Shown piece after piece: positions 1-64,000 of a stretch of 64,000 nucleotides of DNA (within the stretch, counting starts at the first letter, position 1; every line of letters starts with the position of its first letter). The stretch is from Paragorgia papillata. Taxonomy: Eukaryota > Cnidaria > Anthozoa > Scleralcyonacea > Coralliidae. The stretch is taken from the NCBI GenBank assembly GCA_035771165.1, contig JAWNZC010000014.1, positions 1,773,001 through 1,837,000 on the forward strand, in the 5' to 3' direction. The notes beneath the pieces were generated by a model, which saw only the letters and a list, made by a program, of their open reading frames with translations, searched no databases and was not told the origin of the DNA. The position numbers and the translations under genes are program-made.

Positions 1-3000
1 TTTTTATCGTAATGTCGATACTCCGCTTTTAGCTCCCACATGCTTTTATGAGGATTTTTTGTGTTGTAAATACAAATGCTCCTGAGGATCTCTTTAAGAT
101 GTTCCTGAATAAATAAAACACGTAAGTCGTCAACAAATGTCAGTTGTCTATCGAGAAGATAGAGTGGACCGGCACACACATAGATGGAATGGGGTCTGCT
201 TAAGGTGGCTCCCTATAGTTTAAATAAATGCGCGCTATTTCATACGCTCGTTATCTAATGTTATTCATAAGTTTAAAACATTTGTTAGATAAATACTAAG
301 TAGACCTTACTATAGCAGAACTATTGCAGATACAAAATATTTATCAAAAAGTTCAATTATTTGCTGTTACCATAGTAATAATGACGTTGGAATTTTGGTA
401 TATTTTCAAATAATGCATAATTGAAGCGGCATGTCTTCAGTTTGCTTCGGTGAATTTTCTTAAAAATTGCTGAGATGATAGTTATTGTTGTAGAGATTAT
501 CCATGCAAAAAATGAAGGTAGGTTGTAGGGACAGATTTTTCGCTATAAAAATTATCGATTTAAAAGAGTTCTGTCTTATAAATTTTTTTTTAAATTATAT
601 ATACTTTAGAACTTTTTATAAACTACTTATTTACAAAATTTTACCAAAATTCACCGAAGAAAACGTCTACAAGTCTAACATCCATGTCAACGCGGTCATA
701 GAATTTCGAAACGACAAGATCGCTGTTTACGCATGCGTAGCGATACTATTTCTAGTCACCAGTCCCCTATTGAAATTACCGTAGGGAGCCACCTTAAGCT
801 AAACTACTATCAAAAAGGAACAATCTCGTACCCAGAGCCTGCGATCCTTTTGGTCAGTACCAAGGAACGGAGGTTCTGGGGAACTCAGATGAAACTGGTC
901 ATCTGATTGGTTAGTTTAAAAACAGTAAAATTTCAATTAATGTGCACGTTGCTACCTTGTTTAAGCGATTTCTCGACGTTTTGTAACACAATTATACACG
1001 ACAGAGTGAGACCCAAAACACAATTGAACACAAGAAATAATTAAAAACAGCAAAAATCGACAATTTACAATTGCATTTTCTCGCTTCGTCGCCAAACAAA
1101 CATCCATCGTCTGACTCGTCTCGTAATTCCTCGCAGTTTCGTCTTAGAAATTTAAATCATACTAGAGAATACAAGGTCGATGTAATTCCTGACAGAAAGT
1201 ACAATTCCTTACCTGAGCCGATCACTGCCGAGTGCCGAAGGCGACGCGGACATATAACAAAAGGTACGCTATGCGTACATGTATCTGCGTATGTATGTGT
1301 TTCTCAGTGTTGTACAAATTGGATCCGAAAAATATATGTCATGATGGAAAAACGAAAACATTAATAATTGTAGCCAAACCACATGTTCAAAAAAGAAACT
1401 CCGATGTGATATTAACCGATTTTACAATGAAAATCTCGACAGGAGACCCCGTATTGGTTGATCTCTAATTGTGACACTTCATTGATATCTTCATTGATAT
1501 TTATATAGAGATAAAACGTTTTACTTACACTTGGTTGTTGAGTGATTTTAATAAGATCTTTCATGTAGTAATACTGATGACGTTCAAATGCTTTAAATAA
1601 CATATCCAGAACATCTGCTTTCTCAGCACGGGCTCTTTTCCCGTCTTGTTTCTGTTTCTTTTCATGTTCTTCCTAAATTAGATAACACAAAATAATAAAT
1701 TAATATATTTTTAAAAAATATATATAATTTACGGATTCAAGGTTTTCCCTGCATGCACGATCAAACGGTTCTGGTTCTATACATTTTATAATGAAACACG
1801 ATAACTTTGTGGATTGGGCTAGAATATCCAAGTTAGCTAGAATATCTAATGAACAGTTTCATTAGATCCACATTTTACACCTGACTACATGGTCCAATCA
1901 TGGAAATTATCGTTCCCCCTCCATTATCTATGAATATAGCATTGACTTGTGTTAAAAAGCAGACGACAGGGACACCCATACACACACACATTTTAAGTTG
2001 GGTTGATTGTTTTGCACAGCCCTCTACATGCTTAACCCGACCTTGTGTGTAAATGTTATTTCGGTTCCTTCTTCGGACACAGAAAACGTCACAGCTACAT
2101 GTTGTACCAGAGTTTTGGAATCAGTTGAATTGCTCTTTTAAGATTTAAAAAAAAACGAAGCAATCCAACTGATTCCAAAATTCTGTGTTTGGTACACGAA
2201 AGTAGAAGCCAATATTTCTGTAGAACAAACTTACATCTGCTTTGTGCTTAGAAACAGGCTTGTAAATTGGAAAAATCGCACTATTCAGTTGTTGAGCTCG
2301 GCGTGAGGGTGCTCTTGACGATAGAATACTCTGTCTAATGAAAAAATAAATAAACATTAAAACTTCTAACACGTTTCTTTCTCCGGCAATTTATATATAA
2401 CCGAATGAAAAACGAATCTTTTCAGTAATTAAATCTATACGTACTTTTTCAAATCCATGTACTGTGGCGTTTGTATAGGTTTGCAATCAGCTCTTTGCAT
2501 TACAACTCCTTCAAGACAAATATCATCTGCATGAAAGGGAGAAAAAAAGAAAAAATATTGTGGGTGTGATAAACCGTGATGGATCCAGTTAAGAGTCAAA
2601 GAGCAGAAAAATAAAGGCTAAATTTGCTCGCCCCAACTCAGTATTTATATATTGCAGAACTTTTTATGAACAACGTTTGCATGGTGGACGTTCGTCAAGA
2701 GCAAATACTCAGAAATATTTCCGAGTCCAGAACAGACAAAAAAAAAAAAAAAAGACAAAAGAAAGGCCGGAGACGCGACTTTGTTTCAACGTTAATAATA
2801 TACAGGGCAAAATTACTCGAATATAATTGGCTAATGAAGAGGGCATTTTTTTGTAATTCAGAGCAAAATTACTTGCACTTGATTGGTTCCTTGATCAGCA
2901 GTTCTTGCATTGGTCGCTTTGTTACTTAGCAACAGTGAACGTCAGAGGACTGACTTTATTTCAACAAGTCTGCAAGGTTTTTCGGTCTGAAAATGCTTTT

Positions 3001-6000
3001 TTGTTTACTTTGAATTAATTTAAACTATTGAAGGAGTGTAAGCTATTAGTTAAAATTAATACACTAGAAAATTTACGAACTTTTGCCTGTGTTTACAAAA
3101 AGAAAGCTACAGGCACAGCGATAGAGCGTGGAAAATTGGAATGTTGCCGAGCACCGACCGTGATATAAACTATAAAGGTACATGTACTTCGACATTTTCT
3201 GGACATAACATAGCTCTTGAATAATTTTGCCCACTATATTATTAACACCTAATCGCATGAGTTCTCGTAAAATTAAGGTTTAATTTCACTCGTGTTTTCA
3301 AAATCTCACAAATTACCCTCCTCGCTTCGCGACTCGGGCAATTTTGTAAAATTTTGAAAACACTCGTGAAATTAAACCTTAATTTTCCTCAGCCCCATGC
3401 GATTACCGTACCTATACTAATTTTTTTCGCCAGTTTCCCTTGACGAAGTAAATCGTGTGGCGCATCGCCGCATGCTCTTGGTCCCGACCTACATATTAAA
3501 AGTGATAATTATTTTTCTTGGAAGATTATCAAGACTACATGCATAGTGCATACAAAAAGTAAAAGGTGTAAACACTTTTCGGGGTACTTCTATCTGATAT
3601 AGTGTGTCAGTAACGACTTAGATACAAGCTTGTATGACGACGACATAAGTTTCATTCGTGCACGATAACTTAAATTGCTGAATAGACAAGATTTTTAGGC
3701 ACAGCACTCCTGTTTAGCGGCCGAGACGATCTATCGGTGTCGCGTGTCGGCACCCCTAACAATTTGGGCACGCGGATCAATATTGTTTGCCTTTATCATC
3801 GTGGCTTTATACCACTGATCTCTATACAACTGGATTACTCATCCTTTATGGTCAACAGTAAACATTTTGAAGGCACTGGTGGCCATGTTGGTACTCCAGG
3901 TCCAGTGTACCTTGCGGGCTTAAGAGTAGTAAGAGTTTACCGGGGGAGTTGGAAAAGCAGGAAAACAATTCTCACATGGCAATTTACTGTTACCACTGAA
4001 AAACAGAAGGGAAATACAAGCAAATACAGTCCGAAATTGTCAACTACATACTTCAAGGCTTTGTAAAAACTTGTGCTTTAATACCAAATGTATATAGATA
4101 GTTTTATAAATAATGAAGTTATTGACTGATTTCGTTGGTTTTAATTTTTATGAGTTTTGTGATATAGGCGAGTTTATCGCGATTAACGGGCAGAGTAAAA
4201 AACTACGAAATAACGTTTTACAGCTCAATAATACGGACAAATGCAAAAACTAAGCTTCTAAACATTTTACAGTGTTCTTTGTTTGATACCAATGGCAGAA
4301 ATATTTTTAATGTGGCTTTTTTCGTCTCTTTTCGTGCTACGAAAACATACAATTTTCCGTGGCGGCCATCTTGGTACTCCAAAATTGGTCATCTCCGCTG
4401 GTTTCATTTTTGGAGCCGGATGAGCAATCCAGTTATATAGAGGAGAGATCAGTGTTTTATAGACTAGATTAATCACGCGGGTGTCTACCAGTGACCTCTA
4501 TATAGTCTATACATGCATAACTGGAATTATAATTAACAATTAGAAAACGAGGGCGAGTTGTCTAATTGTTTTAGTATAAATTTACCAACAAAAGTTAAAT
4601 AAATTCTCGACCATAACATATTCTTTGAGGCTCGTTTAATACATTTTTAACAGCCAACAACAAACGTTCAACAGCCAATTCGGACATCTGCTTGGCCCGT
4701 ACAGTAATTGATGGAAAAGAAAAGTTTTCTTGCAAAATTTAGCATGGATTTTCATGTACAATATTGAAACAATATATATCCACTCATTTGTTTTGTAAAA
4801 GTGACAAAAAGTTGAAAGAAACATTCAATTTAGCATATAGTTTACATAGCGTAATTTTGAAATGTGTTTTGTTTGCAGTTATTTCGTTTTAAACGAACAC
4901 AGATAAACAATTTAACGATCTTACCATTAATAATTTCCATTCTAACCATTTTGTAGCCGTTTTTGTTTTCTGTAGAACGTATTGCTTCGCCTAAATGTCC
5001 AATTTCTTCTTTCATTTGCCCACTCCGTTATAATTTCGGCGCCATTGTTGCTTAACAGAACAACCGCTGGCTCTAATGATCACTGTTGTGCTATACTACG
5101 CATTTTGTCATTGGTCAATTTTTTTAAAAGAATGACTTTCATTGGTTTATCCCAGAGGTTTATATCACCAATTATAAACTCCTGCAATAGCCAATGAAAT
5201 TCGAGGATTTGCATTATAAACTTGTAAATTTATACTAACATCTATTATAACATCCTAACATCTTAGCTGTGATCCGTGCTCTGAACTGTGTCGTTGGCGG
5301 CTGCTTGGAGCGCCTTTGATATGCCTCGACACGGCCACGTTGATCTGCGTCCTTCGCAATTCAGCCACTGGCTGCAAGTAAGGATGATTAGCCCCCAGTC
5401 CTTTATCCTTTATTTATTTATATCTTTGGCTCGTCGATAGACTGACACTATACGTACTTCAGGCCTACATGTCCGGTTTCAATCCTTTCCTAGTTGATGA
5501 CTAGCAGATATCGCTTCAATTATATATAGAGCTCGCCAGTGCATGCATGCCGCACACAAAACCTAATTTAAAGTTCGTTTAGATTATTTCGGAATAAGAA
5601 TAATATCTAAAATATCCCGGATAGTCTGATCTTTCGTTTTCCAAAAGAACGGTCATTCTGCAGTTAATCTGGAAAGCTTAATCCGAGTATTTCGGATTAG
5701 GAATAGCTTCTAAATGAACGCTCATGCATGCATGCACGCTATTCTGGCTATTCCTACTACGGAATAGTCTCAAACGAACTACGGTAAGGGTGCTGTACCT
5801 AAATTTGTCGTGTAAACCCACCCGCCCCCTAATGTCGTGAACTAAAAGAAATCTCTCACTGTTTGTGTCTTCCTCCTCTTCTTTTTCATCACTTTTTTCA
5901 TTTGAACCTAAAGCAAAGCACAAAAAAATCACAAGCTTCAAAACAAAAAAAACCCAGTTAGTTTTATGGTATATTGTATAAACTGGACTTTGGACAAGAT

Positions 6001-9000
6001 TTAAAATATCCCAAAGTCAGAGCGGGATTTTCTGTGTTACTTAATTCTAACAGAAACCCGAACACTAACATTTGTATATGGCTTTGTTACGCACGGTTCG
6101 TAAAAATGCGTATCTGGACCACGTGGTCTGCTTGTTTTTCTGTATCCAAACCGCTGTCCCGGATATTGATTTTTTTGGCGTGAATTTCTAAGGTTTTCAG
6201 ACTAATTTTGATACAATAAGTATAGGAAACTTAATTGAAGTAGCCATATAATTGACGATTTTTTAACCTCGTTTAGTCGGTATGTACAAAAAATATCAGA
6301 CCTAGCTCAGTCTTTTTTTCTGTCAAGACCTTAGTCTGATACTTTCCCGCACAGGGTACAGACCTCGTTCTCGGTCAATAATCTCTTAATATTCAGGCCG
6401 AAATCAGATTTCTCACTCTAGTTCTGGTTCTTGTTGCCATGTAGCGAGTGTAAGTAGCGCGTTGTGGTATCAGATTACATGTAATTAGTAATTACATGTG
6501 TAACATATGGGATTTTCCCCATAAGTTTAATCACTGACAACATGTCAATGGCATACATGTACTTATGTAGTTTTCCCAGCAGATACATGCAATGTTATCA
6601 ATGTAGTAGTGTCCTAGTAAAATAGCCTTGAGTGTGTAGTTTTCCAGTATAACCAACGAAACCATTGTATTACTAGTAGTATCAGCATGTATCAGCACGT
6701 GAGCAGCCAAAGACTATATATATACTTGTAGTTTTGTATTGTAAAGGGACTAGTGGGAGTTGATCACGAAATAAAGAACGTGAGCACGCTACACATACAA
6801 CGTACAAACGTATGACAGTGGTGTTAATTTTCTTATGCTATATTGTATGGAATACCTGTTTTTATGCTTTCAGAAAACACAGCTTGGCTTTGTTCCACTT
6901 TTGATAAAATCAATTTGTGTTCATTTGGTGCAGGAAATTTCTCTGCAGTTGCTTTTGCAAGCGAGTCAGAAAGCTGAAAAATTACCTGGAAATAATATTC
7001 ATTGTACATTAGAATACAATTAACCATTTACTTGCTTATTGCACTCCAGGTGACAGTTAAATAATAGGAACAACAATGTTCCACATAATTGCTCACATCT
7101 CATGTAACTTTGGTATGAGCTTGAATCAACGCAATGACAGATATTAGCAATTACATGTACATGAGGAACCTTTGAGTAATTAAATTAGGTAATACAGCAT
7201 TGTCGCTAATGCTTGAGTGAGGCTTATGAAGATTAGTATATTTTAAACAATTCTGGTCCCATAATATCATGAAATGTAAGCTCATCTGTTGTTTAATTAA
7301 GGTCTTACAAACAAATGTATTTGATGAGCTTTACAATCAAAGACACTGAGGAATATACTAAGCTTGAGGAATATAATGTACCTAGTAGCATACGTGATGA
7401 TGCTCAGTTCTAAATAATTGCTCATTTATAACTGTTTAAATCACCACAAATATTTTCTCTCAACAAATTGAATAAACATCAGGTGCATAATGGAAAGTAC
7501 TTCAATATGTAACACATCAATTCCAGATCACCATGCCAAGTTTCAAAATATTAATTTTAAACCAGAATAAGTTGATTGATTAAAAATAATGAATAGACAT
7601 TGATCCTGAGAAAGGATTTCTCAATATCTCTGGTCCTTTAGGAAATCTTACCCCCACTCCAAAATCATATTCTGTAAGTTTGCACAACTGGCAGTCCATG
7701 ACTGTACTAATAGTAATTTTCATGTACATGTAGCTGTTCCCAATAAACATACATGGTAGAATGTCATATCATAAACCGGCATATAATTGTTGTACTTCAG
7801 TCTATGTAAATATCTTAGTGGTTAGTTTGAAAAGTTAAAATCCTAAAGAAATGCAAGGTTTACTGTCTAACAAGTTTTTCTGCCTTTTGCTAATTCCAGT
7901 ATTTTAAAATAAAATATTAACAATTGACTACAAACAGCTCAAACTCTCGAGAGTCTATCAATCTTCCTTCTTGCTACACTTACTTACTGTAGGATAACCT
8001 TCGACCCACGAAAAAAACACCTCCCACTACAGTAACGCATACACTTTTTGACTACCTTTCACGCTTTTCTCCTACAAATTTAGCCTTAATTACTCAAAGT
8101 AACCTAATTTTTATTTAATTAAAAATCACAAAAAAAAAGTCACACAGTACCTCTTTATCTTTTGAACTTCTAGATGTAAAAAGAAGGTTAGGAAAAATTT
8201 AGCATGTCTTAATCCCCGAGCCCGGGCGTAGGGCCGAAGGCCCGGAGCCCGGTGAGGGTGCTAATCGCGGCATGCGTGGACACCATTTACACGCGAGATG
8301 AAAAGCTGAAAGTAATTCTGAAACCTGTTTATATATATATAAATATATATATATATTCAAACAAACAAAGTGTTGTTCGCGAAATGTCGAAAAGTGCTCA
8401 ATACCGTAAAGATAGAGCGAATATACTGTAAGTGGGCTTACCTCAAATGTTGATGGTCGCTACTGTCAGTTTCACGCTGGGCGATCTTCAGGCGGCTCCT
8501 GAAGATCGCCCAGCGTGAAACTGACAGTAGCGACCATCAACATTCGAGGTAAGCCCACTTATAGTATATATATATGTTATCAAATCCACAACTTGCGCAG
8601 TTCGGATAGCAGGGTGCTGGTAACTAACCTGTTAAATTATTTAAATTTACGTCAGCAAATTATAATTTATAAGTTCAGGGTTCAAAATAAATATTTTGGA
8701 TTTAGATATTTTTGTAGGCTGTCTTGCATATGTACATTTATGGTACAGGCTATTTTGATATACAGGCTATTTGCCTGCTACGTGAGTCCATGAGAGGCCC
8801 ACCCAGGAATTGTTTTAGTTAATAAGCTCGTATTAAAAAAAATTCTAATTTACTGTAGACGTCGCGCTAGGCTGTGAGACGTTACACTACATTGGAAGTT
8901 ACACTACGTTTTAAGACGTTACGCTACGTTATAACACGTTATTAAAGCTATGTTGTACAACATCACGCTGGGTTGTAAGACGTTAATAAGCTATGTTTAA

Positions 9001-12000
9001 CGACGTTACATTACGCTACATTATAAGACGTCACACTATGTTGTGAGACGTTTTCTACTTTCTATAACATTACGCCACGTTGTAAGATGTCACGCTACGT
9101 TATAAAACGTATACAATAGCCGGCTAGCGGCGTGAAAATGCCGGCTATAGCCGGCAGCCGGCCGCTATTTTGAACCCTGAAGTTCGGTTGGATTACGAAA
9201 TAGTTTTTCAACGATCATGACGAAAGAAATCTTTGCCAGAAGAAATGGTTTCAGCTAAAATGTACATTAATATTACTATGGAAAAAGAGCAAAGAAAGAA
9301 GGCTAAGAAGAGATGTGGCAGCGAGAAGAGACAACAATAAATACATGTACGACTTAAAACCACTGAAAAAAGCTTAAAAATTACGATAAAGAAGGCCGAA
9401 AACGATGTTTTCTGATCTGTGTGTCATTAATACAACCATACAACTGAAAAATCAGAAATTAGGGGGGGGGGGGGGAGGTGGTGTTACAAAAATGCATATA
9501 AAACGGGTGAGTGGTTGTTGCGTTCATGTGTTTCTAGTACTAAATTAAATTTTACTGACAAACAATGAATTTTGTTTCTTTAAAAAAGTTCTTTATATAA
9601 TGAGTTTGCTTCGATAATAATAATATGTACAGTACAACATATGGATACTAACAACTCAGAAATACTTAAAACTTATGCCAAAAAATAAGTAATTAATATA
9701 TAACATAAATACATATAGTACAAAGATGTCAATCAACAAAATAATTATACAAATAATCAATATTTACAGTACAAGTTCATGTACCGTTAAAGGTGACGTA
9801 CAGTCCGTTCTGCGCATGACCGCAATGTGGTCCCCAAAACATGACATTCGTAGATAATTACATGGAGTACTCAGCAAAATGTAAACCGTTAGGAACAACA
9901 TGGCAGAAAACCAAGCGATTTGGCGAGGATATCTAGATCTCCTCGGATTTCTTCTATTTCTCCGGAAAATGTTTTGTTTTGGGTACAAGTAATGAATGGG
10001 AACCAAGAAAAGCTTACAATTTTGAATAAGGTATTAGTATTATTTTTGTAAATAAAGATGTAAAGATTAGTTTCGTACATGCGCAGAACGGATTGTACAT
10101 CACCTTTAAGTTAAAGAATATTTTCTAAGGTGAAACAAGATCTGGATTAATAGCGTTTCGCAAATTGCAAAACAATATTGAACATTTCTGAAAAACAGTT
10201 CTTCCAAAGATTGCGAAGCTCATTTTTCAAGTAACATACAACGTAGCCGTAAAGTCTCAGAATGCAGGGTAACTTCTCAGAATGTAAGGTAACAGCTGAG
10301 AAAGCAGTGTTACGAGATGTGATCGCTAATGTACAGTAGCATAACAATAATCTCAGAACATACATGCACCCTAACATCTCATTGGAGGTTAACTTCTCGA
10401 AACGTAAAATACATGTACAGTACCTTCTCAAAATGTAGTGTACTGTAACTTCTCAGAACATACGCATAACTTCCCAGAACGTAACGAAGTTTCTTGGAAC
10501 GTAAAGATGTTTCTCAGAACGTAACGATGTTTCTCAGAACGTAACGAAGTTTCTTTGAACGTAAAGATGTTTCTCAGAACGTAACGAAGTTTCTTTGAAC
10601 GTAACGATGTTTCTCAGAACGTAACGAAGTTTCTTTGAACGTAAAGATGTTTCTCAGAACGTAACGAAGTTTCTTTGAACGTAACGATGTTTCTCAGAAC
10701 GTAACGAAGTTTCTTTGAACGTAACGATGTTTCTCAGAACGTAACGAAGTTTATTTGAACATAAAGATGTTTCTCAGAACGTAACGAAGTTTCTTTGAAC
10801 GTAACGATGTTTCTCAGAACGTAACGAAGTTTCTTTGAACGTAAAGATGTTTCTCAGAACGTAACGATGTTTCTCAGAAAGTAACAAAGTTTCTCAGAAG
10901 GTAATGAAATTTCTCAAAACGTAAGTAACAGTTGAGAGGACAGTGCAAAGTTTCAATATTTCAATATGAAGGGTAAAGAAAAATACCAGAAAATTGGTAA
11001 AGTGACCCATCATGTTTGGAATACACATGTCTCAGGAGGGAGGAAGAGGGGAGTAATGTTAACTGGGAAGCAATTGTTTTTACAAGCCATTTGCATACAG
11101 TAGATATGACAATACGTGTTTACAAATACCCTTAGCAAAGCATTTGGTAGTTGTAATCATGCAAATTATGGCCTTTTGAAAATAAGTTGTGAAGCTGTTT
11201 CAAAGCACTAATTTTTAAGCCCTAATCAAACGAGAACGCAAGTCATCGCAAGTTGGCAGTCACGCTATCTCAACCAGCCGCTCTGAATAATTTCCCGAAA
11301 ATATCATGTACCGTGATAAAGTTGAAATTTGTTTAAAACACTTATGAAACCTTTATTTTGTTAATTTGGGTGTTCGAACGACCGCCACAGAAATTTGTGA
11401 CTGCCAACTTGCGATGACTTGCGTTCTCGTTTGATTAGGGCTTTAGACCATAGTGAAAAGATGAGATGTTCCATTTACAGTAATGAGGCAACAGCTGTGT
11501 TGAATAGAACAAGTTGATAATGATATCAAAAAATAAAAATATTCTTACTTATATTCTTAAGCTTTAGTGCCTTAATTTTGGTGACTGCTTTATCACCAGT
11601 AAAAATTTGATTCATTTGGTAATTGCCAATTGATCGTACCGAAAAAGATGGTGACTTGTTCATTCAACCACAATCCTTTGCGTACAGTATTATACAGTAT
11701 AGTTTCTTGCAGGATTATATTGGAAGATACGGTTTTAAAACGATCAATTTTGGTAGGAATGAAGTTCTTGCTTAATCAAACCATGTTAGCATGATAAACA
11801 ATGTTTAGTTGTTATTTGAACTGATTTGAGGTTGCAAAGCATTGTGGTTAAATATACTGCTGCCATCTTTTTCAGTACCATCAATTGTTGATCATGCATT
11901 GCTTCCATCTCTGACAATGTGCTGTGAGCAGTTTTTTACACACATTTTTAACACTATTGGTTTTACACAGGTCTTGTTTTTTAAAATATGTTTGCATGCA

Positions 12001-15000
12001 AGTTCTGTAACTAATAATATTTTAATACAAATAAAGTATTGTGCAGTCATACTTGCTAATCATTAATGATCCTACAACTCCAGATTCATCTGCTTGGTTC
12101 CAAACATTTGCTAAATATTTAGGGACCTGGTAAAGAAGCAAGTAAAATTAACATTACTATCTATGTCAGTATACAGAACTCAAAGCTGCAACCATATAAA
12201 GTCATGTAGTCATTCAAAATACAGTATGGTCTGGAAACTCAGCTAAAGTTTTTGTTCTATCTTTTTGTTCACCTTTATGCATTTTGTGCACAGTGCCTAG
12301 TCACTGAACACATTGTATTTTAGAATAATGAAGGAATTAATATCCAATAGCAAAGTTTCAGTTCAATCACTCAACTGTGCTATTTAAATATTAATAAACC
12401 TAAAACAAAGGGTGTGCACTGTGTAAGGTACAGTTCAACATAAAATCACAGCTCATTTGTTAACCACTTTTAATTGAAATTTGCTGAGTTTCTAGACCAT
12501 AATATTATCTCTGCAATGGACTAAGCTGCAACTGACTGGGTGTCAGTGGCGTGGTGGCAAGTTTCAGTCTAGGGTGGCCAGATTAGCTTTGGCACCCCCC
12601 TCCCCCCCCCAAAAAAAGGGGAAAAAAGACAAAAAAGACATTACTGATTATTTGATAAATGTTCACAATTCTTGCTTTAAAATAACTCAAGTAACAATAT
12701 ATGATATTACAACAAACAATGGGTTCTCTCAAAGGCGATGCCAATGCGAGTGCCGAAATCTAGAGTCTCTGATATGCCATTGCCTGCATTTTGGAGTGAG
12801 ATTTTACAGATTTCTGAAGATTATAAAACATCATAGAAAACACAAAAGATTACACATTTCAAGTCTTTATCAGCTTTTCACTAATTTGGAGAGAACTTGG
12901 GGGGGCATGTCCTTCCCAGTCCTTCCTGTGGTGCCACTACTGGGTTCTCTACATTAATGCAGCTTCCATCTTTGCAATGAGCTCAGTTTTAGTACAGCAA
13001 TGATGTGGCATTGTGGACTACTTCATGCCAGCTTCAATGTACATTTTTCTAATCATACTCTTATTAGCTCATACAACCTGCACCAATATGATATATTCCA
13101 GGCAAAGGCACCGATTCTAAATATTAATTTGGAGATCTACTGCAGCCATAGGTTTATTTTGTTAAGTTTTGGCACCCTTGCTAATTTTGGCACCCCTGCT
13201 GCAACCCCCGCTGGGGGGGGGGGCATTGGCCCCCCCCCCCCCATGCCGGTAAATGTCAACCATATTTTTAATAACTACAGTGGAGCCTCGCTATAGCGCG
13301 CATCGTTATAACGTGTGACTCGGTATAACGTGGTTGATCCTTGGACCCCAAAATTTTACTTTTCCTGGTTTGTCATTTGACGACTTATACTGTCTTATGT
13401 TTACCAACAGTACTAAAGTTCACCACAGACCGCTAAATTCTGCAAAATAGAGACGATGAGACAGATGTGTAATATAATGCTGAAATTGAAGTTTCTATTA
13501 TGCTCATTGGAGACAATTTGATCTTGTCGGCTGATGATCGCTGATCATCCTGAATAATCGCGATTATTACAAGATAAAACGACAACGCAGCAGTGCGATC
13601 ATTGTGAGATATGAAAACCATGCTCAAAAATCCAATTTCAATTCCATTTTGTTGAAGTCTGTCTTAAGCAGACTTCAAACTTCTTCAGTCACGATTTGGA
13701 TTGTTAGAATCGAACAGAAAGTGCTTCTAGCAGTACTCGATCTCGCTCCCAGTACTCAGCCCACAATATTGCGCCAGAACTGAGTGGGAAGAGTACTGGG
13801 AATGAGATATTTGGCCGTACCTTGCAATAATGCACTTCATTTATAATGCGGTCACCACTAAGGACCCCAACTACCGGTACCGTGTAATAGTGAGGCTCCA
13901 CTGTAGTGACTTAACTGATAAACTTTTTTTATTAGCCTAAGTATGTAAACACAATTACTGGCGAATGGGTAGTTTTCATTGCAGCCCTTGAAACTACCAA
14001 AAATATAATTAATTTTACAAAATATTTTTAAATATATCTAATACGCTTTTAATTCAAAGTGTTCCTTAAATTCATTATCACTCATAACTTCATTGTGAAG
14101 TAAATTTTTAAAAGCTTCGAGTGAACTTGCAGTTGAGTTAACTTGCAGTACTTAATTTCATATCAATAGAATTCGACAAGTAAACACCACTTGAGTGAAA
14201 TGTTCTCAAACGACAGTTATTTCTACATCTTGGGATAGCTATGTTATTCATTGTAGACGCTTGTGTGCTATGATCGTGCATCTGTTTTAAACTTTTCTGT
14301 ACGTTATTAGTGTTTCATCTTGAGTTGGTAAAGTTTTTTCATGTTTCTGCTGTACAAGCTGTCATAAGTAAAACTCAGAGAAAACTCTGAGCTCCAGAAA
14401 ACACTCGAACCCACAACCTGTTTTAGGGAGGACATACATTTTTTAGTTATTTTATAAATCATATAAACATTGACGAACTTTCATGTTAATTGTATAAATG
14501 GTATAATGCCAATAAAACTTTAACCTTTTGTACATCAAATGTTTTAACTTCAAGTAAAATTTCATCTTATTTCATTCACAAAATATACAATTACATGTAC
14601 ATGTACAGTATAATGTATAAACATATGATAAGTTGTACGTATACATGTAGTGAAGGTGGTATGTTTGCGAGCTTGGTGTAAATGTAACAGTGGATTTCAT
14701 TAAATATTATATCTCAACTGTAAATTGTCCAGTCAGAGAGCTTGATTTGTATCACATGACCAGTTAATTTATCGGAGAATTACCCGCCACAGCAGGGTAT
14801 AACCTTAAATACCAGGGTTCAAAATAGCCAGCATTTTCCGGCTATAGCCAGCATTTTCACGCCGCAAGCTGGCTAGTGTATACGTTTTATAACGTAGCGT
14901 AACATCTTACAACGTGGCGTAATGTTATAGAATGTAGAAAACATCTCGCAACAAAGTGTGATGTCTTATAACGTAGCGTAATGTAACGTCTTTAAACATA

Positions 15001-16220
15001 GCTTATTAACATCTTACAACACAGCGTGATGTTGTATAACATAGCTTTAATAAAGTGTTATAATGTAGCGTAACATCTTAAAACATAGTGTAACTCCAAT
15101 GTAGTGTACTGTAACGTCTCACAGCCTAGCACGACATCTACAGTAAATGAGATTCTTTTTTGAATACGAGCTTATTAACTAAAACAATTCCTGGGTGGGT
15201 CTCTCATGGACTCACATAGCAGGCAAATAGCCTGTATATCAAAATAGCCGGTACCATAAATGTACATATGCAAGACAGCCTACAAAAATATCTAAATCCA
15301 AAATATTTATTTTGAACCCTGAATACCCCGCTGTGGCGGGGTATTCAACAGCGGGGTATTCCACTGTGGCAGGGTATTCGAGTCGAATAATGTCACACAC
15401 GATTCACGAAGCTGTCAACAATGGCGGAGTTTGGCGAGAAAAGAAAACGTTGTGCCTGAACATTCAGATGTTGAGTGTTGACAAGAAGATTGTTAGGTTA
15501 CAAGAAAAAAAGGATTCAGGGAATACAAAGAAAGCAACAAACAATGCATCCAGAAGCCTTGAGACGACAACAGAATGGAAACAGACAATTAAAAGCGGAC
15601 CGAAGTTAAGCTAAGCGAACTTTATTAACATTATTTAAGCTTTTTTTGGAAAGATTAATATGTTTCGATATAATATATAATTTATAGACCTTTCGCTCGG
15701 GAAATTCGATGAAATATTACCCCTCGGGATGATATATCCCTCAGGCCATACCTCGGGGTAATATTTCATCCAATTCCCCTCGCTCCAGGTCTATAAATGC
15801 TATTGAGAGTATCACTCTTGGAATCGGGTCGTTTCGTCCCCAACTATTAAGAGTCGATTCATTGACAACATATCTTGATTTGTGACTAGGTAATTTGACT
15901 ATTGTGCACACGATAACGTTTCCGAGCGCTTTTGTATTGTTTACTGCTCTCAAGGGAATCGAGAACAATCAGCTTGTTACTTGAAAGTTGAAACAATACA
16001 AAAACGCTCGGAAACGTTTTATAATACCGTGAAAGATTCTAAATAGGCTCTGATCACCCTCCCCAGAGTAGTGTAAACTAAATAATATATTTAGATAATA
16101 CTCAACAAAGACTATTTCAAAATAAAAATAATAAAGAAATCCAAAAACTCCGAAAAGTAAACGTACCTTAACTAACCAAACAGCCCGAGAAGAACCACTG
16201 CAATCCACTTCAGACGCCAT
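1..16220 (-). CDS. GTF2F2: TFIIF subunit beta (RAP30), partial at 3' end
   Basis: Small subunit of general transcription factor TFIIF, which binds RNA polymerase II during initiation in the nucleus. Minus-strand exons: 16167-16220 (MASEVDCSGSS..VWLVK), 12053-12126 (VPKYLANVWNQADESG), 6856-6985 (LSDSLAKATAEKF..EHKL), 2445-2526 (LEGVVMQRADCKP), 2235-2334 (RRAQQLNSAIFPIYKPVSK), 1529-1672 (DMLFKAFERHQYYYMKDLI, the winged-helix DNA-binding part) and 1-104 (HLKEIL..WELKAEYRHY), running off the window. Each block lines up with human RAP30 in order (VWLVKVPKYL, EGIVVQRAEC, AFEKHQYY, WELKPEYRHY). Splice phases agree except between 12053 and 6985: exon 2 ends two bases into a codon and exon 3 starts in phase 0, and a direct join reads a stop, so a micro-exon of about 19 nt is probably missing. 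An in-frame upstream ATG at 16238 is an alternative start. The gene is divergent to profilin. Confidence 0.93.
105..1528 (-). other. GTF2F2 last visible intron
   Basis: Holds a TTAA-flanked inverted-repeat element at 200-797. Open frames at 503-784 and 1071-1468 have no recognisable domains; the first lies inside that element. I see no other gene here. Confidence 0.7.
200..797. mobile_element. Non-autonomous element, TTAA target duplication
   Basis: TTAAGGTGGCTCCCTA at 200-215 is matched by its reverse complement TAGGGAGCCACCTTAA at 782-797. The TTAA ends fit the target duplications of piggyBac or Kolobok superfamilies. The 590-bp interior has no transposase. Confidence 0.75.
3250..3405. repeat. 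Foldback (hairpin) element
   Basis: TAATCGCATG at 3250 pairs with CATGCGATTA at 3396. The inner arms (AAATTAAGGTTTAATTTCAC and its complement) leave a GC-rich centre containing CTCGCTTCGCGACTCGGG. One of several such foldbacks in the window. Confidence 0.75.
4911..5060. repeat. Dispersed repeat, copy 1
   Basis: Closely matches 49363-49508 in direct orientation: both read TTAACGATCTTA, then a block containing TTTTTGTTTTCTGTAGAAC and TATTGCTTCGC. No coding capacity; ends not defined. Confidence 0.6.
8421..8569. repeat. Near-perfect 149-bp hairpin
   Basis: Arms of about 70 bp run from ATATACTGTAAGTGGGCTTA to its complement, meeting at GGCGATCTTCAGGCGGCTCC. Only a few mismatches are visible between arms. 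Flanked on both sides by (TA)n. Confidence 0.85.
8676..9179 (+). mobile_element. Non-autonomous TIR element, copy 1 (5-bp target duplication)
   Basis: Begins CAGGGTTCAAAATA and ends TATTTTGAACCCTG, flanked by AAGTT at 8671-8675 and 9180-9184. The interior is built from degenerate repeats of a GACGTTACACTACGTT-like unit. A second copy lies inverted at 14813-15321. CAGGG ends with a 5-bp duplication fit the hAT5 type of hAT elements; no transposase is present, so the class is inferred. Confidence 0.85.
9787..10109. mobile_element. Non-autonomous element, TTAA target duplication
   Basis: TTAAAGGTGACGTACAGTCC at the left is matched by the complement of GGATTGTACATCACCTTTAA at the right; the repeat extends to CTGCGCATG, about 30 bp. 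A short plus-strand frame from an ATG near 9900 encodes about 30 residues of no recognisable domain. Confidence 0.75.
10250..10930. repeat. 20-bp minisatellite
   Basis: Tandem GTAACGATGTTTCTCAGAAC alternating with GTAACGAAGTTTCTTTGAAC gives a 40-bp higher-order period between about 10500 and 10900. Degenerate units extend to the left edge. The alternation points to recent amplification of a dimer. Confidence 0.9.
11219..11441. mobile_element. Inverted-repeat element, about 223 bp
   Basis: Arms of about 46 bp: GCCCTAATCAAACGAGAACG at the left and its reverse complement at the right, extending inward through CATCGCAAGTTGGCAGTCAC. No coding content. Confidence 0.8.
12544..13252 (+). mobile_element. 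CAGTGGCGTGG family element, degraded right end
   Basis: Begins CAGTGGCGTGGTGGCAAGTT and shares its body (CTCTGATATGCCATT, TTTGGAGTGAGATTTTAC) with copies at 19338-19800 and 38735-39381. The right end is degraded after a G/C homopolymer tract. No ORF. Confidence 0.7.
13278..13903. mobile_element. pogo/Tigger-like non-autonomous element
   Basis: CAGTGGAGCCTCGCTAT at the left and ATAGTGAGGCTCCACTG at the right are inverted repeats flanked by TA dinucleotides. The CAGTGGA-CCTCG start and TA duplication are typical of pogo-type Tc1/mariner elements. No transposase remains. Confidence 0.75.
14036..14255 (-). pseudogene. LINE-type reverse transcriptase C-terminal relic
   Basis: Read on the minus strand, a short segment gives IPRCRNNCRLRTFHSSGVYL followed, after a small disruption, by SSLEAFKNLLHNEV and a stop. 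The FHSSG..L / SLEAFKNLL pattern resembles the extreme C terminus of LINE ORF2 proteins, where a strand with the G..LWN motif precedes a helix of SL..FK..LK type. It is short and broken, so this is tentative. Confidence 0.35.
14813..15321 (-). mobile_element. Non-autonomous TIR element, copy 2 (5-bp target duplication)
   Basis: Inverted copy of the element at 8676-9179. Starts CAGGGTTCAAAATA, ends TATTTTGAACCCTG, and is flanked by AATAC at 14808-14812 and 15322-15326. A second independent 5-bp duplication fixes both element ends and duplication length. Confidence 0.87.
15681..15797. repeat. Foldback element
   Basis: TTTATAGACC at the left pairs with GGTCTATAAA at the right; inner arms are GATGAAATATTACCCC and its complement. 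Centre is GATATATCCCTCAGGCC. Confidence 0.75.
15916..16018. repeat. Foldback element upstream of GTF2F2 exon 1
   Basis: AACGTTTCCGAGCG followed by TTTTGTATTGTTT is matched by its reverse complement about 75 bp downstream. It lies within GTF2F2 intron 1. Confidence 0.65.
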
Positions 16221-16406
16221 GTTTGTTCCGAGCCCCACGTTTTCTGCTCAGCAGTATTTTCACAAATAAATAGAAACTTCCGGTTCTGCACTTCCGACTC
16301 AAGAATATTTTGTTGCCATTGACTGCTCATTTGTTTACTCTTTGTAGCTTATGTTTTTTTCTTGTATTTCTTTGAAGATAGAAAATCAGTTAATAGTGTG
16401 GTTTCC
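16221..16406. promoter_or_regulatory. Bidirectional promoter, GTF2F2/profilin
   Basis: Only 186 bp separate the GTF2F2 start codon (minus) from the profilin start codon (plus), so both promoters and both 5' leaders must share this stretch. Position is the evidence; no TATA box stands out. Confidence 0.6.
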
Positions 16407-17376
16407 ATGAACTGGCAAACCTTCGTAGATGAAACAATATTAGGGACAAGTCAAGTTGCCAAAGCAGCGATTCATGGACTGGATGGCACACGATATGCAG
16501 CAAGTAGTGGGTTTGTGGTACGCCGTTCAGATATTCTTTATTAACCATTGTAATTAAACAAACTTATAATTTGAATATCAGAAACACAGGGTAAGTGAAA
16601 TAAAGAAGACAGAAATAAAGAAGTGTTCCTCTATCAACTTGGCAACTTATGGAAGTACTGGAGACACTTGGCTGCAGGTCTAGTTGTGCCGGTGGCAATG
16701 CAACGTTGGACACCAGTTTACGAGAAACGGTTTATAAATTTTCATAACTGTCGATGCCGCCAAGAAATAAATCTGGAAAGTGGAACTAAAAAGCTAACGT
16801 AGAGTAGAGCCTTTAATAGACCTTTGCACATGACGTTAAAATGGTCCGGCTTGCGGACTTCAAAGTTCAACAGAGCAAATAATTAATGAAAATTTCATTG
16901 TTTACAAGTATTTTTCTTCCACCAAGGGAATACGGTCATATTCCCACTGCGAATTACGGAGGGTGAGGGATTAAAAAAATAATGAATTTAATAGCTCCTT
17001 CGAAATAAGGGAAAGTTGTTTTTGTTTTTCGCTTTCAGTTGCAGCGGTTCAGCAATTTTCAGTTGCCCTTTAGAATCATATTCACTTTTTCGTTTAGATT
17101 CCAAACGGTGCCATACGTACCTTAGTAACAGCTATTACTATTGATCCATCGCAATTGTATACAAATGGAATAACCTTGGGTCAAGCAAAATACAAGTTTT
17201 TACGAGTAGATCCAGGTAGAGCCGTCGTGTTTCGTAATGAAAGCCAAGGTGGTGGAATTGCCGTGAAAACAAATAAATGCGTAATTATTGGTACTTACAA
17301 CGATGGCATGGAGCCAGGAGACTGCTGTTCAGTGATTGAAAAAATTGCTGATCAGTTCATTATGGTGGAATTTTAA
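16407..17376 (+). CDS. Profilin
   Basis: Actin-monomer-binding protein that promotes nucleotide exchange and feeds actin to formins and Ena/VASP through poly-proline binding, in the cytoplasm. Two exons, 16407-16517 and 17098-17376, both ends in phase 0, give 129 residues, the usual profilin length. The N terminus MNWQTFVDETI carries the conserved W of the poly-proline site. The C-terminal half has GGGIAVKTNKCVIIGTYNDG and ends in a helix (CCSVIEKIADQF) typical of profilins. The second N-terminal aromatic, usually W in the G..WA.S motif, is Y here (TRYAASS). I start at 16407 because the open frame further upstream lacks similarity. Intron of 580 bp; terminator and polyA signal not assigned. 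Confidence 0.95.
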
Positions 17377-17519
17377 CATTAAAAACCGGACTATACAAAA
17401 AATAAATATACTAATTAATCGCAACAGTTATTACAAAGAACTATTTGTGAAAAAAATAATAAAATATATATTGGTACTTGCACCATCCATTTATTTTCTC
17501 TTTTTTTTTATATATTAAG

Positions 17520-17664
17520 TACTTAATAACCGAGAGTGAGGTCTTTACGGTAAAATATTAAACCGAGGTCTTGCTGTATTGACCGAGCGATAGCGAGGTT
17601 AATACGCTCAAGAGCGAGGTTTAATATTTTACCCTAAAGACCGAACGGTCGAGGTTATTAAGTA
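17520..17664. repeat. Foldback element 3' of profilin
   Basis: TACTTAATAACCGAG at the left pairs with the complement of CGAGGTTATTAAGTA at the right, with inner arms GGTAAAATATTAAACC. Centre contains GACCGAGCGATAGCGAGG. Confidence 0.75.
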
Positions 17665-18952
17665 GTTTATTATAAGGCACTTTTTATTTCAAAATCAATC
17701 TTGTATTTCTTGGTCTTTGCTTCCTTTAACTTCGTCAAAACACCGAACTAGCGTTATTTTCTTCTGTTTCTTTCTCGTCTGGATACTAGAATTTACTTTT
17801 ATAATGTTCATCGTCGTCTATTTCATCTATTTTCGCCGTTTATCGGCAATAAAAGTTTCTTATTAGGATTTTTTGTTTGTTTCCAATCGTAGGGCATTAA
17901 CAATTTTCATAATGCCCGTGGACATTACGGAGAAATCTCGCCCCGTCAGCAACCAATCACAGCGCGTGATTTTACCGGAAGTAATCCGTGCCGTATAATA
18001 AAACTTTTTATTTAAAAGTGTATATGAAATAAAAATTAAGTTTGTCACTTACTTGGATTACACTTACAGTGTATTTGATTTTCTGCGTGTAAACTTATAG
18101 CTAAAACATCTTGGCCGAGCGCCTAACACGTCAACACTTGAAACATTTAATAGTTAAAAGGGCATTCAGATTTCAGATAGATCTTTAATCCGAAGCCAAA
18201 CAAGCGCTCACACTGTTTCTTCGTCCTTGGAAAGCTTGTCGTTTGGGCGACAAAGTCGAAACGCGTTCCGGAATTACTACAGTATAAACACCTTGTATGG
18301 TTTGATTATGTGATGCTGAGATGAACACGAGAAAGTATTGCATGTAAATATCACTGGTAAATATGCAGTCACCGCGCGCTTGTATTTATAGTATAAACCA
18401 ACAGTACATACATACATAAAAATGTATTAAAATGCTGAAATACATACATATTGTTTATACATATTGTTTCGAAACCAGACAATCCGCAAAAATTCTCAAA
18501 ACCGTTCAAATTTATACCGCAGACCAGTAGCCCACTGACAGCTGTCGACTTGTCATATATTTCTTGGCGTCTTGTGATTGCGCGCAAATGTTCATTACCT
18601 GAAGCAAAACTCAACTTTCTATCTTCCATTCGTTGTTCTGGTACACGTTCGTAAACCCTTCGAACATACAAATAAGACTTCTGAAGTATGCTGATTCGGA
18701 TCCGCTATTGGTCGTTTGCGTTGATCACGTGATTGACGAAAACATTCTTACACACACACCCAAATAAAGGCCTGACATTCAGGTTAACACACACATATAC
18801 ATACACACATATACACACACACAACCGCGCTCATGACATAGCGGATATGGTTTAGCAACCAGTATATACGCGAGTTGCACGATCATGCGCACGCATAATT
18901 TTGGCGGGCTACATGCATAACAAATGTGGTAAATGAAAGAAATTCGACAAGG
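17665..18952. other. Intergenic, no gene recognised
   Basis: AT-rich sequence with a CA-type microsatellite near 18750-18830. Minus-strand open frame 18369-18671 (100 codons) shows no domain I recognise and is not called. Confidence 0.5.
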
Positions 18953-19247
18953 TCGTGGCTAGATGGGATACTCGCAGTTGAGGTGACCGCGAGGTACTAG
19001 GTCCGAGTCAACTTCGGAACAATCATCGGGATTCGGATTTTTCTACTCGGATTTTTCAAAATGGCGGCCACAATTTCAATCCAAGGAGTGACAAAACTCA
19101 ACGAAGACAATAGACCCCTCAATGAAGAACAAAGTAAGAATTTGTAAGAACAATAAGATTTAAGACTCTAAAGTTTTTATTTTATTAAGAATCGTGGTGC
19201 AAATTTAGTAAAATGCTTGTAGTAGTCTAGACGAATTTTTATGGCTC
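18953..19247 (+). repeat. Inverted duplication, left copy, with candidate first exon
   Basis: About 295 bp repeated in inverse orientation at 21222-21514. It includes an ATG at 19061 opening an exon that ends at a GTAAGA donor after 19133, starting MAATISIQGVTKLNEDN. This looks like a real first exon ending in phase 1, but I could not find its next exon and do not recognise the protein. The right copy has a 7-bp deletion that shifts this frame. Confidence 0.7.
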
Positions 19248-19266
19248 ATATAAAATAAAATGTTGA

Positions 19267-19299
19267 CAAAGATAATATAATATAATATAATATAATATA

Positions 19300-19337
<38 letters not shown>
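19267..19337. repeat. Pentanucleotide and TA microsatellites
   Basis: Tandem ATAAT-type pentanucleotides pass into (TA)n directly before the element at 19338. Confidence 0.9.
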
Positions 19338-19340
<3 letters not shown>

Positions 19341-19800
19341 TGGCGTGGTGGCAGGGGGAGGCAAGGGCCCCCCAACTGGGGTTGCCCGAAAAGGGGCACC
19401 GAAACTAGCAAGGGCTCCAAAACTGAACAAAATAAACCTATTTCTTTGTATAGCTAGGTCTTCAATGGGGGGATATAAAGATCTGAAATCTGTAATCTTT
19501 TGTGTTTTCTATGAAGTTTTATAATCTTGAGAATTCTGTAAAATCTCACTCCAAAATGCAGGAAATGGCATATCAGAGACTCTCGGACCCCCCCCCCCCC
19601 CCCACCTAGAGGTTTGGCACTACTTCGCCGCTTGCATTGGCATGGTCTTTGAGAGCACCTACTTCAGTTATTTTTAAACAAAAAAATGTGATCATTTATC
19701 AAATACAGTAATGTCTTTCTTTCATATTTTTTTTTGGGGGGGGGGGGGGCACCAAAGCTAATCTGGCCACCCCAGCCTGAAACTTGCCACCATGCCACTG
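19338..19800 (+). mobile_element. CAGTGGCGTGG family element inside TA repeat
   Basis: CAGTGGCGTGGTGGCA at the left and TGCCACCATGCCACTG at the right, flanked on both sides by (TA)n. Shares internal blocks with copies at 12544 and 38735 but in inverted order. Confidence 0.8.
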
Positions 19801-20351
19801 TATATGTATGTATATATATATATATGACTTTATTAATTAATCACAATACAGGAGCATGAATCTTAAATGGCCTAGACATAAATACCAAGTCTCTACCATT
19901 AAATCCAATTAGTATTCTTTTCAAACAACCTATTGCAGTAGTTTGAAAGCCCTAAACACTTCTGAGCCACGGTGCATAAAAAACACGGTCTAATACACCT
20001 GCCGGGAAATTAAGATAACTTGAAGTGTATGCATGGTGAAAGTATTTAAAAGCTTTTTCTCTTCTTGTTTAACTTATGTACTGATTAATTTATATCTTAA
20101 TTTCCCAGGTGTATAAAACCGTGCTTTTTACGCATCCGTGGCTTCAGAGAAGTGTTTAGGGCTTTCAAACTACTGCAGGTGTACTAGTTATCTAGTATGG
20201 GACCTCATGTCCTTTTGTAGTTGCACCTGCCCCTGGGCAAATTTAAAAAAAAAAAATTTAAAAAATAGGTTGTTTGAAAAGAATACTAATTCATTTTCTA
20301 AGGGTTCCTGTTTTTTTATACACACTGTATATATATATATATATATATACA

Positions 20352-20456
20352 CAGTGGCGTGGTGGCAAGTTTCAGGCTGGGGTGGGCAGATTGGTTTTGG
20401 TGCCCCTTCTGCACCCCCAGTTGGGGGGCCTTGCCCCCCCTGCCACCACGCCACTG
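20352..20456. mobile_element. CAGTGGCGTGG family, 105-bp miniature copy
   Basis: Both ends CAGTGGCGTGGTGGCA in inverted orientation with only about 70 bp between them, flanked by (TA)n on both sides. It is an internally deleted member of the family at 12544, 19338 and 38735. Confidence 0.85.
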
Positions 20457-20786
20457 TATATATATATATATAGTTCAATCTACAGACACGGTGTTTCGCT
20501 GTACAACAGCTCATCAGTGTAGCTTGGAACAATCTGAATGAATTTCATCAATTACTTATACACATGCGATCGTCGGTGACAACCGCATGTGGGACAGCAT
20601 CGGTGAAATACATTCAGATAGCGTGAAGTGCGCATGGGCCCAGAGTGCTCAAACTTCCACAAGGGTAGTGAGCGTTGCATTATCGCTAATAGGTACCCAC
20701 GATAGAGCGTTGCATTATCGCTAATAGGTACCCCATAAAAGTAGCGTGCTGCGTAGGCAGTGTTGAAACAACAATCGAAATATTGT

Positions 20787-20908
20787 AACTTAGGTTAGAT
20801 ATACTGCCGAAACAGAGAACGTAGGAATCTAACGTTTCGAGCGAAGGCCCTTGCTCGAAACGTTAGATTCCTACGTTCTCTGTTTCGGCAGTATATCTAA
20901 CCTAAGTT
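20787..20908. repeat. Inverted dimer hairpin (AACGTTAGATTCC family)
   Basis: Arms of about 55 bp from AACTTAGGTTAGATATACTG inward through AGAGAACGTAGGAATC and TTTCGAGC, meeting at GAAGGCCCTT. A degenerate relative is at 39605-39732. Confidence 0.85.
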
Positions 20909-20952
20909 TACTATATATATATATATATATTTGTAACATTTTATGTAATAGA

Positions 20953-21042
20953 TACAGCATGAGCAGCCGATCTGTATCTGATTTACAAGGCGAGCCGTAG
21001 TAAATCAGATACAGCTCGGCTGCGAATGCTGTATCTTTCTTA
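20953..21042. repeat. Foldback element
   Basis: GATACAGCATGAGCAGCCGA near 20953 is matched in inverse by CTCGGCTGCGAATGCTGTATC near 21015-21035, with inner arms CTGTATCTGATTTAC and complement. The shared tail repeat lies about 150 bp further on (21185-21225). Confidence 0.6.
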
Positions 21043-21184
21043 AAATACAAATGCATCTAAGTAATCAAGTTCACCAACTATTTTAGCGATATACTCTATT
21101 TTAGCCGAGAAAATCGAAGCTAAAGTTTATGTAAATCAGGACGATTCTGTATCCGATTTACAACCTCTGCTACGGTATTGATTT

Positions 21185-21225
21185 CTTTTGTGTTTTCCTC
21201 ATGAATTATTAATGAGTTTTTTAAG
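21185..21225 (+). repeat. Shared tail repeat, copy 1
   Basis: Block containing TGTGTTTTCCTCATGAATTA then TTAATGAGTTTTT. The same block is found at 24546-24591 and 27709-27756, with a shorter match at 37829-37855. Confidence 0.75.
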
Positions 21226-21514
21226 AGCCATAAAAATTCATCTAGACTACTACAAGCATTTTACTAAATTTGCACCACGATTCTTAATAAAATAAAAACT
21301 TTAGAGTCTTAAATCTTATTATTCTTACAAATTCTTACTTTGTTCTTCATTGAGGTGTCTATTGTCTTCGTTGTCACTCCTTGGATTGAAATTGTGGCCG
21401 CCATTTTGAAAAATCCGAGTAGAAAAATACGAATCCCGATGATTGTTCCGAAGTTGACTTGGACCTAGTACCTCGCGGTCACCTCAACTGCGAGTATCCC
21501 ATCTAGCCACGACA
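21222..21514 (-). repeat. Inverted duplication, right copy (frame-shifted exon)
   Basis: Reverse complement of 18953-19247. The candidate exon starts with the same MAATISIQGV on the minus strand (ATG near 21402) but a 7-bp deletion after GTGACAA shifts the frame. It sits 100 bp upstream of the DBHS start codon in divergent orientation. Confidence 0.75.
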
Positions 21515-21613
21515 TTCCCAGACGCCTGAGCTTGTCTTCAATCTTCATTCTTCATTACAGCGTGGTTGGACTGAGGAAAGAAAACGTTCAGGGCTTGCTT
21601 TCTTCTATAGAAA

Positions 21614-24600
21614 ATGAGCTCTTCGAAACCACGAAATCGTTCACGTTCCCCTGCCAAACGATCTGGTGATCGGCCTTACCACTCCGGCGACAAGAACGAT
21701 CGACGAAACAGCAAGGAGAAAAATATTACGAGAGATAGCTCTCGACATGAAGAAATTGGAACTCCAAAATTGGATGCAAAGCCCATCAAAGTAAAACCTG
21801 ATAAAACGGACAATCGTGATGCGTCGTCAAACGTATCTACACCTAAAGAGACTACTATAAAGTCTACGAACAATAATTCAACTCCAAGACATTCTCATTC
21901 AGGCTCTCACAGCAGAACATATGTGAATCCTGTCACCGGCAAAATGGAAAGAAAGTTTTCAAACCGCTGCCGGTTATTCGTTGGAAATATTATCGACATC
22001 ACAGAAGAAGAGTTTAAAAAAATGTTTGACAAGTATGGTGAATATTCAGAAGCTTATGTGAATAAAGAAAAAGCCTTTGGATTCATTAAAATGGTAAGGA
22101 CTCATTAAAATGGTAAGGATTCGTCGAAGGAAGGAAGGTTGTCCGTTGTCACCACGTGCTGGTTGAGTATAATTTCATGTTCGGCATTTGTGTCTCCAAA
22201 AGCTGCCATTAGCTGGCAGTGCATAGAAATAGTTCAGCTAAAAAACAGAATAGACTTGTTGTTTGAATAGTTTTGGTTTTATAGGGTAGCATGTTCTTTC
22301 ATGATTACAGAAGTCGATCGATTTATACAGAAGTGTTGTCTGTGATATAGCCTGCGTAGCAGGCGTTACTGGATTGGGGGACTGGGGAGAGGGCTGAGAA
22401 GTAACGCCTGCAGTGGAGCTCTTTGGTTTTGTGAAACACCCCCAAATGAAATATGATCTCGAGCGGCCAAAGTCTCAAGCCTAAATTAACTGTTTGTATT
22501 AATTGTAATATTTCAAAATCCATGGCATTTAATTCAATAAAATTTCGCGTAAATTATTATTTCAATAATTCTCTTTGTATAAAAAACAATTATAGTACAA
22601 GGGAGTTAAAAGACTGAGAGTTGGTCGCAAATCTGTGGAAGGGATAAATTAATATTAACGGAATAGTCTGCAGTGTCCGACCGGGTGTCTGCTGACAAAT
22701 ATTTCTAAAACTGTGGACTGGAAATGTATTAAATTAGGTGTGAATGGTAGAGTAATCCTGTTTCTATCAATGGCAACGAATATTCATGAAAAAAACAGTA
22801 ATGACAGCGAGTGTTTACCGAAATAAAACAGTTGCAAACAACGATCAAAATTCGGCGCGCGGCGCGCTCACCTGAAAACAGCAGTATATAGTTTCTAGAG
22901 TATATAATTTTAGTAACATACTTCATTGTATTTATACTGTATTTACGTAATTACTAAATGACATCATACTTATCGGTCGTAGATGGTAGAGCTGACTAGT
23001 GACTACCGACTCATTTAAGACAAGAGGTGAATTAAGATGTACTTCATCCACGCAAATACTTGTCTACTGCATCTGAAATGCACCAAAGTAACATGTAAAT
23101 CCATTCCTTATTCAATAACCTCAAAATAAAGAACATCTGCGGACCAAGGACGGGTAAACAATGATATTTATTCAGTGCAAAGCGCGGAGAGTCAGAGCGA
23201 GACGTAAAGGCCTGAGAACGGCCTAGTTTTCTAGGCGGAGAAGGAGTAGGGAGTCTGAGAACGTCCTAGTTTTTTTGGCGTAGAGCCTGAGAACGTCCTA
23301 GAATTGGTTATACGTCCATGTCCTATTTACACGAATTGCCATCCTTAAGTTAGGTTGTGTGTTGGGGTAAGGCTTTCATGAAGTACTTGGGTTATGTAGG
23401 ACATGGAATTATTACCCTAGAATTGACAAAAACTAGGACGTTTCCAGTCTTCTGCACCCAAAACTAGGACGTCCCCAGACTCCAAGCTTAGCAGCCGAAA
23501 GGCAATGACGTCTTTAACGCGGATGTGTTGACATATAAAGATGAGTCAAGGTGTTGGGATTAATAAATTAAACAAACAGTAGGATATTATAGAACAAAAA
23601 GCTATTAAAATCTGCTAACTATGGACATTATAATTTATATTTGATATGTTTTACACTGTATTGCTTTAAAACTAGACAACCTAATTTATACTTTCTGTTT
23701 GCCTAGTTTTTAATTTTTTTGCCTAAATTTGAGAAACCTTGTACTTGGGGTTCCCAGGCACAACTGAGCTCATTTGGAACCCTGCAATATGGTGCCCAAA
23801 TTCCATGATGGACTAGGCACCAGACTTGGAATTTCAATATATAACCAAATTTAACTTACGGAAACGTTGGAAATTCATAAATTGTAGACAAAAGACACAT
23901 TTAAATTAGAATGCTAATATTGTTACACAAGGACATGATTTTCTAGCTTTGAATTATGCAATGAATGTAAACAAACACTACCCGAGAAAGTTTATATCAA
24001 AAGACACTGAACTGTTGTAAACATAGATCTTACCTATGATAAGTTTCACATATACAAGTCATGTAGCGCATGTGGTTTTTTACGGGCTTGGTGTAATGTA
24101 GAAAGTTAGTGCTGAGAATATTCCAGCGCTGCATGAGTAAGGACCTAACTTCAAAATAATTGATTGTCTTATAAGTATTAAAAGTTTAAAACATGCATTT
24201 TGAAATTTATAAGTATAAACAAGTAATAATCTTAGAGAGAACAGAATTTTGTCTGATGCATTTTTATTTCTGTGAATATAGCTGAAGTTTAAAACACGAG
24301 CAGGAATGTTTTATCAGATTTAAAACCACGAGGGTGCAGCCCCAGTGTTTTAGATCTGATAAAACACGTGATGCGAGTGTTTTCAATGGCTTCAAAAATG
24401 ATTCGTTATTGGATGTTATGTTCATTAGTATTCTTTATATAAAATTGTACATTCATTAGTATTCTTTTTATAAAATTGTATGTTCATTAGTATTCTTTCT
24501 GATGTCAAGAAGTTTTATCAGGTATAAAACCACGGATATGGTACTGATTTCCTTTGTGTTTTCCTCATGAATTATTAATGAGTTTTTGAAGTTGCGTTTA

Positions 24601-27600
24601 AAGTGCGATCACAGTCTTCGAATTTTTTTGGCAGAAATGCGATAATATATAAAGAGCGTATGCAACAGATGCAGTGCATGTGAGTGCTATATCAAGACCC
24701 CGTTTACACAAGAGCAAAAGTTTTGGGATTCGTGACGAATCCGGAACCGTTTTAGTACCGGATTCGTTTTGCCATTTACACACAAAAGAATGAATCCGGA
24801 ATAAAAACTTTCCGGTTTGATCACGTATCTGGAGATTTCGAATCCGGAAAAAAATGTAGAAACTTTGTATCCGATTACTTTTGAATCCGAGACAATACGT
24901 AGTGTGAACGGTTATTCAGATGAATTTGGATGCTCTTTCGCTCGTAGTCATGTGAGGTTGCGGTGGAACCAACATGGTCAACATATTAACTGAATTAAAG
25001 GAATTCCGAGTTTAGTGTAAAGGGCCAAATCTGCGAATACTGTTGTAGTGTAAACGCCTAATGAATCTGAATACTCGGTACGAAGTGAATCCGGAAACAT
25101 TTACGTCGTCTGAAACAGTCAACATGTCGTTTCTTACGTCTCTTGCATCTGAAGGTAAAATATTACTAGTTTACAATATGCCAATATGTTTGGAATTTAT
25201 TATTTCAAAAAGGGAAAAGATGATCCTACGTGTCAAATCTGTTGTGGTGAAATATCGATATGTCGGTATAGATTATTGGTATTTTTTTTCCGGTATTGAT
25301 ATTCGGTATTTTTTCAATACCGCATCAGCTTACAGCTCATCTCTAGTTGAAATAACTGAAAATAAATGGACAAAAACTGGTTGTTACAGTATGACTGTGC
25401 AACTGTCAGGTGGTTTCATTGTTTTATAAACATTCTAGTTTTGTTGCAGTTTAATTGTTACAGGCCAGGTTCTTTTTGATTATGTGGTCATATTAGTTAT
25501 AATTAAATAGTTTATTGTACAAAAGCAAGGGGCCACACCCATTTTGAGCTTGTTGTTGGACCAACAGCAAGCACCCTTACCTCGAGAAAAAATAAGAACC
25601 TATTTAAGAACTTAAATAGGCTAAAATCCCAGTAAATACTACTTACATAAGAACCTTTTTATGCTAACTCGAAAAATTGTGGTTCTTATACACAGGTTTT
25701 TACTGTTTACAAATATTTATCAAGAATATAGTCTGACGAAAATACCGTAATCACGTAACTACATTGTTGAAAACTCACTTTACAATATATACACAGATTT
25801 ATTTACAAGCAAACTAACCTGGCTCTTACACTGCTGCATTAAAAGCAAAAATAAAACATTTTGTTTTTATGATTTGGGTGAACACAAAAATGATTCGTCT
25901 AACTGCTATACCTGTGATAATACAGGTCTTTTGACAATACACTTCAACTTTATAGTTTATATCTCGCCGTTTGACAGAGAAAACTTCACGATGGACTGGG
26001 TATGCACAAGAACAGTAATTTGACTGTGCGCAAAAGGCCTGGGACAAGCAGCAGAATAGAAATCCATTTTCGTACCTTTTTATGTATTATTTAAAACACG
26101 TACTGCGAATGTTTTAAATGGCTTCAAAAACTATTCATATAATAAGCTCATAGAAATCAATTTTGAAAATTGAAGTTGTCTGAGCCGCAAAATCAAAGAA
26201 AAAGTTCATCGAAAATAGCGAGCGTGTCTCTATCACATATTATTATACAATACTGATACAATCTCGACTGTGATTGGCTAAAAACCTACAGATAATTAAC
26301 AGTTATACCATGAGCTCGAGTCGTATATGAGCTCATAGCCAACGAGGCGCTTCGCCGAGTTGGCTATTAGTTCGTATACGACGAGAGCGAATGGTATAAC
26401 TGTTTTATTATATAGCCAAGCACTGTACAAGAGACAAAATTACAGCGAAATGTTTGAAACGACAAACTTCCGGCATAGGCAACTAATACTTCCGCCATGC
26501 GTAATGATGCATTCACATAGAGTTTCTCGCTGAGCTGTTCGGTATATTGTTCGGTATTAAACAGCTTCGAAATGTTGTATAAATGTTGCTCGAGAGGCAA
26601 AAAATGTGTTAAGCAGATCAACAAAAAAGATTAAAAGGTAGCTTTATGAAGTCAAAAGGTGGGTCAGTTGTTTATAATTAGCGTTGCTGTCGTGAAAAAG
26701 GTTTTGATTTCATGCAAAAATGAAACTGAAACACCTTCGGCAGTGAAACTAAATTACTTAGTTGGTTGTTTTTGAAAACGAACATGCTTTTTACTACTCC
26801 AAATGCTCATCTAAATAAAAAAAAAGTCTCTTTTCTTTACTGGTAATCTCCTACGAAATGTGTGTTGTAAGCTTGATTTTAACAGTGAGTTTCTTTGTTT
26901 GGCAACAAATTAATATCAACCCGTTAATTTAGTCGGGTTTTTGAAGTAAAAAGACGTAATTTTTAGGTGAATTTTACTATTTAACATGCTAAATTGTGTA
27001 TCTGTTAATGTATTTTTACACAATGTTTTTGTTTATACATTAGTTTGAGGGTGTTGATGTTTTTCTATATAAAAATCCGTCAATTTCAACTCTTTTCAGT
27101 TTAAAAAAACATGCCGCCATCTTGTTTTCCCTCTACTAGTAGGATATGAGGTGATAGCCTGGTAGTAGGGAACCAATCAGATTACGCAAAAGCTCATATC
27201 CGATAGCACGCTATATAATAAATAATAATTCTTGATATCTGTAGCTATGACGCGCTGGCCAGCGGTTTGAACAAAACAAACATGGCGGCCGTCCTTAGGA
27301 GTGAAGATCAGAAGCCGATTAATCCGGCGGATTTGGCACGTTTTGTTGATGCTAAAACCACCAAGAAAAAACAAGCGAGCTACACATACAGCTGTTAGAG
27401 TTTGAAAGAGAAAATTGTATTTGAAAGCGAAAAAAGTTAGCGAACCTCGAACTGAAGACGGTATGAATATTTACTATTTTACCTAACTTTGTAAAAATCT
27501 TTCTAAAGGCTTCTACATTTATAATTGTATAATAAAACAATTATTGAATTCGGTTATCGCACGGATATCAAGAATTATCAAGGCCTCTGTTTGTGTTATC

Positions 27601-30600
27601 CACCTCAGCCTTCGGCTTCGGCAGATAACACAAACCTCGGCCTTGATAATTCTTGATATCATGCTCAACCTCATCCAATAATTGTATAATAGCGACACGT
27701 CACGGTCATGATTTTCCTTTGTGTTTTCCTCATGAATTATTAATGAGTTTTTGAAGAAACTGTTTGAAACTTCGTACCAATATTTAAATGATGGATATCT
27801 ATATCCAGTTCAACGACGACTGATGATTTCCCAATAAATATGTGAAAATGACAGAATGTCGGAATCCTCATAAGGACATTCAACATCCGGGCTCAGGGGC
27901 CCCCTGTGACAGTAGGAGTTACACCACTGAATACTGGGTAGTTGATGTTCATAAATGTGTTTTTCCCCCACCATATTGCAAGGGGTGCAAACCCATTGGG
28001 GTGAGTGCATGGCCATACCTATTTATTCTTGTTAAAATCATGGTGATCCAAATGACAATTAAAGATGAAATCAACAAAGACCGAAGTGATATTCTTCTTG
28101 CTTTGTGAGTTTTGCCATGATTTTAACAAGGATAAGTGGGTTTGGCCGCGTGCTTACCCCAATGGGTTTGCACCCTTTGTAATATGATGGAAAAAACCCT
28201 TGAACTCCCCTATATACAAACCAGTAATAGTAGAAATCCTTCCGGCTCCTTATTGGTCAATATTATTTAGTATCTCACCTTCAGGGACACTGGAACTGGG
28301 TGGGGGGCAGGAGGAGCAGTCTCCTATACAGTAGCTAGGAGGGGCAAGTGCACGACATTTAAATTTAAAAGAAAGGAACTTGTTGAATGTTTTTGTGGCA
28401 TATGAACACACATGAAGGTTAACTATTGTCTAAAACCTATATTAAAGCAGTCGACTATGATGAAACAAAGTATCAGTTAGGTCCATGGAAAATTGGATTG
28501 CCCTTTGGTGTCCCTGATCACCATGTATGTTCTTACAGATATCGGTACATGAAAAATAGGCACACCCAGGTGTGCATGTATCTACTGCGTTTAATGCCAA
28601 TAGCTACTATGGTAAAAACAATGATGCAACTGTGTACTTGTAACAACCTTGTATTCATAACTGAACAAGATTCTTGACAAAATTGATGGAATTGTATGGT
28701 TGTAACAACCTTGTATTCAGATCCTCTAGAGCTGAACAAGATTTTTGACAAAATTGTCTACTGTATGCTCACAGGCCATGCTGTGTTTTAACTTTGATAA
28801 AGAACTCCGTCAACTCAGACTCTCAGAGTAAAGCCAGCAAGGCACAGAAGGCTAAGTGCTAACAATTCTACTTGTATCTGGCATGAGTTCCAAGCCCGGA
28901 CAGGTGCATTTAAATACTAACTCAATCCAAATGGGCTTTACTCCAGTCCTCAGTGGTGAGAGGCAGTGCACTAATAGCTTGACTATTAAAGCTACATGGT
29001 ACTAAAAGCTATAGTCGTAATTCTAGTTGATGTTTGAGAGTTAATACAATGAGTGAACAATTCATGAGTAACAATGAGTAATATTTGTTAACTTTAGACA
29101 AGTTGATCTTGACGATCGTTACCACAACAAGTTTATCTTTTACAACTGCTTTTTGACTCAGAATGGAAAGTGACAAAACTGAGTGTTAACATCTAAAAAA
29201 TACTACTGGAAGATCATAAATAAAGCCAAGAGCCTTTAACAAGATTAATTAAACTAGTGCAAAAATTGAATCAAACGTAACAAAAACACAGTGCAAAAAC
29301 TGAAGTGAACGACACCATTTTGATGTGGAGAACATGACTCTAAGGCCATGATATTAAACACACAAAATAATGTCAAATTTCTTTTATTTTAATAACTAAA
29401 ATAATAACATTTTAATGTTGTTAATAAATCAAGACTGCACTTCTCGATCTTTGAAGTGTTTTTGCTTTTTCCATTTCCCTTGTAAATCTGTATAAATTGG
29501 CATTTTCCTAATGCAGTGCTGCCAAAATGGCTGATACAGGGCTTTCAACCTCAGAAAATTGCTTGCGTGGGCAAAACTTGTTGGGCATGCAATTATGTAT
29601 AAGGTAGACAACAATTTAATGCCATAAAAAACTAATGAAAAATCATTTGTACTGTACCTTTTACATGTATGTAAAAATGGTACTTAGTAAGCTAGAAATT
29701 CTGCATTATTATTTACGGAGTCAGACTGTCAGAATCACTGTCCATGTTGTCATGTGTTCTAGTTGTCCTGGAGAAGTTGGGAACCTGAATTTCTTTCTTG
29801 GTCACATGAACTGGTTTCTTCCCACAAACTTTGCTGATAGACACCTTCTTTTCAACACACGATCGTGTGCCCCCTGTTGAAAGCCCTGCTACTATGACAT
29901 CACATCACTAATCTACCTGCCATGTACAACGACGTGTCATTTACAATTACCACTTTTACCTGGCAACAGGGGTGGCCATAAAACTCTGGTTCTACTGTAT
30001 TTGAAATTTCACAAAATAATATAAAAGCTGAACAGCAATTTCATGGAGTAGAGATACATGCAGGCTAAATCCACTGTATATATACTGTATATTTATGTAT
30101 TTTAAAATTGTGTTTAAATTTATTTTAAAATTACCCTCTTCTACTTCAAGTGTAATGTAGTAGAAAACAAACCAACCCAAAGCAATTGATGACAGTGTAG
30201 TCTTTCTTTACTGGCACGTGCAAGTATAGAGTGTTTATCTTAGAAAGACAAATAAGACAAGCATGTTGAAAAATAAATTAGCAAGGCAAGTTCTTCACTT
30301 TGCTTCAGTGTGGCAATGGAGCTGTGACCTAAGGCCCCTAAGGGATAACAGCAACCCATATTATGCTGTCTAATCTTGAAACCAGTATTTTATTTTATTT
30401 TAGGATACTCGCATGAATGCTGAAGCAGCTAAAAATGCCATTGATGGGTCAACATGGAGAGGAAGGATGTTTGCTGTGAGGTTTGCAAGTATATCCACTG
30501 CTATCCATGTTTCCAATCTGGGTCCTCTTGTTTCTAATGAAATGCTTGAAAAAGCCTTTTCTACATTTGGAGATGTAGAGAGAGCTGTGGTAGTTGTAGA

Positions 30601-33600
30601 TGATCGAGGAAGAAGTAAAGGCTATGGAGTGGTGGAGTTTGCTCGAAAAAGTAGTGCAATGAATGCAATTCAAAGAACAAATGAAGGCTTTTTTATGATT
30701 GGCAGGTATTTTTAAATTTTACTTTTGTCTGTTTGCTATTTGCATAATATGTGACCCTCCATGGGAAAAAATGTACATTAACAATAATGCTTTAGCAAAC
30801 GGTATGAATTGAAAATACTGTTTGAATGTTGTTAAAATGCCATTCAAATGGTTGGATGATGAACCGTTTGAATGATAGTGAGTAGCATTTGACTGGTACT
30901 TTCTACCATTCAATCGGTTCATCTAACTGTTTAGCTGGTAGCAAGAAGCAGTCGAACAGTTGGATGACCCATTTGAACACCTAACCAGTACTGTTCAAAC
31001 AGTGTTCAATTTAAAGCTTAGCTAGCAGTGTTCAAACAGGTAGTCAGGTGGGAAGCACAGTCTTGTTAGAAAAATGATAGCCCAGCAAATAACTTTAAGG
31101 AAAACCATAATGATTACATAATATTTAAAAATATTTTAATACTGACATTTCATGTTACTAACCCAGTAACATCTTCAGAGTGAATAAATTATTTACAGAG
31201 ATTGATATTAAATAGCTGATAAATAAATAGGTGGTGGCAGAATTTTTTCCTTAAAGTTATTTGGTGGGCTAGCATTCAAACAGCTAGAGTCAGCACTGTT
31301 CATAGGGTCGTTCAAATGCCTAAATTAAAACAGTATGAATGCCCAACTCAATAATTAATTAATTTTACCCTCATCCCTTTGATGCCCGGATACAGATTTT
31401 TCTGTATTTTTCAGTTGCTATGGTTTAGCCGATCATAGCTCAGCAGGCTTACCATATACGGTAAAACAGATTGCACCATCAGAAAGAGCATGACATTTTT
31501 TGCTTGAAAGTTATACAAATCGCGATGTGAACATGTTCTCGTGCATTAACATATTTTGCATTAAACATGGGGATGTTCAGAGAGATTTTTGGTGAGTTGG
31601 ACAGTGAAGAATTCTTCTACGGGTTTGAATTTGAGGACATCAAACTCGACAACAACGAAGATGGTGCTGGCATTTAGGGTGAGGCGGTTTTTATAAAAAA
31701 CCGAAAACCGAAAACCGCCCGAAAAAACCCGAAAAAACCGAGTGAACCGATTTTTTTTTGGCTTCGTGACGCTTATTTCCTGGTGTCAATGGCGCGTTGC
31801 TGGCGAAGAGGCTCTTTACTGTAGGCGGCATTTCGGATGAAGCCGCGTTGCTAGCGTTCGTCGGCCGACTCACTGCTGCCTTTCGTCCCGGCGGCGTCAT
31901 CGTGGCATATTGGGTAGGATGGATTCTTCTAAAATGCTGCATCAAATTCGATGAATTGCCTCCCTTCTTTTTTACGGACCGCGTGCAAATTTTACATTCA
32001 GGAGAATCGTCTGGTTTTTCGGCTTTCTTGAAGAAATGCCAAACAGCACTTTGGCTCATTTGGGCAGAGAAATGTTACCAGTAACCAACAGTTTCGGACA
32101 GCGTAACAAAGTATTCCAAGTTTCAACGAACGCCGTTACTTAAAAAGGCAAAGCTGAAAGAGCTCGAGTCAGAAAATATACGCGATATAACATTGAAAGC
32201 GAAAATTGTTTAATTATTCATGTTACGCTCCGACTGTTTATGAGTCATACACCAATTTTACTTTAGACCTGTCTTCGCAGACTGGTCCGCCTTCATTTGA
32301 GCCAATCAAAATTCATCTTCGTTTGATCCGCTTATGCGTTCAAGCTCGTGCGAATCTGAATCGAAGCCTTTCCGTAATTTCCGTTCTTATATCGGAGATC
32401 ATACCTGGCAATAAACGTACGGTATTTCGAAGGCGCAAATCTCTTCAGTCGTTTCCCCGTCAATTCCGTGTGTAAACGCAACAAAAACCCGTGTAAGTAT
32501 GGTTCGATTTTATTGAAATACCGATTTTTCTTTCGATTTTTCGATTTTTTCGGTTTTTCGGTTTTCCTCCAAAAGCAACATCGGTTAAATCGGTTTTCAA
32601 AAAACATCGTTTTTTTTCGGTTTATCGATTAACCGCCTCACCCTACTGGCATTGTTGATGAATGTAATGATGATGAAGAAATACAGGTGGAAGATCTTGA
32701 ATGGTCAAGAGAAGCCAGCCATATCAATGTATCAGCTTTTTCTCCTTCCTTTGGTCCTTTGAATTATCCAACATTGCAGTCAGTGCTGGGATTTTTCTTA
32801 TTATTCTTCAGGCTTGAGGTGTTCAAACAAATCGTAGAGCAAATTAATCTCTATGCTGAGAAAGAAGTGATGGACCATGACTGGTTTGATGGAGATTATT
32901 GACAGCCCAATCTAACAGAGTACAGACTGTTGAAGAGCTAAAAGCTTTCCTTGGAGTGCTCATAATGATGGGCATTGTCTGTCTCCCAACAACAGATTTT
33001 GGTGGGGGGGGGGGGGGGGGGGATTTTTGGCATCCTCCCCCCCATTGCTACCTTAATAATATACATGACAAAATTACTGCATCCTGATTGGTCGAGAGGA
33101 GTGCAATTTCAATGTAATACAGTGCAGAAAAGGTGTAATACAGTGCAAATTTCAATGAGTATTAACCATTCTGATCGGAAAGCCAATGAAATGCTTATAC
33201 GGATTTTGAAGGATGGTTTTTCCTCACGAGAAAATCCAATATGGCGACCAAAACATAGGGTTGTCGAAGAACATTTCGATAAAATACAGAGTGAATTTTG
33301 CTTTAATATTGTCATTAAAGTTCCTGAAGACTAATAATAATCGAATGTACTTACCTTTAAATTATTAGTCGCTCCACGAATACAGTTTAAACAACTTGAT
33401 GGCAAGTCTCTATTTCAAAATAATTTCCATAAACTGCGCGCAGATCGAAGATTATCTGTCCTTTTTATTTTGGTGGATTGTCTATGGTATGACTTCCGTT
33501 CCGACTGAGACGTAGCTCTATTAATTACAGCCCAGGCCCAAGACAAACGGTCTAACTTTCAAAATGGCGCGATTTGGGCTGATTTGGCCAACTTTGGAGC

Positions 33601-36600
33601 GCTGTGACTGGGCGGGGATTTAATATTTTTGAGAAAAAATTGCGGGAAACATTTTCTTTTAACCTAAGTTATTTAAATAATTATGTAAAGATCCCACAGG
33701 CCATAGAGGCACTTTAACAACATGACTAGTCAGCTGCGGGATCTGTTATTTGTGAAAGATAAATTGTTGTTCAAATAGTTTGGCCAAAAGATTAAATGTT
33801 TCAGACATTACATAATGAAAGGTGCTTTACTGGGTGTGACCACCATGCTTTAGCAATTCTTCTAGTGCTGTTGATTTAGTGCCTAAACTAAGAAATCTTA
33901 ATAAAAATTTTAGTGAATTAATATGTTTTCATTAATTTGGGGTTACTGGTGGGTTGGATTTGCAAAAAACATTTGGCCAAAAAAGTCAAACCTAATTGGC
34001 TGAAGTGCTTTAGTTATCAAGATATGTTGTCTTAACTGGTGATACACTGTATAATTACTTTCAATTGTAATATTAACCCATTCCCGCCTGAAGGGGCCAG
34101 AAATGCCCCCTTTATATTTTTTTACTTCGTCTAACGCGGGCCAGACGATTTTACTCATCGAAGAGAGAACCCTCAGACATCCTAGGCAGCGATGGGTCAA
34201 TGTTATTTTGACGTCCCAGTGATGATTACATTATTTTTACAACTGGAATTACCGGCTGACTTAAAACTGATGTATGTAGAAACTGAGGGACAAAATACAT
34301 GATTGTAATTTATTTATATCGAGATACATAATACACCGGCTAGTGCCTGTATAAATTGGGGCCAAGCTAAACATTTTATTCCAGGCCTCTCACAATTTCG
34401 GTCTGCCGCTCGATGTTAAAAAAGAGAGGCCTGGGAACCAGGCTGGGAAAAGCCTATGTCTAGGCTGATAATCAAGGGCGGATCCAGACTCATCTGGCAG
34501 GAGAGGTGCAGATTTCCAAGGGGGGGGGGGGGGGTGGTGTGTCAGTGAGACTGGGGTCTGGTCCAGGGGCGGGGCGGCGGAGCACCTGAAAAATGTTTTG
34601 AAAATAGGTGTTCACAGATGTAATCTGGACAATGTAAAATGGTGGAAGTAAATTAGTAAATAAGTAAAAGAAACAGAACATCCCATTATACGAGGCAAGG
34701 CTAATTAAAAATTTTAAAATTTTACTACATATATATATATATATATATATATACAGCTTAGTTGATACATTGAATATTGATAGAATCATAGAAACCGAAA
34801 TAAATATAAAATGTTACATAAAGTAACTGTATACAGTGTAGTAAACAATAAAAATGTTGCTGGCTTGCTAATGCTAGGAATGGGAAAATTGTAAAATCCT
34901 AGTTCAAAATTAATCCAAGTTCTAAGTTAAACTTTGACCCTTCTATTGTGCATGTTCCCCCATGCAGTAACGACTTCATCCAAATCTAGAGACTCTGCAA
35001 CGTCTCTATTTAGAGAAATGCATAGCAGGTCACTTAGTCGTTCTGGAAGAAGGGTGGATCTCAGCTTAGTGCAGATGCGGTAATTCATGCCGGAGAATGC
35101 TCTTTCAACTGAAGCGGTTGATGTTGAAATGGTGTTTTTAACTGCTATTAAAGTGGTCAAGTTTGGAAGCCTCTTTGGATTAATTGGTAGACCAAGACGG
35201 TGATCTGCTTTTGCTCGTTCAATTTCTACTTTGAGGATGGCTCTGTCAATGTTGAGACAGCTGAACGTATCCACTAGAACATCTAGCCCATCTAGGTCCA
35301 AGTAGATATCCGAACCTGCATTGAGAGCATTGATCGCTCTAAGAACTTCTATGTTCTTGGAATCGAATCTGACATTGAACTCATCGTTGAGTTTCGTCTT
35401 CAGCTCTGTGTTGAGTTATCAATTCTTTTAGCAGAAGCTCCTGATCATCACCGGTCGTGGCTGCACCAGCTCTGGTGTTGTGGATAGGCATGGTGTTCCT
35501 GAGAGCTAAGGGATTTCCTATCTTTACTGATATCTCTTTTGAATGGGTGAATATGTCCTCATCCTTTATATTATTGACAGAGTCCCGAGTTCGGGTCAGC
35601 TCGTGTTGGACGTCAGTCCAATTAATGTCTTCTGACTGAAGCTCTTTGTTAAGGAAGTATAGCTCGGAGAGATACTTACGAAGTGTTGTCAGACAGACAA
35701 TGAACTTCCCTGACATCAGTTTATGGTACAGCCCAGCAGCTGTTTCTGCCTGGGTAGCACTATAGACATACTCGTCATCCCCCTCATTCTCTCCGGGATT
35801 GTTTGCAAGTAACGTACCTTTCGTTTTCTTTCGTATAAAGCTCATAAGCGTTGCTTGTCGTTTCATATTGCTATTCGAAAATTAAAGTTAGTAACTAGAC
35901 CGTCTATACCTGTTGAATTGCCAATCATCATTCATCACGGAAAGAACCATGCGGAAAGTGATCAATAGTTTGCCTGTCTACTTTGTCGATGCTGACTTTC
36001 TCAGGGGGTGTGTGGGTGTGCTGCAGACTGCATGGGGGTGCGCACCCCCTGCACCCCCCCCCCAGAAAATCCGCCTATGCTGATAGTACACTAACAGTAG
36101 ATAAATCACAGGATGTTTTTAAGTTAATGAGATGGATGTTGGGTTAACCTAGAAGTGAAATAATATAGACTAAATGAATTGGGTAATACGACATACTAAA
36201 AATAAAAATGAGAAATATTTAAGTTTGAAGCTGTACAGTAGTTTGGGGTAATGACATAACACTGTCAGAACAAACCCCTGTCCAAAGTTTGTCTGCTAAA
36301 AAAAGATATTGACAAAATCTTGTTCCAAATTTCAAATCAATGTAACCTTCTTAAAGTGCCCCTAACTAACGTCGACAATTTTTATTGTCTTATTTGGAAG
36401 AACTTTTAAAATGATAAAGTAACTTCTTTGGAAGATTTTCACTTTTTTTTAGATATTTCATTTTGTTTGATATGCGAATGTCCGGAATTTACGTCACACA
36501 TGCATAATGACTTATCAGAGAATGTTATATATTTGCGTTCATCAAAATACAAACACTAAAGTATGAATAACATGTGTGCGTGTTTCTCCCACAACACCAA

Positions 36601-38785
36601 ACTTCTCGATTTTAAAAAATTTCGTTCGAGAATGAAAGAGATACACCAATTTCTTCGATAAGTCATTATGACGTAAATTCCGTACATTTGCATATCAAAC
36701 AAAATGAAATATCTCGAAAACAAAGCAAAAAAGCGAATATCTTCCAAAGAAGTTACTTCATCATTTTAAAATTTCTTCCAAATAAGACAATAAAAACTGT
36801 CGAGGTTAGGGGCACTTTAAACACTTGTGAACTGTGTAACAATTTTGACACTTGTTTTCCTGAAGTGTACATGTTTAACTACAGTACTTTAACTTGCATA
36901 GTCAATTGGGATATATGGTCTGGAAACTTGGCTAAAGTCTTTGTTCTATTTTTTTTGTTCAAGTTTATGCAATTTTGTGCAGTTATCATGAAATAGTCAT
37001 CCGATTGCAGCATTTACTTAATTGCATCAATTGCTGTTCAAATCATACTATTTAAATATTAATTAGCACTGGGACCATCCCAACATAAAATCACAGCTCA
37101 TTGTACAGTATCGCATTGAAGTTTTCTGGTCCTTTAAACGGTTTCTTGATGGACTATGGTATATGTACAGTACCACTTGAATGAAACGTATCTTTGCAAT
37201 ACACCTATCACGAAATACACCTAAACCCGCAAAATGCCTGATTTTACCGCACTTCCGGTCTTGAACACGCGTTGTTTGCGCGAGATTTTTTGAAGTAGCG
37301 TTCTTCCTGACTACCAAAACTGACATCTCTACAATTGCCAAGCTGCAAACTAAAGAACTTGGGCTTTCATCCATGAAAAATCTGGAAAAAGCCACAACCG
37401 GAAGTGCGGTAAAATCAGGCATTTTGCGGGTTTAGGTGTATTTCGTGATAGGTGTATTGCAAAATAAGTGTGTTTTGCATCGTATCAAGAATCAAGAAAT
37501 GTTTCAAAAGTTAGTTGAAACTGCATGTAAATCAGAGCTCTGTAAGTTGTCAAAGACCTCTTTATTAGATGTTCCAAGTACAAGTATCACTGATACGGTA
37601 TAAAATCATATGGAATAAATAAAATTGGTGATGATTATAGTAAAATTCGCGAGGGACTTGGTGATATTGGTCCTATCAGATTAGACAATGGTGTATATTA
37701 GTGTCTGTCTCGTGTTGAATTTATAATTAATAAGAAATATGGTAATAAACGGTTCTTTGTTTGCGCGACTTTACCGGTTTCAAAACTCGTGCACATGACT
37801 AAATTTTTTTATCTGATTGACTAATTAGTTCATGAATTATTAATGAGTTTGAGAATAATATTTCTTTAATTTAAAAAAAATATTAAGATACATCTAAATG
37901 TTATTTTACGTGTATATTTACCTAGATCACCACGACCAGTTTTTATTAAGCAGCAGGAACAAACTGATGATGAAGAGGGTCTCCTTGAGAAGTCTATTGA
38001 ACGGCAGCAAGGGTATTACAAGTAAGTGAATTATTTTTTAATAAAATGCGTCGTGATTTTTGTAACAATAAATACATTCAGTAAATTGTTTTTAATAAAT
38101 AAAGGATTTGGGGAAGAATACCAGTGCTTTGACTACTAAGCTTAATATTGGGACAACCGGTCAGCATTGTGAGATATATCAATTTACGTAACATTGCATA
38201 ATGCACATGGTAGTCCATGTTATCATGGCTCAACACTGAACAGGGTATTTTTCTCCAGGATAAAGTACTATAGGCTTGACACAAGCCATCACTAGTTAAT
38301 TATGTTTGTAGATGCTCAAAAGTACGGTAGCTCAGTCTGCAACCAAGTATTCAGTTTGTGCAGCAATAATTTGACTTCGTTAGAAATCAATCAATTTTCT
38401 TCATTCACGTACAGTCCAGTACACTACGAAAGACAACTGCATTTTTCGTACCATTTTATGAGTGATCATAACAAGGCCTATATTGAATTTATCTCAATGA
38501 TGAAATTTTAAACTAAGGATCAACCATCTGATTTGATGATGATTTTTTTTTTGAAAACTGAGAGATAAATGGTTATAAAAACATAAATTTTGGTAGGAAA
38601 CTCTATGTTTTGTGGATTTAGATTAAGTGAATACCCAACTATAGTAATTAGTCAGCATTTTCCAGTCGCCAAACTATCAAGTAATTTCATACCTAGTTTG
38701 TAAGGCTAATGTTGGGAAAGCTGGACAGCTGTTGCAGTGGCGTGGTGGCAAGTTTCAGTCTGGGGTGGCCAGATTAGCTTTGGCG

Positions 38786-38816
<31 letters not shown>

Positions 38817-38907
38817 AAGAAAAGAAAAAAAGACATTACTATATTTGATAAATGATCACAATTTTTGTATTAAAATAACTTAAGTAGCGCCAAACCTGTA
38901 GGGGGGG

Positions 38908-38938
<31 letters not shown>

Positions 38939-41900
38939 GAAATCTAGAGTCTCTGATATGCCATTTCCTGCATTTTGGAGTGAGATTTTACACAATTCTG
39001 AAGATTATAAAACTCTTAGAAAACACAAAAGATCACACATTTCAGGTCTTTATATCCCCCCAACTTTTCTCTAATTTGGACGAATTGAAAAATCGACCTT
39101 GGGGATAACGGGGGGGGGGGGGGACGTATGGGTTCTCTACATTAATGCAGCTTCCATCTTTGCGACGAGCTCACATACTTTTAGTACAGCAGCGATGCGG
39201 CATTGAGGACTACTTCATGTCCTCTTCGATGTAGATTTTTCTAATCGTACGATCTATTCCGGCAAAGGCACAGATTCTAAATATGAATTTGAATTTTGTT
39301 AAGTTTTGGCGCCCTTGCTAGTTTTGGCGCCCCTACTGCAACCCCAGCTGGGGGGAGGGGGGGCTTGCCACCACGCCACTGAGGGGTTGAATAATACTAC
39401 TACAGTGTATCATCGTTATTAATTAATGGAATAAGAAAATCATGTTAAACATTGGCGAAACATAAGCATTTAACGTTTTTTCTGCATCTTAATTAACATC
39501 TTCTGTTGCCTTGCAAATAATTATTTATTTAATTAAAGGCTTTTGAAAAGTATTGTAGCTTGGGCTGAAACTAAGTATTGATGACTATCATCGAAATATA
39601 GTACGGTTAGATATACTGCCGAAACAGAGCACGTAGGAGTCTAACGTTTCGAGCGAAGGCCCTTGTCAGATAGAAACGTGACGTCTGACGAAGGGCCTTC
39701 GCTCGAAACGTTAGATTCCTACGTTCTCTGTTTGCATTTGCAAAACTTTAAGTCTGATTTACACTCAGTGGAATTTTGCGCGCGGATGGAATTTTTCTTT
39801 GTTCTGTTACTTCTCGAGCGAAAGTAGTGTAACGTGCGAGAGCTCGCGGAACCACGAAAAATTCCGTCTGCAAAATTCCGATGACTGGAAATCGGGCTGT
39901 GATACTTTATGCTATGTTTTGAGACTTACTGTAGCGAGACCTTACGTTTGTTTATGACGTCGTTGCGTTATGAGATCTTCGTTGTAAACGCTGTGAATCA
40001 TTTACCGTACATTGTAATAAATTGTTATGATGTGATACGTTACGTAATGGCCTTTCACACGTGCGACAAATAGTAGGCACAGTTGAGTTTGCGCGTGTGC
40101 TGACCGAGCATCTGTAAAACCAAGAAGGCTTTTTCTTGTACAGTACAATGTATATTTTTTAAATTATGCAATGCAGCCTTGGAAATCGAGGTATCTTTGA
40201 CAACATGACTTTTTGCCATTGGAAATGCTATTAAACAAACAAATACTCGATTTTAATCTCCAATGTATGCATTAAGTTGCAACTTCGAGTAATTTCAAGG
40301 GAACAAAGTTTGCCCCAAAGTAGTTTCTAAGAAGTAAATATGTACACATTGCTTTGCACAAATGGCTGTGGAGGTTACTTTGTTGACAAATACTGGTGGT
40401 TTTATCTAGTGAGCGTGATGCTGGTGCAAGGTTTGCTACACCAGGGACATTTGAATATGAATGGTGTCAAAAATGGAAGGCTTTGGATGAAATGCAATGG
40501 ACCAAGAAAGAATTACTTGAGAAACAGTTCTTAGAGGCTACTGAGAAACTAGAGACTGACATGACGCAAGCTGTTATAGATTATGAGACTGAAATGAGCC
40601 GTAGAGGTAAAGTAGAACATATTATGTTAAAGTGTTTTTTTGTAAACAAACTAATCTCTTTGTAACAAACGTACCAGAGCTATAATCACTGAGCTATTGG
40701 GATGGTAAGAAATAATTATATTGTTTGATATAATTATGATGATATGGAGTAAAATATCTGAGTTGCCAAATGGCAACACTGCCGACTGAAGGGTTAAAAC
40801 AAAATTGAACAAATCTATGCAGCTTTGCCTCAATGATGAATTAATATTTTTAATTGGAATTACCGGCTGATTGTTACTGATGTGCAAACCCAACTGAGAG
40901 GCAAACTGTTTTGAAAATTAATTATTTGGCCCAAACGAATCTTGGTAGTTTAGACACTTCCTGAATTTGCTTCAATGAGCATAAAAAGAGGTCACCAATT
41001 GACATTATTGGAGGATTGGTGCTAATCCACAGGGGAGATGCCACCCCCTTGAACAGAGATAGCCACAGCAACCCCGCCACAGCCGACCTCCAGGCACCAG
41101 TCACACTGTCAAAGCAGTGGAAATATATACTTGCCTAGTTACCTTGCATTCTATCAGGAGTGGGTGGGTCAACACAGTGCAAAAGCGAGAAATCCCCAAA
41201 TATCTACTAAATAGATAGCATGCGCAAAACCAGTCAAGCTCAGACCACGCTGACAAGACTGATGAGCACTGAGGTACTCCCACATATAATAAATGACTGA
41301 CCGCTGACTAGCATTGACTTCCTTTTTACCTTGCTTAAATTCCATTTAGCCTCGTTGAACAACGGTTTTAAATCGAGGTTGGATATGAAGTAGAGCAGTA
41401 AATACATAACAATCTCTTTGCTAACCTCGACTTGGAGCCATTGTTTCGAGTGCACCGAATCAAATTTGAGTAGGGTCTATTGGCTTTTATATTTTCACCA
41501 CAGTTTATCTATTTTTGTCTGACGGTACAGCACTGCTCTTGTACCGTAACTAAAAAGATACCTCTTGTTTGAAGAATAATTAGAAATTAGTTTTTTTCTT
41601 CATTGTGTATTTTAATTTTGTTGTATTAAGAGCTCATGGTGAAACAGGAAGAACTGCGAAGACAAGAAGAAATGATGAGACAAGAACTCATGAGACAGCA
41701 GAGCTTAGAAATAAGGTATGATGTGTTATTTAAAGAAAAAAAGTAACCAAGTTAACAAACCTATGCAGCTTTGCCTCAATGATGAATTAATATTTTTACC
41801 TGGAATTACCGGCTGACTGTTACTGATGTACAAACCCAACTGAGAGGCAAACTGTTGGTTTAGCAGTGATTATATGTATCTTTGTATTGGTTTAATTTTG

Positions 41901-43718
41901 ATTTAGGTTGTGCTGAGAGATATTGCATGGCTTTTAGTAGAAGTGTTTATTGCTATTTGGGATTTTAGTGACTAGTTGTTGGTTGTGTAATAACAAAAGA
42001 AACTGTTTCCTATTTCAAGGCGTCACGAAGAAGCAAGATTACAAGAGGAGCTGAGAAGGCAAGATGATATTCGTCTGCAAGAAGAAATTCTTCTGAGACG
42101 TCAACAAGAAGAACTATTCCGAAGAAGACAACAAGAGGTACCTATTAGTAAAGTGTTTTTGTAAAGTGTGGGTGAACAATATATGTTATGAAGTAGACTG
42201 GTAACAAGAGAGAAACGGGTGGTAACAAGAGAGAAACGGGTGCCGATATCCGATAAGGTTTTGAAACCAAAGTTGGAAAATTCCAAAATTTGGATTTCAT
42301 TTCCGACTCCTAGAAACTCTTAGTGCAACTGAAGATAAATCTATACCAGTAATACATCCTCTCCTTGTTCCAACTTGCATGTATTGAAGTGAGCATGTTG
42401 GGACTGATGAATGTTTGACGCATGTAATTTTTAAGGAAGCAGCCTTACTTCATGGTGGTCGGCTCCCACATCTCCACCCATTTGGTGTAGGTCCACCAAT
42501 AATTCAACCGGGAATGATGGGTCCTGGTCATCCTGTGAGTCCCCTTCATGCCTTACCTCAAAGAGTGTCTGTAGGACCTTTGGCAAGAGGATTTCCTCCT
42601 GTAAATGATCCGGTAAGTAAATCATTGATGGCCTAAATAATAAAAGTATGTGTAGTTAAATTTAACAAAAATTATAGAAAGTGGTTACCTTGGAAAATGA
42701 TTTGCATATAATGAAAATTACAAATAGTGGGATTTGTTGGACATTTAAAAAGAGCTACTCTTGTGGCTTGTTCTTTTTAACCAGTTCTATTTAGCTACAA
42801 TAGTTGACTTGTGTTCTTTATAACCAATTTCTGAATGTTATGAGCATGTAAATTTATCTCTAGCTTCTGTGTTTGATAATGTAAGTGATAACAACGAGAA
42901 TTGTTACGGCGCAAATAGCTTAATTCAATCTGGCATTTTGAGTTTGGTAGTACATGTATCAGCTTGAGTAAAACGTTTAAATAAGAGTGTTGCAATAGAG
43001 CCATATTCCTTTGAAAACAGTAAATGCTATAAGTTGCCTTTAATCGTTTTTGCTGATGAAGATAAATGTGAATCAGTGAAGTATTCTATGATTTACTTAG
43101 TTCAACTTTCCGAACTAGTCGATGTTGTTCCCTTATATTTCTTTGTTTGAAATTTGTGTGAAAACTGTTAGGAGTTGAGGTTGGAGGAGGGGGCTTGCTG
43201 ATATAATTTCTTTCAATATAACACTAGGCTATCACGGTGAACTGTAGAGCTGAGAAGAACATTTTTTGTCTTTAATATGCTGTATCGTTCTTTTTACATT
43301 AATGCAGTTAATTCAACGCAGTTAATTCAACGCAGTATACCATTTTAAAAGTTTACGTGCAGAAGCTTGCTCAAACGTTCTTATATCTTTTAATGTTTCA
43401 ACTCATTTTTAGTCAAAAGTCTACTCTATTTTTCTAACTCGTTTATTATTTCTATATATCTTTTAGTTTTCCAGCCAGTCCTTACGACAGTATTTTAACG
43501 TCAACGAAAATAAAAATGTGTTGCTCAGATTGACTGCGATAGGTAAGTTAGTATTTTATTCCAAAGGTATTTATTTGGAAGTAACCTCGCTGGTTTAAAT
43601 TATGCCATGATGAACACCACGTTCTTACTGTATTATCATTGCAGCGCCAGAAATGGTTGAACCCACTGTCAATGATTTTATTGAAACGAAGAAAAACTCC
43701 AGTATAGCTGGTGTCTGA
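21614..43718 (+). CDS. DBHS-family RNA-binding protein (NONO/SFPQ/PSPC1-like)
   Basis: Nuclear RNA/DNA-binding protein of the paraspeckle-type Drosophila-behaviour/human-splicing family. Exons: 21614-22093, 30404-30705, 37926-38021, 40410-40606, 41631-41715, 42020-42137, 42436-42612, 43467-43542, 43645-43718; all junctions keep phase. Order: a basic Ser/Arg-rich N terminus (about 1-115), RRM1 split by intron 1 (RCRLFVGN ... AFGFIKM), RRM2 in exon 2 (IHVSNLGPLVSNEMLEKAF, DDRGRSKGYGVVEF), the RPV linker with acidic DDEEG in exon 3, NOPS (RFATPGTFEYEWCQKWKALD) in exon 4, a charged coiled coil through exons 5-6 (RRQEEMMRQELMRQ), then a Gly/Pro-rich tail. This order matches human NONO throughout. 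Start: first ATG of the open frame. An alternative 3' exon lies at 46506-46589. Confidence 0.95.
22829..23795 (-). mobile_element. Element related to 47824-49271, inverted copy
   Basis: Runs from GCAAACAACGATCAAAATTC to CTCATTTGGAACCCTG and matches 47824-48666 in reverse complement over most of its length. Relative to that copy it carries about 130 extra bases near 23300-23430. Confidence 0.8.
24291..24383. repeat. Foldback element
   Basis: AAAACACGAGCAGG and GTTTTATCAGATTTAAAAC arms are matched in inverse by GATCTGATAAAACAC further right. It is followed by the tail repeat at 24546. Confidence 0.6.
24418..24505. repeat. Three-copy tandem repeat
   Basis: TGTTCATTAGTATTCTTT followed by ATAAAATTGTA is repeated about three times with a period of roughly 33 bp. 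Confidence 0.75.
24546..24591 (+). repeat. Shared tail repeat, copy 2
   Basis: Same block as at 21185 and 27709: CCTTTGTGTTTTCCTCATGA then ATTATTAATGAGTTTTTGAAG. Confidence 0.8.
26297..26404. repeat. Foldback element
   Basis: AACAGTTATACCAT at the left pairs with ATGGTATAACTGTT at the right. The centre contains AACGAGGCGCTTCGCCGAGTT, a smaller perfect stem. Confidence 0.75.
27564..27660. repeat. Foldback element
   Basis: GATATCAAGAATTATCAAGG at the left is matched in inverse at the right; inner arms TTTGTGTTATC and complement; centre CAGCCTTCGGCTTCGGC. The tail repeat begins about 50 bp later (27709). Confidence 0.8.
27709..27756 (+). repeat. Shared tail repeat, copy 3
   Basis: TTTTCCTTTGTGTTTTCCTC then ATGAATTATTAATGAGTTTTTG, as at 24546. 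Confidence 0.8.
27959..28198. mobile_element. Inverted-repeat element
   Basis: GGGTGCAAACCCATTGGGG near 27980 and its complement near 28157, within longer arms starting TTTTTCCCCCACCATATTGC. Central arms around GTTAAAATCATGG also pair. Confidence 0.75.
31675..32645 (-). mobile_element. hAT-type element with BED finger, 8-bp target duplication
   Basis: Ends are TAGGGTGAGGCGGTT and AACCGCCTCACCCTA, flanked by CTGGCATT at 31667-31674 and 32646-32653. An 8-bp duplication and a BED-finger ORF both indicate hAT. Confidence 0.9.
31691..32059 (-). CDS. BED-type zinc-finger fragment of a hAT transposase
   Basis: 122 codons starting MSQSAVWHFFKKAEKPDDSP. The pattern ECKIC then NLMQHFRRIHP fits a BED finger, C-x2-C followed by H-x4-H, the N-terminal DNA-binding domain of hAT transposases. 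The catalytic and dimerisation parts are missing, so this is a deletion derivative. The C-terminal residues run into the terminal repeat and are probably not part of the ancestral protein. Confidence 0.75.
   Translation of the reverse strand: MSQSAVWHFFKKAEKPDDSPECKICTRSVKKKGGNSSNLMQHFRRIHPTQYATMTPPGRKAAVSRPTNASNAASSEMPPTVKSLFASNAPLTPGNKRHEAKKKSVHSVFSGFFGRFSVFGFL
34473..36079 (-). mobile_element. hAT element, internally deleted, 8-bp target duplication
   Basis: Left end CAAGGGCGGATCC and right end (complement) CATAGGCGGATTTTCTGGG, flanked by CTGATAAT at 34465-34472 and CTGATAGT at 36080-36087, an 8-bp duplication with one substitution. It carries N- and C-terminal pieces of a hAT transposase. 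Confidence 0.8.
34927..35866 (-). pseudogene. hAT transposase, deleted and frame-shifted
   Basis: Two minus-strand frames: 35866-35381 begins MKRQATLMSFIRKKTKG and 35301-34927 ends with STASVERAFSGMNYRICTKL, the signature of the hAT C-terminal dimerisation domain (S.asvERaFS). The frames are displaced near 35390-35400. The first part resembles the N terminus of hAT proteins in which MSFI.KK precedes the zinc finger; the zinc finger and RNase H core are missing, so the copy cannot be active. Confidence 0.8.
36351..36820. mobile_element. Long-inverted-repeat element, TTAA target duplication
   Basis: TTAAAGTGCCCCTAAC at the left and its near-complement GGTTAGGGGCACTTTAA at the right, with arms of about 165 bp. 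TTAA at both ends. Confidence 0.85.
37193..37463. mobile_element. Perfect-arm inverted-repeat element
   Basis: Arms of about 66 bp from TTTGCAATACACCTATCACG inward to CCGCACTTCCGG, apparently without mismatch. About 140 bp of unique centre. Confidence 0.85.
37829..37855 (+). repeat. Shared tail repeat, short copy 4
   Basis: TTCATGAATTATTAATGAGTTT, the core of the tail block at 21185, 24546 and 27709. Confidence 0.55.
38735..39381 (+). mobile_element. CAGTGGCGTGG family element, full-length copy
   Basis: CAGTGGCGTGGTGGCAAGTT at the left and GCTTGCCACCACGCCACTG at the right, 647 bp. It contains several G/C homopolymer runs and no ORF. Best copy for defining the family's ends. Confidence 0.88.
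39605..39732. repeat. Inverted dimer hairpin, diverged copy
   Basis: Same sequence as 20787-20908 (GGTTAGATATACTGCCGAAA, GTCTAACGTTTCGAGCG) with a longer centre CAGATAGAAACGTGACGTC between arms. Confidence 0.8.
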
Positions 43719-44300
43719 GCATATCTTAAAAGATATTCTTAACGTCTTTGTAAAATGAATCTCTGATTTGGTCTACTTACATTTAGAAATAGTTGTTACC
43801 AATCTAGACGAAAAGCACGTCGTGTACGTTCTGTATTATATCATTACTATGCAACATATTTATTTTTTGTTGATATGTTAATACACTGTTTGTTGACAAA
43901 TACATGTTTTTTTAGATCTTATAATTTTGAACTCTTGTTTACAACCCATTTACTGTCTGTTGTATCACCTGACTAATTGTTATCAGTTCAATCTTCTTTT
44001 TAGCTTGCCATCTTAGTAACAGTATTTTTAGGTTTACCATTTATAATACTGGTATATCATGTAATTCCTATACTCGATATAAGCTTGAGTACAACCTGGT
44101 AGTTGTAATTTAGTTGCAGTAGAAGGGCAAGAATGTGTGGCACAGCACAGTTCACGAGCGCAAACTGAAAACAATTTCCTTTTTCGTTTTTTCTGAAATT
44201 TAGAACGGAGCAATTTGCAACCCATTTTATTTTTATTCCGGAAATTTTGTTGTTTTTTTCTTTCTAAAATACAGAACGCAGCGTATTTCAAAGAATAATA

Positions 44301-44490
44301 GACCGATTGCAAAACTCCCTGGAAGCGAGGTTTTTCGGTGGTTACCGTTTCTAAGGCCCGATAAACATTAGTTTATTGGCTGTTATCATTGGTGTATTAT
44401 AACAACGACCAATAAAGTAACGTGCATGGGGCCCTAGCAACGGTGGTAACCACCAAAAAGCCTCGCTTCCAGGGAGTTTTGCAATCGGTT
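44301..44490. mobile_element. Inverted-repeat element, 190 bp
   Basis: ACCGATTGCAAAACTCCCTG at the left and its complement at the right; arms of about 60 bp include GCGAGGTTTTTCGGTGGTTACC. Confidence 0.82.
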
Positions 44491-45184
44491 TATTTTCTTT
44501 GTTTGTTTTTTTCTCTCAGAAATATATAGAACGCAACATATTGCAAACAATAATTTCTATTTTTTTTCTCTTTCTGAAATTTAGAACTTTAAAGATTGCC
44601 ATTGAAATGTGCATTGATGCACTTTACTTGTTGATGGAGTGAATAATTACAGTACTGTCGTGCAGTTCTGAAGGTTTGCTATATTTCAATGATATTTGTA
44701 CGTTATAATTATCACCTTTTGTCTTTATTATTTTGCTCACTAATTAATGTTGTCTTATACGTATTTCGTTTCCTGCAACACATTGTATTGTCGCGCGTAA
44801 ATCCGAATAATTACGTTTTTAAGAGTTTCTTTCTCACGACATGTGTGAAGTGTGTAATAAAGACTGAAATCGATTCATGTATATTTACGTTTAACAGATA
44901 TTTCTGCGCAATATTTCTGTCTGTCAGTATTATGAGTTTCAACTTTAACTCACTTGTCCATGGAATTCTTCAGAGATGAATAAAATCGTCTGACGTAAGT
45001 TAGCCAGAATAAAATAAGCATCAATAGCTATGGGGACAGGAAAGTGCTAGATGCGTTTACAGCATTTCGTATTTTTTGTCCTTCTCGAGATGTTTAGACG
45101 AATTTCCAGTCGTGACACTACAAGAGTTCATAAAATAAAGGTTCCAGAATATATCTTTCCTGATTGACTATGAACATAATTTAG

Positions 45185-46219
45185 GCTGTTGCGGGTATAT
45201 CGATAATTATCGTTTTTTTAAAAATATCGGTTATTCGGTATTTTAATTTAAAAACCGATATACCGATAATATCGAAATCTACGGTATTATCGGTATTGCG
45301 CGTACGCTAAAACCGATTATCACTGTTTCTGTTTACCAAACAATGCTGCTGAGAGAAAGAAAAGAATATCGTGGCGAATTTGCAGATGAACGTTTGAAAT
45401 AATTGAAATTGATGCCCAGATGACCATGTCTTCTGTTTTTAGATCACGCCGTTTTAAGAAAGTTTCAGTTGAGTGTGATTGTTGCAATCTGTTTCTGTGC
45501 AAATTCAACCCGTAGCGTATAATTGTGTGAAAGCACAGCATGCTTGTTCTGTCTTCTCTCGCGATTTATTATAGCCACGATTTTTGTTGCAAGAAACTTC
45601 TGTTACGGAAACTTAGGGAATTTTTTCTGTTCCCAAGGGGGAACAAACTCATTGCAGTTTATCGGGCGAGACAGAGCGATCCTTTGTTTCGATCTCCCAG
45701 TGAAATAACATTTTTTGCGGAGCCCTATTTGTTTTCAAACTATTTTCCGGCCAAATTTGCCACATATTGTCAAAGCATGACTCATCCTGAATACCTAATG
45801 CATTTTCAATTCCCAGACTGTCGCAGATCGCGGTCTTTTGAAAATTTTTCCGTACGAGATGAGTCCTCGCGCTAGAATAAATAGAACATGTTTGTGACAG
45901 ATGCAGTATATGACGACTCAGTCGCCAATCGACATCTCTGGACTCGTTTGTTATTCTTGCGCCCAAAGATCAACGTTCAAAATATCAACATACTTGAAGC
46001 CCCACTTTTTCCATTGCTGTTGCATGTGTTAAATTAAAGTTCGATTCACACTTCGAAAAAGGTGATTTTTCTTTTGTTAAACGTTTTTCTTATGATATCC
46101 TGGCGTCTGGTGAAAATTCGGCTTAAAATTTAGTGAATTTCCATCGCGGGAAAATATCGATATTATCGGTATTTATTTTTCGATATCGGTAATCGGTATT
46201 TTTTCAATACCACAACAGC
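45185..46219. mobile_element. TIR element, GCTGTTG ends, about 1.03 kb
   Basis: GCTGTTGCGGGTAT at the left and ATACCACAACAGC at the right, flanked by TTAG on both sides (a likely 4-bp duplication). Subterminal ATATCGGTATT motifs repeat at both ends. A shorter relative of one end lies at 25240-25345 (CGGTATTTTTTCAATACCGC). Open frames inside (45540-45966) have no recognised domain. Confidence 0.65.
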
Positions 46220-46505
46220 TTAGAATATATTAATAGTGGTAACCTCGTACCCAGGGCCATTTGTAGTGGGCCAAGATGGCGAATAAAAACAAAATGGCTT
46301 GCTTAAGCTCCCTATTCTGCAACAGGCGGAGTCCTTGTTTGATGCACGAAAGTCCATTCTCTCTTCACCATGGTAACATGCAAGAGAATTCTACCAAATT
46401 GATATAATGAAGGCCAAAAATCTAATGTTTGCGCTGGGTTTCTCGATATAAACGTTTTGTTAAACGCATGATCACCTCACTGACTTTTTGCTTTGATTTT
46501 TATAG

Positions 46506-46589
46506 CTAACAATTGATTTGGAGGCCACGGAGGAGTATATCAAGAGCATGAGTAGTATGGAAACAAGGATATGGCGGATTCACAAGTAG
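46506..46589 (+). CDS. Alternative last exon of DBHS gene
   Basis: Follows a TTTTTATAG acceptor, opens in phase 0 and encodes LTIDLEATEEYIKSMSSM and a short basic end before TAG at 46587. Phase 0 matches the donor after exon 7 (42612), so exon 7 could splice here, skipping 43467-43718 and giving a different C terminus. The coding look is good, but which isoform is used cannot be told from sequence alone. Confidence 0.5.
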   Translation, partial: LTIDLEATEEYIKSMSSMETRIWRIHK

Positions 46590-47823
46590 GTAAATTGAAT
46601 ACTTAGTACATAAGCTTTGTATTTCGACGTCACTTGCCTATAACCTTATTAGCATGCATCATATAAAGCGTTTTCCTTGATGTTATGGCCGCCCTGTCGG
46701 TTTTCCTAACAAAAGAACTTTTGTATGGAAAACCAAATAGGAGTGCCGTGTTCTTTGTTACTTAAATTTCTTGAGAGTTCGTGAAAGCGCTCTAAGTATC
46801 AATTTGAAAGTAGAATTTTAGGGGGGAAACATTTCTGGAGACTCAGATCTTCACCACCCGATTATACGTCATAACCAAATGTGCTTGTATACTGGATATA
46901 TGAATGGCATTATTTATACATGTTGTTCCACTTGGCAAGCAATGCATGTAGAGCAAGTAAGCATACAGGGCGCATAAGTAGATCGACTGCTGTATTCCAG
47001 CGTTTGTTCTCATCTATTTACCAAGAGATGATTGCTATCAGCTTCAGTCGACTATCGCTCTTTGGTTTATTACAATTTGGGGTCATTTAACTGAGTAAGC
47101 GAATTTGGCTGGGTTTAAGCTTTTCTACTTGCGATGTGGAAGTTTTAATACCAAACGTTAGGTGCTGCTAATCGAGAGATGCGCTTAAGCGAGTTTAACG
47201 AAGTTTAACAAAGGTTCCCCGTAGAGAAAAATAACAAGCAGGGATTGACAAGTCTATCAATTGGAACATATAGAAGAGAGACCTCACCTTTATTCGTTTA
47301 TTTAAATCCAAACGTGGTCGATCAGATATTAACCATTCTAAAATTTTCCAACATATACCACACAACAAATCTAATGCCCAGAATTTTGATCCTAATAATA
47401 TCAAGTGAAATTATTTAAAACCTATTTTATTGAGGTGGTATTATTATGGAATATATCGCATAAATTTACAAAACATTACCCGTTTAAACATATAAAAACC
47501 AATCACTTGATCTTTAACTTGAAACTGAACATGTTCTTCTCGGTACAATTTAAGTTCGCTTTAAAATTATAAACTTGTAAACATTTTAAATTTAATTGAT
47601 TCAAATCATAAAATATAAACATTTTTAAATGTGTTTATTAGGACGTAGATTTCAGTTGGGACATAATTCACTTCTGTTTCTTCCACCTGTTTCTTTCTAT
47701 TTTTTCTGTGCTCGCGACAAATATCAAATTCTAAAACTACATTAAACATAAATACAAGGAAATCTTTATATTATACACATCACATTATTTTCACTGTGGT
47801 TAGTTTTGTAATTGACATCACAA
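46590..47823. other. Intergenic, nothing recognised
   Basis: AT-rich, no coding, no repeat boundaries that I can define. Confidence 0.5.
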
Positions 47824-49271
47824 CAGGGTTCCAAATGAGCTCAGTTGTGCCTGGGAACCCCAAGTACAAGGTTTCTCAAATTTAGGCAAAAAAATTAAAA
47901 ACTAGGCAAGCAGAAAGTATAAATTAGGTTGTCTAGTTTTAAAGCAATACAGTGTAAAACATATCAAATATAAATTATAATGTCCATAGTTAGCAGATTT
48001 TAATAGCTTTTTGTTCTATAATATCCTGCTGTTTGTTTAATTTATTAATCCCAACACCATGCAACCCAACACCTTGACTCATCTTTATATGTCAACACAT
48101 CCGCGTTAAAGACGTCATTGCCTTTCGGCTGCTAAGCTTGGAGTCTGGGGACGTCCTAGTTTTGGGTGCAGAAGACTGGAAACGTCCTAGTTTTTGTCAA
48201 TTCTAGGACGTTCTCAGGCTCTACGCCAAAAAAACTGCCTAGAAAACTAGGCCGTTCTCAGGCCTTTACGTCTCGCTCTGACTCTCCGCGCTTTGCATTG
48301 AATAAATATCATTGTTTACCCGTCCTTGGTCCGCAGATGTAAGATGTTCTTTATTTTGAGGTTATTGAATAAGGAATGGATTTACATGTTTATATTGAGT
48401 AATCTGCGAAATATTATTATACTTTGGTGCATTTCAGATGCAGTAGACAAGTATTTGCGTGGATGAAGTACATCTTAATTCACCTCTTGTCTTACACTGT
48501 AAATGACTCGGTAGTCACTAGTCAGCTCTACCGATAAGTATGATGTCATTTAGTAATTACGTAAATACAGTATAAATACAATGAAGTATGTTACTAAAAT
48601 TATATACTCTAGAAACTATATACTGCTGTTTTCAGGTGACCGCGCGCCGAATTTTGATCGTTTGCATTGTCTCAACTCCTACTTGACACGGCCCAAAGTA
48701 CGAGTTCACACGGGGTCAAGTACAAGTTCAGTTTAGTCAAGGTTATTTAAAATGCTTGTTGACAATAGCTCTTTTACTGTAAAATCAATGGACAAAGCTT
48801 TTTCACTAGTAATATCTCCTTCTGCGTTTGCTAAGTTTCATAATTATTATCTCAGAACTTGCATGCTGTCTGGGATCAGGCGTTAAATGTTATTAGTGTT
48901 CAATTTCAGTTCGTTGGGATAAGTGAAATGTGATTGGTTGATACAAAAGTAAACATTAATTTACAACTGTCAAAAACTTGATTCGAGCACTAAAAATAAC
49001 CTTGACTAAACTGAACTTTGTACTTGACCCCGTGTGAACTCATACTTTGGGCCGTGTCAAGTAGGAGTTGAGACGATGCAAACAACGATCAAAATTCGGC
49101 GCGCGGCAATACTTGTTTCAATCCGGTTATTGGTTAATAGTTTTAGCATTTGAACCACTGCCACACCCACGGCCACACCCAATGCCACACCCACTTGTGA
49201 AACTGAAATTAGGCTATCAATTTTTCAATCGCTGAACGCCAGGCACAAAAAAATGCTCTTTTGGAACCCTG
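47824..49271 (+). mobile_element. 1.45-kb TIR element with 7-bp flanking duplication
   Basis: Starts CAGGGTTCCAAATGAGC and ends GCTCTTTTGGAACCCTG, flanked by ATCACAA at 47817-47823 and 49272-49278. Much of it matches 22829-23795 in inverse. A second element is nested at 48667-49076. No transposase found. Confidence 0.78.
48667..49076. mobile_element. Nested inverted-repeat element
   Basis: TTGTCTCAACTCCTACTTGA at the left and the matching complement at the right, with arms extending through ACGGCCCAAAGTA and TTCAGTTTAGTCAAGG. The flanks on both sides are inverted copies of CGCGCCGAATTTTGATCG, so it lies at the centre of a small palindrome. Confidence 0.82.
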
Positions 49272-49362
49272 ATCACAAAATCTTGTGAATAATAAGCAAA
49301 ATTTTGAAATGCATTTTGTATGCAATTATTTCGTTTAAACATTAAACGAACGCTGAAAAATA

Positions 49363-49508
49363 AGTTAACGATCTTAGAATTAATAATTTCCATTCCAACT
49401 ATTTTGTAGCTGTTTTTGTTTTCTGTAGAACTATTGCTTCGCGTAAATGTACAATTTCTTCTGTTATTTGCACATTTCGGCATATTTCGACGTCATTGTT
49501 GCTGTTTA
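49363..49508. repeat. Dispersed repeat, copy 2
   Basis: Direct match to 4911-5060. Confidence 0.6.
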
Positions 49509-49831
49509 ACAAATCAGTTTCCAGCTCTATTGTTCATACACTACGCGTTCAGTGATTGGTCAATTTGGTCACAAGCGAGGAGCAGAAAGGCGCTGTTGTT
49601 CGGCCGAAATAAGCCATATTGTTCAAATCTGTCAAGCCATGCCTGTACATTTTCGGTAAATTTGCCGTGAAAGATGGGTAAAAAAATGTTAGCTTCCTAT
49701 GCTGCGTCGGTATTCCTGCGTTTTATAACCCCGTGCCAACACTTCACAGTTTCTCACCCCCCCTCCCTCCCCCCCCCTCCCCCGATATGCTAACTTACGC
49801 TGCTGTTTAATACTTTAAGGCCTGGCCAAAC

Positions 49832-49915
49832 GCATTCAACATTGTTGAACGATGTTGAATAATGTTGAAAGCACGAGTGGCCAAATGAATTCAACATCGT
49901 TCAACATTCATGAAT
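49832..49915. repeat. ATGTTGAA-rich palindromic repeat
   Basis: ATTCAACATTGTTGAACGAT and related ATGTTGAATAATGTTGAA motifs, with a second inverted set at 49885-49910. Looks like the end of a transposon whose fragment may include the small ORF at 50031-50174. Confidence 0.5.
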
Positions 49916-50030
49916 GACAATTAATTGAACGCGGGCTACCACAAAGGGTACTTTAAAATCTTGCAAGCCTCCACAATCCTTCTCCATATATCTTCACAAT
50001 CAATAAGTGAAATTGCTTGGTCTGTGTAGG

Positions 50031-50174
50031 TTAACCATCGATCTCATCCTTGCTAACACATGATGCAAGTTCTTCCAAGTGTTGAATTTGTCTATGGATA
50101 AACTCCGTAAAGACAAGATCACTCTGTTGGCGAGGAGTCTCGTCGACATACATTTGTTCAAACAGATGTGCCAT
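50031..50174 (-). CDS. Small ORF, possible transposon fragment
   Basis: Minus-strand frame of 47 codons starting MAHLFEQMYVDETPRQQSDL, followed by an amphipathic helix-like stretch, then stop. Composition looks coding. It lies next to the ATGTTGAA palindromic repeat, which suggests an element-encoded fragment. I do not recognise the family. Confidence 0.35.
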   Translation of the reverse strand: MAHLFEQMYVDETPRQQSDLVFTEFIHRQIQHLEELASCVSKDEIDG

Positions 50175-50834
50175 GATTTTCTTTACGTTCTTTTAGCCAA
50201 CTATTGATGAGTACAATTACGAAATACATCACCGTAAACATTTCACAATTATTTTATTAAGCCTTTCCTCATCTGAACCCCTGTCTGACAACAATCTTAC
50301 TGCTTTCATTCACAACGTGTTTTTAATCCATATGCGCGCACACGCGGCTCACCGCTTTACTCAAATACATGGGGTCAGAGCGCTGGCTCAATCTTGAAAA
50401 AAGTGCTGGCTGAGGGTTCTAAAAGTCCTGCCATGAAGAACCAACCATTCGCGGCTGCCCAAGCGCCGAAATGACGCAACCGGGGTAAGATACTTGATAA
50501 TCACCGCTGCCACTAATTTGTAGCGTGTTTTATTGTGCAAGACTTTGTCGATGATAGTAATATAACTTTTATTGACAATCTGGTATCTTGATTCCAACGC
50601 TAGGAATCCACATGGTCTATATGATACAATAAACTTCAGTAATCGTTACATGCATGTGTTGCTGCTTTTTCTTGTTATGAAAAGATAACTTGGATTTTTC
50701 GATCACTAGGTCTCGAACTTTGCACGTGTTCGTGCTGAAGGTGCCGATCTTTTCACCCATGGACTGGGACCACTTATCGCGCTATCGTTGTCACGGGTAT
50801 GTAAAATCCTCCTCGAGTGAATACATCGCGGCCG

Positions 50835-51026
50835 CTATGTGCTTGCATCCACCATCTCGTCCACCTTACAAACGTACTTGGCCTTAAAGGTGCTTCCTCT
50901 GTTCGCTTCTTTCAGTAATTGCTGGTTAGTAAACCTTTCCATGTCAGGCAACTTTCGCAGGCGGCTCACGATGGCATGAATGCCGGCGTTATCTTCAAGG
51001 TTCGCCGTTTCCCTATCGATTTCCAT
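50835..51026 (-). CDS. Small ORF downstream of recombinase, unknown
   Basis: 63 codons starting MEIDRETANLEDNAGIHAIV, predicted mostly helical and charged. Its ATG begins a few bases after the stop of the ORF at 51030-51212, a spacing typical of compact mobile elements and unusual for host genes. The same strand and similar GC content as the recombinase suggest one element. The frame ends ambiguously near 50835. Function unknown. Confidence 0.4.
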   Translation of the reverse strand: MEIDRETANLEDNAGIHAIVSRLRKLPDMERFTNQQLLKEANRGSTFKAKYVCKVDEMVDAST

Positions 51027-51029
51027 GGT

Positions 51030-51212
51030 TTACTCGGTGCTAAACAAACCACCGCCAGATGATGTGCTGCTCGGTGGAGCGGCGGCTGCCCTCCGGGTTT
51101 CCTCCAGCCACGCCGGAATCCTGTCGCGCGAGGGTGGTGGTGGTGTAGGTTCTGCGGGCGTCCTGCTGTTGAGGTATGCCAGGCAGACATTCAAGTCTAT
51201 ACCTTCAAACAA
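51030..51212 (-). CDS. Small proline-rich ORF, unknown
   Basis: 60 codons (FEGIDLNVCLAYLNSRTP, then a Pro-rich and Ala-rich stretch). It begins about 11 bp after the stop of the recombinase tail at 51223 and ends 4 bp before the next ORF. It could also be a continuation of the recombinase tail after a frameshift. No domain recognised. Confidence 0.4.
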   Translation of the reverse strand: MFEGIDLNVCLAYLNSRTPAEPTPPPPSRDRIPAWLEETRRAAAAPPSSTSSGGGLFSTE

Positions 51213-52060
51213 AGGTTTGCCTCTACAACTTAAATTCCATGAAGCCCAGGCCAGGCAAAATGCCCAAAGACAGGGACGCGGCGAAATCTCTCAGTAGTTG
51301 TTTCCTCGCTGCAATGGGAAGCGAATTTGGGTCGGGCTGTGGTTCGGGTTCGGGCTGTGGTTTGGGCTGTGGTTGAGGTGCTTGACGATGGGGTGGTTCT
51401 GGTGCTTGACGATGAGGTGGTTCTGGTGCTTGCGGAGATGACGAAATGGGTGGATGAAGTTCTGCAGGTGAGGTGATGGTGTGTGAAGGACGGGTAGGTT
51501 TGGGCTTTATGTTGCGGGACAGGTAAATTGCCAGCTTGGCCAACTTCCTGGGGTCTTCCCCGACGTCGTAATTACGCGACGCAGTACGGACGCTGTGTGT
51601 CATCTGAGCCGCCAACGTCTCTTTGGAGATGGTGGAGGGTCACAGCAGACTTCCTTATCCGCTTTCCCGACAGGTTTCCCGCCATATCTGGACAGAGCTC
51701 ATGTCCCATATCTGTGATACGGCGAGTTATACGGCTGCTACGTATAAACCCGCCGTGCACATTTATGAAAAATGGCTCTTCCGTACGGGGGATTCCCTAG
51801 ACTTTCCCAAAGTCCTTCCCAGTCTTTTTTTCGCGGTTTGCTTACCCCGTTGGAAAGGACTTTTCCCACTTGCAACGCGCCAAATCTACCGGTGGATTTT
51901 TTGACCGGGGTGTAGCTGGGGGTGTGTCATTAACTCCTTAATCTAGCCAATAAGAAGCACATCTTAAAAATACATTTACTAGTATAATGAGTTTAAATTT
52001 AATCACTTTAATGTGACGTGACATTTAATATGTTTGGATAGAAAGATCACAGCTAGAAAT

Positions 52061-52870
52061 ATGGTTGTACTGGAAGACGCGATTAGTTATGGGCTTGCGA
52101 AGTTAGGATATAAAGAGATGAGAGGTCGACAACACGAAGTAGTCGAAGCTTACACACTTGGAAAAGATGTATTTTTAATTAAGTTCGCCGACTGGTTCAG
52201 GGAAAAGTTTATGTTTTGAAATCGCGCCGTACGTGCTCGATTGCATGAAGCGAGGCTTTATACATGTCGACGAAGAACCCATCAAAACAGTTTGCCTTGT
52301 TGTTGCGCCTCTAATATCTTTAATGAAAGACCAAGTGGCAGCACTACGAGAAAAACATGTGGCAGCGATATGTGTTGGCCCGGAATGTAGTTCTACAGAT
52401 ATCGAAGATGTCAAGAACGGCAAGTATAATCTGTTATTTTCCAGTCAGGAAGCGATACTTCAGACACACAGAAATATATTCAGAAGTCAGTTGAAACACT
52501 GTATTGGAGCTGTATTTGTGGATGAAAGTCACTGCATTGCAGAGTGGTAAGAACTATCCTACCTGACGTTATTTTAATAATTTAAATAGAATACAGCGAA
52601 ATATTAATGATACAACATATTTGTTAATAGGGGGAAAGGTAAAGGGACAGAGGAAGGTTTTAGAAAAGATTATGGACGACTTGGATAGTTGCGATCTCTT
52701 GTGAGGAAAGATGTGCCTTTTATTGCCTTAACAGCTACAGCAACAAACAGTGTCAAGGAGACCATAATCAGTGATCTCTGTATGAAAGACTGTGTTCAAA
52801 TTACAGGCAATCCTAATCGACGGAATACACGTTATGCTGTAGCAGAAATTGATATAACTAACCTATATTT
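52061..52870 (+). pseudogene. RecQ-family DNA helicase relic
   Basis: ATP-dependent 3'-5' helicase, N-terminal half. Seen in order: motif 0 region (GYKEMRGRQHEVVEA), Walker A SPTGSGKS (52184-52207), motif Ia (VVAPLISLMKDQVAAL), DEAH-type motif II VDESHCIAEW, an intron (52549-52630, GTAAGA to ATAG), the RKDYGRLG block and motif III ALTATAT, then NPNRRNTRY. Two lesions: a one-base frameshift just before Walker A (about 52180) and a TAG where RecQ has E in RLGELRSL. The second RecA lobe is missing; sequence ends near 52870, where the minus-strand zinc-finger fragment begins. It lies wholly inside the TIR element, so it was captured by or belongs to that element. Confidence 0.85.
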
Positions 52871-53084
52871 CTCCTTCAGCTGGCTAATTGATGACTTGCA
52901 AACAACGTTGCTTAGAGCAGTATCACTACAGAAATTCCTTCCAATTATTAGTTCGATGTTTTCGCAAACGTTCGTCTTTTTCTTTCCAACGAAAAGTCGT
53001 CGTCGCTTATCTGGGTCGTTTACATCTTTACCGCATTGCAAACACAGCCCGTCCTTCGAAGTGGGAGAAAGTATTACTCTTTGA
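52871..53084 (-). pseudogene. ZAD-like zinc-finger fragment
   Basis: Minus-strand segment reading SKDGLCLQCGKDVNDPDKRR and on to VCENIELIIGRNF and VVCKSSISQLKE. A C-x2-C pair followed by a second cysteine pair (here C-x2-S, one ligand lost) resembles the ZAD-like N-terminal domain common in invertebrate zinc-finger and transposon proteins. It faces the helicase relic and ends where that begins. Confidence 0.45.
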
Positions 53085-54712
53085 AATGTCTTAGTTGGCG
53101 TAAGAACTGTTGAATTAGCCAAGAAAACATTGCCTACTAGCGCTAAGCGCAATACGAGATGAAATTGACAAGGTGAAGCAGAGTCGAGGTGTGAAACTGA
53201 CATCCGAGATTATTTGACACACCCCCATAATTATAATTAATTTTCGCGCCAGAATTGCTAATCAGATTTAAATCTCTGCAAGTGAAACAAGTCGAGCTCA
53301 CGCCTTCGGCGTTCGCGCTCGCGCCTACTGCGCTCGATGCTCGCGACTTCGTCGCTCGTAGAGATCGACTTGTGGCAAGTCTAGGGATTCCCGTGTCAGG
53401 AAAGAAGGACGCGTGGTTAGCCATGCTGGGCCTCACAAAGTTCAGATACGCCACCCCCATCGCCGGAACGTCCTCGGCCCACAGTAGCGTGGCCGGTCCC
53501 CCTTCGCTAGTTTTGTGGCGGTCAGTTTCGGTTACGTAGACCGATTCTCCGTCCTCGACGATCCAACGTCCCTCATTGAAGCCAGAAACTGAAAGATTGG
53601 CCACGGCCCCGGTCCGCTGAGCGCTCGCGACCAAAACTCGTACTAAAAGGTAATCTCTGAGTTCAACGAACTCCTTCTTAGAAACTGGGCTCCCATCCAA
53701 CGTGGCGAATCTCGCCGCCAATCGCTTTCCCGTGTCGCTCGAAACAAGAGACGAATACTGCTCTTCGGTCAGAATTTCCCTACGGTCTTTCTTCTTCGTC
53801 GCTATCTTGCTTTCAAGAACGTCTTTCGTGAAAGACCCCAACCACTGGGATACCCTCAAGTCGCCCTGTTGTATCAGCTCGATATCCGAAGTGGTCAAGT
53901 CCAACAACTGACTTACTTCGCTCCTTCGAGACAATACAAACTTAAAAAACAGTTTTAAAGAAGTTAGGTACGACTTGAGGGTACCTGGCTTTAACTGGTC
54001 TTCTTTGTCCAGCAACTTGTTCCCCTGAATAAAGGTGTTCAGTAGCGTTGATAGTTTGCCGTCATTCCACAGTAATTTGACGTCGGTCGGAGGATCCTGA
54101 AGCTCGTAGAGCAGGCCGCCAACGTGGCGATGATGTTCTTTCACGGTATCCTCCGTTCGACGCCCACCGTCGAATGACTTTAAATAGTTCGCAAAGGCCT
54201 CCAGGGCAACGATGTTTTTTAGTTTCTTTTTTAGCGAGCTTCGCGAGACTACCTTTGGTCGCCTTGCTTCGCGAAGCACCTCTGGAAGTCTAGCCCGCTG
54301 TTGTTTTTCAGGCGTCGGCGGGATGACACTCTTCGTCGGCGCTGCTCTGAGTGCGCAATGATCAATTCAAGGCGTAAATATATTGTACCAAAGGTATGAT
54401 ATATATCATACCCCTGCGTGATCAGTCAGGTAATTAACCTGGTTATATTCCTCCGGAAAACAATAGAAACCGACTCGAGTGATATAACTCTATATATGTG
54501 CGTGTGCCCTGCAATTTTCCTCACTTCAGTCCTCAAGTTCATGAATACAGTCAGTACGCTACAGTATTTTACCCAAATGTAATGTGTACTGTTCAATATG
54601 TTGTAACGAACATGCAGACGCATTGTCAGTTCCCTGTCAATCTGCTATGGAACTGGCTGCAAGAGTAACAAGAGATAATACTATAGGTTTTACTACTTCA
54701 CAAATGACTAAC

Positions 54713-57700
54713 CTGTATTGAGGGGTAGATATGCTTTCTATTATTTCAATATCATTGACATTGTGTGGATGTGGGACAGATATTTCGGTACTACAGGTTG
54801 GTGATCTTTCATCTTCAATCTAGTCATAGAAAACTGTTATAGTAAAGGGCAGCTATTACAACTAGTAATAACGTGCATAATTTCCTTTTGGATAGAATAA
54901 ATTCATCATGTTTATCTTCTTCAGTCATTTTTAGTTCCTGAAACATGCGAAACTCGTATTTTTTGGAAAGTTTGCTGCAACACTCGCAGCACCTCCTGCC
55001 AAGGCAGTCTTTTCCACTCCGTTTAAACTGGATTTGGCAAATTACGCATGTACATGTATATCTTGAAAATTTTTAAGTGAAAAGTCACAAAGATTACAGT
55101 AAAACGACAGGTGATCGTTTTAATAAACATCGCATACAGTACTGTATTACCTGCACATTTGTCTCACCAAAATCTTCCTCCTGTTTGATCAATTCTGACT
55201 TGGCCAGAATGTACAAACACCCCTGCCCCGCAAGTGATGCAACTTCTTGCCCACTCCATACAAATGAGTAAGATACACTTGGTTTCTTTAGTCGTCTCGT
55301 TCCTTTCACCACCATCAAATATTCAAAGTCCAGCAGTTCATCCTCACCCAAAAGAAACAACTTTCCAAAAATGGAACTAATTTCGACTGTGACCTGTAAA
55401 ATTGTATGAAGCGCTACCATTTCATCTCTGTGATTAACTTATTGTATAAGCAACTTTGTACATAACTTTCTAAATACAGTATATACTGCTTATGTACACA
55501 AAATGCAAGTTGGCAAAACTTATGTAAATGCCAAATAGACCATATATCCTCACTGGTACATATAAACCCATTCTTTATGGTTACAGTATATGCTTATACA
55601 GGGAGAAATTGCTAGTTTTAAAAAGGCCAGGTTTTTGTAAAAACAGTACCTTACAAGGCTTATTCATTGGAATATTGCATGGCTTTACAAATATGATTTG
55701 CTAATCTTCTTCCAAAACAAGTTCTTACAAGGATATAGCACTCAAGGAGATAGCTTTTTAAACACCTAGGACTGATGTCTATTTTTGCATGACTTATTCA
55801 CAAAATTACCACTTTGTCCTGCTTTGCCGGTTGATGGCACAATGTTTTTCTGGTTGTGTGACTGCTTACTGTATATCTGAAAATGCTCTTTTCTCAGTGA
55901 TTGCTTTTACAAGTAAATCACCATTATGCAGTTGATGAAGTTTTGTATTGTATATCTAGAGAGTCAGGCAAAACTATGGAATAAATTGATGATTTACTTT
56001 AAGAACATAAAACAGGAAGAGCCATTGTTTACTTGGCTTAAATAATCAATAATTTGATTTGTTAAAGAATAATATGATGTAAAGTCACCAAAACTATATA
56101 AATATGCCAGGTGCGTTCAAAAAATAGTTGTCGATGACTTCCCCATCCTTTTGGAAATTTTTATGTCAAACATCTCTTTCCCCCCTTGGAATTGGAATTC
56201 CCAGCACATTATGTGGAGGGTGGGGGGGTAATTTACAGTATGGATATTCTCTGTCAACCTCATTAAAAATACATATCTTTGTGTTTAAAAGAATTTCACA
56301 TTCCATAATTTAGAACATCACTATACAGTAACTACATGTACTGTATCATCAAAATAATACACAAATTTGTAACTGGGCAGAAGCAAGACAACTTAAGTTA
56401 AAGTGTTAATTGGAATTCAGTTTAGAATAAGCTAAAAAATATAGTTTTATCCACCATATCCCTTATGATCTACTATAAAAAAAACTCATGGAATGAATCC
56501 TCACCTGTCGAGGTGACCATGTTGAGACTATTCGAATTTTGCCTACAAGCCCTTTCATTGCCAATGTCCCGCGTGTTTCTCCTCGTGGTATTGGGATTGT
56601 GCCTGTGTCCACGGCAACATGGTCCTCTTCAGGAATGCACACATCTTTGCTCCATGTTTTTGTCCGACCTACTCCTCCAGAAGTACGCCGTCTTGATGAA
56701 GTGCTGTATGGAGTTGAAGACTGGTAGCGAGAAGGCAATGCCACTGGTAATGCTAAAGTTGTCTGTGTTTGTGTCCGTGTCTGTGGTTTTTCACAAGATG
56801 TACCACGAATCTATGTGAAATTGGAGATGTATTGTAATGGCAAATTCATCTAATATCTGCACTACCACATGCATAGGAACTAGGGGGCAAAGGGGTATGT
56901 GCCCCCAATCTTTTTGAAAAGTGCCCTCTTTTGCAACAGAAAGTGTCCTTTTTTGAGGCAAAACAATGGAATGTGATGCACAGAGTGCCTCGGAAAGTTA
57001 GTGCCCCCCCTGACTTCACCATGCTTCTTATACGTCTGTGCACTACAATAGAGTAAGTAAAAATTTAACATTTTTGCTTGGAATTTTCAGGGGGGGTTAT
57101 AAAAATGACATAGTGATAACTGGGGCAACCAAAATTTCTTTCGGGCAACTAAAATCTCTAGAGTTATGTCCCGACGGGCAACCAAGGAATTAAAGTGCAT
57201 ATAAACCCTACACAGTTTTTATTTGTTTGTATAGATCACGGCAAAAGAACTGATAAGTTATTTTACAGTTTTTGATTTGGTCCATTCGTTTCGGAGATAT
57301 CTTGCTTCAAACATCGGCAAAATGCTCCAATTTGAACGTCCCGCGAAAAATTGCCGCAAATATTATATGATCAAAATAGGGCCTGGAACCGACAAGGCGT
57401 GACGTCATTTAAGAAACGTCAACTCTGATCGCTCTGTCACTAGCCGTGTACACACGAAGTTTTCCATACTAAGTTTAGCTTTAAAATTCTTCGAATATTT
57501 GCAGCTTAATAATTATAGTAATGCCAGATAGGTGTGCTGTATACGGTTGCTCAAACACGGCAGTGTAGCCGATGACGTCAAATTAAATTTTATTTTTGAC
57601 TTAAATGACGTCACAGGTGTCTCGCCCCAATCCTCTATAATTTGCGGCTTTTTCATTTAGATAGCTATGTTTAAAGCGAGATATCTCTGGAATGAATGGA

Positions 57701-58341
57701 CCAAATCAAAAACTGTAAAATAACTTATCAGCTCTTTTTGCGTCCTATATACAGAAAATTGAAAACTGTGTTGGGTTTATGTGCACTTTAAGCTGAAGCG
57801 AGGATTATTAAACAACACACTTTAAAAGGCTTGTTATTTCGTCAATGTGTTTAATAAAGCTGTGTAAAAAGTAGACTGAAAGCCAGCCGCCGATCTCATC
57901 TCGTTCTCACTCCTGAGAGTGAGAACGAGATGAGATTGGCGGCTGGCTTTCAGTTTATGTAAAAAGATAATTTGTCGAAATGTATTGAAATTAAACAAAA
58001 AATTAATGATATAAAATATTTAACTGATGGTTGTGATAATTAATTAACGTGCAGCATAGACGGCAAATGAACACCAGCACCTGAAATACTGGGATATCCA
58101 CGTCAAATTTACTAACCTGAGTATTGCCAGACGTAGTGTTTCGTGCTGCCGTTGTGGTAGCTGTTGATGAGACGGATGTCGATGGCCTTGTCTCACTTCG
58201 TGGCGGGCCTGATGGACGCAAGAAACTCGTCACAGCATTCGCCACAACCCTTCCTAACTCTTCTGCGTTAAAACCATTCATTACATCGCCAACTATTCCG
58301 GTCATGTGTAAAACATTTGGGTCAGCGGACTTTCCCACCAA
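54713..58341 (-). CDS. Unrecognised multi-exon protein, Cys-rich segment
   Basis: Minus-strand exons: 58117-58341 (MVGKSADPNVLHMTGIVGDV, Ser/Thr-rich end), 56505-56810 (RTKTWSKDVCIPEEDHVAVD, TIPIPRGETRG), 55151-55393 (VEISSIFGKLFLL, SYSFVWSGQEVASLAGQG), a cysteine-rich exon near 54890-55062 (GKDCLGRRCCECCSKL) and 54713-54819 (acidic, ERSPTCSTEISV). The first three junctions are all phase 0; the joint into the Cys-rich exon is unclear. The middle exons faintly resemble N-terminal regions I remember from invertebrate G2/M-phase-specific E3 ligase-like proteins, but there is no HECT domain here and I do not assign a function. The gene is head to head with the chromodomain gene. Its last donor (after 54713) is phase-compatible with the recombinase exon at 54346. 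Confidence 0.6.
57190..57791. mobile_element. Long-inverted-repeat element, TTAA target duplication
   Basis: TTAAAGTGCATATAAACCC at the left and the complement of GGGTTTATGTGCACTTTAA at the right. Inner arms include AACTGATAAGTTATTTTACA and TTTTTGATTTGGTCCATTC. The centre is asymmetric and about 250 bp. Confidence 0.83.
57875..57953. repeat. Perfect hairpin
   Basis: CTGAAAGCCAGCCGCC and GATCTCATCTCGTTCTCACT arms meet at CCTGA. Stem about 37 bp, one mismatch. Confidence 0.85.
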
Positions 58342-58356
58342 TATTGAAATTCCAAT
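58342..58356. promoter_or_regulatory. 15-bp gap between divergent start codons
   Basis: The ATGs of the minus gene (58341) and the chromodomain gene (58357) are 15 bp apart, so either transcripts overlap in their 5' leaders or one start is further downstream. Evidence is position only. Confidence 0.5.
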
Positions 58357-59402
58357 ATGGCGGCTCGAAATAGAAGTGTGATTGACTACAAGCAGTTAAA
58401 TAGTTTTTCGTCCGTCGTACTCTACGATACAGCACCCAAAAAGAAGAGGAAAACATTGCCGATAACATACCAGGTTGAGAGGATTATATCGAGACGGCGA
58501 GTCAACAAGGTCAGTTCGATATTCTTGCATTTGATAATTCTACATTTTACGAATTTTATTAAAATATTTTGTAAATATTTTTGGATTAGCTTGATATTTA
58601 ATCTTTCGTTTAATATTTCTAAGGAATACGAATATCTTATCAAGTGGGAAAGCTGGCCGCTAGAAACCTCTACGTGGGAGCCTAGTGATCATCTAAATGA
58701 AGAATTAGTAAGGTGAGATATTTGAAGTGAGAAATATCTCAGTCTTTATAGATTCGATTTTTCAAACAATTTAAAGCTTATATACATAGTAAAGTTTTGC
58801 CGTCTTATATGTCAGAAATGTCAAGTGACTCCCTTAATAGATAAATATAATATTAATGCTGTCTGTTTAGTATACTTCACATTGAATTCAGGCAAAACAT
58901 TGCTAGCGTATTGTATATATATGAAACACAAATAACTACTCCCCTGACTCAAATACTCTCTACCTACAGAGGTTATGAAAGTCCACCAAAGCCGTGCTCT
59001 TCAAGACTGCATGAGGCTAGCCGCCAGTTTTATGAAGGCATTCTGTGTAGTCTAAAGTCCAAGTCGTCTAACCCAACATACGTTCATATGGAACTGGACA
59101 TTTGGCGGTATACCACCAATGGAAAAGGTATGGACTCCCAGCACAAAGGGTATAGACTGTACTCAATTCAAGATATGTCTCGCTTGCCACTTCCAGAACA
59201 TTGGTGGTACTATCTTAACAATGAGCATGGACAGGGACATGCAGTCCGGTTCCCACTCAAGATAAAGCCAATTCTCAGCTGGACAAGCAGCCATCAAAAG
59301 TTTGTACAAAACAAACTTATCCAAGCTCCCAGAATGCCAATAGAAAAACTATCCATGCACATACTAAAACAGCCATGTGATATTGACAACAATTTACTAT
59401 GA
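58357..59402 (+). CDS. Chromodomain protein, C-terminal domain unknown
   Basis: Likely nuclear methyl-lysine reader. Exons 58357-58509, 58624-58712, 58970-59402, all in phase, about 225 residues. A basic stretch (PKKKRK, a nuclear-localisation-type motif) precedes a chromodomain that spans the first intron: YQVERIISRRRVNK | EYEYLIKWESWPLETSTWEP. Conserved aromatic-cage positions are Y, W and W, and the TWEP box is present. The C-terminal 145 residues (FYEGILCSLKSKS, MELDIWRYTTNGKG, EHWWYYLNNEH) form a domain I do not recognise. Start chosen at the first ATG, which gives the exon the correct phase. Divergent to 58341 and convergent with the RAG1-like gene 930 bp downstream. A plus-strand AATAAA at about 60312 is a possible polyA signal. 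Confidence 0.85.
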
Positions 59403-59446
59403 ACCAAAGGCTACATAGGTAATTAATATATACTACATAGCATAGT

Positions 59447-59676
59447 TTAAAGTGGCAGTCAAGTCTTCTGTGAACAATGCAGTTTATTTACCCTTTGAGA
59501 ACACTATATTATTTTTAAAAAAAATAAGTTAATATCTAACATCATTCTGGTTTGTTGGACTTTTATAATTAATATAGAAGACAATTCCAATGTAAAATAT
59601 GATGAACAATGCAAAATGCTTATGCAAGAGGTCTTTACATAGCACATTTGCAGAATGGACTTGACTGCCTCTTTAA
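59447..59676. mobile_element. 230-bp element, TTAA target duplication
   Basis: TTAAAGTGGCAGTCAAGTC at the left and GACTTGACTGCCTCTTTAA at the right, in the gap between the chromodomain and RAG1-like genes. No coding content. Confidence 0.82.
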
Positions 59677-59699
59677 TATATATATTATAATTAATAGCA

Positions 59700-59900
59700 T
59701 GGTTACCATGGTATTGATCAGTGATTAAATGTGCCTGGATTAGTGAAGGTTGAGTTAGAGTGACTGAGGAGGCATGTGCCTCTGAGGTCTCGGGTTCGAT
59801 TCTCAGCTGTGTGAACTTACTCTGCTCATGTGAAAAGAGTTAGTCAGCACTCTGCTGAAGGTTGTGGGTTAATTGTCTCTGCTGCGGGTTAGGATAAATA
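59700..59900 (+). repeat. Possible tRNA-derived SINE
   Basis: GGGTTCGATTCTC near 59799 is a good pol III B box. A weak A-box-like GGATTAGTGAAGG lies about 55 bp upstream. The rest of the region does not fold as a tRNA, so a SINE is likelier than a tRNA gene. Confidence 0.35.
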
Positions 59901-60330
59901 GGTTAGGAAAGTAATATTACAACTGTTGTAAAATATATATTACCTGTACTCTAGATTAAACACCTACTGTAATGTATTATTGTAAAGTTGATTTGATCAT
60001 ATTCACATGGATATTTGTGCTAAATAACTTCTAATTATTATTAAGACATATGCAGACTTGCAGGTACATTTAATCACTGATCAACCTCAATACCATGTTG
60101 ACACCATATAATATTATGGTTACCAAGATACTCAGGAAACATAAATCCTTTAAATGATTTCTACTTAGCCATGATTTTATAATATATTCTATAAGGTAAA
60201 AGTTTGTTCTTATCACTATATAGTGTTACCAAATATTGCAACTACATGCTGATATTATTTACTGTATAGCAACTGCGATTAAAACTTTATTTGGCCAACA
60301 TTCCGACAACGCAATAAAGTCAGCAACACT

Positions 60331-63300
60331 TTATTGATTTTGTAAATAGGCATCCTGGAACATTTCTTTCAAACGTGGTAAATTCCTGATTCGGGTTTGA
60401 ACACCAAACTTTTTCAGGCCTGCACGTAGTTCAGCTGGTGACATGCTTTCGACATCGATTGCTGGTTTGGGAGCATTAGCCCTAGCTTCCATTCTGGACT
60501 CCATTTGCTTAACCCGTTTTTCTTTAATGTCATGATCCCAGTAGGGATGTTTCTTTTTAACATATGTCCTTGGTGTACGTTGAAGTTTGTTGAGGCCTTC
60601 GACACGTTTCATTACACGAAGAACATCTGCAGCAGCATCCCACTTATTAGATTTGTTTAAGTGGATTCTCCTGCAGTCATCGTTGTTCTTCTCGACCCCT
60701 GTTTGTATAAATTTGGGTTATTTATTAGGAAAAACATATCAACATAGTAAGAGGCAACCTAATTCTTATAATAGATTCATACTGACTATACAATATTGTA
60801 GAGTAACTACAATATTGTATACCTATGTACAATCTAATCTCACCTTGGCCTGTAAATTTCTTGACCCCATTGTGCATTTGCATAAACATTGGCACATGGT
60901 AGACCATGGCATGCATGTAAGGGGTAACATTTGCATTTGCAAACCCAGAACATTTTCCAGCAAGAGAGGTAAACAGCGATATCCATTTCCTTGCCTATAA
61001 CATTGAAAAACCTAAAATTATTCATTGTCAAAGATAAACACTCACTTGTTTATTAGGGGTTTTTAATTTACATTTCTAACTTATATAACAAACAAAATTA
61101 TACCTTTTCAAAGTAGTCTGTGACATACTCTTTGGACGGTTGTTGCTCATTTAGCATTGAATATAGGTTGTTAAAGTCCTATATAGAGAGAAAAAAAGAG
61201 GTGTAGTTAATTTATAATGTAGTACCCTTATCAATGATTGAAATGATTGTGGAAAGTAGAGTGATGTGACAAAAGAGAGATTTGTGACATTTTTGCAAAG
61301 TAGTAGAGTACTGTACATAATTTATACCCCCCACTGACAAATATCTATCATCTAATGTACCATCAAAGGGCAAGTGTGAAATGGGGTGAATTTGGGTAGT
61401 TTTCCCTATTCATTCTATTTCATACTTGTTCAAATGTGGGTTAATATTAGTGTGAAACAATATATACAGTACCTTCCAAATTTTGATCACAGTGTCACTT
61501 GTGCTATTTGGTTTGATGACTCCATGTAATTTTTCTGGAAGATGTTTTAATAAGAGCTTTTTGTCTGAACCCATCAGGCTTGTGAAGTCATATGTCCCAC
61601 TATCATTCCCATCAGCATTCTTCTTTTCCCACACCTTAAAACAGACTCCACAGCTGTTAATGGCTGACACTAAGGAATCAAGGTGCGCGGTTGTTCTCTT
61701 GCATGGGGGCTTGTCGTGGTTGTCTTCCCTGTCCCAGTCCAGTACTTCTGCGACAAGGTTCCTCGTTAAAACATCTGAAATATAAAATAAATATCATAAA
61801 TATCCAGGGTAATAGTATCTCATTGACCCATTACTGTCAGTAACAAAGGTTGATATTGTAGTTTCCAGTAGCAGTCTCTTTAGACACCTTCCTATAATAA
61901 TTATAATAATTATGTCATTGTGCATATTTGATATCCTACCTGTTATTCTAAGCATAAGATGTAGCTCATCAAGAATGACATTCTGCAGAGGTATGTTTAA
62001 CAAGGGCCTGTGAGCACATGACTTTGTTTGATCCCAGGCGCACTTTGTAATGTCTGCAAGGGTTCTTGCCATTTTTTCTCCACAATAGTGGTCCTGAGGC
62101 TTAGACATGTCAAACCTTAAATATAATAAACATATATGGGCATGTTTACAGTGTGGTTGCTGTATGCCAGATAACATAATTTATTTTTATAGTCGTAGTC
62201 CATTACATAAAATTGGAACACCATGTTGCTACTAAACTACCCTGTTCCACTGTACAGTACCTGTACTAACCTGTTGCTCTTGTGAATGGTACACCAAATG
62301 CAAGCATGGTCAGATGTTGCAGCTTTAAATCCAAGGAGCAGCAAAAGGAACTGCAATTTAAATTATTAGGAAATTCAATGTTTTGAACAAAACAGACTGG
62401 CATTGTGTTGTTGTGAAAGAATACCTCAATTATTTATTATGTAATATTATAATCCTGACAACCTTCAACAATTTTTATATTTTTCATGTCACACATACAT
62501 CAGATGATTTTATCTGTTTGACTGTGTAAACATACAGTTGTTTAAGTTATTGTATAATGTCACCTTCATCGTCCTATACCTGTTTACTGTATTTCCCAGA
62601 TTAAGCACCCTGGACACTTATTTTAACTTTCAAGGGTGGGTGAAGGGGAACTTGCTTAAGGGAGTGAGTGCACTTATAATTATTATAAAAGCTTTCATTT
62701 AAATTTGTGCTCAAGGAGGATGGCACTCAAACAATTAAGGTGGCTAATATTTCAGAGTGGGTGAAATTGACAAGGAAATACAGTACCGTACCAGTATACA
62801 CATATCTTATGTTATCACTTCTATTCTTATAATATTAAAACATGGTTTATAAAATAGGTTGATTTTAATACCTTATAGTCACCACCCAAAAATATCTCAA
62901 CTGGGATATCATGTTCATCAACAGTGACTTTTCCTTCCTTTACAATCTTGTTTATTGAACCAAACAGCACACCAAATGAATTTTTCAGGAGATCATAACT
63001 CTCGGAACCTTTGACCACTGCAATTGTATGACTTCCTTTATGAATAGAATAAATACATATGCAATGTCATGAAAAATTATTACTTGTCGTTGCCATTGCA
63101 ATCAAAGTCTGGAATAGACTACTAGTACCATACATATTTTAGAACCAGAACATACCTTTCGATGACATGACATCATCACTTTCAAGCAAAGAGAAAGACA
63201 TTACAACAAAGCTGGTACGCCGGGTCATTTGGGCTCCATCACCACTGATCTTGACTCGCAGTTTACCACTAGTTTGTTCTTGGTAATGTGCAGGATCAAT

Positions 63301-64000
63301 CTATCGAATAGAATATAAGTTCAAATTTTTATTTAGGATTTGAATTTTGATAGCCACAATGACAATAATAGTGATATTATATTAATTCATATTATGGTTT
63401 TAGTAATTTCCCTATGCCTTGTACATACCATCTGCTACTGGCTACCTATAGTATACACATATTACACAGTACTGTATAACTGGGCCAAAATTTAACATAA
63501 AATGTACTTGCCTGATTTCTTATTGCCATCTTTAGTTCTCCCTCAAAGTCAAGCTGGGCACCCTCCTCTACTCCAGGTGTGCGGCTGATGTGGCACAGGC
63601 TGTTTAGGTTGGTCTTGCATTGCTTAACCAAGTAAGAGCGAGGAAGCGAGGAACCACCATCTCTCATTGTCAACTCATGATAAGCAGCCTCACTGATACA
63701 AAACTTATCCATGATGTAGAGAATCTGTTGAACCTTCTCTTTTTCATCCTCAGAGAGCTCATTGTAGTTTTTCTTCACTCCAATATCTGTTTGGTACTCA
63801 ATGGTATGAGGTGCGCCAGTTTGATCTTTAAACTCGACAAAGCTTAGTTGAAGGCCAAATGTATCGGCAAACCAAAGCGCCTTCTCAACATAGGACTTCA
63901 GTTCTCGTATCTTTCGACGCTGTTGTCTGTCCTTGACTTCAGAAATTACTTTGCCACAGTTCTTGAATCCTTCTTGTTCAGAAATCTTGCCCAAGTACAT
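60331..64000 (-). CDS. RAG1/Transib-like DDE protein with SAP-like C terminus, 5' end outside window
   Basis: Probable DDE-type recombinase or a domesticated relative. Minus-strand exons: 63512-64000, 63156-63300, 62872-63035, 62271-62350, 61940-62115, 61473-61774, 61104-61178, 60844-60994, 60331-60698; every junction keeps phase, and intron 1 uses a GC donor (CAG|GCAAGT). In order: KISGDGA (candidate first D), SFVVMSFSLLE, FLGGDYK (candidate second D) followed after about 19 residues by CIWC, VILDELHLMLRI, YMHAMVYHVP (H-x4-H), and GQGVEKNND (candidate E), then a basic stretch and SPAELRAGLKKFGV, a SAP-like motif, to the stop. Mouse/human RAG1 has the same series: CDG, GYDEK, C-x2-C, DALH, H-x4-HVP, EGNESGN. 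About 590 residues visible. An AATAAA overlaps the stop codon (minus strand). Many introns argue for a host-type gene or an old family. Confidence 0.8.

Follow-up and report, generated by a model that had tools for sequence, protein, structure and literature searches.

The window analysed here, 64,000 nucleotides of contig C14 in a 618-Mb assembly of Paragorgia papillata, ends within a DNA transposon (family fam1) that carries two genes in convergent orientation (Table 1). This copy measures 7,103 bp (G000:C14:1831284-1838386), runs 1,386 bp past the window edge, and is bounded by a perfect 18-bp inverted repeat, CATCGCCAACTATTCCGG; its termini read CAT..ATG. On the minus strand, splicing of positions 60331-64000 by frame, splice signals and homology gives nine exons in a single open frame of 649 amino acids within the window, which becomes a transposase of 856 amino acids once the further 1,386 bp of contig are added, its first exon being long and single. 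Seven of the eight introns are GT-AG, and intron 1 (63301-63511) reads GC-AG. On the plus strand, a partner gene of three exons and 224 amino acids starts 73 bp inside the right end. The sequence-only reading of this DNA had described an intron-rich gene with nine or more exons, as is indeed found, but its coordinates, 60331..64000, truncated the gene at its start and missed both the partner and the element end at 58284. Next to that end, positions 58003-58283 hold a minus-strand open frame, with its ATG 2 bp from the element (MNGFNAEELGRVV..), which is perhaps exon 1 of another gene.

Table 1. Features of the two-gene element within the window (window positions)
Feature	Position	Strand	Basis or remark
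fam1 DNA transposon, part in window	58284..64000	.	8 copies at 8 sites; flanks differ
Right terminal inverted repeat, 18 bp, CATCGCCAACTATTCCGG	58284..58301	+	perfect match to left end beyond window
Partner exon 1, with the ATG and the beginning of the chromodomain	58357..58509	+	Pfam Chromo E 1.1e-12, spliced protein
Partner exon 2, remainder of chromodomain	58624..58712	+	Pfam Chromo, spliced protein
Partner exon 3, conserved ~141-aa domain	58970..59402	+	no PDB sequence match at E<=10; Pfam matches at chance level
Transposase exon 1, part in window	63512..64000	-	621 bp more beyond window to ATG; GC donor at 3' end
Transposase exon 2, catalytic D391 (SGDG)	63156..63300	-	spliced frame, alignment
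Transposase exon 3, catalytic D471 (GGDYK)	62872..63035	-	spliced frame, alignment
Transposase exon 4, C490-x2-C493	62271..62350	-	spliced frame, alignment
Transposase exon 5, DELH (counterpart of RAG1 DALH, H = H795)	61940..62115	-	spliced frame, alignment
Transposase exon 6	61473..61774	-	spliced frame
Transposase exon 7	61104..61178	-	spliced frame
Transposase exon 8, zinc ligands H712-x4-H717	60844..60994	-	spliced frame, alignment
Transposase exon 9, catalytic E737 (GQGVEKNND), SAP/HeH-like C terminus, stop	60331..60698	-	spliced frame, alignment

The spliced transposase contains, in order, all five landmarks of the RAG1 core that had been picked out in the sequence-only reading. The RAG1-like zinc spacing claimed with them is likewise present: 19 residues separate the second catalytic aspartate (D2) from the first cysteine of C-x2-C, and 20 residues separate the second histidine of H-x4-H from the catalytic glutamate. 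These local spacings equal those among the mouse RAG1 reference residues D708/C727/C730/H937/H942/E962, whereas the distance between the two aspartates differs (80 residues in the transposase, 108 in RAG1). Across 132 aligned sequences, comprising the 856-residue protein and 131 homologs of at least 300 residues and counted over non-gap rows, the catalytic residues (D1 in 127/128, D2 in 128/131, E in 113/115), the zinc ligands (each cysteine in 130/130, the histidines in 120/121 and 118/119) and the histidine of DELH (126/126) are kept.

A likeness to RAG1 beyond chance, previously argued from motifs, is supported at the profile level. When a profile of 74 relatives was searched against 177,635 PDB sequences, amphioxus RAG1L ranked first (E 1.5e-5) and the next nine rows were vertebrate RAG1, after which coiled-coil proteins interleave with further RAG1 rows; HzTransib was absent among the best 60 of 78 rows. 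Mouse RAG1 itself scores 22 bits against the family profile. In a Pfam scan of 56 family members, RAG1 and SAP tie for the most matches, with 7 members each at E<=0.05; the best RAG1 match has an E of 9.7e-5, and member P0093 scores 18.3 bits against a Pfam cut-off of 25. The SAP-like C terminus proposed earlier is plausible but weak in the window copy, where LEM alone appears (E 0.25). With the fold of a relative as query, the best 50 rows of a fold search comprise RAG1/RAG1L, Transib, P element, ISCth4, Hermes and retroviral integrases, two listed rows (7m7a and 7zjr) lying outside the fold class. On the relative's fold, the family shows both an RNase-H DDE core, with a ZnC2/ZnH2 site in the RAG1 order, and the fold of Transib transposases.

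The eight near-identical fam1 copies have ~7.1 kb in common, lie in unlike flanks and differ pairwise by 0.04-0.38% substitutions; the copy on C87 carries a ~1.4 kb interruption, and the alignment of that on C473 is split in two pieces close to the right end. Of 3857 non-coding positions, 34 vary among the copies, compared with 17 of 2571 in the transposase and 3 of 675 in the partner gene; gap columns number 82, 3 and 2, respectively, a pattern that fits recent spread. Both frames are open in the window copy; in four others, an indel falls within coding sequence or an exon match is interrupted. Homologs of the last transposase exon occur at no fewer than 120 places in the genome. In a 5.3-kb family (C77/C203), the transposase frame is intronless and the two genes have the same convergent layout. 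The end pattern CATNRCCARMWAT(T/C), or one near it, is present at both ends in four families and at the right end in a fifth, and CAT stands at the same ends. For fam4, an extended end with TTCA before CAT, common to C270 and C48, was rejected and CAT retained, because TTCA is absent in C88a, C88b and C87. A GRF-type zinc-finger ORF beside the C77 copy (L033:133-249, Pfam E 1.2e-18) was dropped as an element gene because it lies outside the element. Three pairs of copies have common flanks (C91/C353, C109/C112, and the C88 copies at 984 kb and 1003 kb), and each pair stems from a single event, present twice through duplication of the region or as two haplotypes, and entered the counts only once.

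Insertion was analysed at 19 independent sites of four families with both ends. Outside this set are fam2 C372 and C353 and fam4 C225 (left end not found by pattern), C353 having the flanks of C91; C88b, whose flanks equal those of C88a; and fam5, whose left end was not found. No fixed target-site duplication is present at the 19 sites. A 5-bp duplication is rejected, since 17 of them lack any 5-bp match; the exceptions are C375 and C461, the latter inside an AT repeat. A 5-bp match is found at one fam2 site, and one of the 19 sites carries TGAAC in both flanks. The first flanking base is equal on the two sides at 12 sites, compared with 4.9 expected from re-paired flanks (P 6e-4), and any flank match of 1-6 bp at 15, compared with 6.6 (P 4e-5). 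A 1-bp duplication was considered on account of this excess, which is unlikely by chance, yet the one equal-base site that has empty counterparts, fam1 C88 (T|T), shows no duplication. On this contig, one fam1 and two fam4 copies lie within a 205-bp satellite, and the fam4 pair, having common flanks, was counted once. Around the fam1 copy, 40 of 40 satellite units equal the joined flanks of the fam1 site in length (18 are also letter-identical), as do 40 of 42 units those of the fam4 site (36 letter-identical); therefore, no bases were duplicated or lost at these two insertions, which indicates seamless joining at both satellite-embedded sites. The array (L012/L013, G000:C88 at ~1.06 Mb; also near 984 kb and 1003 kb) has received insertions from two families. 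This would fit chromatin-guided targeting, with two events as its basis.

The partner protein has 166 matches in the genome, with identity across loci going down to about 26%. Its only Pfam match below E 0.1 is Chromo. The ~141-aa domain finds no PDB sequence at E<=10 and nothing beyond chance in Pfam (two single-member matches, E 0.15 and 0.28), and no kelch (RAG2L) domain was found by Pfam or PDB sequence search. After pieces had been merged by hand, the 120 transposase rows gave 115 loci and the partner rows listed of the 166 gave at least 106. A partner match lies within 4 kb of 83 of the 115 transposase loci, in all 83 cases on the opposite strand and tail-to-tail, with a median gap of 494 bp; random placement would give 0.16 pairs.

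We propose, with a probability of about 0.8, that the element is a recently mobile two-gene transposon of a separate lineage, with a transposase of RAG1/Transib fold and complete DDE active site, stagger-free joining and a chromodomain partner subunit. In the most likely course, the CATCGCCAACTATTCCGG termini are bound by the transposase and cleaved at the terminal CA; their joining to target DNA would lack the 5-bp stagger known from RAG and Transib and so leave no regular target-site duplication. Such a transposase would be catalytically active, and the element most likely moves by cut and paste with chemistry like that of RAG, presumably through nicks and hairpins, and with a stagger that is small or absent. 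The convergent gene most likely supplies a subunit that would pair physically with the transposase, its chromodomain tying the complex to modified histones, by analogy with vertebrate RAG2, whose PHD finger binds its complex to modified histones. Instead of aiming the transposase as a subunit, the partner may counteract silencing or be a passenger, a view that we hold to be somewhat improbable but of real weight: its main domain is without known relatives. Its retention at 83 of 115 loci, always convergent and down to such low identity, speaks against this view.

The best database match to the transposase, 65% identical, is from the octocoral Dendronephthya gigantea, and further relatives come from corals, anemones, molluscs and the protist Lithocolla; those named among the matches listed are called uncharacterized, hypothetical, unnamed or predicted. 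Iterating the protein search gave a list of 21 proteins, of which 13 had not appeared before. One distant homolog, P0133 (E 5.5e-11), scores 60 bits against the family profile, above the value for mouse RAG1, and combines a match to the RAG1 importin-binding (Chapa-like) N terminus (E 5e-4, under the Pfam cut-off) with DUF1280, a Pfam family of unknown function that may belong to a transposase. The family could accordingly be a divergent Chapaev branch instead of a lineage of its own. We regard this as unlikely, although it deserves attention: Pfam searches detected no Chapa zinc domain in the transposase, whether at E<=10 for its window part or at E<=1 for the first 370 residues; a second conserved gene is present; and the regular 3-4 bp target-site duplications of Chapaev do not occur. 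Moreover, P0133 is unproved as a Chapaev element, and its profile match spans the D-D-CxxC-DELH half and stops short of the stretch with H-x4-H and the catalytic E.

That the element is a genuine member of RAGL or Transib whose ends have changed is very unlikely. The relative's fold, the active site, the convergent gene pair (as in most RAGL) and the 5-bp match at one fam2 site would agree with it, but the ends read CAT, not CAC, any 5-bp match is missing at 17 of the 19 sites, the empty sites are seamless, the partner has a chromodomain and no kelch match, and similarity to RAG1 exists at the profile level only. From the CAT..ATG ends and the partner without kelch, we conclude that the family is neither RAGL nor Transib. 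The earlier reading of a RAG1/Transib-related lineage or a domesticated member holds in its first half, borne out by the RAG1 searches that it had called for; in its second half it is refuted for this copy, since the search for copies and terminal repeats that it had also suggested places the open, intron-rich window gene still inside a mobile element. The genome holds eight near-identical copies with terminal inverted repeats, besides numerous relatives that have diverged, and domestication as a host gene is barely credible.

With the two-gene transposon as our preferred reading, the family bears on the open question of how a RAG1-fold transposase came to work with a chromatin-reading partner. 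Here such a transposase is combined with another kind of reader domain, the two genes again being convergent, and the family has been recently mobile in this genome. We raise tentatively, at somewhat less than even odds, the broader view of an undescribed superfamily of two-gene elements whose RAG1-fold transposase and convergent, histone-reading second protein arose in parallel with RAG1-RAG2, with zero stagger and chromatin-steered insertion. If true, the pairing of a recombinase with a chromatin reader would be a recurrent design of the clade and not a one-off of RAG. The family offers an independent test of the partner's purpose, and its enzyme would be a naturally occurring RAG-fold variant that differs in target stagger. 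The element looks like an undescribed cousin of the ancestral element of V(D)J recombination. Among the matches listed in a search of open-licence literature, to which Repbase reports do not belong, no description of a transposase-chromodomain gene pair appears, and the pair is provisionally regarded as undescribed.

Among known systems, Spy elements of the PHIS superfamily also insert without target-site duplication, but their transposase is of PIF/Harbinger type. With ProtoRAG/RAGL and RAG1, as described in PMC7204232 and PMC9435367 (and, for the RAGL/Transib features, PMC8355894), the family shares the RAG1 core fold, DDE residues and a C2/H2 zinc site with equal local spacing, and with ProtoRAG/RAGL also the convergent gene pair and CA..TG ends. 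It differs in its CAT rather than CAC termini, in lacking the 5-bp duplication, in a partner with a chromodomain and an unknown domain instead of a kelch RAG2, and in identity to RAG1 at the profile level only. Transib, according to PMC7204232, is a one-gene element that ends in CAC and duplicates 5 bp of its target, whereas the family, set beside HzTransib, has two genes, CAT ends and no 5-bp duplication. Chapaev is one of four Transib-superfamily clades and carries a RAG1-type N-terminal Chapa domain, according to Kapitonov and Koonin 2015 (PMC4411706); the family approaches Chapaev/Chapaev3 through P0133, and departs from them in its second gene and in lacking a detected Chapa domain and a 3-4 bp duplication. 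Because P0133, with its Chapa-like N terminus, outscores mouse RAG1 on the family profile, we place the family near both RAG1/Transib and Chapaev. The CMCT clade, including EnSpm, Mirage, Plavaka, ESTA and Lanisha, is characterized in Kojima 2025 (PMC12730594) by C(2)C and H(3-4)H between the second D and the last E, 5'-CA..TG-3' ends and 2-5 bp duplications. The family has these motifs and ends, PlavakaB ending similarly in CATCA..TGATG, but lacks the 2-5 bp duplication, and no CMCT transposase model other than RAG1 is among the best 25 of the 79 Pfam families matched by its members. The family seems to form its own lineage within the wider RAG1/Transib/Chapaev/CACTA (CMCT) clade.
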